Shown here: positions 1 through 49,371 of the stretch, piece after piece | Layout of the letters: each line of letters begins with the position of its first letter | Numbering within the stretch: the stretch's first letter is position 1 | DNA from: Candidatus Tantalella remota | Lineage (GTDB): Bacteria; Omnitrophota; Gorgyraeia; Tantalellales; Tantalellaceae | Direction: 5' to 3' | Length of the DNA: 49,371 nucleotides | Assembly (NCBI GenBank): GCA_030765685.1 | Contig: JAVCCB010000063.1 | Span: 1 to 49,371 of the forward strand | The notes under the pieces: generated by a model | Told to the model about the DNA's origin: nothing | Seen by the model: the letters and a program-made list of their open reading frames with translations, nothing else | The model's database searches: none | Program-made: the position numbers and the translations under genes

Positions 1-313
<313 letters not shown>

Positions 314-387
314 AAAATATTTCTCATGAGGTATCATTTATCACGTATGTCGAATTGTTCTTTTAAAGTTTGCTTCGCAAAATTTTT

Positions 388-501
388 GGAGTGCTTTTGC
401 AGAGGGGGAAACACCCGTTCCCTTTCCGAATACGGCAGTTAAGCCCCTCGTGGTCGATGGTACTACGCTGGCAACGGCGCGGGAGAGTAGAACAGCGCTC
501 C
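388..501 (+). rRNA. 5S ribosomal RNA
   Basis: A 5S rRNA follows the 23S after a spacer of about 75 bases. The conserved GGGGAAACACCCGTTCC block is at about 404-420, CCGAATACGG at about 426-435, and the GGGAGAGTAG box at 481-490. The ends form helix I: GGAGTGCT at 388-395 pairs with AGCGCTCC at 494-501, with one G-U pair. The length of about 114 bases is normal for 5S. The 23S-5S order shows that this is the distal end of an rRNA operon. Confidence 0.93.
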
Positions 502-511
502 ATTTAAATAG

Positions 512-544
512 AAAACCCGAAGGTAACCCCTTCGGGTTTTTTTA
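512..544 (+). terminator. rRNA operon rho-independent terminator
   Basis: An 11-bp stem (AAACCCGAAGG pairing with CCTTCGGGTTT) with a short loop is followed by a run of T. It starts about 10 bases after the 5S 3' end, so it ends the rRNA operon transcript. Confidence 0.93.
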
Positions 545-600
545 TTGTCTAGATAATAGTAAGGAAGGAGCATCCCTTGCTCAGACAGATTTTCCTTCGG

Positions 601-694
601 GAAAACCAGGCAGGGGTATCCCGTGCTCAAACATGCTTTAACCTCGCTTCGCTCCGTTAAAGAACTGCGCGCGGGACACCCCGTGCCTGGTTTC
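601..694. repeat. MITE-like imperfect palindrome
   Basis: Two arms of about 23 bases (601-623 and 672-694) are near-perfect inverted copies of each other; both contain AACCAGGCA or its complement and a CGGGA/TCCCG end. Inside them a second inverted pair, CTTTAAC and GTTAAAG, flanks CTCGCTTCGCTCC. The element could fold into one long hairpin of about 94 bases. No coding potential was recognised. It resembles palindromic dispersed elements but no second copy was seen in the window. Confidence 0.5.
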
Positions 695-764
695 TAACGC
701 GTATAAACTCGCCGGGGCATCCATCACCCATGTTGCCTTGCCGCACAGTTCATCAAAATAAAAA

Positions 765-801
765 ACGTCATTGCGAGAAGCGAAGCGACGAAGCAACCTC
801 C
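765..801. repeat. CGTCATTGCGAG-type dispersed repeat
   Basis: This short stretch has the CGTCATTGCGAG start and GAAGCGAAGC core found in a widespread family of intergenic palindromic repeats. It lies in a gap without genes (545-906). That gap also holds the palindrome at 601-694 and a small GTCGCC/GGCGAC hairpin near 871-885. I see no gene in it. Confidence 0.5.
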
Positions 802-906
802 ACAAATAATATCAAACCAGCGCCATGATCCCTAGCGCCGTCACCTCTGTTTGCATGGGTAAAGCTATGTTGTCGCCTGCGGCGACGTGAGGAGGGGGCT
901 TTGCCC

Positions 907-1152
907 TTAAATTAAAAAAAACAGCAGTAGTAGTTCATGTGGGTATGTGGGAAGCTGTGCATTTCCACATACCCACATGATGAGAGAGCGACTGCCTCCT
1001 AAACAGTTTTCAGCCATTTTCTCCGCGCACATATTACAGGTAGATTTTGACTTTATCGGGTAGTATGCCGTTACCAGGCACTTTATTCCTACCACCAGGA
1101 CGATAAAGACTATCATTAGTAAGATTATCTGTATGAATAATTTTCCGCGCAT
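907..1152 (-). CDS. Small single-pass membrane protein of unknown function
   Basis: This 81-residue reading frame on the minus strand starts at 1152 behind a good ribosome binding site (GGGAGG, about five bases upstream). It has one strongly hydrophobic segment at about residues 6-26, so it should be membrane-anchored or exported. A short Cys-containing stretch (CNMC, then NCLGG) follows. The last 20 or so codons run through a perfect 15-bp inverted repeat and a poly-T run that look like a transcription terminator. The true C-terminus may therefore have been altered by a lost stop codon. It is divergent from the gene at 1298. I do not recognise the family. Confidence 0.6.
   Translation of the reverse strand: MRGKLFIQIILLMIVFIVLVVGIKCLVTAYYPIKSKSTCNMCAEKMAENCLGGSRSLIMWVCGNAQLPTYPHELLLLFFLI
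936..979 (-). terminator. Terminator-like hairpin inside the 3' end of the small membrane gene
   Basis: The 15-base arms at 936-950 and 965-979 are perfect inverted repeats with a 14-base loop. On the minus strand a run of eight T (911-918 on +) follows about 17 bases after the stem. The distance is longer than usual, and the whole structure overlaps the reading frame ending at 907. Confidence 0.5.
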
Positions 1153-1220
1153 AACTTCCTCCCTTTTTTTCTAGTAAATAGTGCGAAAGCGCGGTATACA
1201 AGCGTCCCGGTCTTTCCGGA

Positions 1221-1248
1221 TTGACTATTTACCCTGTAGGAGTAAAAT
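1221..1248 (+). promoter_or_regulatory. Sigma-70-type promoter for the 1298 gene
   Basis: TTGACT at 1221-1226 and TAAAAT at 1243-1248 are separated by 16 bases. Transcription would start near 1255, about 43 bases before the start codon. Confidence 0.6.
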
Positions 1249-1297
1249 GAATGGGTAGATGATGTAATATGTCTGTGTCACCAAAAGGGAGGTCCCT

Positions 1298-1813
1298 GTG
1301 AAAGTCACAAGAAACTTCACTCTCGTCATCCTTACCCTTCTTATTTTCATTTTTCAATCTGTATGTCTTTTGCCGCCGTACGCGTATGCCACGTCCAGTC
1401 CGGGTCACGGAGACGGTGGCGGAGATCGGGGGCACAACGACGGCGGAGGCGGCTGGGGAGCTACTGCTGTTGGTATGGGTGTGCTTGGAGCGGCGGCTAC
1501 CGCCTCGCGGCATCGGCAGAGGAAGAGAGCAGCTACCAGGGTGACCAGCACTTCATCGTACAATCCCGAAAGCGGAATAACAACGACTTCACAGCTTAAT
1601 CCTGACGGATCCCGTACTATGACAAGAACCGATAATAACGGCAACGTCCTTTCTAAGGATGTGATACCGCCCAGAGGCCCGCGTCCCGCGTCGGCCACTT
1701 CCAAGAACACTGAAACGGGTGTTAAGACGACATCTGTGGGTAAGCCGGATGAATCGCATATGAACACGACGACTGACTCGGTTGGGAACGTTATCTCGCA
1801 GGAAAATAGGTAG
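1298..1813 (+). CDS. Exported Gly-rich/YD-like repeat protein
   Basis: The GTG start at 1298 has an AAGGGAGG ribosome binding site just upstream. The 171-residue product starts with a signal peptide of about 31 residues (hydrophobic core at about 8-25, AYA before the cleavage region). A Gly/His/Asp-rich stretch at about 35-55 and a small-residue segment follow. The C-terminal part holds two copies of a unit of about 35 residues (about 92-121 and 138-168). Each contains a TG/SG-[IV]-TTS start and ends in GNV[IL]S; the second half of the unit resembles RHS/YD-type repeats. Cell-surface or periplasmic location is likely; function is unknown. Confidence 0.7.
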   Translation: MKVTRNFTLVILTLLIFIFQSVCLLPPYAYATSSPGHGDGGGDRGHNDGGGGWGATAVGMGVLGAAATASRHRQRKRAATRVTSTSSYNPESGITTTSQLNPDGSRTMTRTDNNGNVLSKDVIPPRGPRPASATSKNTETGVKTTSVGKPDESHMNTTTDSVGNVISQENR

Positions 1814-1890
1814 CAAGCAGTTATCAGTCATCAATTATCAGTTATCAGTGATCGATCAAGGGAAAAAGGAAAAAGTAAAAAGGAAAAAAT
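1814..1890. repeat. Degenerate heptanucleotide array (11 units)
   Basis: Directly after the stop codon, 77 bases divide into eleven 7-base units in one register. The first half is of the TTATCAG type and the second of the AAAAAGG type, and the register does not change at the switch. No gene is seen between 1891 and the riboswitch at 2038. Confidence 0.8.
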
Positions 1891-2037
1891 ATTGGAAGGG
1901 TTTTTTATCTTAACCGTAACCTGAATCATACAAGGGAAGAATCGTTTGGAGGGATATGCGGTTAGGAGAACAAAATCTTGCCTTACTGGAGGGGTATGCT
2001 ACACTTTGATATAGATAGTAAAATTCGTTCTTTATTT

Positions 2038-2122
2038 TTGATAAGGGTACAACCTGTGAAAGCAGGTGCCACAAAGCTCGAGAGCCTAAAGCCGTATGGC
2101 TATGGTAGTCAGCTACCGGAAA
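2038..2122 (+). promoter_or_regulatory. Cyclic-di-GMP-I (GEMM) riboswitch
   Basis: The sequence aligns along its length with the GEMM-I aptamer. It has AGGGTACAACC at the 5' side and a GAAA tetraloop hairpin at about 2053-2066. The conserved ACAAAGC is at 2071-2077 and GAGCCTAAAG at about 2082-2091. A second hairpin capped by GGTAGTCAGCTACC is at about 2104-2117. An intrinsic terminator starts eight bases later, so the aptamer probably controls read-through into the exported protein gene at 2204 in response to cyclic di-GMP. Whether ligand turns the gene on or off cannot be read from the sequence. The HD-GYP enzyme at 24914 belongs to the same signalling network. Confidence 0.85.
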
Positions 2123-2129
2123 TGAATTG

Positions 2130-2159
2130 AAAACCACAGTTTCCGAGCTGTGGTTTTTG
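2130..2159 (+). terminator. Terminator of the GEMM riboswitch
   Basis: The stem AAAACCACAG with CTGTGGTTTT (2130-2139 and 2148-2157) has an 8-base loop and a T-rich tail. It lies between the aptamer and the gene at 2204, where a transcription-control switch is expected. Confidence 0.85.
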
Positions 2160-2203
2160 TTGTATAATAACGGTGTAATGCAATACTAACGAGAGGGGGA
2201 GAA

Positions 2204-2485
2204 ATGAAAGTTTTAGCTATTATGTTGGTCGCCTTTATGGCGCTTTCTACGGTAACATGTTTTGCCGTCGAAAGAGAAGACCCGATCACGGGTTCGGTAA
2301 AAACCGTCGGAAGAGCTGCTAAGGGTACTGTCGAAACGGCAGTGAGCCCTGTGGTGGCTATCGGAAGAGGAGAGCCGGAAAAAGTAATTACGGATCCTTT
2401 GAACAAAGGCGGAAAAACCGTGTATGACGCGACAGTGGACACGGGCAAGACTGTTACTATGCAGAAAGTCGATAGTATCGACTAA
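2204..2485 (+). CDS. Small exported protein under riboswitch control
   Basis: This 93-residue product has a strong ribosome binding site (GAGAGGGGGAG) before the ATG at 2204. A signal peptide spans about residues 1-21 (hydrophobic core, then CFA before VER). The mature part of about 70 residues is rich in Gly, Val, Thr and Lys, with no predicted membrane segment and no Cys. It contains two similar short patterns (ITGSVKTVGRAAKGTVETAV, then ITDPLNKGGKTVYDATVDTG). I do not recognise a family. Its position behind a cyclic-di-GMP riboswitch suggests a role in surface attachment or envelope state; this is inference. Confidence 0.78.
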   Translation: MKVLAIMLVAFMALSTVTCFAVEREDPITGSVKTVGRAAKGTVETAVSPVVAIGRGEPEKVITDPLNKGGKTVYDATVDTGKTVTMQKVDSID

Positions 2486-2489
2486 TAGG

Positions 2490-2566
2490 GGACGCCCCGT
2501 AAGGGGCCTGTATAGTTGAAACAGTCTTAAAAGTAAGAAGTTTGATTAGACGGGGGCGTCTTTTAT
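2490..2566 (+). terminator. Terminator-like structure after the 2204 gene
   Basis: GACGCCCC at 2491-2498 can pair with GGGGCGTC at 2553-2560, which is followed by TTTTATT. An alternative local hairpin, CCCCGTAAGGGG at 2495-2506, competes for the same left arm. This could be a terminator or an attenuator for the Spy-like gene at 2643. Confidence 0.45.
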
Positions 2567-2642
2567 TGAGGAACATGTGTTTCTCTGTGAAAGATGTCCC
2601 CCTTTTTCTTTATGGGTTGTTTATCCAAAGAAAGGGATAGTC

Positions 2643-3107
2643 ATGACGAAGAAATTTATTGTATTACCGGTGTTGGTGTTATTTTTAATGTGCCTTATAC
2701 CGCAGTTCGCCCAGGCTGACGGTGGTTATAAAGGCGGGGGCGGGTATCACCAGAAAGGATTAGACAGTAAGATCCTTTATAAAGCCAAATTCATGCTCAA
2801 GAACCAGGATGAGCTGGGGCTTTCGGCAGAACAGGTCAAAAAAATAAAAGAAGTCAAGATCGCCGTTAAAAAAGACACGGTTAAAAGGAATGCCGAGATA
2901 GAACTTATCAAGATAGATATCAAGGCAAAAATGTACGATGACAAGCTCGATGTAGCAGGAATAGACAAGCTTATCGATAAGAAATATGATCTGAAAAAGG
3001 CGAAGGCAAAAGCACTGGTCCAGACGTGCTCGGATATGAGAGATATCCTGACGGAAGATCAGATGAAAGAATTCAAAGCGATGTGTCGCAAATCGTGTAA
3101 GAAGTAG
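2643..3107 (+). CDS. Spy/CpxP-like periplasmic LTxxQ-family protein
   Basis: The likely start is the ATG at 2643, where a signal peptide begins (MTKKF, hydrophobic core, then AQA before DGG). The frame is open further upstream but gives an unnatural N-terminus. The mature protein is almost entirely alpha-helical and Lys-rich. It carries the two family signatures, LSAEQ near residue 60 and LTEDQ near residue 139. Spy and CpxP are small periplasmic ATP-independent chaperones or stress sensors, and related proteins are linked to metal stress. The 154-residue length fits. The C-terminus has a Cys pair (CRKSC), which is not typical of Spy. Neighbouring genes also point to envelope stress. Confidence 0.75.
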   Translation: MTKKFIVLPVLVLFLMCLIPQFAQADGGYKGGGGYHQKGLDSKILYKAKFMLKNQDELGLSAEQVKKIKEVKIAVKKDTVKRNAEIELIKIDIKAKMYDDKLDVAGIDKLIDKKYDLKKAKAKALVQTCSDMRDILTEDQMKEFKAMCRKSCKK

Positions 3108-3149
3108 CGAGTAGTAAACAGATCTAGGGAAGGTTGAGGGTTGAGACGT
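3101..3149. repeat. Degenerate heptanucleotide array
   Basis: Seven 7-base units in one register start inside the last codons of the Spy-like gene (GAAGTAG contains its stop) and run into an ACGTCAT palindrome element. Examples are GAGGGTT and CGAGTAG. Confidence 0.6.
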
Positions 3150-3365
3150 CATCCCCGTACGCGACCGAGGGGCGAAGGTCCCCGAGGAAGTGCCGAATGC
3201 CAGAGGGCTTCGGCCTTTAAACGGGGAATATTTAAATACGTCATCCCCGCATGCTCTAAGCGGGGATCCAATAATAATATTATTCCTATTTGATTCCCGC
3301 TTCCGCGGGAATGACGTTTGTGATCCCGGATATTCCTTGCCTGGCTCGGGATTCCGGGATGACGA
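3146..3365. repeat. Cluster of GTCATCCCCGC-type palindromic repeats
   Basis: Three adjacent elements lie in this gap. The clearest, 3238-3317, has inverted ends ACGTCAT and ATGACGT with internal CCCCGC/GCGGGG and CCCGC/GCGGG pairs. A second at about 3321-3365 pairs GATCCCGGA with a TCCGGGATGAC end. A third, partial one begins at 3146. This repeat family is widespread in bacterial intergenic DNA. Between 3366 and 3424 there is a short heptad-like stretch (AACCTTT type). I see no gene in 3108-3472. Confidence 0.65.
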
Positions 3366-3424
3366 TTTACCCCTTAACCTTTAACCTTGTATTGTGGACC
3401 AAGAGTACCCGCCCCAACCTTCCA

Positions 3425-3453
3425 TTTACAACTTACCCAAACAGAGATACAAT
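3425..3453 (+). promoter_or_regulatory. Promoter for msrAB
   Basis: TTTACA at 3425-3430 and TACAAT at 3448-3453 have ideal 17-base spacing. Transcription would start near 3460, a few bases before the ATG at 3473. Its spacer closely resembles that of the promoter at 7368-7396. Confidence 0.7.
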
Positions 3454-3472
3454 ATAATCAGCTAGAGAGATC

Positions 3473-4498
3473 ATGAAATTATTAGTTACATTTCTACTTA
3501 TAGGCATGATAATGACCAACGGACAGGCTGAAGACAGATACGAGAAAGCGACGTTCGCCGGAGGATGTTTCTGGTGCATGGAGGGACCCTTTGAAGAACT
3601 CGATGGCGTTCAGGACGTTGTGTCCGGATACACCGGAGGGGAAGTTGAATTTCCTACTTATGAGAGGGTGTCGACAGGCATGACCGGCCATGCGGAGGCA
3701 GTGCAGGTCACATATGATCCTTCAAAAGTGTCTTATCCGGAGCTTTTGGAGGTGTTCTGGAGACAGGTCGATCCTACGGATGCTTCAGGCCAGTTTGCCG
3801 ATAAGGGTTCACAGTACAGGACGGCCATCTTTTACCACAATAAAGAACAGAAGACTCTTGCCGAGAAGTCAAAGGACGACCTCGAAAAGTCAGGTAAATT
3901 CGCCGCGCTTTTGGTCACGGAGATGATTTCGGCCGGAGAATTCTATCGTGCGGAAGATTACCATCAGGACTACTATAAGAATTTTTCCGGCGATTACAAG
4001 AAGTACAAAAAAGGATCCGGAAGGGAGAGGTTTCTCGACGAGACCTGGGGGAACGCGAAGACCTACAAAAAACTTTCCGCGGAAGAATTGAAAGAAAAAC
4101 TGACCCCCTTACAGTACAAGGTCACGCAGAAGAACGGTACCGAACGGGCTTTCAAAAATGAGTATTGGGATAATAAAGAAGAAGGTATATATGTGGATGT
4201 TGTTTCAGGGGAACCGCTGTTCAGTTCTGCGGATAAATACACATCAGGTACCGGCTGGCCGAGTTTTACGAAACCGCTGGAAGGCGGGAACATCGTTGTT
4301 AAGGAAGACAGGAGTCTTTTTACGATAAGGATGGAAGTGCGGAGCAAACACGCGGACTCGCATCTGGGACATATCTTTGACGACGGTCCCGGACCTGCTG
4401 GCCTAAGGTACTGCCTGAACTCCGCTGCGTTCAGATTTATACCAAAGGAAGACCTAGATAAAGAGGGGTATTCTGAATATAAGGAACTTTTTAAGTAA
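3473..4498 (+). CDS. msrAB: Exported methionine sulfoxide reductase MsrA-MsrB fusion
   Basis: This bifunctional enzyme reduces both S- and R-methionine sulfoxide in oxidised proteins. A signal peptide (about residues 1-19) places it outside the cytoplasm. The MsrA domain (about 25-180) has the GCFWCME motif with catalytic Cys32. The MsrB domain (about 205-335) has [18 protein letters not shown] and RYCLNSAAF, with catalytic Cys314. The Cys pairs that bind zinc in many MsrB proteins are absent, so this is the zinc-free type. The 341-residue length matches fused MsrAB proteins. Electrons would have to come from a membrane or periplasmic thiol system that is not visible here. Confidence 0.95.
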
Positions 4499-4509
4499 GA
4501 GAGGTGGTT

Positions 4510-4710
4510 ATGTCTGAAGAATCAAAAAAAGCCCTAGAAGAATGGTGGAAGCTGGCGGATGAAGTCAATCGTATCTCCAGGATGAAACCGTTAAGCCCGG
4601 GAGGGCCTGTACCCACGCACACTAAAGAAGAGATCTCGAGAATGCTGCAGCTTTGCGAGGAAGAGAAGAAAGCTCTCCAAAGATATCTGGATAGCATCGA
4701 AAATAAATAA
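4510..4710 (+). CDS. Small charged helical protein, unknown
   Basis: The ATG at 4510 is chosen because a GAGAGGTGG ribosome binding site lies just before it; the upstream GTG at 4504 is part of that site. The 66-residue product is highly charged and mostly helical, with a Pro/Gly break near the middle (LSPGGPVP). It has no signal peptide or membrane segment, so it is probably cytosolic. It starts 11 bases after msrAB and precedes the 4724 gene by 13 bases, which suggests one operon. No family recognised. Confidence 0.65.
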   Translation: MSEESKKALEEWWKLADEVNRISRMKPLSPGGPVPTHTKEEISRMLQLCEEEKKALQRYLDSIENK

Positions 4711-4723
4711 AAGCGAGGTTGAG

Positions 4724-5005
4724 ATGAAGAAGATCATGATCATTTTGCTCATGCTGAGTTTGATGGTCTCTGTGCACGCGCAGGAAGCGGAAAAAAGTGA
4801 TGAAAGCATGGATTCCCTGATGTCCGTGATAGTCACAGACGATGCGTCTATCAGGGAGGAAGCTGTGCAGCTGGGGATACCCGTGTCACAGCAGAAAAAA
4901 TTTGTGTACGACATGAGAGAGATAAATAAACAATATCAGCAGGGATCCCTGACTCGTACGGAGTATATCGGGGCGAAGCGCTCGCTGATCGAGAACTCGA
5001 GATAG
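4724..5005 (+). CDS. Small exported protein, unknown
   Basis: The 93-residue product has a signal peptide (Lys-Lys start, hydrophobic core to about residue 17, then VHAQ with cleavage probably after HA). The mature part is acidic then basic and probably helical, without Cys. A GAGGTTGAG stretch serves as ribosome binding site. It is the last gene of the msrAB group; a long heptad array follows. Function unknown. Confidence 0.65.
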   Translation: MKKIMIILLMLSLMVSVHAQEAEKSDESMDSLMSVIVTDDASIREEAVQLGIPVSQQKKFVYDMREINKQYQQGSLTRTEYIGAKRSLIENSR

Positions 5006-5032
5006 GAGCATCGCGGTTTGCAGAGCACAATT

Positions 5033-5089
5033 AAAGTAAAAAGTAAAAAGGATAAAGGAAAAAAGAAAGGTTTCTTGTTGGATATACAG
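5033..5089 (+). repeat. 57-bp repeat, inverted copy at 38962-39018
   Basis: The first part is heptad-structured (GTAAAAA and GGATAAA type units) and the second is not. The complete 57 bases are identical to the reverse complement of 38962-39018. Confidence 0.85.
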
Positions 5090-5102
5090 GCCCTCCTAGT
5101 TA

Positions 5103-5179
5103 CTTCTTCCCTTTTCCTTTAACTGGTATCTGATGACTGGTCACTGATCACTGGTCACTGATTACAGTGTACAGTGACC
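5103..5179. repeat. Degenerate heptanucleotide array (11 units)
   Basis: Eleven consecutive 7-base units share one register. They pass from a CCTTTTC type to a TGGTCAC/TGATCAC type and end in AGTGTAC-like units. Nothing coding is seen between 5006 and 5252. Confidence 0.85.
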
Positions 5180-5252
5180 CCTTTAAAGGTTACAATAATA
5201 TCCGAATTTGCCGTTAATATTACAACGACCGTGACATAGCAGGTAACAGGGA

Positions 5253-5600
5253 ATGATGAATTTAAGAAGAACAGTTAGTGTTATTATACTGGCAGGCCTT
5301 ATTTTCTTTAATGCCGGCAATGCCGGTGCGGAGGAAAAGGAAGAGCCGAAGAAGATCTCGATAAAACACGGCATGTACGAGAAAAGCGTTAATAAGAGAT
5401 TCGGGGATCCGTTGTTGGTACAGGAAATAAAAGATAAGTTCTGGCCGATACCGAAAAAACGGGCTCTTTATGAGATAGGCGAATCGGATTACATGATACT
5501 TTATTTCTTTTCCGGAAGGATAAATAAAATAACCATTCTCAGCGACATGGACCGGGAACAGGCAGTAGAGATGTTTAGCACGATGGCCCCCGGAGTATAA
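5253..5600 (+). CDS. Exported BamE/SmpA-like small protein
   Basis: The 115-residue product starts at one of two adjacent ATG codons (5253 or 5256) behind an AGGTAACAGGGA stretch. A signal peptide ends near residue 25 (AGA before EEK). The mature protein has the layout of the SmpA/OmlA/BamE fold: a GMYEKSVNKRFGDP motif where a turn-helix precedes G.P, then a beta-strand with aromatic residues and a final YFFSGRINKI strand. Such proteins are typically envelope-assembly accessory factors. There is no lipobox Cys, so it would be soluble in the periplasm. The assignment rests on pattern only. Confidence 0.65.
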   Translation: MMNLRRTVSVIILAGLIFFNAGNAGAEEKEEPKKISIKHGMYEKSVNKRFGDPLLVQEIKDKFWPIPKKRALYEIGESDYMILYFFSGRINKITILSDMDREQAVEMFSTMAPGV

Positions 5601-5626
5601 ACCAGACAAGAGGAGAGTACAGTCAG

Positions 5627-6055
5627 ATGGCAAGAGCATGCCCTACAGTTAATTTTAGTGTGGATGAAAAAACAGCGAGGATCGGAGCCTTTTTTACACT
5701 TATTTTGATGCTGGTTTTCATCTTCACGCCATGGAAATGGATCATTTTTGTTCTTGCGGCCGATTTTTTTCTCCGCGTTTTTCTTAAGGGTAAAGGAAAC
5801 CCCTTAGCGGTGTTAAACCGCAGAATGGCCAAAGCGCTTGAGCTGGAGCCTTCGCTGGTCAATGCCGGCCCTAAGCTGTTCGCTGCCAGGATCGGGTTTA
5901 TCTGCTGCGTACTCATCGCGATATTGTATATCGCGGATCTTATGACGGTAGCATACGCGCTGAGTGTCATGATAGCCTTATTCGCTTCTCTTGAATCTTT
6001 CCTCGGATACTGTGTGGGCTGCAGGCTTTATTCTCTGATACCCAGAAAGACGTAA
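5627..6055 (+). CDS. DUF4395 family membrane protein
   Basis: The 142-residue product has about four hydrophobic segments (about 20-38, 37-53, 87-104, 106-125). It shows family features: CP-x-VNFSVDE near the N-terminus, an ARIGAFFTL segment, FFLRVF, a PKLFAARIG motif and a C-terminal GYCVGCRLY. DUF4395 proteins are inner-membrane proteins of unknown activity, often found near thiol-redox or rhodanese genes. The conserved Cys pair CVGC fits a redox role. A GAGGAGAG ribosome binding site precedes the start. It sits directly before a lipoprotein gene. Confidence 0.8.
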   Translation: MARACPTVNFSVDEKTARIGAFFTLILMLVFIFTPWKWIIFVLAADFFLRVFLKGKGNPLAVLNRRMAKALELEPSLVNAGPKLFAARIGFICCVLIAILYIADLMTVAYALSVMIALFASLESFLGYCVGCRLYSLIPRKT

Positions 6056-6056
6056 T

Positions 6057-6257
6057 ATGAATAGATACCTCGTTACTATTTTGGTTGTATGTTCTTTTCT
6101 GCTCCTGGCGTGCGGTTGTGGGGAACAAGGGGCCGATGAGCCGGGAGTCGTCGAGTATGTCACGGGAAAAGAGCAGATCAAGACATATGAAAAAGCGGGA
6201 GTGAAGATCGATGAGATAAACAGGACTTTAAAAGAAAGATACAGGGAGACAGACTGA
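6057..6257 (+). CDS. Small lipoprotein, unknown
   Basis: The 66-residue product has a lipoprotein signal: a short basic start, a hydrophobic core and LLAC with the modified Cys near residue 19, followed by GCGEQ. The mature part of about 48 residues is charged and probably helical. The start lies two bases after the stop of the DUF4395 gene, so translation is probably coupled. Function unknown. Confidence 0.72.
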   Translation: MNRYLVTILVVCSFLLLACGCGEQGADEPGVVEYVTGKEQIKTYEKAGVKIDEINRTLKERYRETD

Positions 6258-6271
6258 CGGAGGTGGTACAA

Positions 6272-6607
6272 GTGGATCAGGAAATAATAAAAGAACTGGA
6301 AGAAAAACTTAAAGTGCTTCATGGGGATCTTGGAAGCGAGCTTAAGGCTCACACGGACGAGCTTAAGGAAGGTATGAGCCAGAATACTTTGGACGCTTTA
6401 TCGATGAGGGAAGAGGACGATGTAGTAGAGGAAGAAGAGCGCCTGGAAGGAAGAGAGCTAAGCCTTGTAGAGGACGCTCTTGGGAGGATAGCCGAGGGTA
6501 CTTACGGAAAATGCTGTGATTGCGGCGATGACATAAATGTAGAGAGGCTCAGGGCTGTGCCTTACGCTAAATATTGTGTGCCCTGCCAGTCTAATCGGGA
6601 AAAATGA
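6272..6607 (+). CDS. TraR/DksA-family zinc-finger protein
   Basis: The start is probably the GTG at 6272, with GGAGGTGG five bases upstream; an in-frame GTG at 6263 lies inside that site. The product of about 111 residues has a long helical coiled-coil region (about 5-75) and a C-terminal four-Cys zinc finger (CCDCG, then CVPCQ). This is the DksA/TraR layout. Family members bind RNA polymerase or act as general regulators; the coiled-coil tip DxxDA acidic motif of true DksA is not obvious (LSMREEDD is in that area). It could be a YteA/YocK-like member. Its stop overlaps the next start (ATGA). Confidence 0.82.
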   Translation: MDQEIIKELEEKLKVLHGDLGSELKAHTDELKEGMSQNTLDALSMREEDDVVEEEERLEGRELSLVEDALGRIAEGTYGKCCDCGDDINVERLRAVPYAKYCVPCQSNREK

Positions 6608-6777
6608 TAAAACGTATTTTGATAGGAGCGGCTATAGGCGCGGCTATAGGGTTTGGCGCCAATTATTTGTGTTACCTCACGGGCGGAACCTGCCTTCTGA
6701 TGAATGATAAGCTGACATCAGTACTTTTGGGAATGTTCGTCGGTGGGCTGGTGGGCTCTGTTTTGGGTAATGAGTGA
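6604..6777 (+). CDS. DUF6132-like small membrane protein
   Basis: A 57-residue frame starts at the ATG overlapping the TGA of the zinc-finger gene (ATGA), so translation is coupled. The protein has two hydrophobic segments: a Gly/Ala-rich one at about residues 5-20 and another at about 39-54. Between them lies the motif YLTGGTCLL, which matches the conserved TGTCP-like loop of DUF6132 membrane proteins. These are often found with thioredoxin, rhodanese or YgaP-like genes. Here it belongs to the run of small redox and envelope genes. The size makes it easy to miss in annotation. Confidence 0.75.
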   Translation: MIKRILIGAAIGAAIGFGANYLCYLTGGTCLLMNDKLTSVLLGMFVGGLVGSVLGNE

Positions 6778-6824
6778 CATTTTCGTCAAAAAGTACAAAA
6801 CCTTGCAGTTAGACGATATTTTTA

Positions 6825-6852
6825 TTGACAAAATAAGAAAATATAGTACAAT
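6825..6852 (+). promoter_or_regulatory. Strong sigma-70-type promoter
   Basis: A consensus TTGACA at 6825-6830 and TACAAT at 6847-6852 are separated by 16 bases. Transcription would start near 6858. The first downstream element is a terminator rather than a gene. Confidence 0.78.
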
Positions 6853-6857
6853 AATAA

Positions 6858-6957
6858 GTACGTAGGTAGCAAATAATACCACTTATGTGTGAGGTAGAAT
6901 AAAGGAATAGCAGTCTTAGACCACAAGGTTAGAGATTAATGCCTTGTGGTTTTTTTT
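6858..6957 (+). ncRNA. Putative small RNA or leader upstream of the cold-shock gene
   Basis: The region is bounded by a consensus promoter and an intrinsic terminator and has no open reading frame of note, giving an RNA of about 100 bases. A small hairpin can form from TACC near 6887-6890 and GGTA near 6903-6906. I do not recognise a known riboswitch or RNA family. It may be a stand-alone small RNA, or an attenuated leader of the cold-shock gene at 7007. Confidence 0.55.
6920..6957 (+). terminator. Intrinsic terminator of the small RNA
   Basis: ACCACAAGG at 6920-6928 pairs perfectly with CCTTGTGGT at 6942-6950, followed by seven further T. Confidence 0.88.
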
Positions 6958-7006
6958 ATAACTACCGTATATTTGCTATAATTTTTGTAAAAAGGAGGTT
7001 AGGAAA

Positions 7007-7207
7007 ATGGTAAAAGGAACAGTAAAATGGTTCAATAACCAGAAGGGTTATGGATTTATTACTCCCGAGTCGGGCAATGACGTATTTTGTCATCACAGCG
7101 CGATACAGGGCGAAGGCTACAAGTCTTTAGAAGAAGGTCAGGCCGTTGAATTTGATATTCAGCAGGGTCAGAAGGGCGAAGAAGCTGTTAACGTAGTAAA
7201 GATGTAA
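7007..7207 (+). CDS. cspA: Cold-shock domain protein
   Basis: The 66-residue product is a single cold-shock domain, an OB-fold RNA chaperone of the cytoplasm. RNP1 (KGYGFI) is at about residues 13-18. RNP2 (DVFCHHSAI) is at about 25-33, with Cys where most family members have Val or Ala. A strong AAAGGAGGT ribosome binding site precedes the ATG, and TATAAT at 6977-6982 is a possible -10 box. The gene is flanked by a terminator on each side, so it is probably monocistronic unless the upstream terminator is read through. Confidence 0.95.
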
Positions 7208-7217
7208 CGTTCAAACG

Positions 7218-7260
7218 AAAAAAAAGGCTCGATGGTGAAAATCATCGGGCTTTTTTTTTG
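7218..7260 (+). terminator. Terminator of the cold-shock gene
   Basis: The stem GCTCGATG with CATCGGGC (one G-U pair) is flanked by an A run on the left and nine T on the right. It starts about 10 bases after the stop codon. Confidence 0.9.
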
Positions 7261-7261
7261 T

Positions 7262-7352
7262 CTAAGCTAGATGCTGGATACTAGATTCTGGATCCTTGTT
7301 AAAGAACTAGCATTGAGCATCTAGCATCGAGTATCTGATTTGCGATCTGTGT
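7262..7352. repeat. Degenerate heptanucleotide array (13 units), palindromic
   Basis: Thirteen 7-base units in one register. The first five are AGATGCT/GGATACT types. The later ones (CATCTAG, CATCGAG, TATCTGA) read as their approximate complement, so the array can fold back on itself. Confidence 0.82.
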
Positions 7353-7367
7353 CCGACTAACCTCTTA

Positions 7368-7396
7368 TTTACAATTTCCCCGAACAACGCTACAAT
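7368..7396 (+). promoter_or_regulatory. Promoter for the 7425 gene
   Basis: TTTACA at 7368-7373 and TACAAT at 7391-7396 have 17-base spacing. The spacer resembles that of the msrAB promoter (AATTTCCCC here, AACTTACCC there), which hints at joint control. Confidence 0.68.
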
Positions 7397-7424
7397 ACAT
7401 TGAACATAAACACGGAGGTATTCT

Positions 7425-7640
7425 ATGTGCAAAGGCATTATATCAGCAGTACTCATACTTGGTATCCTGATGGCCTGTTCCACCGCTTTCGCGGATGACG
7501 AGTATATGACCGATTCCGGAGAGATAGGGGAAGTCTCTGATGGTGAGATAATGACCGATTCCGGACAGCTGGAAGAAGTCGGTGATGCCGGTGAGTATAT
7601 GACGGATTCTGGAGAGATCCGGGATACGTCTAGTTTATAG
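7425..7640 (+). CDS. Small exported acidic repeat protein
   Basis: The 71-residue product starts behind a CGGAGGT ribosome binding site. A signal peptide (about 1-23, AFA before DDE) is followed by a mature part of about 48 residues. It consists mainly of three copies of an acidic unit spaced 15-18 residues apart: EYMTDSGEI, EIMTDSGQL, EYMTDSGEI. The unit has no Cys and is strongly negative, so calcium or surface binding is possible but unproven. The gene has its own promoter and lies between two heptad arrays. No family recognised. Confidence 0.68.
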   Translation: MCKGIISAVLILGILMACSTAFADDEYMTDSGEIGEVSDGEIMTDSGQLEEVGDAGEYMTDSGEIRDTSSL

Positions 7641-7664
7641 TGTTGAAAGGATATTAGGAACATT

Positions 7665-7713
7665 GTGAGCTGTAAACGGTAAACAGTGAACAGAAACGAA
7701 TAACAGAAAGGAT
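7665..7713. repeat. Degenerate heptanucleotide array (7 units)
   Basis: Units such as GTAAACG and GTGAACA follow one another in register and run to within 7 bases of the ppiC start codon. Confidence 0.75.
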
Positions 7714-7719
7714 CACGAT

Positions 7720-8001
7720 ATGGCTAAAGCATCAGCTCGCCACATTCTGGTGGCATCAAAAGAGACCTGTGAAGAACTTAAGTCCCGCATTGAGTCGGGA
7801 GATGATTTTGCAAAGATAGCCGCTGAGCATTCCCAGTGTCCGTCGGGCAAAGAGGGAGGCGCTCTCGGAGAGTTTTCTCCCGGACAAATGGTGTCGGAAT
7901 TTGACCAGGTAGTTTTCAGCGCGGAAGTCGGGAAGGTCCACGGCCCTGTAAAAACGGATTTTGGTTATCATCTTATAGAGATCACGGATAGGGCAGATTA
8001 G
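7720..8001 (+). CDS. ppiC: Parvulin-type peptidyl-prolyl isomerase
   Basis: The 93-residue product is one parvulin domain, which catalyses cis-trans isomerisation of prolyl bonds. Family motifs are present: ARHILV near the N-terminus, GDDFAKIAAEHSQCPS, GGALGEFSPGQMVSEFD in the centre and FGYHLIEI at the end. There is no signal peptide, so it should act in the cytoplasm, like E. coli PpiC. A GAAAGGA stretch lies upstream of the ATG within the tail of a heptad array. A second array starts right at the stop codon. Confidence 0.94.
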   Translation: MAKASARHILVASKETCEELKSRIESGDDFAKIAAEHSQCPSGKEGGALGEFSPGQMVSEFDQVVFSAEVGKVHGPVKTDFGYHLIEITDRAD

Positions 8002-8106
8002 GTCTTAGGTCTTGGGTGTTAGGACGCAACCCAAGACCCAATACCAAGGAGCCAAGACTTGGTCCTGATATCTGAGATCTACGATCTGTGATCTGTCATC
8101 TGTATT
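8002..8106. repeat. Degenerate heptanucleotide array (15 units), partly palindromic
   Basis: Fifteen 7-base units in unbroken register start at the base after the ppiC stop. The unit family changes at least three times: a GTCTTGG type, then its complement CCCAAGA, then a CTGTGAT type. GTCTTGGGT at 8009-8017 and ACCCAAGAC at 8029-8037 are perfect inverted copies. Confidence 0.88.
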
Positions 8107-8113
8107 TTTTTTG

Positions 8114-8142
8114 TTTCCAAAAACATAAAACTTGTGTAGAAT
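8114..8142 (+). promoter_or_regulatory. Possible promoter giving a leaderless message
   Basis: TTTCCA at 8114-8119 and TAGAAT at 8137-8142 have 17-base spacing. Transcription would begin at about 8149, the first base of the next start codon, and no ribosome binding site is present. Confidence 0.4.
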
Positions 8143-8148
8143 AACAAC

Positions 8149-8685
8149 ATGATACCTTTTATAAATCTGCCAGTAAAGATAGTAAAGCTTTTTACCGCGA
8201 ATGTATCCGAAAGCGAAGTCGCCGCGGGTGTATGTATGGGTCTTTTTCTCGGATTCATACCTCTTAACGGTCCCATGGCGATAATGCTTTTCGCGCTGTT
8301 CTTCCTTTTTAAGATAAACAGGCTCGCCACGATGCTTGTCCTGCCTTTCTTCAAATTGTTATATATCCTCGGAGTGAGCGTTCTCGCCGATAAGATAGGT
8401 GGTGTGCTCCTCATAGACATGAAGTTCCTTGCTATCTTGTGGAATTTTCTTACGTCGTTGCCGATCGTCGCGTATCTTGATCTGGGCAATACGCTGGTAA
8501 CGGGAGGACTTACCATTTCAATAATATTGACCGTGCCGGTATACATAGGTGCTAAAAAAGGTATCGTTGTTCTCAGGGAAAAGTATTTCGACAGGATAAA
8601 GAATTCGGCCTTTGTAAAAGGGTTTTTAAAAATGCCGATCATCAGTCAAATAGTAGCGTTTGTCGGAAAGGTTAACCAGAGCTAA
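8149..8685 (+). CDS. TIGR03546-like conserved membrane protein
   Basis: The 178-residue protein has several hydrophobic segments (about 22-40, 42-58, 62-85, 95-110, 115-138) and the DUF2062-like features of the TIGR03546 group (GVCMGLFLGFIPLNGP near residues 27-42). Members are uncharacterised membrane proteins. They are usually encoded directly upstream of a TIGR03545-type protein, as here (next start 2 bases after the stop). No ribosome binding site is seen before the ATG; a leaderless start is possible. I infer that the two proteins work together in the envelope. Confidence 0.75.
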   Translation: MIPFINLPVKIVKLFTANVSESEVAAGVCMGLFLGFIPLNGPMAIMLFALFFLFKINRLATMLVLPFFKLLYILGVSVLADKIGGVLLIDMKFLAILWNFLTSLPIVAYLDLGNTLVTGGLTISIILTVPVYIGAKKGIVVLREKYFDRIKNSAFVKGFLKMPIISQIVAFVGKVNQS

Positions 8686-8687
8686 AA

Positions 8688-10031
8688 ATGAAAGTTATAA
8701 ATACTAAAGGAATAATTATTTTTGTAGCAATACTGCTGGTGTTCCAGTTCGCGGTAGGTATGGTAATATCGCCCCTGGTCGGTAAGGCAATCGTTACCGC
8801 GCTTAACAAGACGGTAGATACCAAGATCACCGTGGGAAGCGTTAACGTGTGGCCGCTGACACTGGGCGTATCGATGAAGGATCTTAAGGTGTTCGACCCG
8901 GATAACCAGGACCAGAGGATGGTCGGAGTGAAGAAGGCGTCGATGCGTATAAGCCTTTGGGGACTTCTCTGCAAGAGGCTCACTATCTCAAGTATAGGCC
9001 TTTACGGGGCGGACATAACTCTCCGGGGCGAACCTGATGGCAGCTTTAATATCCAGAAAATAGTGAAACCTTCTGAAGCGGAAGGGGCGGCGGCTAAAAA
9101 AGGTTCCGTCTTCGACCGTTTCAAAAAAGGGCAGGACTGGTTTTCCCGTATTTACGATATGGTCAAGAACAGATCAGAGAAGGATAAAGAGGAAGAGGCC
9201 GAAGATAAAAAGGCCCCCAAGCCCGCGATCCAGACTAAGGTAATTGAGTTGCCCCGAGGCAGACGTGTCTTGTTCGAAGCCACAAAGGGAGGTTACCTTT
9301 TCGAGATACGGAGCCTTGTGGTGAAGGACGCTCGAATCAAACTGGAGGCGCAGGGAGGCAGGTCTATTACAATAGAGAAGGCGAATATCAGCCTCAAAGG
9401 GCTTGGAGTAGATCCGGTCAAGGGCGCCAGGATAAACGCTATCGGAGTAAAAGGCCGACTTGTAAGTGAAGACAACCCGGCCGGTGATTTTTCACTGTCA
9501 TACACCTACAGCGAAAATAGGGGAAGTGATAATGTTGATATAGATCTATCCGCCAGGAAAGTGGATCTAGCGGCGATGTCGTTCATATATGAGGATTCGC
9601 TCCCTGTCGACGTAAAGAAGGGGCTTTTGACAATAAGATCAAGGACGTCCATAAGGGGAGAGGATCTTAACTCGAAGAACGCCCTAACCCTCACAGGCCA
9701 GGAGCTGGCACCAGGTTCCGGCGGGGTCAGTCCGTTCAGCATAGTTCCGATGCCGATGCTGTGTAATGCTATGAACCAGGTGGATCCCCTGAAACTTGAT
9801 TTTACTATTACCGGAACTCTTGACGATCCGCAGTTCGGGGGATTCCAGGATTCTCTTATGAACATAATTAAACCGTACATAGGCAATATAGCCGAACAGC
9901 AGGGTAAAAAACTTATGGACGGGTTCCTCAAGAAAGAGACTGGTACCTCGGGCGCCGCAGCCGCGGAAGATGAGAATACCGCCAACCAGACAGTCGATGC
10001 CATCAAATCACTTTTCAAGAAAGACGAATAA
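8688..10031 (+). CDS. TIGR03545/AsmA-like envelope protein
   Basis: The 447-residue product has one N-terminal membrane anchor (about residues 9-27) and a large extracytoplasmic part. The region from about 35 to 130 (VDTKITVGSVNVWPLTLGVS, then LTISSIGLYGADITL) has the beta-rich pattern of AsmA/DUF748-type proteins, now thought to form lipid-transport bridges. A charged, low-complexity segment at about 135-180 is probably a linker. Another beta-rich domain with PMLCNAMNQVDPLKLDFTITG lies near 345-385. It is shorter than typical TIGR03545 proteins. It is coupled to the upstream membrane protein; the pair may form a membrane complex. Confidence 0.68.
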   Translation: MKVINTKGIIIFVAILLVFQFAVGMVISPLVGKAIVTALNKTVDTKITVGSVNVWPLTLGVSMKDLKVFDPDNQDQRMVGVKKASMRISLWGLLCKRLTISSIGLYGADITLRGEPDGSFNIQKIVKPSEAEGAAAKKGSVFDRFKKGQDWFSRIYDMVKNRSEKDKEEEAEDKKAPKPAIQTKVIELPRGRRVLFEATKGGYLFEIRSLVVKDARIKLEAQGGRSITIEKANISLKGLGVDPVKGARINAIGVKGRLVSEDNPAGDFSLSYTYSENRGSDNVDIDLSARKVDLAAMSFIYEDSLPVDVKKGLLTIRSRTSIRGEDLNSKNALTLTGQELAPGSGGVSPFSIVPMPMLCNAMNQVDPLKLDFTITGTLDDPQFGGFQDSLMNIIKPYIGNIAEQQGKKLMDGFLKKETGTSGAAAAEDENTANQTVDAIKSLFKKDE

Positions 10032-10080
10032 GTCCTCTCCAATTTGGTGGGCCCTAACCAGCGGCCTAAAACAAGCTCTT

Positions 10081-10199
10081 AAATGACAAATGTCAAAATT
10101 CAAATGACAAATGAAATCCAAATGTCAAAATCCTAAATAGCTACTTTGGGTTTTGGATTTTGAGCTTCCTTTGGGTTTTGGGCTTAGGATTTTGGATTT
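10081..10199. repeat. Degenerate heptanucleotide array (17 units), palindromic
   Basis: This is one of the longest arrays: 119 bases that divide into seventeen 7-base units in one register. The left half uses AAATGAC-like units and the right half TTTTGGA-like units, approximately their complement. AAAATCCTAA at 10127-10136 is inverted at 10184-10193. The gap 10032-10391 otherwise holds only the promoter and leader of the next gene. Confidence 0.88.
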
Positions 10200-10266
10200 C
10201 CAGTTAAGGTGTAACCCCAAAAGCAAGCACTACATTACCCTAACACGCCAATTTACCTCATAACCA

Positions 10267-10294
10267 TTGACAAAAGGGGCTAGATTAATATAAT
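10267..10294 (+). promoter_or_regulatory. Consensus promoter for the EF-G-like gene
   Basis: TTGACA at 10267-10272 and TATAAT at 10289-10294 are separated by 16 bases. The leader of about 90 bases can form a CCATATT/AATATGG hairpin near 10297-10316 before the GAAGGAGGT ribosome binding site. Confidence 0.82.
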
Positions 10295-10391
10295 AACCAT
10301 ATTGTATTAAATATGGCTTTCCTTAGCTGTCTTCACAAGACAATGAAAACCACGGACTAAAAATTCCGCAATTTCAAGAAGGAGGTATCAA

Positions 10392-12452
10392 GTGGCCGGT
10401 ACGACGAAAGATATCCGAAATGTAGTATTATTATCCCATTCAGGGTGTGGCAAGACCACCCTATGCGAGAATCTCCTGTTCAAAGGAGGAACAATATCCA
10501 AAAAAGGCAGCGTAGATGCCGGGACGAGCGTCTCGGACTACAGTTCCGATGAAAAGGAACGTAAAAATTCCATAAACCTTTCAGTGTCTTCTTATGAAGC
10601 TGACGGCGTAAAGGTCAATGTTCTTGATGCGCCGGGGTTCCTTGACTATATAGGCGAAGTTGCTGCCGGAGTCAACGCGGCCGATGCCGCTATTATGGTG
10701 GTGGATGCCGTGAGCGGCGTACAGGTCGGGACTACCAAGTTCTGGAAACTGGCGCAGGAAGCGTCCCTTCCGGGCATTATCATCGTAAATAAGATGGACA
10801 AGGATAACGCCAATTTTGTAAAAGTTCTTGAAGGGATCAAAAAAAGTCTCGGTAAGAACTGCATTACCCTTTGTTATCCAAACGGAAAAGGTGTGGCTTT
10901 TACCGGCGTTGCTAATCTTCTTACACAGGAGGGCCTCGATAAGCTTGAGGGGGACGCCAAGTCCGAAGCTGACAGTCTTTCCGGAGAGATGATAGAAGGT
11001 GTGGCTGAATCAGACGATGCTCTTCTTGAAAAGTATCTGGAGGAAGGCGAACTTTCTCCGGAGGAACTCAATAAGGCTTTCAGAGCCGGTGTTATCTCAG
11101 GTAAGATCATCCCTGTTATTGCCGCTTCGATGGAAAAGGGCATAGGCGTGGACGAGATAATGTCTGTAATAAAGAGCTACATGCCTTCTCCCGAGGATCG
11201 TCCGGCTATTGAAGCGGAAGTGCCGGGTGCCGAAGGCGACGCGGCGATGAAAGAAGTGGAACCGAAAAGTGACGGTACGTTTTCCGCGCAGGTATTTAAG
11301 ACTATCTCGGATCCTTACGCGGGGCAGATAACCATGTTTCGCGTTCGCTCGGGAAAGGCTTCTACGAACCTAGCGTTCAAGAACACCTCGACCGGGACTC
11401 CCGAGAAGTTCGGTCCACTGTTCTACATGAAAGGCAAAGACCAGATACCTGTAGATTCGGTCATAGCCGGAGATATCGTATCTGTGGCTAAACTTAAGAA
11501 TACCAATACAGGGGACACGCTCTCCGATGATAAGGCCCGGGTAAAGTTCAAAAATGTTAAATTCCCGGAACCTGCCATAAGTTTTTCGATAACTCCCAAA
11601 AGCCGCTCAGACGAAGATAAAATATCGGGTGTTCTCGCAAAACTTGTAGCGGAGGACCCGACGTTCCAGATGCTGCTTGATGAACAGACCCACGAACTGG
11701 TCGTCTCAGGTATGGGTGAGATGCACCTTAAGACGATGCTCAACAGGATGAAGACCAGATACGGGGTAGAGGTTGAGATCGGGACCCCGAAGGTGGCTTA
11801 CAAAGAGACAATTACTGCTAACGGTGACGCTAAGTACAGGCATAAAAAACAGTCGGGAGGCGCCGGACAGTTTGCGGAAGTGTGGATGAGAATAGAGCCG
11901 ATGGAGCGTGGCGAAGGGTTTGAGTTCGTCGATGAGGTCGTCGGTGGAGCTATACCGAAACAGCTGATAGGAAGCTGCGAGAAGGGGATACTGAGCGCGC
12001 TTAAGTCAGGGAAAATAGCTGGATATCCCGTTGTGGACGTAAAAGTTATTGTTTATGACGGTAAGACGCATCCGGTAGATTCCAAGGATATAGCGTTTCA
12101 GATCGCCGCGGCGCACGCGTTCAGCGAATCTTTCGAAAAAGCGAAACCAACGCTTCTCGAACCGGTAATGCATGTGGAACTCACCGTTCCGGAAGAGAAC
12201 ATGGGAGATATCACAGGGTCCTTAAGTTCACGCCGGGGAAGAGTGCAGGGTATGGATACTGAAGGCGGCATGCAGGTCGTCAAAGCGCAGATACCGCTCG
12301 AAGAGATGTACAAATATGCTAATGAGCTCAAGTCCCTGACCGCCGGGAGAGCCACTTACACTATGACGTTCTCTCATTATGATCCGGTCCCAGGTAACGT
12401 GGCCCAGAAAATAATCGCCGCAAACAAGAAAGATCATAAGGAAGAAGAATAA
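10392..12452 (+). CDS. fusA: Elongation factor G-like GTPase (EF-G2 type)
   Basis: The 686-residue protein has the full EF-G layout: a GTP-binding domain, domain II, and domains III-V through the C-terminal SHYDPVPGNVAQ. G1 reads SHSGCGKTT (about 15-23) and G3 DAPGF (79-83), instead of the AHIDAGKTT and DTPGH of canonical EF-G. G4 is NKMD (133-136). These changes place it with EF-G-like paralogs (EF-G2 group), whose role in translocation, recycling or stress is less certain. The domain IV tip has SGGAGQFAEV. The GTG start is set by the GAAGGAGGT site. A separate canonical EF-G is expected elsewhere in the genome. Confidence 0.9.
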   Translation: MAGTTKDIRNVVLLSHSGCGKTTLCENLLFKGGTISKKGSVDAGTSVSDYSSDEKERKNSINLSVSSYEADGVKVNVLDAPGFLDYIGEVAAGVNAADAAIMVVDAVSGVQVGTTKFWKLAQEASLPGIIIVNKMDKDNANFVKVLEGIKKSLGKNCITLCYPNGKGVAFTGVANLLTQEGLDKLEGDAKSEADSLSGEMIEGVAESDDALLEKYLEEGELSPEELNKAFRAGVISGKIIPVIAASMEKGIGVDEIMSVIKSYMPSPEDRPAIEAEVPGAEGDAAMKEVEPKSDGTFSAQVFKTISDPYAGQITMFRVRSGKASTNLAFKNTSTGTPEKFGPLFYMKGKDQIPVDSVIAGDIVSVAKLKNTNTGDTLSDDKARVKFKNVKFPEPAISFSITPKSRSDEDKISGVLAKLVAEDPTFQMLLDEQTHELVVSGMGEMHLKTMLNRMKTRYGVEVEIGTPKVAYKETITANGDAKYRHKKQSGGAGQFAEVWMRIEPMERGEGFEFVDEVVGGAIPKQLIGSCEKGILSALKSGKIAGYPVVDVKVIVYDGKTHPVDSKDIAFQIAAAHAFSESFEKAKPTLLEPVMHVELTVPEENMGDITGSLSSRRGRVQGMDTEGGMQVVKAQIPLEEMYKYANELKSLTAGRATYTMTFSHYDPVPGNVAQKIIAANKKDHKEEE

Positions 12453-12455
12453 TAC

Positions 12456-12539
12456 AGTTAGTAGTTAGTAGTTGGTAGTTAGTAGAGTTCATGATCCAAA
12501 CTATGAACAACCAACTACGAACTACCAACTAACGATGTG
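12456..12539. repeat. Degenerate heptanucleotide array (12 units), palindromic
   Basis: Twelve 7-base units start three bases after the stop codon. AGTTAGT/AGTTGGT units on the left become CAACTAC/GAACTAC units on the right. AGTTGGTAGTT at 12470-12480 is perfectly inverted at 12520-12530. Confidence 0.88.
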
Positions 12540-12558
12540 AGTAGAGGAGGCACCAAAG

Positions 12559-13323
12559 ATGTCCGGACATTCCAAATGGGCGAGTATCAAACATAAAAAG
12601 GGAGCGCTTGACGCGAAGCGCGGAAAGATATTTACAAAGATCACACGCGAGATCACAGTAGCGGCGAGAGAAGGCGGCGGCGATCCCGATGCTAACGCGC
12701 GTCTCAGGCTTGCTATACAAAAAGCCAGAGAAGCTAACATGCCGGCGGATAATATTGAACGCGGCATAAAAAAGGGTACGGGAGAGCTCGAAGGAGTATC
12801 CTACGACAATGTTTCTTTCGAAGGGTATGCTATAGGCGGTGTTGCTGTGATAGTGGAAAGGCTTAGTGATAATAAGAACAGGACAACAAGCGAGGTCCGG
12901 GCTATTTTCACCAAGCGCGGCGGCAATATGGCCGGCGCGGGGTCAGTAGCGTTCCAGTTCGATAAAAAAGGCGTTTTTATGGTAAAGAAGGAAGATTCCG
13001 CTGAGGAAGAGCTTCTGGACATAGCATTGGAAGCCGGCGCGGAAGACCTGACATCCGACGAGGATTTTTTTCAGATAACCTGCGCGCCGCATGATTTTGA
13101 CAAAGTCCGCACGGGGCTTACGGAAAAGAACGTAAAGATCGAATCGGGAGAACTCAGCATGGTTCCCAAAAACACCATGAAGGTCGATGACCTGGAAAGC
13201 GCTAAAAAGATCATGGCACTCGTGGAAGACCTTGAAGACAACGACGACATACAGAACGTATATACCAATTTTGATATTCCGGACGAGATCTTAAAACAGA
13301 TCGAAGCGGAAGCCAGTTCATAG
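12559..13323 (+). CDS. yebC: YebC/PmpR family protein
   Basis: The 254-residue product matches YebC (TACO1) over its length, with the GHSKWASIKHKK start, the RLAIQKAREANMPADNIERGI helix region and the GAGSVAFQF strand. YebC-type proteins were long annotated as transcription regulators. More recent work on the family describes ribosome-associated factors that relieve stalling at proline stretches. The frequent neighbour in many phyla is the ruvC-ruvA-ruvB group, as here. An AGAGGAGG ribosome binding site precedes the ATG. The last codons and the stop lie inside the next heptad array. Confidence 0.95.
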   Translation: MSGHSKWASIKHKKGALDAKRGKIFTKITREITVAAREGGGDPDANARLRLAIQKAREANMPADNIERGIKKGTGELEGVSYDNVSFEGYAIGGVAVIVERLSDNKNRTTSEVRAIFTKRGGNMAGAGSVAFQFDKKGVFMVKKEDSAEEELLDIALEAGAEDLTSDEDFFQITCAPHDFDKVRTGLTEKNVKIESGELSMVPKNTMKVDDLESAKKIMALVEDLEDNDDIQNVYTNFDIPDEILKQIEAEASS

Positions 13324-13377
13324 TTCACAGTTCATTGACTCAGGACAACGAATGACGGACTATAAACAATGAACACA
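13315..13377. repeat. Heptanucleotide array spanning the yebC stop and ruvC start
   Basis: Nine 7-base units in register run from the last codons of yebC, through the whole 45-base gap, into the first codons of ruvC. GTTCATTG at 13330-13337 is perfectly inverted as CAATGAAC at 13367-13374, which contains the ruvC start codon. A hairpin could therefore mask that start. Confidence 0.78.
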
Positions 13378-13872
13378 AATATGCTCATACTCGGTATCGA
13401 CCCAGGACTTCGTAGGACGGGATACGGACTTATAGAGTCCGACGGTCCCGACCGCATGAAACTAGTGGAAGGGGGAGTCATTAAGACCTCCGCGCAGGAA
13501 GGAATATCGCGACGTCTCAAGGATATCTACAGCAACCTTACGGATATCATCAAAGAACATCATCCGGACGTGCTTGTCCTGGAAAAAATATATTCGCATT
13601 ATAAACATCCGATGACTTCCATACTTATGGGGCATGCGAGAGGTGTCATATGCCTGGCATGTGGAGTTAACGGAGTGGAGCTGGTAAATTACGCGGCGAC
13701 GCGCATCAAAAAAGCGGTCACAGGTAACGGGCATGCGGGCAAACATCAGGTCCAAAACATGGTGAAAGAGTTACTGGGGCTTAATACTGTCCCAAAACCG
13801 GCCGATGTCGGGGACGCGCTGGCGATGGCGATCAGTTACGTATACATAGAGGGTATTAAAAAGCCGAGTTAG
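13369..13872 (+). CDS. ruvC: Holliday junction resolvase RuvC
   Basis: RuvC cuts four-way DNA junctions as part of the RuvABC complex. The 167-residue product has the four acidic active-site residues of the RNase H-like fold: Asp11 (GIDPGL), Glu72 (LVLEKIY), and Asp146 and Asp149 (PADVGDALA). Length is normal. The ATG at 13369 has no clear ribosome binding site; the upstream sequence is a heptad array that can pair with the start codon region. An in-frame ATG at 13381 would remove the first four residues and is possible. Confidence 0.95.
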   Translation: MNTNMLILGIDPGLRRTGYGLIESDGPDRMKLVEGGVIKTSAQEGISRRLKDIYSNLTDIIKEHHPDVLVLEKIYSHYKHPMTSILMGHARGVICLACGVNGVELVNYAATRIKKAVTGNGHAGKHQVQNMVKELLGLNTVPKPADVGDALAMAISYVYIEGIKKPS

Positions 13873-13926
13873 ATGCTTCCGCCGTCGCCGAATTACTCAT
13901 ATGTTATTGGGCTATGGCGGACAGGC

Positions 13927-13989
13927 GATGCTGGATTCTAGATTATCGTAAGAGCTTTTACGAGTATCCAGAATCTAGTATCTAGAATC
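13927..13989. repeat. Degenerate heptanucleotide array (9 units), palindromic
   Basis: Nine units of GATTCTA/TAGAATC type share one register between ruvC and ruvA. GATTCTAGAT at 13934-13943 is inverted at 13980-13989, with an inner TCGTAA/TTACGA pair, so the whole stretch folds into one hairpin. Confidence 0.85.
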
Positions 13990-14015
13990 AAAAATAGCGT
14001 TTGCCGAGGAGAAAT

Positions 14016-14648
14016 ATGATCTCTAGAATATCGGGGAAAATAACAGGAAAGAAAGAGGGAGCGATCCTGATAGAGAGCGGGGGCATCTCTTACGAGGTTC
14101 TTATGCCGCTGGCTGTCCTGAACGCCATGGACAAAGAGGGCGCCCTTGCCGGGGAACAAATAGAGCTTATTACGTACCATTATTTTCAGATGACACAGTC
14201 AACCGCGGTACCGGTACTTATAGGTTTTCAGAATGATGTCGAAAAAGAGTTTTTCGAGAAGTTCATCTCGGTTTCGGGCATAGGCCCTAAGGCGGCCTGC
14301 AGGGCTCTCTCTGAACCCTTTTCCCAGATTGCTGGAGCGATCGACGGGGGCAATGAATCTTTTTTGAAGGGGCTTCCCGGGATAGGCGCGCGAAAAGCCG
14401 CGGAGATAATCGCTAAGTTGAACGGTAAGGTAGGCAAATATGGCCTTATCAGGGATGAAAATATCACCTTCAAAAAAGAACATGAAGACATAAAAGGTGA
14501 AGCCCTCGAAATACTTCTGCAGCTGCAGTATAAGAAAAATGAAGCGGAAGATATGATAAACAAGGCCCTTGAGAGAGAACCTGATCTTAAGACGAGCGAA
14601 GAACTTCTTAATGAAGTTTACCGCGCACGGAGAGCGGAGAGCGTTTAG
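14016..14648 (+). CDS. ruvA: Holliday junction DNA helicase subunit RuvA
   Basis: RuvA binds the junction as a tetramer and loads RuvB. The start is the ATG at 14016, preceded by GAGGAG; the frame opens at a TTG at 14001 but that would include the ribosome binding site. The product of about 210 residues begins with the OB-fold (MISRISGKI). It then has two helix-hairpin-helix motifs (SVSGIGPKAA and LPGIGARKAAEII) and ends in a short helical domain III that contacts RuvB (about 145-210). It lies 15 bases before ruvB. Confidence 0.95.
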   Translation: MISRISGKITGKKEGAILIESGGISYEVLMPLAVLNAMDKEGALAGEQIELITYHYFQMTQSTAVPVLIGFQNDVEKEFFEKFISVSGIGPKAACRALSEPFSQIAGAIDGGNESFLKGLPGIGARKAAEIIAKLNGKVGKYGLIRDENITFKKEHEDIKGEALEILLQLQYKKNEAEDMINKALEREPDLKTSEELLNEVYRARRAESV

Positions 14649-14663
14649 GGGCGAGGAGAAAAA

Positions 14664-15716
14664 ATGTCAGATGATAAAAGCAAAAGAGAAAAATTTATCG
14701 ACAAAAGCGATGAGATAGTCCGCCAGGGAGAGACCGAAGACGATCTTATTATGAACCTTTCTCTCAGGCCGAAGACGCTTGAGGATTTTATAGGGCAGGA
14801 CGCGGTGATAGGTTCTCTTGATATCGGTCTTAAGGCGGCGACTAAGCGCGAAGAGCCGGTAGAACATATGTTGTTTTCCGGCCCCCCCGGATTGGGTAAA
14901 ACGTCCCTCGCGCATATAGTGGCGAATGAAAGAGGAGCTAAAATAACCGCTACCAGCGGTCCCGCGATAGAGAGAGCGGGTGACCTTATAGGCATAATGA
15001 CAAACCTATCGGATGGAGATGTCTTGTTTATCGATGAGATACACCGTCTTTCCAAAGTGGTGGAGGAATTTATGTATCCGGCCATGGAAAATTTTCAGAT
15101 AGATTTTCTCGTGGATAAAGGTCCTTATGCCAAGACAGTAAAATTTAACATCAAGAGGTTCACGCTTATTGGCGCTACGACCCGGGCGGGCCTTTTGAGC
15201 GCTCCGCTCAGGGACAGGTTCGGGATGTTTTTTCATCTTGAGTTCTATGCTCCGGAAGAGCTGGCCACTATAATCAAGCGGTCAGCGAACCTGCTGGGCA
15301 TACCCATAGATGAGGACGGAGCATCCGAGATAGCCCTGCGTTCGAGGGGCACTCCGCGTATAGCTAACCGTCTCCTCAGGAGGGTACGCGACTGGGTGGA
15401 AGTCCGCTCCGACGGAAAAATAACGCGTGAAGCTGCTATCGAAGCCCTTTCTCTTCACGGTATAGACGGAAAAGGTCTGGACAGGATAGACCGAAAGATA
15501 CTGGAGGTCATATATACCTCATACAAGGGAGGGCCGGTAGGTATCGACGCGCTCGCATCCTCCCTTAACGAAGAATCCGATACGATAGAGGACGTAGTCG
15601 AACCGTATCTTTTGAAAATAGGTTTTTTAAGAAGAACCTCCCGCGGCCGCGAACTGACCGAAGAAGCCATGGATTATATGGGTAAAACGAGCGGACAGGG
15701 GAAACTGTTCGCTTAG
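14664..15716 (+). CDS. ruvB: Holliday junction DNA helicase RuvB
   Basis: RuvB is the hexameric AAA+ motor that drives branch migration. The 350-residue protein has Walker A GPPGLGKT (73-80), Walker B FIDEIH (122-127), the sensor 1 region IGATTRAG, the arginine-finger region APLRDRFG, and a C-terminal winged-helix domain ending in RRTSRGRELT. The N-terminus is about 20 residues longer than the minimum. It is in one operon with ruvA; the spoIID gene follows after a short heptad-like gap. Confidence 0.97.
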   Translation: MSDDKSKREKFIDKSDEIVRQGETEDDLIMNLSLRPKTLEDFIGQDAVIGSLDIGLKAATKREEPVEHMLFSGPPGLGKTSLAHIVANERGAKITATSGPAIERAGDLIGIMTNLSDGDVLFIDEIHRLSKVVEEFMYPAMENFQIDFLVDKGPYAKTVKFNIKRFTLIGATTRAGLLSAPLRDRFGMFFHLEFYAPEELATIIKRSANLLGIPIDEDGASEIALRSRGTPRIANRLLRRVRDWVEVRSDGKITREAAIEALSLHGIDGKGLDRIDRKILEVIYTSYKGGPVGIDALASSLNEESDTIEDVVEPYLLKIGFLRRTSRGRELTEEAMDYMGKTSGQGKLFA

Positions 15717-15794
15717 TTGGAGGGAAGTTGTTTTAGAACGGGCGCGAATAAGTATTCAATATTTAGTAAAATTCAGTTTTCCGGGTTTCCTGAT

Positions 15795-17012
15795 ATGACA
15801 GCAAGAAGGATCATAAAGTTCGTTCTCGTACTCGTGGCAGGGGCCATCGTCCTCAAATTTTTTTTCATACCGCTAGGTAATATAGTCCACAAAAAGCATC
15901 CGTTGGTGATCCGGGTAAGGATAGCATACGCGTTTCAGACCCTGCAGGTGAGCACTTCGTCGGGCTCTGACATATACGACAATGACACAGGGGGTTTACT
16001 CCGGCGTGAGAGAGCGATAGATGAAGGTACTCAAGTAAAGTTTTCTCAAGACAGTATTGCCCTCGGCGGGGAAGAGTATAAGGTCGATTCCTTACGTATC
16101 GTCCCCCTGAAAAATTCGGGCATAAAGGTTAACGGTACGCTTTATCGGGGTGACCTGGATATAGTAAAAATGGATGAAGGGCTTACGGCGATCAACAGGG
16201 TAGAACTGGAAGATTATCTTAAAGGGGTGCTGCCGAAAGAAGTGCATAGCCTCTGGCCCTTTTCTGTGCTTAAGGCGCAGGCTATAGCGTCGCGCAGTTA
16301 TGCCGTATACCAATCCTACAAACGCGCCGGAAAGATGTATGATCTTACGGCGGACACATATTCCCAGGTTTACGGAGGAAAATCCTGTGAGAAATGGCGT
16401 ACCACCAAAGCTGTGGTATCGACACGGGGCAAGGTCCTTGAATATGAAGGGAAGATCTTGCCGGGATATTTTCATGCCTGTTGCGGAGGTCATACCGAGA
16501 GCGCGTCCCTGGCTTGGGGGAAGGAATCATTTTTCGCGAAGGACGGCAAAGGCCCGCTCAAAGGTGTCAAGTGCCCCTGGTGCAGGTGGACACCTTATTT
16601 TAGGTGGCAGAAAAGAGTGCAGACCAAGACTATACTGGATAAGCTGAATGCCAGAGGGTATTCACTGACGAATGTAGAAGATGTCCGTTCCGGACCGCGC
16701 GACGCGTCGGGGCGGCTTGAATACGTAAAAGTGAAGTCCCGAAGAAAATGGCTTGAGATATCTACCGATGATTTCAGGTCGGCGGTAGGCAGAAACGTAC
16801 TTAAAAGCGCCAATTTTCGTATAAAAAAATATCCGTTCTTTTATCTTTTTAGCGGTTATGGATGGGGGCATGGTGTTGGCATGTGTCAGTGGGGAGCTTT
16901 CGGGCTTGGACTCAGAAGATGGTCCGATAAAAGGATACTTGAGCATTATTATCCCGGTGCTAAGATCGTTTCGCTGAAGGAGATACTAGATAGGGAAGGA
17001 AAAAGGAATTGA
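15795..17012 (+). CDS. spoIID: SpoIID/LytB-domain envelope protein
   Basis: The likely start is the ATG at 15795; the frame is open back to a TTG at 15717, but those residues look like non-coding heptad-type sequence. The product of about 405 residues has an N-terminal membrane anchor (about 7-28). The SpoIID domain has VELEDYLKGVLPKEV, the AQAIASRSYAVYQ helix and GYFHACCGGHTESA, with GYGWGHGVGMCQWGA near residue 365. SpoIID is a lytic transglycosylase in sporulating Firmicutes; in other bacteria homologs are peptidoglycan-associated without sporulation. Linkage with ruvB and queA recurs in several phyla. No good ribosome binding site is seen. Confidence 0.88.
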   Translation: MTARRIIKFVLVLVAGAIVLKFFFIPLGNIVHKKHPLVIRVRIAYAFQTLQVSTSSGSDIYDNDTGGLLRRERAIDEGTQVKFSQDSIALGGEEYKVDSLRIVPLKNSGIKVNGTLYRGDLDIVKMDEGLTAINRVELEDYLKGVLPKEVHSLWPFSVLKAQAIASRSYAVYQSYKRAGKMYDLTADTYSQVYGGKSCEKWRTTKAVVSTRGKVLEYEGKILPGYFHACCGGHTESASLAWGKESFFAKDGKGPLKGVKCPWCRWTPYFRWQKRVQTKTILDKLNARGYSLTNVEDVRSGPRDASGRLEYVKVKSRRKWLEISTDDFRSAVGRNVLKSANFRIKKYPFFYLFSGYGWGHGVGMCQWGAFGLGLRRWSDKRILEHYYPGAKIVSLKEILDREGKRN

Positions 17013-17059
17013 GTATCGGGTATTGGGTATTGAGAATAGACGTAAGTAGAAAGGGGAAA
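17011..17059. repeat. Degenerate heptanucleotide array (7 units)
   Basis: Units such as GAGTATC and GGGTATT start inside the stop codon of the SpoIID gene and run in register to the palindromic repeat at 17060. Confidence 0.75.
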
Positions 17060-17155
17060 ACGTCATCCCGGAATCCGCGATAGCGGATATCCGGGATCAA
17101 ATGAAAACAGTAATTATTTTCATTAGATCCCCGCTTAATACATGCGGGGATGACG
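17060..17155. repeat. GTCATCC-type palindromic repeat upstream of queA
   Basis: The element has inverted ends ACGTCATCCC and GGGGATGACG, with inner pairs CGGAT/ATCCG and CCCCGC/GCGGGG. Its right end carries the first in-frame ATG of the queA frame (17150), which I take to be fortuitous. Confidence 0.7.
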
Positions 17156-17167
17156 ACTTTTATTTTT

Positions 17168-18181
17168 ATGATGAAGTTGAGCGATTTCCATTATGACTTT
17201 CCGAAAGAACTGATAGCGCAGAAGCCTTTAAAAGAAAGGGATTTGGCGCGTCTTCTAGTGCTGGATAAGCGCGGCGGAACGATAGAGGAGAAGACGTTTC
17301 GTGACGTGGCTGGATATCTCAAAGAAGGAGATTGTCTTGTACTGAATGACACAAAAGTCATGCCGGCGAGACTTTACGGAAGGCGGGAAACCGGAGGTAA
17401 GGTCGAGATATTCTTGCTTGATTCGAGTGGCGATAAGATACGCGCGCTTGTGCGTCCGTCAAAAAGAATAAAGGACGGGGAAACAATAGACCTTGACGGC
17501 GGTATCAAGGCGGTCGTCCTCGAAAAAGCGGATGTTGGCAGGCTTGTGGATTTTAATGCCCCTATCGAAGAAGTTATGGAATACGGACATGTGCCGCTGC
17601 CCCCGTATATAGACCGACAGGACAACACCTCGGACAGGTCGGACTACCAGACAGTCTATGCTAGTAAAGCGGGCGCGACGGCTTCGCCGACTGCGGGGCT
17701 TCATTTTACGGAAGAGCTTCTCTCAGGCATTAAAAATAGAGGAATATCCGTGGCGCATGTTACACTGCATACAAGTTACGGGACTTTCGCACCGGTGAAA
17801 GAGAAAAATATAGAAGAGCATCATATGCATTCGGAATATTTTCAGATGGACGCGGAGGCGGCTGAAACTATAAACAGGACAAAAGATAACGGCGGCCGGG
17901 TTTTCGCGGTCGGGACTACTTCTTGCAGGGTGCTCGAAACCGTGGCCGCGAAAGATGGCAGAGTGCGTCAGGCGGAGGGGGAAACAAATCTCTTTATTTA
18001 TCCCGGATACAAGTTTAAAATGATAGAAGGGATCATTACGAACTTTCATTTGCCGGAGTCGACTCTTCTGATGCTGGTAAGCGCTTTTGCGGGGAGAGAA
18101 TTTATTATGGAGGCGTATGCCAGGGCGATCGACGGGAAGTTCAGATTTTTTTCGTATGGTGACGCGATGTTTATTTTTTAG
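17168..18181 (+). CDS. queA: tRNA preQ1(34) S-adenosylmethionine ribosyltransferase-isomerase QueA
   Basis: QueA transfers and isomerises the ribosyl part of SAM onto preQ1 in the tRNA anticodon, giving epoxyqueuosine. The protein of about 337 residues shows the family motifs: DFHYDFPKELIAQ at the start, LNDTKVMPARLYG, YQTVYASKAGATASPTAGLHF, TLHTSYGTFAPV, HSEYF and TNFHLPESTLLMLVSAF. Two adjacent ATG codons (17168 and 17171) are the likely start; neither has a clear ribosome binding site. The 17150 ATG is part of a palindromic repeat. The stop codon is the first base of a heptad array. Confidence 0.95.
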   Translation: MMKLSDFHYDFPKELIAQKPLKERDLARLLVLDKRGGTIEEKTFRDVAGYLKEGDCLVLNDTKVMPARLYGRRETGGKVEIFLLDSSGDKIRALVRPSKRIKDGETIDLDGGIKAVVLEKADVGRLVDFNAPIEEVMEYGHVPLPPYIDRQDNTSDRSDYQTVYASKAGATASPTAGLHFTEELLSGIKNRGISVAHVTLHTSYGTFAPVKEKNIEEHHMHSEYFQMDAEAAETINRTKDNGGRVFAVGTTSCRVLETVAAKDGRVRQAEGETNLFIYPGYKFKMIEGIITNFHLPESTLLMLVSAFAGREFIMEAYARAIDGKFRFFSYGDAMFIF

Positions 18182-18208
18182 TATTCAGTATTTAGTATTT
18201 AGTTAATC
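18181..18208. repeat. Short heptanucleotide array (4 units)
   Basis: Four units of GTATTTA type begin on the last base of the queA stop codon and lead directly into the ribosome binding site of the next gene. Confidence 0.7.
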
Positions 18209-18218
18209 AGGAGGGATG

Positions 18219-18671
18219 ATGAAAAAGATTAGTTTGATAATAGTTTGTCTGGTTGTGGTCGTCTTGTTTGCTTTAGCGGCTGAAGCGCAGCTGGTTACCG
18301 CGAAGTCTGTATCCAGCGGGACGTATGAAAATGGACGGTTTTCACCGGGCACAAGCGGATTCGAGGGAAAATATCTCGTAAATGAGGCCAAGGGAGAGGT
18401 CACCATAGAAAAGGTGATAAGAAATGACCGCGAGGGAAAGATAGATAAGGGATACTCTTTTGAAATTACGAATATAGTTGTAAGCGACGGATTATCGGGC
18501 TTTCTGGTCTCTCGTGACAAAAAACGTCAGAAAATAATTACAGCCGTGCGTGAGGCGGAGCTCGGAGCTTTTGACGTTTTGATAATAGGTGAGGATTTTT
18601 ACGAATACAGCCGTGCGGCAAACGGAAAATTTTATCTTGAATACGGGGATGTGGATAACTCAGGCAAATAA
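18219..18671 (+). CDS. Exported protein of unknown function
   Basis: Two ATG codons (18216 and 18219) follow an AGGAGG site; 18219 gives better spacing. The product of about 150 residues has a signal peptide (Lys-Lys start, long Val/Leu core, cleavage near AEA before QLV). The mature part is beta-rich with many charged residues and no Cys. A segment at about 95-125 (FLVSRDKKRQKIITAVREAE) may be a helix. No family recognised. The PAS gene follows after about 10 bases, so the two may be co-transcribed. Confidence 0.7.
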   Translation: MKKISLIIVCLVVVVLFALAAEAQLVTAKSVSSGTYENGRFSPGTSGFEGKYLVNEAKGEVTIEKVIRNDREGKIDKGYSFEITNIVVSDGLSGFLVSRDKKRQKIITAVREAELGAFDVLIIGEDFYEYSRAANGKFYLEYGDVDNSGK

Positions 18672-18681
18672 AATAAGGTGG

Positions 18682-21600
18682 ATGATGGCGACTAAAAAAA
18701 CGAATATTGTCATAATAGGCGGTGGAAAAGGCGGCGCGGCTATCGTGGAACTTTTCAAGGAAAGCGATTCGGTAAATATTCTGTGTGTCGTGGACATTGA
18801 CCTTAAGGTTCCCGCGATCAAGCTTGCTAAAGAACTAGGGATAGAGGTCTGTAAAGACTATACCGAATGCGTGAATAAAAAAGGCCTGGATGAGATCATA
18901 AATGTCACTGGTTTGGAATCCGTGCAGAAGGAGCTCCTCAAGGTATGTCCGCCTGGAGTAGAGGTGATAGGCGGCCACAGTGCGAAGCTGTTCTGGCAGC
19001 TTATGTATGATAAGCAGGAAACCGAAAAAGGGATCGAAGATTCCGAAAAAAGATACAAGACTTTGTTCAATGCGTCAGCTGACGGAGTCCTGATAGTCGA
19101 TGCCGAAACTGAAAAATGTAAATTTGCTAATCCGGCTATGTGCGGTATGTTGGGTTACACCGCGGAAGAGTTGGCGGGGAACCCGGTAGAGTCTATTCAC
19201 CCGAAGGATGATGTTGCCTGGGTAATGGAGGCGTTTGATAAAGTGGTCAGAGGGGAGATCAAGAGTGCTATGGATATCCCATGTCAGAGGAAAAATGGTA
19301 CGATCTTTTTCGCGAACATTAATGTAGCTACGCACGTATCTATAGATGGCAAGGATTATCTTATAGGTTTTTTCAGGGACGTGACCGAAAATAAAGCTAT
19401 ACGGGAAGAACTGGAGGAGAGTGAGGAAAAGTACCGCATGCTGGTGGAAAGCGCTAACACCATAATACTCGAAATAGATCGAGAGGGAACTATCACTTTT
19501 TTTAACAAATTTGCCCAAACCTTTTTCGGATTTTCCAAGGAAGAAATAATAGGTAAAAAGGCAGTAGGGACTATAGTGCCGCAGATAGACAGCAATGGAG
19601 AGGATCTTGAAAAAGTCATAGAAGATGTATGTGCGAAGCCTGAAAACCACACCATACAAGAGAACGAGAACATAAAAAAGAACGGTGAAAAAGTATGGAT
19701 AAGGTGGCAGAATAGGACTATTTTAGACGATGAAGGGAACTATACGGGTATACTCGCGATAGGTACGGATCTTACTGAAAGGATGAAACATGAGAGAGAG
19801 CTTAAGAAGCTTTCGCATGCTGTGGAACAAAGCGCGGATATAATTATGATCACCAGCAAACAGGGGAAGGTCGAGTATGTTAATCCCAGGTTTTACAAGC
19901 TGACTGGCTATGCTCCGGAGGAAATAATAGGAAAAGACGCGGGGGCTTTGGGAGACCAGAGTGCAGAAGAAAGAGGCAGTATGTGGGCCACGATATCGGC
20001 TGGTGAGGAGTGGAGAGGAGTCTTCTGTAATCATAAAAAGAACGGAGAATTATATTGGGAGGCAGCTTCTGTCTCGGCCATTCGGGACGAGTCCGGAGAG
20101 ATCTACAATTTTGTAAAGATAGCGGAAGACATAACGGAGAAAAGGCATTTTGAGGAAGAGCTTAAAAGACGGGAAGAAAAATACAGACTGCTGGTGGAGG
20201 GGACGGGCGAGCCGATAATAAGGGTTTCTAAGGATGGGACCATCCTGTTTGTCAATACTTTCGGCGCCAAAAGTATGGGGATTTCTCCGGGGATGCTTAT
20301 CGGTAAGAAGTTGTGGGATATCTTTCCTAAGGAGATCTCGGATGCGCAGATGAAGTCGATCTCCAAGGTTATTGAAACAGGCGAGCCGATGACTACCCAA
20401 TCCCTGTTGGTCGTGGGCGGTAAAGAAAAGTGGTACGACTCCACGCTGCATCCCGAAAAAGGAGAAGATGGAGACTATGATTCGGTTTTGATAATAGCGA
20501 TCGATATAACGGCTTTTAAAAAAGCGACCGATGAGCTTAAACTTTTCAGGGCCCTTGTGGATCAGACTAATGACGCTATTTTCCTGCTCGAGCTGGATAC
20601 CGGGTATATTGTGGATGTTAATGAAGCGGCATGCAGATCCCTTGGGTATACCAGGAAGAAAATTCTCTCTAAAAAAGTAGGAGAGATTGAAGGGTTCGTG
20701 GAGGACGTCTCCGCCTGGAAAAAACATACGGTGGAAGTCGTCAAGAGAGGGGGTATGTCACTGGAAGGGACCCATAAAAGGAGCGACGGAACGGTTTTTC
20801 CGGTAGAGGTGAATGTGAAACCCGTAACCGTTGAAGGTAAGAATTATATGGTGGCCGTTGCCAGAGACATAACGGAACGCAAGAAAATAGAAGAACAGAT
20901 CTCACGCCAAAGCCAGCTTTTAAGAAACGTTATAGCCAATATACCCTATTTTGTATTTTGGAAGGACAGAAATTCGGTGTATGCCGGGTGCAATGAGAAC
21001 TTTGCTAAGGTAGCGGGAGTTGAAAAGCCTGAAAATATAGTCGGGAAAACAGATTATGATCTTGTCTGGAAACGGGAGGAATCGGATTCTTTCAGGAGCA
21101 TAGACAAGAAAGTCATGAATGAGGGGCATCCTATGCTTGACATAGAGGAACCGCAGCGTCAGATGGACGGGAAAGAGCGCATCATGCTCACCAGCAAAGT
21201 TCCCCTTACAGATGACGATGGCAACGTTATCGGTCTTCTCGGGATATATACAGACATAACAGAGCGTAAGTACCTCGAGGACGTTTTGCGGGAATCCGAA
21301 ACGATGTATCGTACTATCTTTGAGACCACCGGAACGGTTATGGCGATTCTCGGCGCGGAAATGAGGATAGTGATGGCGAACAGCGAATTCGAGAAATTTT
21401 TTGGTTATTCCAAAGAAGAGATCGAAGGGAAAAAGAGCATACTTGAGTTTGTTTGCGAAGAGGAGATAGAGAAGATAACCAATTATTACAAGCTCAGGAG
21501 GATTGACCCCCTGGCAGCGCCCAGGAACTATGAGCTGAAGGTGATCGACGCGAAAGGCAAGGTGAGTGAGTCTTACATAACCGTTGCCCTGGTGCCGGGA

Positions 21601-21942
21601 ACAAAAAGAAGCGTTATATCTGTTCTGGATATTACCGAGCTCAAAAGAAACGAATTTGAGCTTAAACGGCAGAAAGATCTGCTGGACAATATGAACAAGG
21701 CGTTGGAGCATAAGCTCGCGGAACTTCAGGAAGCTATGAGTCACATCAAAAGACTGGAAGGATTGGTCCCGATATGCGCGAACTGTAAAAAAATGAGGGT
21801 CGAAGGTACCGACCCCAAGGATGAGAATTCATGGGTACCTCTGGAAAAATATGTTTCAGACAGGACAGATGCCAGTTTCACTCATGGTCTTTGTCCAGAG
21901 TGTATACACAAATTATACGGAGATACTCCCCGGTCGAAATAG
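18682..21942 (+). CDS. Seven-PAS sensor with N-terminal Rossmann-like domain, no kinase
   Basis: The start is the ATG at 18682 (or 18685) behind AAGGTGG. Residues 1-110 form a Rossmann-like domain with a dinucleotide-binding loop (IVIIGGGKGGAA). Seven PAS domains follow, beginning near 121, 247, 370, 496, 620, 745 and 871, most followed by a PAC-like D[IV]TE(R/K) end. A coiled coil spans about 985-1027. The C-terminal 60 residues contain CANCKKMR and CPEC, a Cys-rich tail known from other PAS and receiver proteins. No histidine kinase, GGDEF, EAL or methyl-accepting domain is present. The protein is probably cytosolic and acts through a partner. The receiver at 22584 is a candidate; this is inference. 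Confidence 0.87.
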   Translation: MMATKKTNIVIIGGGKGGAAIVELFKESDSVNILCVVDIDLKVPAIKLAKELGIEVCKDYTECVNKKGLDEIINVTGLESVQKELLKVCPPGVEVIGGHSAKLFWQLMYDKQETEKGIEDSEKRYKTLFNASADGVLIVDAETEKCKFANPAMCGMLGYTAEELAGNPVESIHPKDDVAWVMEAFDKVVRGEIKSAMDIPCQRKNGTIFFANINVATHVSIDGKDYLIGFFRDVTENKAIREELEESEEKYRMLVESANTIILEIDREGTITFFNKFAQTFFGFSKEEIIGKKAVGTIVPQIDSNGEDLEKVIEDVCAKPENHTIQENENIKKNGEKVWIRWQNRTILDDEGNYTGILAIGTDLTERMKHERELKKLSHAVEQSADIIMITSKQGKVEYVNPRFYKLTGYAPEEIIGKDAGALGDQSAEERGSMWATISAGEEWRGVFCNHKKNGELYWEAASVSAIRDESGEIYNFVKIAEDITEKRHFEEELKRREEKYRLLVEGTGEPIIRVSKDGTILFVNTFGAKSMGISPGMLIGKKLWDIFPKEISDAQMKSISKVIETGEPMTTQSLLVVGGKEKWYDSTLHPEKGEDGDYDSVLIIAIDITAFKKATDELKLFRALVDQTNDAIFLLELDTGYIVDVNEAACRSLGYTRKKILSKKVGEIEGFVEDVSAWKKHTVEVVKRGGMSLEGTHKRSDGTVFPVEVNVKPVTVEGKNYMVAVARDITERKKIEEQISRQSQLLRNVIANIPYFVFWKDRNSVYAGCNENFAKVAGVEKPENIVGKTDYDLVWKREESDSFRSIDKKVMNEGHPMLDIEEPQRQMDGKERIMLTSKVPLTDDDGNVIGLLGIYTDITERKYLEDVLRESETMYRTIFETTGTVMAILGAEMRIVMANSEFEKFFGYSKEEIEGKKSILEFVCEEEIEKITNYYKLRRIDPLAAPRNYELKVIDAKGKVSESYITVALVPGTKRSVISVLDITELKRNEFELKRQKDLLDNMNKALEHKLAELQEAMSHIKRLEGLVPICANCKKMRVEGTDPKDENSWVPLEKYVSDRTDASFTHGLCPECIHKLYGDTPRSK

Positions 21943-21959
21943 ACGGAAATTATTTTATT

Positions 21960-22388
21960 ATGCAGAAGCCTATAACAATTTTACGGCTTATATTGGCAAT
22001 TTTCATCTTTATGGTGTTCTGCGAGTACGGCCATACTCGCAGCCGGAACGACGGTATCATAGAGTATCCGGACGGTGCCTATGGTATGGATATCGGAGGC
22101 GGATATGAGACTATGCCTACCAAGGCCATAGCTGCAGGGCAGGAGGAATTGCTTATGCCTGCCGGTTACCGTGAAGACTATAAAGATACCAGATACGGGG
22201 CTATGACACAGAGAGGTTTTGTCCTTTTCCCCGGATTTAAGTTTCCCGCCGCCCAGAGAGCGGAAGAAAAGAAAAAAGCAGAAGAAATAGAAGAGTATAT
22301 TTTTCATGCCTCCACAACGTCAGCTAATGACAGTCTTTTTCGGGGTGTTTCCGGCCCCGAAGACTATGAAGAAGAAGACGAACAGTAA
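21960..22388 (+). CDS. Exported protein of unknown function
   Basis: The ATG at 21960 starts a signal peptide (ITILRLILAIFIFMVF core). The frame is open further upstream but overlaps the PAS gene in another frame, so the later start is chosen. The product of about 142 residues is rich in Tyr, Gly and acidic residues and ends in a very acidic tail (EDYEEEDEQ). An alternating Lys/Glu helix (about 100-112) lies in the C-terminal half. No Cys pair and no known motif was seen. It begins 18 bases after the PAS gene stop. Confidence 0.65.
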   Translation: MQKPITILRLILAIFIFMVFCEYGHTRSRNDGIIEYPDGAYGMDIGGGYETMPTKAIAAGQEELLMPAGYREDYKDTRYGAMTQRGFVLFPGFKFPAAQRAEEKKKAEEIEEYIFHASTTSANDSLFRGVSGPEDYEEEDEQ

Positions 22389-22470
22389 GATCATCCTATC
22401 CGCGGCATTTTTATCATTTTTTCGAAAAAATCCACCAATGCAACTATTGTTAAAAAAAACAAGTTCAAAC

Positions 22471-22498
22471 TTGTAAATAAGTATATAATTATTATACT
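22471..22498 (+). promoter_or_regulatory. Possible promoter of the exopolysaccharide locus
   Basis: TTGTAA at 22471-22476 and TATACT at 22493-22498 are separated by 16 bases in a very AT-rich gap. A small inverted repeat, ACAAGTT/AACTTGT at about 22459-22474, overlaps the -35 box and could be an operator. Confidence 0.4.
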
Positions 22499-22583
22499 TA
22501 AGGGCAAACGAGTATAAGATATTCGTGCTCTACAAAAAACATATATATGTATAGATATGAATCAGGGGATAAGGTTTTTACCT

Positions 22584-23009
22584 ATGAGCGCAGCATATAC
22601 AAATGACACTGTGAGGATACTAATTGTCGATGACGATAAAGACGTACGAGATATCCTTGTAAAGTTTTTCGGGAAGAAGAAATATGAGATTGATACCGCC
22701 TCGACCGGGCAGGAGGCCATAGAAAAGCTGGATTCTTTTTGTCCGGATATCGTTCTCCTGGACATAAAGCTGCCTGATGTGGACGGCCTGCAGGTCCTGC
22801 GGTACATCCTGTTCAAAAAAATGGATATAGGTGTTATCTTTATTACCGGAGATCCCGAATATGACAAGGATATAGAGCTTTTGGGGCGCGCGTATGACTA
22901 TATCACTAAACCCTTTGATTTGAGATACTTAAATACGGTGGTGTTATCCAAGGTAGTTCTTCTGTATAAGGACAACGGTAATAATGTCTGTAAGAGTGAG
23001 GCCGAATAA
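22584..23009 (+). CDS. Single-domain response regulator (CheY-like)
   Basis: The product of about 141 residues is one receiver domain with no DNA-binding or enzymatic output. Acidic pocket residues are at Asp16-18 (VDDDKD), the phosphoacceptor is Asp60 (LLDIKLPD), and the switch residues are Thr88 and Lys109 (YITKPF). The ATG at 22584 has an AAGG upstream; an earlier in-frame ATG at 22557 lacks any ribosome binding site. It is the first gene of the polysaccharide locus and lies 3 bases before the sugar-phosphate transferase gene. It probably controls the locus by protein contact. No kinase is adjacent, although the multi-PAS protein lies close upstream. Confidence 0.88.
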   Translation: MSAAYTNDTVRILIVDDDKDVRDILVKFFGKKKYEIDTASTGQEAIEKLDSFCPDIVLLDIKLPDVDGLQVLRYILFKKMDIGVIFITGDPEYDKDIELLGRAYDYITKPFDLRYLNTVVLSKVVLLYKDNGNNVCKSEAE

Positions 23010-23012
23010 CAT

Positions 23013-24080
23013 ATGCTTATGATTTTCACATTTGCTTTTTTTGTATCGCTGATATTCAGCTGGGTGGCTATAAAGGTGGCTAGGAAAGCGAAGTTAATGG
23101 ACATGCCCGGTAGCGATAGAAAAGTACACAAAAACCCGGTTCCACTTTTGGGCGGAGTTGCCGTGTTTGCCGCGTATGCGGCAGCGCTGCTTCTTAATTT
23201 TCGTTTTTCATGGGAACTTAAGGGCATCGTTATAGCTTCTTTTATCATAATGCTTTCGGGGTTAATGGATGACGTGATGGAAGGGGGGCTGTCCGCTACA
23301 GTCAGGCTTATAGTGCAGGTAGTATGCTCGCTTATTGTGGTATATTTCGGCGTTCATCTTAAAATAGTACCCGACAGTTTTCCTTTTTCAAACTATCTGG
23401 ATATTATTATAACCGTACTCTGGATAGTAGGAATTACAAATGCCATGAATTTCATGGACGGGCTTGACGGCCTGGCAACGGGGCTTACGGTTATTGCCGC
23501 GGGCGCTTTCTGCATAGTCGCGTATCAGACGCAGCAGTCTTATTTTATGTATCTCAACATAGCTCTTTGCGGGGCATGTGCCGGGTTCCTGGTGCTGAAT
23601 TTTCGTCCCGCCAAAATATTTCTTGGCGACGCGGGAAGCAGTTTTCTGGGATTTACGCTCGCCGCGCTCGCGATAAAGGGAGAATGGGCGGAGAGCCGAC
23701 CTGTAGTCGCGCTCAGTATACCGGTTTTGATACTGGCGGTACTTATCTTTGACATGATATATATCTCGATAGCCCGGATAACTCAGGGTAAGGTAAAGAA
23801 TTTTAAGGAATGGCTGGAATATACCGGAAAAGATCATTTGCACCACCGGCTTATGGGGTTTGGGTTTACCCAGGCGCAGGCGGTCCTCTTTGTCTATCTC
23901 ATAAGTATGATATTCGCGCTGGGGGCTCTTGTATTGAAGGACGCGGTAGCGTTCCAGGCGCTGCTGCTGATTTTTCAGGGAGCGCTGATACTTGTGACTG
24001 TGGCTATCCTTATGCTGGTGGGACGTGAGAATGTGCAGAAAAAACATATACAGACTATCCTGGCGGGGGAAAAACAATAA
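23013..24080 (+). CDS. WecA/TagO-like undecaprenyl-phosphate sugar-1-phosphate transferase
   Basis: This membrane enzyme would start polysaccharide synthesis by moving a sugar-1-phosphate (often GlcNAc) from a UDP-sugar to undecaprenyl phosphate. The 355-residue protein has about ten hydrophobic segments and the family motifs: DD at 86-87 (GLMDDVME), NFMDGLDGLA (146-155), FLGDAGS (203-209) and the basic loop DHLHHRL (274-280). These motifs are those of the MraY/WecA/TagO family; the HLHHRL form fits the WecA/WbpL side rather than MraY. It lies between the receiver and the ATPase gene. Confidence 0.92.
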   Translation: MLMIFTFAFFVSLIFSWVAIKVARKAKLMDMPGSDRKVHKNPVPLLGGVAVFAAYAAALLLNFRFSWELKGIVIASFIIMLSGLMDDVMEGGLSATVRLIVQVVCSLIVVYFGVHLKIVPDSFPFSNYLDIIITVLWIVGITNAMNFMDGLDGLATGLTVIAAGAFCIVAYQTQQSYFMYLNIALCGACAGFLVLNFRPAKIFLGDAGSSFLGFTLAALAIKGEWAESRPVVALSIPVLILAVLIFDMIYISIARITQGKVKNFKEWLEYTGKDHLHHRLMGFGFTQAQAVLFVYLISMIFALGALVLKDAVAFQALLLIFQGALILVTVAILMLVGRENVQKKHIQTILAGEKQ

Positions 24081-24099
24081 CCTGTAAAGGACGGAGCTC

Positions 24100-24912
24100 A
24101 TGGATTTTTTAGACTATTGGGGGTTAAAGGAAAAACCATTTGAAAATACGGGAGATCCGAAGTTCTTCTTCTATTCTCCTACTCACAAAGAAGCTTTGAT
24201 CCGTCTGATATATGTGATAAGAGAGGCCAAGGCGGGGGCGCTTATGGCGGGGGATTATGGTACGGGGAAGACGACAATAGCTAACGAGCTCCTGTTCGAG
24301 ATCAATGAGAGCAATGAGTATCAAAGTGTTTACATAAAAAATCCTCTCCTGAGTCCTCCTGAACTTTTGCAGGACATAGCGTATCAGCTTAATGTCGGGC
24401 AGGACGCGGAGTCCAGGCTTGAGCTAAGACGGACGATAGAAGAGAAGATGAAAAGGATAGCATCGGACGGAAAGCATACGATAATAATAGTCGATGAGGC
24501 GCATCTTATGAGCCGTAAAGATGTTCTGGAGGAACTCCGTCTTATGATGAACATCAACGCTGACAGGAAATTCCTGGCGACGATAATAATGATGGGTCAG
24601 CTTGAGCTCAGGGAGATAATAAACTCTATGCCCCAGTTCAAGCAGAGGTTCGCCATGTTTTATGTGCTTAAACAGCTGGACATAGAACAGACGGTAAAGT
24701 ATGTTGAACATCGGCTGGATATAGCCGGAGCGACAAGGCCTATCTTCGACGATGAGGCTAGGCAGTTGATATTTGATTCATCTGCAGGCAGGCCAAGGCA
24801 GATAAATAACATATGCGATATGGCGCTTCTTGTAGGATACATGAAAAGAGCGGAAGGAATAGACGCGGAATTGGTCAGGGATGTTGTGAAGGATCTCGGA
24901 GGAGATATTTAG
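24100..24912 (+). CDS. ExeA/XrtA-associated-type AAA ATPase
   Basis: The 270-residue protein starts with the typical YWGLKEKPFENTGDPKFF signature of ExeA and exosortase-locus ATPases. Walker A is GDYGTGKT (51-58) and Walker B IIIVDEAH (128-135). The C-terminal part has the AGRPRQINNICD helix of the lid. Similar ATPases are a standard member of exopolysaccharide loci with exosortase, where they are thought to aid export or assembly. No exosortase is seen in this window. It overlaps closely with its neighbours: the HD-GYP gene begins one base after the stop. Confidence 0.87.
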   Translation: MDFLDYWGLKEKPFENTGDPKFFFYSPTHKEALIRLIYVIREAKAGALMAGDYGTGKTTIANELLFEINESNEYQSVYIKNPLLSPPELLQDIAYQLNVGQDAESRLELRRTIEEKMKRIASDGKHTIIIVDEAHLMSRKDVLEELRLMMNINADRKFLATIIMMGQLELREIINSMPQFKQRFAMFYVLKQLDIEQTVKYVEHRLDIAGATRPIFDDEARQLIFDSSAGRPRQINNICDMALLVGYMKRAEGIDAELVRDVVKDLGGDI

Positions 24913-24913
24913 T

Positions 24914-25969
24914 ATGGTAGATTTTCACAAGGGTTTTGAGGGGGCGGAAAGACTGGGGGATACACCCCGCCGCGGTGAGCCCGATAAACTTGAGCTTTCA
25001 AAACACTCGGAAGAGGCGGGAGGCCTGGAAAGCTTGCTACCTGACATAGCGGAGATCTCGGCTGTTTATGACGAGACCCTGGCTTTTGTGAAGCAGATAT
25101 TCAATATGGTCTCTCATGGCCAGGAAAGCCAGATAAAGGCGGAAGATATACTGTCGCAGGCCGATAAGATATGCAACTCTTTTCTTAAACCTATTGATCC
25201 CGGAGACCTTGTGCGGCTCGCGTTCGCGCATGATGACTATAGGACTAGCTACATATACGAGCATTCTGTTAACGTGTGCTTTCTGTGTTTCAGGGTGGCG
25301 ATGGGGCTTAATTTCCCAAAAAAACGGATGAGGGATATCGTTATTGCCGCACTTTTTCATGATGTCGGGATGGTAAAGTTTGGCCTGGAAAGCGTGTGGA
25401 ACAGATCGGCCAGGTTGACCGAGGAAGAATACGGTCTTATCAGGAAACATCCGACATACGGAGAAGATGTTTTTAAAGGGATGGAAGGTATAAGCGATGC
25501 GGTTGCTAGTATAATCGGACAGCATCAGGAAAGGTCGGACGGTACAGGGTATCCGAACCAGCTGATGAAGGAAGACATAAATTATCTGGCCAGGCTCGTG
25601 TCCCTGGTCAACAGGTATGAGGCGCAGACGCATCTTCGTCTTTGGAGAACGAGTTTTCTTCCCGACAAGACTATACAGCAGATCCTGGATCTTGAAAGTA
25701 CCAGCTATGACCCGCATTTTATGAAAGCTATGCTCAGGACCATATCGGTTTTTCCCGTGGGATCATGGGTAAAACTGAGTTCGGGGGAGATCGGCACAGT
25801 TTTGAGGACAAATGAGGCGACTCCGATGCGTCCGGTAATAAAAGTCGTATTTGAAAGGAATAAGAATCCTCTACCTGTGGAAAGAATAATGGATCTTTCA
25901 AAGCAGCTTTTGATACATCTGGTAGAATGTGTGAATCCTGAAGAATTGCCGGCCACTGATGAGGAATAG
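24914..25969 (+). CDS. HD-GYP cyclic-di-GMP phosphodiesterase
   Basis: The 351-residue protein has a variable N-terminal region (1-100) and an HD-GYP domain at about 105-270. Metal ligands are visible: His117 (YEHSVNV), His149-Asp150 (LFHDVGM), and His180 in RKHPTYGE, then HQERSDGTGYP at 204-214. HD-GYP enzymes break down cyclic di-GMP. The C-terminal 80 residues (about 275-335) form a beta-rich extension (VGSWVKLSSGEIGTVLRTN) common in this family. Placed inside the polysaccharide locus, it probably sets local cyclic-di-GMP levels that govern polymer output. Confidence 0.92.
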   Translation: MVDFHKGFEGAERLGDTPRRGEPDKLELSKHSEEAGGLESLLPDIAEISAVYDETLAFVKQIFNMVSHGQESQIKAEDILSQADKICNSFLKPIDPGDLVRLAFAHDDYRTSYIYEHSVNVCFLCFRVAMGLNFPKKRMRDIVIAALFHDVGMVKFGLESVWNRSARLTEEEYGLIRKHPTYGEDVFKGMEGISDAVASIIGQHQERSDGTGYPNQLMKEDINYLARLVSLVNRYEAQTHLRLWRTSFLPDKTIQQILDLESTSYDPHFMKAMLRTISVFPVGSWVKLSSGEIGTVLRTNEATPMRPVIKVVFERNKNPLPVERIMDLSKQLLIHLVECVNPEELPATDEE

Positions 25970-26000
25970 AGAAGGTATTGTACAAAAACAGGAGTAAGTT

Positions 26001-26795
26001 ATGAATATGATCGGAAAAATGAGGTCTTTGGTAGTGGCAGTACTGATACCCATGATGATCCTAAGCTCCGGGTGTACCAGCATAAAGGCTCCCGAGACTA
26101 AGCTGGATCGGTCCATATATTCTCCCGAAGGAACGATAGACGCCGGCGGTAGATACGCCATAAACGTGCGGGACGAGCTTGAAATATCCGTATGGCGATG
26201 TCCTGAACTTAGCAGTACCGTCGTGGTGAGGCCCCAGGATGGAGGTATAACACTCCCCCTGGTCGGTGACGTCAAAGCAGCCGGCAAGACGCCAAGAGAG
26301 CTTGCTCAGGCAATAAGCAAGAAAATGGCGTATTATGTCAAAGAGCCACGGGTTGCTGTTGGCATAAAAGAATTTGGTGATAAGAAAGTATATATAATGG
26401 GTGATGTGGTAATGCAGGGGTCATATTACCTTGAGAGTGGTGACCGGTTGATAGATCTTTTAACCCGGTCAGGAGGGTTTACCGAGGATTCATCACCGGC
26501 CGCCACATATGTCATAAGAGGTACGTATGATGATCCGCAGATAATAAGGGCTAATGTAGAGCGCCTTCTTCTTCGCGCGGACATATCGCAGAATATTTAT
26601 CTGATGGAAGGCGACATCATAGTTGTGCCATCTAATACAATTTCAAAGGTTAATGAGACTTTCAGGCTGCTTTTCCCGGCAATGTATTTTGGGGAAAGGC
26701 TAACTACCCTTAAAACGAATATAATGTCAGGCGGTTTTGACTGGAGCAATGTGTGGAATAAGGTCCGTTTAGGAGACAAACCTTTTAACAACTAA
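26001..26795 (+). CDS. Polysaccharide export outer-membrane lipoprotein (Wza/OPX family)
   Basis: The 264-residue protein has a lipoprotein signal with Cys25 in LSSGC. The polysaccharide export domain follows (about 50-125, with YAINVRDELEISVW and ITLPLVGDV) and then one SLBB domain (about 130-205, with VYIMGDVVMQGSYYL). OPX proteins form the outer-membrane or periplasmic conduit for capsule and exopolysaccharide export, so the cell should have an outer membrane. It is shorter than E. coli Wza (one SLBB domain instead of two). It pairs with the Wzc-like kinase that starts 12 bases later. A CAGGAG ribosome binding site precedes the ATG. Confidence 0.93.
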   Translation: MNMIGKMRSLVVAVLIPMMILSSGCTSIKAPETKLDRSIYSPEGTIDAGGRYAINVRDELEISVWRCPELSSTVVVRPQDGGITLPLVGDVKAAGKTPRELAQAISKKMAYYVKEPRVAVGIKEFGDKKVYIMGDVVMQGSYYLESGDRLIDLLTRSGGFTEDSSPAATYVIRGTYDDPQIIRANVERLLLRADISQNIYLMEGDIIVVPSNTISKVNETFRLLFPAMYFGERLTTLKTNIMSGGFDWSNVWNKVRLGDKPFNN

Positions 26796-26807
26796 AGAAA
26801 GGGCAAA

Positions 26808-28757
26808 ATGGCGGAATATGCATTAAATCTATGGGATTACTGGCGTATTGTATACAAGAGAAAATGGATCATCATATCTATTCTTCTGATCTCCATTGTC
26901 AGCGCCTTTCTGTTCGTTGAAAAAACAGAGCCGATATACAAGTCTACGGTCACGTTGTATCTTAACCCGCAGAAAACTCCTGTGGCTGAAATAACGGGGG
27001 CGGGTGTGACTTTCTGGGGCGGAACAGGGCAGAATACTGCCACCCAGCTTGAGCTCATAAAAGGATACAGCGTTATGAGGGATGTAGGGCTCAAACTGGG
27101 GGGCATCAAACCCGAGATGGATACTGAACAGTCGCAGCGTATAATCGCGGGGCTCAGGGGGAAGATCTCAGTGAGGGAGGACGAGTCGACGGGCCTGATA
27201 TACATAAGCGCAATGGATACCGATCCTGTGCGGGCCAGGGATATTGCCCAGACGGTAGCGGAAGTCTTCATGCATAAGCAATGGGAAGATAAAATAAAGG
27301 AAGCAAGAAATACCAAAGAATTTGTACAGAAGCAGCTGAAAAAACTTAACACCTCCATTAGCGAACTTAATAAGAAATTGGAGTTTATGGGAGTCGAACC
27401 GGAAGGCATATCTTCAGGGTTTTCGTCAACGGATATAGACATAAGGACACAATTGGCAAAATTGAAGATGGAGCTGGCGGATCTCCGGCAGCGTTATACC
27501 GATAATTATCCCGGCATTATGAATCGTTTGGCATCGATAAAGATCATAGAAGAGCAGATATCTCAGATGCCCGAAGGAGAGCTGGTGGATGTTCCTGACC
27601 CCAGCAAAGAGTCGATGGACCCCGAAAGGCTCAAAATGGAACTTCAGATAAACCAGAAACTCTACGGGCTTCTCAAAGAACGTTATGAGCGGGCTCTGAT
27701 AATGGAAGCGTCAAAGACGCAGGACATAGAAGTGGTGAATCCCCCTATTGTTCCCAAGTGGCCTGTTACGGGAGAGGCGACCGTAAATTTTATGCTTTCA
27801 GGGGCCATAGGCCTTATACTTGGCCTTGTGGCCGCTTTTATAGCGGAGAGCCTTGACACGTCCATAGGGACGATAGAAGACGTTGAAGAATACCTGAGGA
27901 TACCTGTTCTGGGGGTCATTCCCCAGATAGACATAGACAAGAATGATAACACCGATTACTGGAAAGAGGCGCCGCCACCCGAAGAAAAACGCTATTACGC
28001 GTCGTTAGTGGGTCGTCTGGTGACCCAGTTCCAGCCAAAAGCACCCGTAGCTGAAGCTTACAGGAACCTGCAGACGTACATAAAATTTTCCGGTCTCGAT
28101 AAAGTCGGTAACTGTATCATGTTTACCAGTGCCGGTATTCAGGAGGGGAAGACAATAACAAGTGTTAACTCAGCCCTTTCTATGGCGCAGATGGGCTATC
28201 AGGTACTTCTTATAGACGCTGATCTCAGGAGGCCTTCTGTTCATAAGGTTTTTGGTATCAACAGGGAAATAGGACTTTCCGAAGGTGTACTGGGGACGTT
28301 CCAGATAGACGATATTGTAAAAGGGATCGACGATATCATGCTGGGGAATATAAAGTCCAGTATGATAATGAAGACTTACGGTATGGAGAACCTGCACATT
28401 ATCACGTCTGGGCATCTGCCGACGAACCCCACGGAGATACTGGGATCCAGTAATATGACGGAATTTATTAAGGAGGTCAAACAGCGATATCAGGTCGTTC
28501 TCATAGACTCCGCGCCGGTTCTTCCTGTGACCGATTCCTGTATATTGAGCTCCAAGGTAGACGGGGTGGTACTTGTATATAAAGCGGGACGGGTTTCCAG
28601 GGGAGCCCTGCGGCGTACGAAACTGCAGGTAGAGAACGCCAAGGGTGTCCCGATAGGAGTAGTGCTCAACAGTATGAGGGCCTCTGATATGAAATTCGGT
28701 TCGCCTTTTTATTACTATTACCAGAAGTACTACGGGGCAGACGAAAAAGAAGCATAA
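26808..28757 (+). CDS. Wzc-like polysaccharide copolymerase and tyrosine autokinase
   Basis: The 649-residue protein has two membrane segments (about 20-38 and 327-347) around a large periplasmic Wzz-type domain with coiled coil (about 160-300). The cytoplasmic BY-kinase domain follows: Walker A SAGIQEGKT (441-449), Walker A' LLIDADLRRP (467-476) and Walker B VVLIDSAP (near 565). The C-terminus has a Tyr cluster (FYYYYQKYY) that would be the autophosphorylation site. Together with the OPX lipoprotein it forms the export and chain-length machinery. Confidence 0.94.
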   Translation: MAEYALNLWDYWRIVYKRKWIIISILLISIVSAFLFVEKTEPIYKSTVTLYLNPQKTPVAEITGAGVTFWGGTGQNTATQLELIKGYSVMRDVGLKLGGIKPEMDTEQSQRIIAGLRGKISVREDESTGLIYISAMDTDPVRARDIAQTVAEVFMHKQWEDKIKEARNTKEFVQKQLKKLNTSISELNKKLEFMGVEPEGISSGFSSTDIDIRTQLAKLKMELADLRQRYTDNYPGIMNRLASIKIIEEQISQMPEGELVDVPDPSKESMDPERLKMELQINQKLYGLLKERYERALIMEASKTQDIEVVNPPIVPKWPVTGEATVNFMLSGAIGLILGLVAAFIAESLDTSIGTIEDVEEYLRIPVLGVIPQIDIDKNDNTDYWKEAPPPEEKRYYASLVGRLVTQFQPKAPVAEAYRNLQTYIKFSGLDKVGNCIMFTSAGIQEGKTITSVNSALSMAQMGYQVLLIDADLRRPSVHKVFGINREIGLSEGVLGTFQIDDIVKGIDDIMLGNIKSSMIMKTYGMENLHIITSGHLPTNPTEILGSSNMTEFIKEVKQRYQVVLIDSAPVLPVTDSCILSSKVDGVVLVYKAGRVSRGALRRTKLQVENAKGVPIGVVLNSMRASDMKFGSPFYYYYQKYYGADEKEA

Positions 28758-28812
28758 GCATACCATGAAAATGGCGCAGGTCCCGAGCGGGTAGCAGATG
28801 TGACGGTGCTTA

Positions 28813-30246
28813 TTGGAGGCTAAGGGAGGGGGCGGCATCAGGTTTCCACAGTTTTCAGGATCAAACTACAAAGTATATATAACACTTTTCTTCGCGATAA
28901 TCGCGGCGATCATTTCTACACGCCTAATAACCAACATGCCGGATATCACCAAAGCCGGTATCATTATAGCTGCCGTGGCTTTTATTGTTGCCACTTTTAT
29001 AGACACTAATATCGGCCTTATTGCGATACTTCTCTCGATGCTTCTTTCCCCGGAGATGGAAGCCGGTTCAACCGCCGGACGCAGTATCGTTATAAGGGCA
29101 GAAGATCTTCTTCTGATCATAGTCTCGCTCACGTGGCTGGCAAAGATGGCGGTGAGAAAGACTCCTCTTATCAGAAGTAGCCCTCTTAACGCTCCCATAG
29201 GTATTTATGTGGCTGTTATAATCATTTCAACGGTCAGGGCGATGATCGCAGGGAACGTTTTGCCGCTAAAGGGGGCTTTCTACGTCCTTAAGGTAGTAGA
29301 ATATTATATTCTTTACTTTATTGTACTGAATGAGACCTCTTCCAATAAACAGGTAAAAATGTTTCTTGTAGTCCTGCTTTTGACGGCGTTTTTTGTGGGA
29401 CTTTACGGGAATACGCACATAGGTAGCGTATCCAGGATATCGGCGCCGTTCGAGGGGGAAGGTGAACCCAATACCCTGGGAGGATATCTGCTCTTCATCC
29501 TGTGCCTGATCGGGGGGTTGATATTTTACTACAAGGAGAAACGGCATCTGTTAATACTGTTGTTACTTTTTCTAGTACCGACTTTTTTATTTACACTTTC
29601 TAGGGCGTCTTATCTGGGTATGGCCGTCTCGATGGTGGCGTTCGTCGCGATAACAAAGGACCGGAGGGTATTCACTGCCGTACTACTTCTCTCGCTTCTG
29701 GGCATACTGGTATTCTCCTTTGGCCCACAGCCCCTTAAAGATAGGGTTCTGGGGGCTTTCAAGCCCGAAGAGAGCCAGGAACTTAAACAGTTCGGGATGG
29801 TGTCATTGGGGCCGTCTCCGGCGGCGAGGATAAGATCGTGGGATGCAGTTTTTAAAGAGGATATATCCAAAGCCCCAATTCTCGGCAGGGGAGTCACCGG
29901 TCTCCGGTTTCTGGACAGTCAGTATGTACTGGTCCTCGGAGAGACCGGGTTCATAGGTCTTTTTGTATTTTTGTGGGTTATGTGGAGGGCCTGGAGGGCC
30001 GCGTATGATACCTACAATAAAGTAGAGAACCCGCTCTATAAGGGGTTAACATTGGGGTATCTGATGGGGTTCGCGGGGCTTATGGCCCACGCGATCGGAT
30101 CGAATACTTTTCTTATTATAAGGATAGCGGAACCCTTCTGGTTCTTTACCGCTATTGTTATCAAACTGGTGGATATAGAGACCGGTGCCGAGACTATGAA
30201 AGAGTATCTTGCGGCCGTCGGACCGGGAACATGGCGTTATCGTTGA
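28813..30246 (+). CDS. O-antigen ligase/polymerase family membrane protein (Wzy-like)
   Basis: The 477-residue protein has about ten to twelve membrane segments and a large extracytoplasmic loop (about 310-360) with the family pattern PAARIRSWDAVFKEDISKAP and GRGVTG. Arg in this region is typical of WaaL/Wzy polymerases. It probably polymerises undecaprenyl-linked repeat units in the periplasm. The start is uncertain: I use the TTG at 28813, because no ATG or GTG lies in frame before the first membrane segment. The ribosome binding site is weak (TGACGG). Confidence 0.85.
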   Translation: MEAKGGGGIRFPQFSGSNYKVYITLFFAIIAAIISTRLITNMPDITKAGIIIAAVAFIVATFIDTNIGLIAILLSMLLSPEMEAGSTAGRSIVIRAEDLLLIIVSLTWLAKMAVRKTPLIRSSPLNAPIGIYVAVIIISTVRAMIAGNVLPLKGAFYVLKVVEYYILYFIVLNETSSNKQVKMFLVVLLLTAFFVGLYGNTHIGSVSRISAPFEGEGEPNTLGGYLLFILCLIGGLIFYYKEKRHLLILLLLFLVPTFLFTLSRASYLGMAVSMVAFVAITKDRRVFTAVLLLSLLGILVFSFGPQPLKDRVLGAFKPEESQELKQFGMVSLGPSPAARIRSWDAVFKEDISKAPILGRGVTGLRFLDSQYVLVLGETGFIGLFVFLWVMWRAWRAAYDTYNKVENPLYKGLTLGYLMGFAGLMAHAIGSNTFLIIRIAEPFWFFTAIVIKLVDIETGAETMKEYLAAVGPGTWRYR

Positions 30247-30259
30247 GGGGCAAAGCATT

Positions 30260-30997
30260 ATGCGTAACTGGCCGGGAATTATAAAAGAAAAAATAGAGAA
30301 ATATCTTCATTACAGGAAGATGCTCAGATTCTATTCGCGATTTATATCAAAAGGTGACGTCTGTTTTGATATCGGCGCCAATATGGGGAACAGGACATTT
30401 GTGTTCCTTGACCTCGGAGCTTCCGTTGTAGCCGTAGATCCTCAGGAAGAATGCCTGGGGTACATAAGGGAAAAGAGTCGTGAGAGGGATAACCTTATCA
30501 CCGTGACGAAAGCCGTGGGGGCGAAGGACGGCGTAGCGGAGATGAAGCTTTCGAAGACAGGTATTCTTTCATCGCTTTCCAAAGAATGGATAGAAAAAGT
30601 TACAGAAAGCGGTCGATTCGAGAGCGAGAAATGGCAGGAAACCCGGGAAGTCCAGGTGACGACGATGGATAAGCTTATCGAGGAGTTTGGCGAGCCTGCT
30701 TTCTGTAAAATAGATGTAGAAGGATATGAAGCGGAGGCACTAAAGGGCCTTTCGAGGCCTGTTAAATACATTTCTTTCGAATTTACCCCCGAAAGAAGGG
30801 AAGAAGCGATAAAATGTATAGGTCTTTTAAAAGATCTGGGGGAGGTAAAGTTTAATTATTCTTCGGGAGAATCCATGGGGTTTGATCTGAAAGAATGGCT
30901 TGCGTCGGAAGATATGGAGCAATATCTTCTCTCCATTCCGGTGAAAACCGGTGATATGTTAGCCTGGGGAGATGTTTATGTAAGGTTTTTTTTATAG
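30260..30997 (+). CDS. FkbM-family methyltransferase
   Basis: The start is the ATG at 30260, with GAGGGGC upstream; the open frame before it overlaps the polymerase gene. The 245-residue protein has the SAM-binding motif VCFDIGANMGNRT (about residues 34-46), the VVAVDPQE acidic loop and the FCKIDVEGYE motif characteristic of FkbM-type methyltransferases. These usually O-methylate sugars or polyketides. Here it most likely modifies a sugar of the exported polymer. The gene starts 14 bases after the polymerase stop. Confidence 0.87.
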   Translation: MRNWPGIIKEKIEKYLHYRKMLRFYSRFISKGDVCFDIGANMGNRTFVFLDLGASVVAVDPQEECLGYIREKSRERDNLITVTKAVGAKDGVAEMKLSKTGILSSLSKEWIEKVTESGRFESEKWQETREVQVTTMDKLIEEFGEPAFCKIDVEGYEAEALKGLSRPVKYISFEFTPERREEAIKCIGLLKDLGEVKFNYSSGESMGFDLKEWLASEDMEQYLLSIPVKTGDMLAWGDVYVRFFL

Positions 30998-31030
30998 ATG
31001 TTGGCGCGTTAAGAACAACAGGGCTTGAAT

Positions 31031-32542
31031 ATGATAGAAGAAAACTTTTTTGAAGATGATGAGAGCGGCGATCTTTCTGCAAAAGACGCGTCGCTGGGCA
31101 GGCGTGCCGCTAGGGGCGGTATCTGGGTTTTTGTCGGGAAGTTCTCACATCGATTTCTCGGGATAGTCAGGACGATAGTCCTCGCCCGTCTTCTTTCTCC
31201 CGACGATTTTGGGTTGATGGGGATAGCTGTTCTGGCGATAAACATGCTGGATACTTTTTCCAAAACAGGTTTTGAGGCAGCTCTGATACAGAAAAAAGAG
31301 CAAGTGAAGGCATATCTTGATACGGCCTGGACCGTAAATCTATTGAGGTCTTTTATCTTGTTCAGTATCCTTTTTTTTGGCGCGCCTCTGGTCGCGGTTT
31401 TTTTTAAAAGTCCGGAGGCTCTTCCGGTTGTTAGGGTGCTGGCGTTTATTGAACTTTTCATGGGAGCTCAGAATATAGGGGTAATTTTCTTCAAAAAAGA
31501 ACTTAGTTTTGACAAAAGTTTTTTGCTTGAATTCAGTGGGCTTATCGCGAATATTACCGTCTCGCTTGTTTTGGCTTTTGTCTTGCGGAACGTGTGGGCG
31601 CTGGTATACGGGGCTTTAGCAGGCGCGGTAATGACCTGTGTTATGTCGTATGCTATGCATGCTTACAGGCCTTCTTTGAGGCTGGAAAAATCCAAAGCTT
31701 TTGAACTCTTTCATTTTGGAAAATGGCTTTTCGTATCCAGTATTCTGGTGTTCCTTATAACTCAGGGCGATAGCGCGTTTATCGGAAGAATGTTGGGGAT
31801 AACAGCTTTGGGTTTTTACCAGATGGCTTATCGTCTGTCGAACGCTCCTGCGACGGAGATAACCAACGTTATATCGCAGGTCACATTTCCCGTGTATGCG
31901 AAGATACAGGGAGATATTCCCAGGTTGCGAGAGGCGTATTTAAAGGTTTTGAAGATGTCGATGTTGATCTCTTTGCCCATGGCCGCGTTTATTTTTGTCC
32001 TTGCTCCGGATTTTACCAGGTTATTCCTCGGCAATAAGTGGATGCCCATGGTGGCTACTATGAGGATATTGGTTTTATGGGGTGTAATAAGATCGATAAG
32101 CGCGACTGCCGGACCTTTCTTCTATGCGATAGGCAGACCCCACATACCAACTAAAGTGCAGTTTTGGCAGTTTGTCACGCTTGTTATAACGATTTATCCA
32201 TTTACACATGCCTTGGGGATGGCCGGTACGGCTCTTGCGGTGGTAACAGCCGCGGTGATACCGGGGATCGTGGCGATTTATATGGTTATCATCGAGATAA
32301 AGTGCGGCCTGTTTGCTTTTCTAAAACCTGTGATGTTGCCGTTTTCAGGCGCTTTGTTAATGTCCTTTGTTATGGCGTTGACAGCATCATTTTTTCCCGG
32401 ATTTGGATATATTTATTTTTTCGCGATCGCTATTATAGGAATGATTTTTTATGCGGGATGCATTTTGCTATTTGAAAAATATGCAGGTTATGGCATAAGG
32501 CAGTTCATGCGGGATTACCTGTCTCCGGCGGGGTCGGAATAG
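31031..32542 (+). CDS. Wzx-like polysaccharide flippase (MATE/MVF-type)
   Basis: The product of about 503 residues has around twelve to fourteen membrane segments after a charged N-terminal tail. Family signatures include the RGGIWVFVGKFSHRFLGIVRTIVLARLLSPDDFGLMGIA segment (about 26-64) and a GFEAALIQKKE loop. The middle shows FALGAL-like flippase helices. It would turn undecaprenyl-linked repeat units across the inner membrane for the Wzy-like polymerase. The start is the ATG at 31031; a TTG at 31025 is also in frame. Confidence 0.9.
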   Translation: MIEENFFEDDESGDLSAKDASLGRRAARGGIWVFVGKFSHRFLGIVRTIVLARLLSPDDFGLMGIAVLAINMLDTFSKTGFEAALIQKKEQVKAYLDTAWTVNLLRSFILFSILFFGAPLVAVFFKSPEALPVVRVLAFIELFMGAQNIGVIFFKKELSFDKSFLLEFSGLIANITVSLVLAFVLRNVWALVYGALAGAVMTCVMSYAMHAYRPSLRLEKSKAFELFHFGKWLFVSSILVFLITQGDSAFIGRMLGITALGFYQMAYRLSNAPATEITNVISQVTFPVYAKIQGDIPRLREAYLKVLKMSMLISLPMAAFIFVLAPDFTRLFLGNKWMPMVATMRILVLWGVIRSISATAGPFFYAIGRPHIPTKVQFWQFVTLVITIYPFTHALGMAGTALAVVTAAVIPGIVAIYMVIIEIKCGLFAFLKPVMLPFSGALLMSFVMALTASFFPGFGYIYFFAIAIIGMIFYAGCILLFEKYAGYGIRQFMRDYLSPAGSE

Positions 32543-32554
32543 AAAGAGGTTTAA

Positions 32555-33475
32555 GTGGAACAGGAAAAGGTTCTTTTGACTGAAACATATTGCATGTTGA
32601 AAAAAATAGAGGCATTTTATCTAAGGAAAGTGCTGCCTAAAGTCTTTCGGAAGAGAGTGCGTGACACATCTTTTTTCAGGAGATGGTGGTATGATCCCAT
32701 GAATTATGCGAGAATAATTGAGTTACCCCTTACTGTTTCCATGATGGAGTTAGAAGAAGGGCAGAAGATCCTGGATATTTCGAGCCCTAAACTGCTTTCA
32801 TTATATTTGGGGACGAATGGTTTTCCGGACATAACGGTATCTGATCTCGTAGATGATTTTTCGGAAGATTTTGTTGTATTCTCCGGGGAATTTCATTTTT
32901 CTCCAGGAATAGAGATATTTGACGCGACGGAGATGCCGCTTAAAGATAATACGTTTGATAGAATATTTTCCGTGTCCGTACTCGAGCATATTCCGGAAGA
33001 CGGAGATATCGGGGTGATATGCGAGTCAGAACGGGTCTTGAAAAAGGGAGGAGTCTTTGTTATTACGTTGCCGGCGGGGATAGAATATAGTGAAGAATGG
33101 CTGTCTGAACGCGATTTTTCATGGCCGGGCACGTCACGAGGAGATGGAAAAGTATTGTTCCAGAAGAGATATGACAAGGCTTCCATAATGAAAAGATTTT
33201 CTGGCTGCGGGCTGGAGATCGAGGACATTGTTTTTATAGCCGAGAAACCTATTCGCCCGCCTGAATACAGCGATAATGGGAGGCTATTGTTCAATTACTA
33301 TTATCTGGAGGATCTGCCTTTGATAAGGTTGCTAAGAAAAATAACAAGGTTGTTAAAGATACCACTGTTGTTGTACGCGGCGCGCAGGTCCTACGCGCTA
33401 AGTATGCAGTATCTGACGAGAGAAGGAACGGATGAGAACATAAGAGAGGTAGCCGTTAAATTACGTAAAAAATGA
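32555..33475 (+). CDS. SAM-dependent methyltransferase (class I)
   Basis: The GTG start at 32555 has AAAGAGG upstream. The 306-residue protein has a central class I methyltransferase domain with a degenerate motif I (ILDISSPKLLSLYL near residue 72-85). The motif post-II IEIFDATEMPLKDNTFDRIFS and the following SVLEHIPEDGD are typical of Methyltransf_11. A hydrophobic, basic C-terminal part (about 250-300) may associate with the membrane. In this locus it probably methylates a sugar; the substrate is unknown. Confidence 0.82.
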   Translation: MEQEKVLLTETYCMLKKIEAFYLRKVLPKVFRKRVRDTSFFRRWWYDPMNYARIIELPLTVSMMELEEGQKILDISSPKLLSLYLGTNGFPDITVSDLVDDFSEDFVVFSGEFHFSPGIEIFDATEMPLKDNTFDRIFSVSVLEHIPEDGDIGVICESERVLKKGGVFVITLPAGIEYSEEWLSERDFSWPGTSRGDGKVLFQKRYDKASIMKRFSGCGLEIEDIVFIAEKPIRPPEYSDNGRLLFNYYYLEDLPLIRLLRKITRLLKIPLLLYAARRSYALSMQYLTREGTDENIREVAVKLRKK

Positions 33476-33503
33476 ACTGAATACAGCATCGGGGAGGTTC
33501 TCT

Positions 33504-34121
33504 GTGTCTGAGATGAGAGAATATTACGAAAAAGAATATAATGAGGCTGAGTTTGAGGCGGATATGCAGCGTAATAATCGTTTGCGTTTCTGTTTTCCGG
33601 ATGAAATTAACGGAAAAAAAATACTTAGCATAGGATCTGGTCCGGGAGTGGACATCCAGTTTCTTACACCCGGCAACGAAATCCACGCAATGGATATTTC
33701 AAGGAAAGCTCTTGATGTCGCTCAGGCGAGCGGATATATTGTTCACCAGTTTGACCTGAACGCGAACACCCCCTTTCCTTTTGAGGACGGATATTTTGAT
33801 ATAGTAGTAGCTACAGATATTTTGGAACACATTTTTGATCCCCTGAGAGTTATGCTCGAGTTGCGCAGGGTCTTGAACGATAAAGGGGAAGCGCTTTTGA
33901 GTGTGCCCAACCATTTTTATTTCAGTCGAAGGGTGGCTATGCTTTTCGGCAAGGGTATAGTGCTGCCGTTTCACAACAGTAATGAATGGGATTATTTTCA
34001 TATTAGGTTCTTTACCCTCAAAGAGTGGGAAAAGTTCCTGGACAAGTCTGGACAAGTGTGGATTGCGCGTAAAAGAGAGGCTATACGACAGTTTTTACCA
34101 GATACCTTGTGGATTACCTGA
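33504..34121 (+). CDS. SAM-dependent methyltransferase, frameshifted near the C-terminus
   Basis: The GTG start at 33504 follows GGGGAGG. The 205-residue frame has a complete class I methyltransferase core: motif I ILSIGSGPGVDI (about 40-51), IHAMDIS, and FDIVVATDILEHIFDP (about 95-110). The end is disturbed. At about 34039-34058 the bases TGGACAAGTC and TGGACAAGTG form a 10-bp tandem duplication, which shifts the frame. In the other frame the expected C-terminus (RLYDSFYQIPCGLPENVDK onward) continues to a stop at 34200. The intact gene would therefore span 33504-34200. The truncated product has an unrelated tail of about 22 residues. Confidence 0.85.
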   Translation: MSEMREYYEKEYNEAEFEADMQRNNRLRFCFPDEINGKKILSIGSGPGVDIQFLTPGNEIHAMDISRKALDVAQASGYIVHQFDLNANTPFPFEDGYFDIVVATDILEHIFDPLRVMLELRRVLNDKGEALLSVPNHFYFSRRVAMLFGKGIVLPFHNSNEWDYFHIRFFTLKEWEKFLDKSGQVWIARKREAIRQFLPDTLWIT

Positions 34122-34239
34122 AAATGTTGACAAGATGATAGTCCGGAAATTTCCTGACCTTTTGTCCAGGCACTTTCTTTGCAAGGCCGAGAAAAAATAA
34201 AAATAGCGAAAGATGATCTTTGTGACCTAAGAGGGGACG

Positions 34240-35337
34240 ATGGACCGAATAAAAGTTTTAGTAGCTATAGATAAGAAATGCCACGCGTTCAGTGAGATAG
34301 AGAAGGCAATGGACGATGAGGTGGGGGTCCACTTCATGTGGCCGGGATATTTTATGGCCAATAATATTTTATATATTTGCGCGGAGCTTATCTACTACAG
34401 GATAAAAGGATACAGGATCCTGCATTTTCAATGGCTACAGTACTATTACCGTAAGGGAACACTTGCCGAAAGCCAGCACAACGGGGAAAAGTTTCTTAAA
34501 GGCGTATCAATTGCTAAAGCGATCGGTTTTCGGATAGTATGGACTTGTCATAATATAAAGCCGCATGAGGATGAATATCCACAACTGTCGGAAAAGATGA
34601 GACGCGCGTTTTCTGGATACTGTGATTGTATACTTGTGCTGCACAAGAGCATGATAGAGAAAGTCAGGAAATCATACGGATATGATGGTGGTATGGAATT
34701 TTCAAGTCTCGGAGACTATGGGGATATGTATCCCGTGAAAGGGATATCTATGGTGGAAGCAAGAAAAGAACTGGATGTACCAGAAGATGCTTTTGTATTT
34801 ATCGCCTCTATCGGCGTGTCCAGGGGGTATAAGAAGCTGCCGGTACTCGTGGAAGCTTTTCTTAAGATGAGGGAGACCGTTCAGTCTGATGTACGACTTT
34901 TTCTTGGGGGTAGGTTGTTTGACGGTTCCGATCCCTTGGGGTTAAGGGCATTTTCTGAGGGTAATTCAGACGGTTGGGCGGATTACGAAGATACAGGCAG
35001 GCATATGGAGGAATATCTTATGGCCTCTGATATAATGGTCCTCACGCATGAGATGGATGGGGTATCTGCTAATGTGTACCTGAGTGCTTCCTTTGGGGTT
35101 CCGCTTCTGGTTACTTGTGAAAGCGGATCGACAGCGGAGCTGGTTTTAGAGAACGGTTTAGGTAAAGTGTCCGCGTCCGATACGGAAGCGTTAGCCAGGA
35201 ACATGGCAAAGATATTAGGCGACAGAAAGCAGTTAAAGATATATTCCGAAAATTGCGAGATTTTTATTGATAAAAACTGCTGGAGCGTAGCGGCGAAAAA
35301 ACATATTGCAGTATACAATTCAGTGTTGAATAGTTAA
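34240..35337 (+). CDS. Glycosyltransferase (GT-B, GT4-like)
   Basis: The 365-residue protein starts behind GAGGGGACG. It has a GT-B layout. The N-terminal half binds the acceptor (YRILHFQWLQYYYR, TCHNIKPHE). The C-terminal half binds the nucleotide sugar and has a region ASDIMVLTHEMDGVSANVYLSASFGVPLL in place of the usual E-x7-E motif. It resembles GumK-like and related transferases. The donor and acceptor sugars cannot be read from the sequence. It is one of the elongation enzymes of the locus. Confidence 0.8.
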   Translation: MDRIKVLVAIDKKCHAFSEIEKAMDDEVGVHFMWPGYFMANNILYICAELIYYRIKGYRILHFQWLQYYYRKGTLAESQHNGEKFLKGVSIAKAIGFRIVWTCHNIKPHEDEYPQLSEKMRRAFSGYCDCILVLHKSMIEKVRKSYGYDGGMEFSSLGDYGDMYPVKGISMVEARKELDVPEDAFVFIASIGVSRGYKKLPVLVEAFLKMRETVQSDVRLFLGGRLFDGSDPLGLRAFSEGNSDGWADYEDTGRHMEEYLMASDIMVLTHEMDGVSANVYLSASFGVPLLVTCESGSTAELVLENGLGKVSASDTEALARNMAKILGDRKQLKIYSENCEIFIDKNCWSVAAKKHIAVYNSVLNS

Positions 35338-35353
35338 AGTCCGGGAGAATGTA

Positions 35354-36304
35354 ATGCAGGATATATCGGTAAGCATAATAACATATAACAGGAAAGACCT
35401 TCTGCGGGATGTTATAAGGTCTCTGGAGGAACAATCGTACCCTAAAGACAAGTACGAGCTTGTCATCGTCGATGACGGTTCGACTGACGGGACTCAAGAA
35501 GTCATGGAGGAGCTGATAGAAGGATCATTCTGCAATATCCGGTATTTGAGGCAGGATGTCAATCGTGGAAAATCCGCGGTACGCAATATAAGCGTAGAAA
35601 ATGCCAAGGGAGAAATAATTCTTTTCTTGGAAGATGATACGATAGCCGATCCGCGTCTTCTGGAAGAGCATATTAAGTCTCATCGTTCCGAACCGGGAGA
35701 AAAGATAGCGGTGGCAGGTCTTGAGATCGTGAAAGAAATTTCTATCAGAACACCTTTCGGACGCTATCTTAAACAGTCATCGAAAAGGTTCTTTGATAAC
35801 GTTCATGACCTCATAGAAACCGGTGATAAGGATATGTTCAAAGGGTTTATTACATTCAATCTTTCTATACACAGGTCTTTTTTAATGGAAGAGGGGATGT
35901 TCGATCCCGCGTTCAAATATTTCTGCGAAGATATAGAATTGGGTTACAGGTTGTCAAAAAAAGGGTTGAAGATGAAATACAATCCTGACGCATGTATATT
36001 TAACGTCCATCCGCCGAGATTTGATGAGCATTGCAGACGAAATATCAACAGGGGTGAATTCAGCGTGAAGCTGGCAGAAAAGCATCCTGACGCTGTTGAT
36101 GTAAGTATTCCCGGCGGGCGGGCAAAACTTTTTTTAAAAGACATTTTTTACCCCGTACTGAAGAATATCATAAGCATCTGCGATGAACGTCTGAAGATAC
36201 CGTTTCCCGGGGTGTTGTATCAAAAGGTAATGGACTATTGCGTCGAAAAAGGGATGAGAGACGCGCTTGAAAAAGGGAAAAATAGAGTAATATGCCCAGC
36301 ATAA
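35354..36304 (+). CDS. Family 2 glycosyltransferase
   Basis: The 316-residue protein has a GT-A fold with the N-terminal SVSIITYNRKDLL, the nucleotide-binding VDDGSTDGT (about 39-47), and the metal-binding EDDT (about 94-97) in place of DxD. The acceptor region has CEDIELGYRLSKKG, an ED motif typical of GT2 enzymes. It adds one sugar to the growing repeat unit on the cytoplasmic face. Its 3' end overlaps the next gene by 13 bases, so both are translated together. Confidence 0.9.
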   Translation: MQDISVSIITYNRKDLLRDVIRSLEEQSYPKDKYELVIVDDGSTDGTQEVMEELIEGSFCNIRYLRQDVNRGKSAVRNISVENAKGEIILFLEDDTIADPRLLEEHIKSHRSEPGEKIAVAGLEIVKEISIRTPFGRYLKQSSKRFFDNVHDLIETGDKDMFKGFITFNLSIHRSFLMEEGMFDPAFKYFCEDIELGYRLSKKGLKMKYNPDACIFNVHPPRFDEHCRRNINRGEFSVKLAEKHPDAVDVSIPGGRAKLFLKDIFYPVLKNIISICDERLKIPFPGVLYQKVMDYCVEKGMRDALEKGKNRVICPA

Positions 36305-37278
36305 GCGTAATAATAGCCGTATATAACGATAAAAAGTATGTGGGTGAATGTATAGAAAGTATATTGTCGCAAACGTTCACTGATTTTGAACTCATACTGG
36401 TGGATGATGGCTCTACTGACGGCACGGGGGATATCCTGCGGGAATATGCTTCAGCGGACAGTAGGATCGTCTTGGAGGTGAAGAAGTCTAACACAGGTAT
36501 AGCCGCTTCCCGCAACAGGGGGTTCGAACTTTCCCGCGGGACTTTTATTGCAGTGATAGATTCCGACGACAGGGCGCGTCCCGAAAGATTGCGGGAACAG
36601 TTGGAATTTCTTTCGTCGCATGGGGCTATAGGGGGGGTAGGCACTTTTCAGGAATACATAGGTATGTATGGTGAACATCTTGATATTAGAGAGATAACAC
36701 AGGGTGAAGGTGACATTACAGATCTTTGTACCGGTATTGTGCCGATATCCCATACCACGTGCATGTTCAGGCGAGAGGTCCTTGAGTCAGTCGGCGGGTA
36801 CAGAACGCAGTTTGAAAGATCCGTTGATTACGATCTGTTATTGAGAATACAGGAAAAATACAGATTGTTCAACATGGGCAGGGTTTTAACGGAACACAGG
36901 TTCTCTTCCTCAAGAGGCACAGTAAGGGAGAGAAAAAAACAGATGTTGTATATGGAGTTGGCCAGGCAGCTTGCTTTGGAGAGAAAAGACAAAGGCGAGG
37001 ACTGTTTGCAGAGGGGGGATGAGTCCGCATATGTAGCGCTTAAGCGGAGCATATTTGGGACCAAAAGAATTCCACGGTTCATGGAAATATCCTCCAATTA
37101 CCTTTATTGGGCTCGTAGGATGTATCATAGGGGACCGATAGGATACGCGAGGAAATTTGTTATGTTTTCAATAAAGCATAATCCACTAAATCTTAAAGCG
37201 TTAGTCTATGCTGTTTTTCTTTACGCGGGTAGCGGGACAAGGGAATATCTCAAAGGGTTTAAAAAAAAATTGTTTTAG
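36292..37278 (+). CDS. Family 2 glycosyltransferase
   Basis: The 328-residue GT-A protein has SVIIAVYNDKKYV at the N-terminus, VDDGSTDGT (about 37-45) and a DSDDRA motif (about 92-97) for metal and donor binding. The acceptor-side motif is ERSVDYDLLLRI. A basic C-terminal region (about 240-328) may contact the membrane. It overlaps the previous GT2 gene, and the GT4 gene at 37283 starts four bases after its stop. Specificity unknown. Confidence 0.9.
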   Translation: MPSISVIIAVYNDKKYVGECIESILSQTFTDFELILVDDGSTDGTGDILREYASADSRIVLEVKKSNTGIAASRNRGFELSRGTFIAVIDSDDRARPERLREQLEFLSSHGAIGGVGTFQEYIGMYGEHLDIREITQGEGDITDLCTGIVPISHTTCMFRREVLESVGGYRTQFERSVDYDLLLRIQEKYRLFNMGRVLTEHRFSSSRGTVRERKKQMLYMELARQLALERKDKGEDCLQRGDESAYVALKRSIFGTKRIPRFMEISSNYLYWARRMYHRGPIGYARKFVMFSIKHNPLNLKALVYAVFLYAGSGTREYLKGFKKKLF

Positions 37279-37282
37279 TAAT

Positions 37283-38455
37283 ATGAAAATACTTTTTGTG
37301 AACAAATATGTATCTATAGAGGGCGGAGCTGAGTATTACATCAATGCTCTGTCGCGAAGATTGAGGGATATGGGGCATGAATGCAGCATTATTCAATCAT
37401 GGACAGATGCTGAAGCTCGAGGGTTTGAAACAACCTATTCCGTAGAAGATATCTGGAAGAATGAGTTATATATAGCAGATAGCACGCGCCGGGAAATAGA
37501 AAGGATAATTTCTAAAGAACGGCCTGATGTCATATATTTGCATGCGGTAGAGAACGGCGATGCAATAGACTGTTTTTCCGGAGCGGCAAGAACAGTCAGG
37601 TATATACACGACTACAAGACAGTAGACCCTGACGGGAAGATGCTCCTCCACGATCCGCTTGAGGTTAGCAGATACCCGTTATCACTGTCCTGTTTCCTGA
37701 GAGCTTATACACGCAGAGCAATGCCCAGGAACCCGATAAAAGGTATGAAAGCGTATTTAAGGTCCCGGAAAGCTCTGGGAGCTTCAAAGCGTCTCGGCAA
37801 GGTTATAGTAGCTTCGGGGTATATGAAGGATGTTCTAGGTATGAATGGTGTTGATCTGGGAAGGATAGAGGTACTTCCATATTTTGTGGACAGGGGAGAT
37901 GTGACCATAGCAGCGGGATCTGGAAGTGGCCGTATTTTATATTGCGGACGTATTGCTGAGGGTAAGGGGCTGGAGGTACTGCTTGAGGTTCTCTCTCGTT
38001 CAAATTCCGATTTTTATCTGGATATCGTAGGAACGGGGCCCCAAGAAGAGGAGTGCAGGAAAAGGGCATCGGAGCTGGGTATTTTGGATAAGGTGATCTT
38101 TCACGGATGGGTGGCGCATGAAAAACTGGCCTCTTTTTATGAGAAAAGCAGGTTTCTGGTCATACCATCTATATGGCCGGAACCTTTCGGTATCTGCGGT
38201 ATTGAAGCGGCATTTTTCGGGAAACCGTCTGTAGCGTTCGATGTCGGAGGTATATCCGACTGGCTGATAGACGGAAACACCGGATTCCTGATAGAGCCTT
38301 ATGATAAGGAGAAGATGTCTGAAAAAATAGAGTTTTTACTGAAGAATCCAGGTAAAACGGAGGAATTAGGCCATAATGCGCAAAAGAACGCTATAGAGAA
38401 ATATAGTTCCGAAGTGCATCTTAAGCGGCTCTTGGAGATATTTGGTGAGCTGTAA
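37283..38455 (+). CDS. Family 4 glycosyltransferase
   Basis: The start is the ATG at 37283 (MKILFVNKY); the frame is open upstream inside the previous gene. The product of about 390 residues has the GT4 N-terminal motif with the GGAEYY loop. A second domain begins near ILYCGRIAEGKGLEVLLEVL, and the donor-binding E-x7-E region reads PEPFGICGIEAAFFGKPSVAF. The C-terminal helix ends in a heptad array that includes its last codons. Retaining transfer of one sugar to the lipid-linked unit is expected. Confidence 0.92.
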   Translation: MKILFVNKYVSIEGGAEYYINALSRRLRDMGHECSIIQSWTDAEARGFETTYSVEDIWKNELYIADSTRREIERIISKERPDVIYLHAVENGDAIDCFSGAARTVRYIHDYKTVDPDGKMLLHDPLEVSRYPLSLSCFLRAYTRRAMPRNPIKGMKAYLRSRKALGASKRLGKVIVASGYMKDVLGMNGVDLGRIEVLPYFVDRGDVTIAAGSGSGRILYCGRIAEGKGLEVLLEVLSRSNSDFYLDIVGTGPQEEECRKRASELGILDKVIFHGWVAHEKLASFYEKSRFLVIPSIWPEPFGICGIEAAFFGKPSVAFDVGGISDWLIDGNTGFLIEPYDKEKMSEKIEFLLKNPGKTEELGHNAQKNAIEKYSSEVHLKRLLEIFGEL

Positions 38456-38605
38456 ACAGTGAACTGAATTGAGTACCGGGTATCGAGTACCGGGTATCGG
38501 GTTATTAGGGGATTGGGGACTAGGATATCAGGTTATTGGAATATCAGGGAATAGGGAATTGGAAATAGTTAAGGGATTACAGAGATTATTTTAGATTACG
38601 GAGAT
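38445..38605. repeat. Degenerate heptanucleotide array (about 23 units)
   Basis: The longest array in the window, 161 bases in one register. It starts in the last codons of the GT4 gene. Types include GTACCGG, GTATCGA, GGGGATT and AATAGGG. A block of about 45 bases near its start recurs almost unchanged at 47923 and 48200. Confidence 0.88.
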
Positions 38606-38634
38606 GAGAGGCTCCGGTGACGTGAGCAATATTT

Positions 38635-38779
38635 GTCATCCTGAGCGAAGCGAAGGATCTCAGTAACTATGAAGAGGCGGAAGTAGCGTGGCGCAGGGCG
38701 CGAGGCTAGAGGCGAAAGGCTAAAATAGCAGGACGCGTGGCGAAGAGATTCTTCGTCGCCGTTGGCTCCTCAGAATGAC
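38635..38779. repeat. GTCATCCTGAGCGAAG-type palindromic element
   Basis: The left end GTCATCCTGAGCGAAGCGAA and a right end complementary to it (CTCAGAATGAC) enclose about 100 bases. This is a widespread dispersed intergenic repeat. A half copy follows at 38790-38815. Confidence 0.7.
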
Positions 38780-38789
38780 GACTAGATTT

Positions 38790-38815
38790 GTCATCCTGAG
38801 CGAAGCGAAGGATTT
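38790..38815. repeat. Half copy of the GTCATCCTGAG repeat
   Basis: The left end of the preceding element is repeated here (GTCATCCTGAGCGAAGCGAA), directly before a heptad array, without a matching right end. Confidence 0.65.
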
Positions 38816-38818
38816 CTT

Positions 38819-38867
38819 GTAAACTGTAAACAGATGGAAGGAAAAGGGAAAAAGTAAAAGGGAAAAC
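38819..38867. repeat. Degenerate heptanucleotide array (7 units)
   Basis: Seven units of TGTAAAC and GGGAAAA type share one register. The gap 38456-39022 contains only these repeats and no gene. Confidence 0.7.
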
Positions 38868-38961
38868 CAGGAGTCCTAAACCAGAACAAGTTCGGTTTAG
38901 GGTAAACTTCGCGACGCAGGATCCGCAAGCCGAAGGCGCAGTGAAAAGATATAGGAAGGGG

Positions 38962-39018
38962 CTGTATATCCAACAAGAAACCTTTCTTTTTTCCTTTATC
39001 CTTTTTACTTTTTACTTT
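38962..39018 (-). repeat. 57-bp repeat, inverted copy of 5033-5089
   Basis: The reverse complement of this stretch is identical to 5033-5089 over 57 bases. It ends four bases before the start codon of the 39023 gene, so the pyrimidine-rich heptads (CTTTTTA type) stand where a ribosome binding site is expected. Confidence 0.87.
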
Positions 39019-39022
39019 TACT

Positions 39023-40165
39023 ATGAAAATACTAATGATATTTCCCGCGTATCAGCCGGGATACCAGAAGGATGGTATCGGAGATTATACGCGCATACTT
39101 GTAGAGGAGCTCCGGGATAAGGGCAATGATGTTCGCGTCATAGCTTCCGGTAGATATTCTGGTATCGATGCTGATGTTGTAAAAGTGGGTAATGGGAAAT
39201 GGGGCCGAAATGAGCTTGCGGCGACGATGAAAGAGATAGAAGGTTCCGGCTATGACGTGGTACATATGCAGTACAGCCCCGTAAGCTATGGTTTCGGCGT
39301 CACTTTTAAACTGTTGCCGCTGTTGGTGAGATTGAAAGCCAGGAGAACTCTTTTTGTTATTACTTTCCATACGCTTGTCGGCGGCAGGTGGGTGTCCAGG
39401 ATGAACGCTCTCTTGCTCACGATGTTTAGCCATAAAGTGATCAGTACCAACGAGGAACTTACGGGTCTCTTCGGGAAATGGTTTGCTCCTTTTCTTGGCA
39501 AACTCACGCAGATACCGATAGGTTCCAACATCCCTCCGGCAGAGATCTCCAGAGAGGACGCGCGAGCGGAGTTCGAAAAGGAAAATGATATCAGCAGGGA
39601 CTGTACTTTGCTCGCTAATTTCGGGTTTCCGAACCCGTGGAAGGGGGTAGAGGATATTTTTGAAGCTTTGAGATTAGTGACGAATAAAGGAAAGTACCGG
39701 TTAGCGATGATATGTTCCGAGATAGAGGAGAATAAGGAGTACCTGCGGTCTCTGAAGGGGCAGGCCGCGGAAAAAGGTATAGAGAATAGCATCATATGGA
39801 TAGAGGGAGAGGACGGGTTAAAGGTGTCCAGATCTTTGAAAGCGGCGGATATCTTTATCGCGCCTTATCATGACGGCATATCTATAAGAAGAGGAACTCT
39901 CATGGCGGCCATAGTGAACGGTCTTCCTGTGGTAAGTACGTATCCGCGCGTTGATATGCCGTATTTTGAAGATAATAAAAATGTGATCCTTGTACCCGCT
40001 TCCGATCCTGAGGCTTTAGCGGCTGCGGTGGAACGAGTAGCCATGGACATTGGACTGCGTACCAGGTTATCGGATAATATTACGCTATTGGCGCAGCGGT
40101 TCGATTGGGGAGAAATAGCTGACCGTACATTAAAGGTATATAACGGACAGGGAGAGACTGGCTGA
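39023..40165 (+). CDS. Family 4 glycosyltransferase
   Basis: The 380-residue GT-B protein begins MKILMIFPAYQPG with the DGIGDYTRILVEEL acceptor loop typical of GT4 enzymes. The second domain starts near LLANFGFPNPWKGVEDIFEAL. The donor-site region reads IAPYHDGISIRRGTLMAAIVNGLPVVS, where the first Glu of E-x7-E is not obvious. There is no ribosome binding site; a pyrimidine-rich repeat runs to the start codon. This may be a leaderless or otherwise unusual start. The heptosyltransferase-like gene follows after eight bases. Confidence 0.87.
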   Translation: MKILMIFPAYQPGYQKDGIGDYTRILVEELRDKGNDVRVIASGRYSGIDADVVKVGNGKWGRNELAATMKEIEGSGYDVVHMQYSPVSYGFGVTFKLLPLLVRLKARRTLFVITFHTLVGGRWVSRMNALLLTMFSHKVISTNEELTGLFGKWFAPFLGKLTQIPIGSNIPPAEISREDARAEFEKENDISRDCTLLANFGFPNPWKGVEDIFEALRLVTNKGKYRLAMICSEIEENKEYLRSLKGQAAEKGIENSIIWIEGEDGLKVSRSLKAADIFIAPYHDGISIRRGTLMAAIVNGLPVVSTYPRVDMPYFEDNKNVILVPASDPEALAAAVERVAMDIGLRTRLSDNITLLAQRFDWGEIADRTLKVYNGQGETG

Positions 40166-40173
40166 AAAACATT

Positions 40174-41364
40174 ATGCGTATTCTTGAAATAATAAGATAT
40201 TTTCTGAAGCAGGTCCTGGAGAGTTTGGAGTTCATGGCGCTCTGGTCGGTCCTCCTCTTGAAGAAGTTCCTCGGCAGGAGAACAAAAAAACCTGGGGAAG
40301 TCCGAAAAATACTTATTATACAACTAAACTCTATAGGTGACGTCCTGATGACGACACCCGCCATAAGAAGCCTGAAAAACAGCTTTCCCGGCGCGGAAAT
40401 AGATATTGTTACCCGTCCCCATGCCGTAACTTTGTTGCGGGATAACCCCGACATAAACAGGGTTCTGGGATGTTCTGACAGGTTTTGGAGAAGTATTTTT
40501 ACTGATGTCAGGAGCTATGGGACTTCGCTTGCGGCCTTAAGGGAACTGAAGAAAACACGTTATGATATATGTATAGATCTCGGAGGGACTCCTGGATCAA
40601 TAGTCTGCGCTTTGATTTTAGGATCGAATGGAACATATGGTCCCGAGCGATCGTTGAGAAGCGGTGTTTTTAGATACAGGACAGCGTGGTTTTACGGAAC
40701 AATAGAACAAAAAGAAGAACATATACTCAGGCGCTATTTGGAGATAACATCCGCTTTGGGAGGCGCGGATGTGGAAGAAGAGGAGAAACTGTATATTGCC
40801 TCGGAGAGCAGAGTGGCCGGTGACAAGTTCCTGGAAGAGAACAATTTAAAAGAGAAGCCTTTTGCAGTTATGCATGCCGGAGCTAAATGGCCGCCGAAAA
40901 GATGGCCGAAAGAGCGTTTTGCCGAGCTTATCAGCAGACTGTTCTCTGACTTAGCGCTTGTGACGGTCCTTGTTGGAACGGCTTCCGAGAGGTCCTCATT
41001 AGAGGCCATCAGGGATGAAAGCGGCGTATCCGGGACTATCCTGGCGGTTGACATGCCTCTACAGGTGACAGGATCCATAATAAGCGGTGCTGATGTTTTT
41101 ATAGGCAATGATTCAGGACCTGCTCACATGGCGGCCTCTGTTGGCACACCTCTGGTAGTTCTTTTTGGACCTACAGATCCGCAAACTTGCGCGCCGTTCT
41201 CAAAAAATAAGGTCATCTTGCACGATAAGATCTCCTGCTGGCCGTGTATTTTGTATTTCAGACGTGACAGGTGCCAGATGGGCGAGAATATATGTCTCAA
41301 AGAATTAAGTTCCGAAAACGTGTTCAACAAAGTGGAGGAGGTGATTACCGGGCATGGCGTTTAA
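40174..41364 (+). CDS. Family 9 glycosyltransferase (heptosyltransferase-like)
   Basis: The 396-residue protein has an N-terminal amphipathic stretch (about 1-35) and then the GT9 core: ILIIQLNSIGDVLMTTPAIRSL near 46-67, MHAGAKWPPKRWP in the middle and FIGNDSGPAHMAASVGTPLVVLFGPTDP near the C-terminal donor site. The D-S-GPxH motif is diagnostic for ADP-heptose transferases such as WaaC and WaaF. A Cys-rich tail (CWPCILYFRRDRCQ) is also usual. It may add heptose or a similar sugar to lipopolysaccharide or the exported glycan. It overlaps the next gene by 11 bases. Confidence 0.92.
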   Translation: MRILEIIRYFLKQVLESLEFMALWSVLLLKKFLGRRTKKPGEVRKILIIQLNSIGDVLMTTPAIRSLKNSFPGAEIDIVTRPHAVTLLRDNPDINRVLGCSDRFWRSIFTDVRSYGTSLAALRELKKTRYDICIDLGGTPGSIVCALILGSNGTYGPERSLRSGVFRYRTAWFYGTIEQKEEHILRRYLEITSALGGADVEEEEKLYIASESRVAGDKFLEENNLKEKPFAVMHAGAKWPPKRWPKERFAELISRLFSDLALVTVLVGTASERSSLEAIRDESGVSGTILAVDMPLQVTGSIISGADVFIGNDSGPAHMAASVGTPLVVLFGPTDPQTCAPFSKNKVILHDKISCWPCILYFRRDRCQMGENICLKELSSENVFNKVEEVITGHGV

Positions 41365-42808
41365 AATACCAGTTAGGGTCACCATATTTATAACCGCGTT
41401 GATTGTCTATCTTGTTTTCATTTATATCAAGCCGGAGTCGACGTCCATAGGTATGGTTGATCTGGCTATGTCGGTGGTGGATAAGGGCGATCTTTATCTA
41501 AGGTACAGTGGAGCATCAAAGGACGTATCGTTTTTTGGCAGCAATTATCTCCTGGGGCATTTCCCGGGCACTGCTCTGCCTGTTATAGGTATATATTCGA
41601 TAGCGAGGCCGTTTCTTTCAGGAATTTCCGGTTATGATCTTCTGGTCGTGATCCACGTTCTTTCTATCATCTTCTTCGCCGCGCCCTGCGGGGCCTTGAT
41701 AGTGGTTGTGTATTATTCTTTTTTGAGACGCCTGGGGGGCGACGGGCCCTCTAGTGTAACGCTAGCGTACCTTACGGCTTTTGGGACCATGATATTTGGT
41801 TATTCGACTTCTCTTTACAAAGGCACTCCCGCGACATTATTTGTGTTTAGTGCGTTTTACATTTTATTTTGTGAGAAAGAAAGGTCCGTTCAAAGGGTCT
41901 GGCCGTTCCTGGCAGTAGGGGTATTGTTGGGATCCGCTGTTATTACTGATCTGGCGGTTTTATATGCTTGTATTATCATAGCATTCTACGCTCTTTATAT
42001 CGGAAAAATTAAGAGCGCACTCGCCTTAACGGCCGGCTTTATCCTGCCGATTGTTCTTCTTTTTGTGTATTTTAGAGCTGCTTTCGGGTCTTTTTTCTTT
42101 AGCCCGTATGACTTCAGGGTCAATCCGGACCCTAATATGATCACGTATCCGCGCATAAGGAACATGTTCTCGCTTCTTTTCGGGACCCTTGCCGGATTTT
42201 TTACCTATATGCCGGTAATGCTGCTTTCTTTGTGGGGTCTCGTGGAATCTTTAAGGAGGAAAAAGAGCATTCCGGAGATGATAGTGATATCCGCGGTGCT
42301 TGTTACAGGCGCGCTTTATTTTTCATGTTACGTGAGGAAAGGGAACCCATATCAGCCGGCCTGGCCGCATGATGCCCACATCACGGTAAGGTATCTTCTT
42401 TCGATGTGCCCGTTCATGATGATACCCGCTATTTTTATTTTCAAAAGGTCTTCCCGGGTACTTTGGCAGGTACTTGGTGGCATCTCAATTTTTTTCGCGT
42501 ATCTTTCCGCTCAGGCCGGGCTTATGCCGTACGGAGGCTGGCATCTAATGTACGCTTTTAAGGTTTTTATTACCGGATTCGGTATGCCTTTTATTTTCTC
42601 GGATACTTTACCGCGTCACATGGGTATCGAGACATTTCACACATATATCTCAAGACCGTATGTGAAAACGGCGGAACTTTTTTCCGGAGATGGCTTTTCA
42701 CTTGTGACCGATCTTATTATAAAACAGGCGGCATTTTTCTGTGTTTTTATTTTCGTGGCGATCGCTATTGGAACAGCGCTCATAAGACTTAACAAAAAGA
42801 GAGTGTGA
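41354..42808 (+). CDS. GT39-like polytopic membrane glycosyltransferase or glycan protein
   Basis: The 484-residue protein has about eleven membrane segments. The first extracytoplasmic loop (about 30-70) carries acidic residues (MVDLAMSVVDKGDLY) and FFGSNYLLGHFPGTALP, similar to membrane mannosyl- or arabinosyltransferases that use polyprenyl-phosphate sugars. The C-terminal part includes HDAHITVRYLLSMCPF and a GGWHLMY loop. I could not place it in one family. The neighbouring polyprenyl-phosphate sugar synthase-like GT2 (42815) would be a suitable supplier of its substrate. Confidence 0.72.
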   Translation: MAFKIPVRVTIFITALIVYLVFIYIKPESTSIGMVDLAMSVVDKGDLYLRYSGASKDVSFFGSNYLLGHFPGTALPVIGIYSIARPFLSGISGYDLLVVIHVLSIIFFAAPCGALIVVVYYSFLRRLGGDGPSSVTLAYLTAFGTMIFGYSTSLYKGTPATLFVFSAFYILFCEKERSVQRVWPFLAVGVLLGSAVITDLAVLYACIIIAFYALYIGKIKSALALTAGFILPIVLLFVYFRAAFGSFFFSPYDFRVNPDPNMITYPRIRNMFSLLFGTLAGFFTYMPVMLLSLWGLVESLRRKKSIPEMIVISAVLVTGALYFSCYVRKGNPYQPAWPHDAHITVRYLLSMCPFMMIPAIFIFKRSSRVLWQVLGGISIFFAYLSAQAGLMPYGGWHLMYAFKVFITGFGMPFIFSDTLPRHMGIETFHTYISRPYVKTAELFSGDGFSLVTDLIIKQAAFFCVFIFVAIAIGTALIRLNKKRV

Positions 42809-42814
42809 GGTGAT

Positions 42815-43516
42815 ATGGAGAAGAACCCGAACGGTACGCTGAGTGTGATCATTCCGGCTTATAATGAAATATCGGTCATAGGGTCTTTTATTGGATCATT
42901 AAAAAGAACTTTATCAGGGCTGTCTGGAGAACATGAGATAATTGTTGTAGATGACGGGTCTACAGACAACACTTTAAAACGGGCAAATAGTTTCAATGTA
43001 AAAACTGTTTGTCACGAGAAAAGAAGAGGGTATGGTGCTTCTCTAAAAAGTGGCATACGACAGTCTGGGGAAGAATATGTGTGCATAATAGATGCGGATA
43101 ATACGTACGAGCCCTCTGATGTATTGGCACTTTTTTCTGAGGCAGGCGGGTATGATATGGTAGTCGGCGACCGAGGTGCTGACCCAGGGAGGCCAAAAGA
43201 CCATTTATTTGTCAAAAAAGCGGCGGAAAAAGTACTTTTTTGGTTTTTTGGCGTTCAGGTAAAAGATATCAATTCGGGGCTCAGGATCATGAAGAGAGAT
43301 ATAGTTATGCGGTATCTGGATCTTTTGTCGAACGGATTTTCCTTTACTTCATCCATAACTCTTATTATGTTGTTGAAAAAGCACAAAATAAAATATATAC
43401 CAATAAGTTACGAAAGACGTGATAGGGGGTCGAAGATAAGAAGATGGGACTTCGTAGCAGCTTTTTTGTCAAGCTATGTAAGGATATTCTGGTATTATTT
43501 TTCGAAAAAGATATGA
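42815..43516 (+). CDS. DPM1/ArnC-like family 2 glycosyltransferase
   Basis: The 233-residue GT-A protein has LSVIIPAYNEISVIG at the start, VDDGSTDNT (about 45-53), the DxD-type IDADNTYEP (about 94-102) and NSGLRIMKR. This is the signature set of polyprenyl-phosphate sugar synthases (DPM1-like). It lacks the C-terminal membrane pair of ArnC and GtrB, so it is a soluble or peripheral enzyme. It probably makes a polyprenyl-phosphate sugar for the membrane protein upstream. Its stop codon overlaps the start of the methyltransferase (ATGA). Confidence 0.89.
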   Translation: MEKNPNGTLSVIIPAYNEISVIGSFIGSLKRTLSGLSGEHEIIVVDDGSTDNTLKRANSFNVKTVCHEKRRGYGASLKSGIRQSGEEYVCIIDADNTYEPSDVLALFSEAGGYDMVVGDRGADPGRPKDHLFVKKAAEKVLFWFFGVQVKDINSGLRIMKRDIVMRYLDLLSNGFSFTSSITLIMLLKKHKIKYIPISYERRDRGSKIRRWDFVAAFLSSYVRIFWYYFSKKI

Positions 43517-44055
43517 TAAAGAATGATGATATAGATAAGAACTTTTTGTCGGAATTTTCCGGAGATATATTTTACATACGCTTCATCCGTAACTGTCTTA
43601 AAAAATTCCGGATATGGATGGTTTTAAGGCACTTAAAACCGGCTGACGTTCATATAGATCTGGGATGTGGAGATATGTCTCTTCTTAAGGTGTCTCCGTG
43701 CAGGGAGAAGTTTGGGCTGGACAGTTTGCATGGGGACTATATAGGGGATAAGATCGATTTTCCTGACCAGTTCGCCGATTATATTACGCTCGTGGCTTTC
43801 CTGGAGCATTTGGAAGATCCCATACTTCTGATCAAGGATTGTAAGCGTGTTCTTAAGTCTGGGGGAACACTTATTGTAACGACGCCTTTGAAAGCTTCGG
43901 AGAGATTTTTAAAGCTGTGGCATAAGGACCTGGATTCGGAGCATAAGGGTTATTTTGATAAAAATACGCTCAAGGGGATGTTTTTACCGTTATTCGAGGT
44001 GCAGAGCTATAAAAAATATTTTCTAAACCAGGTAATAGTTTGCAGAAAAACATAA
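43513..44055 (+). CDS. SAM-dependent methyltransferase (class I)
   Basis: The start is the ATG at 43513, overlapping the TGA of the GT2 gene; the frame is open further upstream but inside that gene. The protein of about 180 residues has motif I VHIDLGCGDMSLL (about 44-56), then YITLVAFLEHLEDP and LKSGGTLIVTTP, all typical of Methyltransf_11. It is compact, without a membrane segment. Together with the GT2 and LAB_N genes it forms a tightly packed set, so it may methylate the same lipid-linked sugar. Confidence 0.85.
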   Translation: MIKNDDIDKNFLSEFSGDIFYIRFIRNCLKKFRIWMVLRHLKPADVHIDLGCGDMSLLKVSPCREKFGLDSLHGDYIGDKIDFPDQFADYITLVAFLEHLEDPILLIKDCKRVLKSGGTLIVTTPLKASERFLKLWHKDLDSEHKGYFDKNTLKGMFLPLFEVQSYKKYFLNQVIVCRKT

Positions 44056-44071
44056 AAAGGGGACAAGTAAA

Positions 44072-44368
44072 ATGATGTTTTTTCAGAACATTAACGAAAA
44101 TATATGGCTTATAATAGGTTTTATAGGGCAGAGTTGTTTTTTCTTCAGGTTTCTTATTCAGTGGATAATCTCGGAAAAAGAACATAAATCCACGATTCCG
44201 GTTGTTTTCTGGTATCTCAGTTTTATGGGTGCTCTTTCAGTATTGATATACGCTGTATATAAAAAAGATCCCGTATTTATTGTGGGGCAGAGCTTGGGAC
44301 TTATGGTGTATAGCAGGAATTTGATGCTTATTTATACGAGAAGAATGAAGGGGGTTCATGGCGGATAG
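44072..44368 (+). CDS. LAB_N-domain small membrane protein
   Basis: The 98-residue protein has three hydrophobic segments (about 10-27, 42-60, 66-84). It matches the lipid-A-disaccharide synthase N-terminal (LAB_N) domain as a stand-alone protein: GQSCFFFRFLIQWIISEKEH, then PVVFWYLSFMGALSVLIYAVY and the end GQSLGLMVYSRNLMLI. Stand-alone LAB_N proteins are often encoded next to DPM1-like glycosyltransferases and may carry or flip polyprenyl-linked sugars. It overlaps the next gene by 11 bases. A GGGGACA stretch acts as ribosome binding site. Confidence 0.88.
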   Translation: MMFFQNINENIWLIIGFIGQSCFFFRFLIQWIISEKEHKSTIPVVFWYLSFMGALSVLIYAVYKKDPVFIVGQSLGLMVYSRNLMLIYTRRMKGVHGG

Positions 44369-45488
44369 AGCTATGAAGATACTCTATATGACTAATAGAG
44401 CCGAATTCTTTAGCGGGGGTCAGATAAGCCTGATCGAGCTTCTGGCGAGACTTGACAGGGAAAGATTCGAGCCGGTAATGCTTTGTCCGGGCGAAGGGGA
44501 AATGGCTGAAAGAGCTAGATCTATGGGGGTAGAAGTTGTTTTGTGGGAGATGTCGTCTGCCAGGAGTTTTAACCTGAAAAAACTGTTTAAAAAGAGCAGG
44601 GAGCTACGCGAAATAATACGTTCCTCGGGCGCGGATATCGTACATACTAATGGAAGCAGGGCGCAGTTGTATGCTTCTTTGGCGGTGAAGGGCATAAAGG
44701 CCCGTCTTATTTGGCATGTAAGGGAATCTGTAAGGGATATAGGTCTGTATGATCGTTTTCTTGCCGCCAGATCCGACCGTATTCTCTGCGTTTCGGAAGC
44801 AGCAAGAAAAGTGCGATTTGGCCGTCATTCACGGGAAGATAAAAAAGTAAAGGTTATCTATAACGGGGTCGATACACAAAAGTATGGTACAGATAGATCT
44901 GCCGCACCCGGGATACGTAGAGAGCTGGATATCCCGGAATTGTCGCCGGTGATCGGGATGATAGGGCTTATGGTCCCGCTTAAAGATCATCCGTTGCTTT
45001 TTAGGGCCGTGAGGGATGTAAGAGTACAGTTTCCTCAGGTAAAAGTGTTGGTCGTAGGTCGGGCTATTGAGGAACAATACTACAAAGCACTGAAAAGCAA
45101 AGTGTCCTCATATGGCATAGATGATAACATTATTTTTACGGGCCAGAGAGAAGATGTGGGAGGTCTTCTCTCCGTGCTTGACGTGTTCGTTCTTCCTTCG
45201 GTCCGGGAGGGGTTCAGCAGGTCTCTTATCGAGGCGATGTCCTGTGCTTTACCCATAGTGGCCACAGATGTGGGTGGCAATCCGGAAGCCGTTGCCGAAG
45301 GCGAAACCGGACTTCTGGTGAAGTCTGGCGACAAAAGGGCTCTGGTGACGGCTATAATGTATTACTTAACGAATCCCGGGAAAGCCCGGGAAATGGGTCT
45401 TCGTGCGAGGGATAGGGTTATAGAGAAATTCAGTATAGAGAGACATATGAGCGAAGTGCAGAAATTGTACGAGGAGTTGGCGGGGTAG
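44358..45488 (+). CDS. Family 4 glycosyltransferase
   Basis: The 376-residue GT-B protein has the FSGGQISLIELL acceptor loop and VHTNGSRAQLYASL. The donor domain begins near VIGMIGLMVPLKDHPLLFRAV and has LPSVREGFSRSLIEAMSCALPIVATDVGGNPE, a complete E-x7-E motif (REGFSRSLIE). An ATG at 44373 (MKILYM) is the conventional GT4 start and would remove five residues; the 44358 ATG overlaps the LAB_N gene. A heptad array starts on the last base of its stop codon. Confidence 0.92.
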   Translation: MADRAMKILYMTNRAEFFSGGQISLIELLARLDRERFEPVMLCPGEGEMAERARSMGVEVVLWEMSSARSFNLKKLFKKSRELREIIRSSGADIVHTNGSRAQLYASLAVKGIKARLIWHVRESVRDIGLYDRFLAARSDRILCVSEAARKVRFGRHSREDKKVKVIYNGVDTQKYGTDRSAAPGIRRELDIPELSPVIGMIGLMVPLKDHPLLFRAVRDVRVQFPQVKVLVVGRAIEEQYYKALKSKVSSYGIDDNIIFTGQREDVGGLLSVLDVFVLPSVREGFSRSLIEAMSCALPIVATDVGGNPEAVAEGETGLLVKSGDKRALVTAIMYYLTNPGKAREMGLRARDRVIEKFSIERHMSEVQKLYEELAG

Positions 45489-45672
45489 AAAACTGTGAAC
45501 GGAGTTAAGGAAAAAGGAAAAGGGAAAAAATATAGGAAGGCTCTGAATTTAACAAGAAACAGTGAACAGTATTCAGATACTTGATACTAGATGCTCGTAA
45601 AAGCAGGATATCAGGGGATCAGGTTATTGGGGACTAGGGTATCAGGAGAGCGGGAAATCAGGGACAAAACCA
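45488..45672. repeat. Degenerate heptanucleotide arrays (two blocks)
   Basis: From the stop codon of the GT4 gene, six units of GGAAAAA type are in register to 45529. A non-heptad piece related to the 57-bp repeat follows (AACAAGAAAC). Seventeen more units from 45554 to 45672 (AGATACT, GATCAGG, GGACTAG types) complete the array. The gap 45489-45704 holds no gene. Confidence 0.85.
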
Positions 45673-45704
45673 GACGTTATAAATTAATGATAAACTCTTA
45701 AATT

Positions 45705-46703
45705 ATGAAGATCGCAATTGATGTCAGAGAATTCAAGAAGGGCAAATACACGGGTCTACGGTCCATGTTGGATGCTTTTCTATCTAATGTAGGAGAAACT
45801 GAGGATGAGTTTGTTCTTTATTGTGACAGGGATACCGATATTGACGCGCTTCCGTTGTATATGGAGAAATACCTGATAAGTTCGGGCAGCACTTTTTTAT
45901 GGGACCAGGTCTTCCTTCCCCGTGGACTGAAAAAAAAGGGAGCGGATGTCTTCTTTTCCCCGTATATAAAAACTCCGTTTCGCCGGGTCTGTCCTTATGT
46001 CAATACGGTAGCCGATACGATACCCCTTGAAACGCCTAAAAATAAAGGGTTAAGGGCTGTTCTTGAAAAGATGCATTTTCTGTTTTTTGCGCATATATGC
46101 TCGAGACGCAGCGTGAGGGTAATGACTATATCGGAGGCGTCGAAAAAGAAAATCGAAAAGACTTTGGGCCTAAGCGGGAAAAAGATAGATGTGATATATC
46201 CTTCGGTAGTTTCTCGGGGTGAAGGGTCTGTGCGGGGGATGTTGGAGGAGCCATACATCCTGTATCTGGGAAACTTTAAGGCGCACAAGAACCTGGATAG
46301 GCTTATCGAAGCATACGCCTTGTTTCCGGCAGATGTAAAGAGCGGGTTTCAGCTCTGTCTGGCGGGAGGAGAACCGGATGGTATAGAACGCCTGAAATCT
46401 TTAGTGGAAGAAAAAGGGTTATCTGACAGAGTTCTTTTGAGAAAAGGGGGCATGGGTGCCGAAGAAAAAGCGGCGCTGATAAAAAACGCGTCTCTTTTTG
46501 TTTTTCCGTCTCTTTCTGAAGGTTTCGGAATACCGCCGGTCGAAGCTATGGCTGCGGGCATACCTGTCGCGGTGTCGGGGATATCGCCGATGACAGAGGT
46601 CCTGGGGGAGGCCGCTCTTTTTTTTGATCCGGAAGATCCGAAGGATATAGCAGAGAAGGTCCTGACGCTTTTGGAAGACAAGAGCCTGAGAGGGAAAATG
46701 TGA
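45705..46703 (+). CDS. Family 4 glycosyltransferase, C-terminus possibly cut by a frameshift
   Basis: The 332-residue protein has a GT4 core: the short N-terminal domain (MKIAIDVREFKKGKYTGL), ILYLGNFKAHKNLDRLIEAY and the complete donor motif SEGFGIPPVEAMAAGIPVAVS. It ends abruptly at LRGKM. The usual last helix of about 30 residues is missing, but a sequence of that kind (KKGLDRVRVFRPGEMAQKIL) is encoded immediately after, in the -1 frame, at the start of the next gene. An indel in the AAAA or AAAAA run near 46695-46707 would explain this. No ribosome binding site is visible before the ATG. Confidence 0.87.
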   Translation: MKIAIDVREFKKGKYTGLRSMLDAFLSNVGETEDEFVLYCDRDTDIDALPLYMEKYLISSGSTFLWDQVFLPRGLKKKGADVFFSPYIKTPFRRVCPYVNTVADTIPLETPKNKGLRAVLEKMHFLFFAHICSRRSVRVMTISEASKKKIEKTLGLSGKKIDVIYPSVVSRGEGSVRGMLEEPYILYLGNFKAHKNLDRLIEAYALFPADVKSGFQLCLAGGEPDGIERLKSLVEEKGLSDRVLLRKGGMGAEEKAALIKNASLFVFPSLSEGFGIPPVEAMAAGIPVAVSGISPMTEVLGEAALFFDPEDPKDIAEKVLTLLEDKSLRGKM

Positions 46704-47920
46704 AAAAGGGACTCGACCGTGTTCGTGTTTTCAGGCCCGGAGAGATGGCGCAAAAGATACTGCAGATGCTCCTGGAGGTTGGAAGTAAAAAGACCCTTTT
46801 TGTGAGTACGGAATTTCCTCCGATAGTAGGCGGGATATCAACGATGGTATTTAATTTGTGGCGGAGGCTTCCACTTGAAGATCCGCTGGTACTTACTGCC
46901 TCGGTTAAAGGAGCCGAAGACAGGTTTTACGTGCCTTTGAACGTGATAAGAAAAAAATATCCTGCGACTCAGGAGACATTATCTAGGATTTTGCGGGCTG
47001 TGTTAGTTCCCTTGAATATACTCAGTGTTTGCCGGAAGGGGAACATTAAGAGTATCCATTGTGCGCAGGTTATCTCCGCGGGGTTTGGAGGGCTTTTGGC
47101 AAAGAAACTTATGGGTATACAGTATGTCGTATATCTTTATTCGGCGGATGTTCTTGAATTCAGTGGGAGCGTTTTTACACGGAGCATAATGAAAAAGGTC
47201 ATAAAAGAAAGCGAACATGTAATAGTGTGCAGCGCTTTTGCTAAGGAACTTATACTCAAGAGAGATCTTGCCCCGGAGAGTAAGGTTACAGTTTTACTTC
47301 CGGGTGTAGACTCGGATATCTTTTCGCCGGAAAAAGGCGACGGAGAAGTCCGTGGGACTCTGGGAATAGCGACGGAGAAGAAAATACTTTTATCTGTCGC
47401 CAGGCTTGAGGAAAGAAAAGGGCATGATACGGTCATTCGAGTTTTACCGGGGATCCTTAAAGAATATCCGGATGTAGTTTATGTAGTGGTAGGGGACGGG
47501 CCAAAGAAGGATCAGCTTGAAAGTATGGTCAGAGAAAAGGGGCTGGCTGCCAGTGTTATTTTTACGGGCAGGATAGATGATATAGTCCATTATTATAACG
47601 CGTGCGATATCTTTGTTATGGTTCCCCGCCATTTAGAGGAAGCGGGTAACGTGGAAGGGTTCGGCATAGTGTATTTGGAGGCTAATGCCTGCGGGAAGCC
47701 TGTCATAGCGGGAAACACGGGGGGGGTTCCGGAGGCCGTAGAGGATGGGAAAACGGGCATCCTTGTCGACCCGGAAGACGACGCAGAGGTGCGTGACGCT
47801 ATTCTGAGGCTGCTTTCCGATGAGGAATATGCCGAGAAACTCGGAGAGTACGGTATGAAAAGGGTGAGGAAAGAATTCACGTGGGATAAGAAGGCGGAAA
47901 TTCTGGCGAAGTTTATATAA
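46700..47920 (+). CDS. Family 4 glycosyltransferase with extra N-terminal stretch
   Basis: The GTG at 46700 overlaps the previous stop and has GAGAGGG upstream, giving 406 residues. Residues 1 to about 28 look like the end of the preceding GT4 protein. A normal GT4 start (KTLFVSTEFPPIVGGISTMV) appears only from about residue 30. The rest is standard: ILLSVARLEERKGHDTVIRVL, and the donor motif VEGFGIVYLEANACGKPVIAG (E-x7-E). Either translation really starts at 46700, or the true start lies near 46767-46815 and the N-terminal stretch belongs to the upstream gene. A fused two-domain protein by -1 frameshifting is a third option. Confidence 0.87.
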   Translation: MKKGLDRVRVFRPGEMAQKILQMLLEVGSKKTLFVSTEFPPIVGGISTMVFNLWRRLPLEDPLVLTASVKGAEDRFYVPLNVIRKKYPATQETLSRILRAVLVPLNILSVCRKGNIKSIHCAQVISAGFGGLLAKKLMGIQYVVYLYSADVLEFSGSVFTRSIMKKVIKESEHVIVCSAFAKELILKRDLAPESKVTVLLPGVDSDIFSPEKGDGEVRGTLGIATEKKILLSVARLEERKGHDTVIRVLPGILKEYPDVVYVVVGDGPKKDQLESMVREKGLAASVIFTGRIDDIVHYYNACDIFVMVPRHLEEAGNVEGFGIVYLEANACGKPVIAGNTGGVPEAVEDGKTGILVDPEDDAEVRDAILRLLSDEEYAEKLGEYGMKRVRKEFTWDKKAEILAKFI

Positions 47921-47922
47921 TA

Positions 47923-48041
47923 GTGAACTGTATTGAGTGCCGGGTATCGAGTACCGGGTATCGGGTTATCAGGGACTAGGTTATCAGGACATCAGGGGAC
48001 CAGGGACAAGGGAATTGGGAATGGGGAATAGGGAATATGGG
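47923..48041. repeat. Degenerate heptanucleotide array (17 units)
   Basis: Seventeen units in register start three bases after the stop codon. The first six (GTGAACT to GTATCGG) nearly repeat those at 38459 and 48200. Later units are of ATTGGGA type. Confidence 0.87.
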
Positions 48042-48081
48042 AATTACGTTATTGTGAGAGAAACGAAGCAACCCCCATACT

Positions 48082-48171
48082 GTCATTCCGAGCGAGTGAG
48101 CGAAGCGAACGAGTGGAGGAATCTATTCTTAGATCCCTCGACTTGGCCTTACGGCCTTCGCGCGGGATGAC
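48082..48171. repeat. GTCATTCCGAGCGAG-type palindromic element
   Basis: The element has inverted ends GTCAT and ATGAC, with an inner GGAATC/GATCCC-like imperfect pairing and a GGCCTTACGGCC hairpin. It is another member of the dispersed intergenic palindromes, placed between two heptad arrays. Confidence 0.65.
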
Positions 48172-48178
48172 AAAAGTT

Positions 48179-48248
48179 GTGACCGGTAAACTGTGAACGG
48201 TGAACTGTATTGAGTACCGGGTATCGAGTACCGGGTATCGGGTTATCG
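48179..48248. repeat. Degenerate heptanucleotide array (10 units)
   Basis: Ten units in register (GTGAACG, GTACCGG, GTATCGA types) form the third near-copy of the block seen at 38459 and 47923. Between 48249 and 48355 there is an imperfect inverted repeat but no gene. Confidence 0.87.
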
Positions 48249-48355
48249 GGGGCAGTTTTCAGGAATACGTTGTAGGGTTACGGCTATCGAATCGTCTGTC
48301 GTTGAACGGTTACGGTTCAGCCCCAACCGGAAACCCTTTAACGATTCCAAAGACG

Positions 48356-48404
48356 TAACCGATTAACGATATACTAAATACTATATACTGAATACTACAT
48401 ACTA
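48356..48404. repeat. Degenerate heptanucleotide array (7 units) before a start codon
   Basis: Units of AATACTA/TATACTG type run in register to two bases before the ATG at 48407, leaving no room for a ribosome binding site. Confidence 0.8.
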
Positions 48405-48406
48405 AA

Positions 48407-49371
48407 ATGGCGAACAAAATAAAGATATTACACGCGATAACCAGGCTTGATAAAGGCGGGTCCGCGGAGAATACGCTGATCAGCGCTATAGGCCTGGCTG
48501 AAAAGGGATATGATGTTACCCTTCTTTTTGGCAAGACCGAAGATGCTAACGTGGAGCTTTTAAAAAGGGCGAGGGAAGCAGGCGTGGAGTTTGTAGAGGA
48601 AGAAGACCTGGTCAGGAATATTCGTCCCGTAAAGGATCTCGCGGCTCTTTTTGATATCCGGCGGTTCATAAAAGATAATAAATTCGATATAGTTCACGCT
48701 CATTCGTCGAAAGCCGGGATAATTTGTCGTGTCGCTGCCTGGTTGGCTGGCGTAAAGAACATAGTTTATACGCCGCATGGGCATGTCTTTTACGGATATT
48801 TTGGCAAAGCGCTTACTTCTATGATAATCTTTGCCGAAAGAGCAGCGGCCTTGTTTACCGAAAGGATAATAGGCCTTACGCCATGCGAATGCGAAGAATG
48901 GCTTACCTTCGGTGTCGGAAAACGGGAACAATACCTGGCTATTCCCAGCGGCCTGGAATTTGGAAAAATGGAAAGTGATCTTTTTGAGGGAAGAGACTTG
49001 AGAAAAGAACTTGGAATACCCTCCGGAAAGAAACTGGTGGGTTCTGTCGGCAGGTTTGTTCCCATAAAGGGGTATGAATATTTCATAGAAGCGGCAGCGG
49101 CACTTATAAAGAACGGAAAAGATTTGTACTTTGCTCTTGCCGGAGACGGTCCCCTTGCAGGGAAATATGAAGAGATGATATCCTCTCTAGGGATAGAAGA
49201 GCGGTTCCATATTGTAGGTTGGCAGGAGAACACGGGCGCGTTTATGAGATCACTGGATCTTTTTGTTCTTTCTTCCCTGAACGAAGGGATGGGGCGGGTG
49301 CTAGTTATGGCTATGTATTATGGAAAACCTGTCATAGCTACACGTGTGGGCGGTGTGCCTTCAGTGGTCGC
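48407..49371 (+). CDS. Family 4 glycosyltransferase (partial, runs off the window)
   Basis: The ATG at 48407 opens a frame that stays open to the window end (about 321 codons). The N-terminal domain has ILHAITRLDKGGSAENTL with the GGS acceptor loop, then FDIVHAHSSKAGIICR and TPHGHVFYGYFG. The donor domain begins LVGSVGRFVPIKGYEYFIEA. It contains SLNEGMGRVLVMAMYYGKPVIA, where the first Glu of E-x7-E is kept and the second is replaced by Met. Fewer than 60-90 residues should be missing. The start follows a heptad array with no ribosome binding site. It continues the exopolysaccharide locus. Confidence 0.9.
   Translation, partial: MANKIKILHAITRLDKGGSAENTLISAIGLAEKGYDVTLLFGKTEDANVELLKRAREAGVEFVEEEDLVRNIRPVKDLAALFDIRRFIKDNKFDIVHAHSSKAGIICRVAAWLAGVKNIVYTPHGHVFYGYFGKALTSMIIFAERAAALFTERIIGLTPCECEEWLTFGVGKREQYLAIPSGLEFGKMESDLFEGRDLRKELGIPSGKKLVGSVGRFVPIKGYEYFIEAAAALIKNGKDLYFALAGDGPLAGKYEEMISSLGIEERFHIVGWQENTGAFMRSLDLFVLSSLNEGMGRVLVMAMYYGKPVIATRVGGVPSVV

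Follow-up and report, generated by a model that had tools for sequence, protein, structure and literature searches.

A composite of dispersed heptanucleotide hairpin repeats in the gap downstream of ppiC in an Omnitrophota genome

In Xanthomonas, GGGAATC heptads lie close to the end of the upstream ORF (28 nt on average) and are few between divergent genes (Rehm et al. 2015, PMC4692102). Between 70 and 75 sites per Xanthomonas genome are inverted pairs in a fixed convergent orientation, and the arrays vary between sister species (PMC4692102). As cited in that paper, the STRR of heterocystous cyanobacteria are short tandem heptanucleotides, three of which were reported for Calothrix. The same paper cites an over-representation of heptameric repeats in bacteria, for which the size of polymerase slippage was proposed as the cause. 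In the Beggiatoaceae, the heptad TAACTGA forms hundreds of intergenic arrays that are patchy among relatives (MacGregor 2015, PMC4679880). Geobacter metallireducens carries dispersed elements of 3–5 tandem 7- or 8-mers, and some classes are paired on opposite strands (PMC2700814). REPs are described as palindromes of 20–40 bp (PMC3733652).

Here we describe a heptad array of 105 bp at positions 8002–8106 of the window, the whole stretch of 49,371 nucleotides that was analysed. It comes from contig 59 of a 2.03-Mb metagenome-assembled genome of the Omnitrophota (G000).

The array between ppiC and the DUF2062 gene

The array is flanked by ppiC and by the gene of a DUF2062 membrane protein. The features of the window that are used below are the following.

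7720..8001, + strand: ppiC-type parvulin peptidyl-prolyl isomerase, 93 aa (PF00639/PF13616), the upstream flank; its TAG ends at 8001
8002..8028, + strand: block 1, left arm of the F1 hairpin, GTCTTAG GTCTTGG GTGTTAG and a partial unit; 17 paralogous matches in 0.59 Mb of the same genome
8029..8064, − strand: block 2, right arm of the F1 hairpin, complementary units ACCCAAGACC...; 8 paralogous matches
8065..8106, − strand: block 3, right arm of family F11, ATCTGAGATCTACGATCTG...; matches L048 and L040
8149..8685, + strand: DUF2062/TIGR03546-like membrane protein, the downstream flank (PF09835 above the cut-off)
12456..12531, no strand assigned: a further heptad hairpin with this architecture, AGTTAGT...ACCAACT, located between EF-G and yebC
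13927..13995, no strand assigned: heptad hairpin of family F3, GATGCTGG...CCAGAATC, in the ruvC-ruvA gap, used in the orthologous-gap comparison

The best NCBIfam match of the ppiC product is PRK15441 PpiC, under the cut-off. The downstream protein matches TIGR03546 weakly (73.5 bits, cut-off 79.45), and its nearest named match, from an Omnitrophica bacterium, has 66% identity. At 7425–7640 the window encodes a small predicted secreted protein of 71 aa, within which the motif (Y/I)MTDSG(E/Q) occurs three times, and this protein has no match in Pfam or NCBIfam.

A first-pass annotation of the window had read the sequence after ppiC as 15 heptads, and the period of 7 is real. The identity at lag 7 is 0.592, compared with 0.245 ± 0.044 for dinucleotide shuffles (z = 8, 0 of 20,000 shuffles), and further peaks are present at lags 14 and 21. 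Each block is also significantly periodic when taken alone, with p = 5e-5 for 8002–8029, p = 0.003 for 8030–8064, and p < 5e-5 for 8065–8106. The array had been placed on the base after the ppiC stop codon. The stop codon does end at 8001, but the starting point is not sharp because the periodicity extends into the stop codon, and the array found by TRF spans 7998–8023. Three unit types are present as had been described, but they are separated by two changes, and a third is obtained only if a single CTTGGTC at 8058 is counted.

The units had further been taken to stay in register, with no base gained or lost, and this part could not be upheld. Heptads on either side of the switches match at 2/7, 2/7, 0/7, and 2/7 bases, as counted from the heptads of 8002–8106, where chance gives about 1.75/7. 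The register therefore follows from the choice of frame and was not itself observed. Eight paralogous F1 hairpins differ in the phase at which the complementary arm follows the first one (1, 1, 2, 1, 4, 2, 0, and 1), and a single gap cannot decide the matter.

Within the F1 hairpin, positions 8001–8017 pair with 8029–8045 in inverted orientation around an 11-nt loop, and block 2 terminates in a short palindrome, CCAAGACTTGG. Block 3 matches L048 at 88.6% over 35 nt and L040 at 81.6% over 38 nt. Both F11 arms are found in L040 and L048; the left arm, AGATNNCAGAT, is absent from the ppiC-DUF2062 gap. Because blocks 1 and 2 are F1 arms and block 3 is an F11 right arm, the gap is a composite of two repeat families. 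This agrees with the patchwork of separate additions that had been proposed, in that blocks 1–2 and block 3 belong to different families and each family is present elsewhere in the genome.

Heptad arrays and hairpins across the genome

Each of the three blocks has matches at other places in the sampled genome, 17 for block 1, 8 for block 2, and 7 for block 3, and shuffled blocks and flanking controls gave zero matches in the same sample. The F1 layout, in which GTCTTRG units are followed by a loop and then by CYAAGAC units, is invariant in its order across the paralogs. The F1 double-unit pattern has 78 matches in the genome, compared with 7 for the reversed control pattern. The order of the F1 units is also non-random: GTCTTAG is followed by GTCTTGG nine times, the reverse order was tallied twice, and GTCTTAG-GTCTTAG never. 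Two F1 copies, L127 and L038, have sequence in common past the limits of the array.

Simple expansion followed by point mutation cannot put a unit beside its own reverse complement, as the first-pass annotation had pointed out, and a strand switch at this site had been suggested instead. Fold-back copying local to 8002–8106 could account for the inversion with its 11-nt loop, and inverted heptads with no loop at all occur in G000, G144, and G096. However, the pair with GTCTTRG first and CYAAGAC second is found at several other G000 loci, which makes one local event unnecessary, and random inversion would not predict a fixed polarity. A local switch is thus very unlikely, and the inverted layout is probably older than the copy at 8002–8106, since the same pair occurs in the same order at those other loci.

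The fixed polarity extends to other hairpins. Among related hairpins within a genome, 77 pairs have the same polarity and 10 the opposite, all ten of them in G000; the ratio of 77:10 is descriptive, given that the pairs lack independence. Local inverted pairing was observed in 24% of the array zones of G000 compared with 8% when half of the zone was replaced by sequence from a different zone within the genome. The corresponding values are 62% and 5% for G003 and 54% and 6% for G026, and G108 has no excess over the swapped-half control. Among the hairpins listed, the loop or core is between 0 and about 90 nt long. In G013 (L224), four hairpins contain a single GC-rich core, CGCCGAAGGCGG..CCGCCTTCGGCG, with heptad families that differ by locus, and in G006 a single heptad family surrounds different cores.

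In 596 kb of G000 there are 162 arrays of period 7 (about 27 per 100 kb), almost all of them intergenic. The other periods from 4 to 17 are represented by 0–17 arrays each, save for the double period 14 with 99, and 50 kb of Escherichia coli used as a control contained zero period-7 arrays. Over about 600 kb of G000, identity at lag 7 is 0.320 in gaps, with a background of about 0.26 and 0.248 in coding sequence, and the gaps also peak at lags 14 and 21. The recurring units of the genome belong to at least a dozen families, for example GTCTTRG, GTRAACN, GATNCTR, GTAYCGR, GGAATWG, AGTATTY, CAAATGACAAAATC, ACGCTAD, and AGATNNC. Arrays lie near the preceding stop codon, and 35 of 172 begin no more than 7 nt from it.

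Several other repeats were observed along the way. A long and well conserved array with more than 25 GGGAGCA-type units, at L032 10352–10560, looks recent relative to other arrays. AAAAGGA-type heptad arms surround the conserved core TTTCTTGTTGRATAT(A/C)CAGGC in a dispersed element that occurs in the window at 5033–5132 and 38965–39019 and in L036, L037, L044, and L061. A MITE-like dispersed repeat of about 150–190 bp with inverted ends GGTTACG...CGTAACC is present at 48230–48380 of the window, at L061 9182–9414 and L053 5630–5936, and in L044, L039, and L028, with 72–95% identity between gaps.

Arrays are found in 94 of 259 tandem gaps, 7 of 13 convergent gaps, and 4 of 13 divergent gaps. Heptads could be bound, as DNA or RNA, by a protein that recognises 7-nt units, as was proposed for TAACTGA of the Beggiatoaceae (PMC4679880), and the strong unit periodicity and the genome-specific words would suit such a role. 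The gap counts for convergent and divergent genes show no promoter-side preference, however, and G000 combines a dozen or more unrelated unit families, and we find a binding array extremely unlikely.

Outside G000, most of the hairpins examined sit between tandem genes, and heptad inversions might be kept by selection as transcript hairpins between co-directional genes, acting as 3′-end stabilisers, terminators, or attenuators. The sense RNA of the ppiC-DUF2062 gap folds with −39.3 kcal/mol (z = −2.87) into a long G·U-rich helix of block 1 with block 3. Across genomes, the sense strands of 71 hairpins in tandem gaps contain G·U and A·C mismatches in a ratio of 237:168 (sign-flip p = 0.002). 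Strand-biased C-to-T change would also produce such a bias, however, and gaps that contain no array are equally biased in sense-strand folding (−2.70 against −2.03 kcal/mol per 100 nt), so the folding bias is not specific to the arrays. The antisense strand of the gap folds equally well (−39.8), and a T-run follows 8 of 155 arrays in the sense direction and 9 of 155 in the antisense direction, without sense enrichment. The gap contains no site of the intrinsic terminator type, with a GC-rich stem and an immediate T-run, and no match to the Rfam covariance models of known structured RNAs. The element is also missing from the orthologous gaps of several relatives. A selected RNA stem-loop is, on this evidence, unlikely. 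A translation-stop cassette was rejected separately, as stop codons within heptads are not enriched (396 observed, 415 expected).

We consider that 8002–8106 is probably a composite, now decayed, of heptad-hairpin repeats that are dispersed and directional and that would have been shaped by copying and by slippage in steps of 7 nt. This reading rests on the intergenic period of 7 across the genome, the recurrence of the three blocks, the local excess of inverted pairing, the fixed polarity, and the gain or lack of heptads with different units in orthologous gaps. On this view the gap contains an F1 element, with GTCTTRG units, loop, and CYAAGAC units, and after it an F11 right arm with ATCTGNN units. 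Such elements are short 7-bp tandem arrays laid out as inverted arms, and they would have spread within the genome as multi-unit blocks of fixed polarity. Their unit number would be altered by 7-nt slippage, and the inverted layout may come from fold-back copying with one arm templating the other. The arrays would be retained almost solely between genes because a 7-bp change within a gene causes a frameshift. Slippage alone leaves the dominance of 7 unexplained. The analysis gave no evidence of a cellular function for the copy at 8002–8106.

REPs are linked to RAYT transposases, and a MITE- or REP-like element with heptad terminal inverted repeats might similarly be moved in trans, for example by a Y1/RAYT enzyme. 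The fixed polarity, the recurring blocks, and the common flanks of some copies would be in line with transposition, G000 contains dispersed composite repeats of 150–300 bp, and two Y1_Tnp proteins are encoded there. Nevertheless, heptad density shows no correlation with the number of Y1 proteins (Spearman 0.13, p = 0.49), and the heptad-rich G026 has zero Y1_Tnp. The core or loop length is variable, and no target-site duplication and no close-range pair of an empty and a filled site was seen among the genomes compared, which lie outside the same genus. The ends of the elements are ragged. Transposition of this kind appears improbable. A telomerase-like reverse transcriptase was discarded as a source, with zero RVT_1 matches in G000. 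The lack of a target-site duplication and of an empty and filled pair among these genomes also counts against the copied and slipped composite that we prefer, and so do two further observations. Heptad density is tracked neither by Y1 transposases nor by reverse transcriptases, and the varying cores per unit family in G006, together with the one core with several families in G013, are unlike a simple copied element.

Orthologous gaps and the origin of the repeats

The first-pass annotation had pointed to the ppiC-TIGR03546 gap for comparison with related genomes. No clear ppiC ortholog was found upstream of the DUF2062/TIGR03546-like gene in the relatives examined, and a contig scan for the ppiC-DUF2062 gap returned two relatives only. 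The comparison was made at the yebC-ruvC and ruvC-ruvA gaps instead, on the basis of the yebC-ruvC-ruvA genes of the window; yebC adjoins ruvC in most relatives.

The yebC-ruvC gap measures 0–23 nt in G018, G004, G001, G016, and G011. Here G006 carries 141 nt, with TTAGGTG/CCTATGA arms round a core, and G013 carries 124 nt round a GC-rich core. G007 has 69 nt (CGTTTAT/ATAAACG) and G002 has 91 nt (ATAGTCC/GGACTAT), and heptads are present in this gap in other genomes too. For the ruvC-ruvA gap, a like pattern is seen in G000, G001, G006, and G017, where the flanks are direct and not inverted in G006 and G017. Over both gaps, the heptad inserts measure about 50–190 nt and mostly form inverted arms, with units that differ by genome. 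A long gap is not always heptad DNA, as the 174-nt yebC-ruvC gap of G017 is not periodic. The inserts with different words stand beside short gaps in relatives, and thus the same orthologous site has been filled repeatedly with different words.

Heptad density in the stretches sampled lies between 0 and 57 per 100 kb, and heptad-rich and heptad-poor genomes occur within one family. Low counts are uncertain because many samples cover only 4–20 kb, and the densities of G006, G026, G096, G108, G138, and G144 are biased upward because these genomes were sampled around F1 matches. Arrays of period 8 are also above background in G026, G144, and G108 (9, 7, and 3), where period 7 is dominant.

A different origin for the inserts would be an undescribed process in the Omnitrophota that writes inverted pairs of 7-nt repeats at intergenic sites, with a lineage-specific set of words. 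As an example, both 3′ ends of a break could be extended with the same 7-nt word and then joined. If true, such a process would account for the fixed polarity, the variable cores, and the independent gains in one gap, and we hold it to be distinctly unlikely.

SbcCD cleaves DNA hairpins, so that an apparent absence of SbcD may let inverted repeats persist. None of 59 Omnitrophota genomes has an SbcD match (TIGR00619) above the cut-off, and three have weak partial matches; among 14 control genomes, 8 are above the cut-off and 13 have some match. The heptad-poor relatives are likewise under the cut-off, so SbcD absence may be a permissive factor at most, and loss of SbcCD was rejected as the cause. 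The SbcC model is uninformative, as one control genome alone passes its cut-off. MutS loss was also rejected: both G000 and the heptad-free G011 have MutS, which by inspection does not track density.

Relation to known heptad repeats

The composite copies at 8002–8106 can be compared with several described systems. Period 7 is dominant, the arrays are mainly intergenic, and a unit family is dispersed over many loci, as in repeats of the STRR and Xanthomonas type; the inverted pairs of fixed polarity correspond to the Xanthomonas subtype. The units GTCTTRG and ATCTGNN are neither GGGAATC nor a known STRR word, and therefore the array lies outside those named families.

The closest precedent is the GGGAATC heptads of Xanthomonas, which are likewise intergenic and built of degenerate 7-bp units (Rehm et al. 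2015, PMC4692102). Xanthomonas has one G-rich family, which has been discussed in terms of G-quadruplexes, whereas G000 has at least a dozen families, most of them not G4-like. The STRR belong to cyanobacteria, and an inverted-arm architecture is not part of the account of them given in PMC4692102. TAACTGA is a single word that occurs in 169 direct sets and 1 indirect set, mostly immediately upstream of start codons, unlike the arrays of G000 (PMC4679880). The families of G. metallireducens are well conserved and were proposed to be sites of a global regulator (PMC2700814), whereas the Omnitrophota units are degenerate and genome-specific. With REPs and BIMEs the heptad elements share the form of many-copy dispersed intergenic palindromes; they differ in their 7-bp periodicity, their variable cores, and the missing link to Y1 counts.

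No description of the multi-family form, or of independent gains in orthologous gaps, was found for the Omnitrophota in the open-access literature, and both appear to be undescribed in this phylum. Hundreds of blocks like 8002–8106 are expected in G000, and the hairpins of relatives use different 7-letter words. The array is therefore a clear example of a little-understood repeat class and not a one-off event. The questions that this class addresses are why the unit is 7 and why the arms are inverted. One clade holds heptad-rich and heptad-free relatives, many unit families per genome, and independent inserts with different words in orthologous gaps, and these side-by-side contrasts make the origin of heptads directly testable by comparison of close strains.
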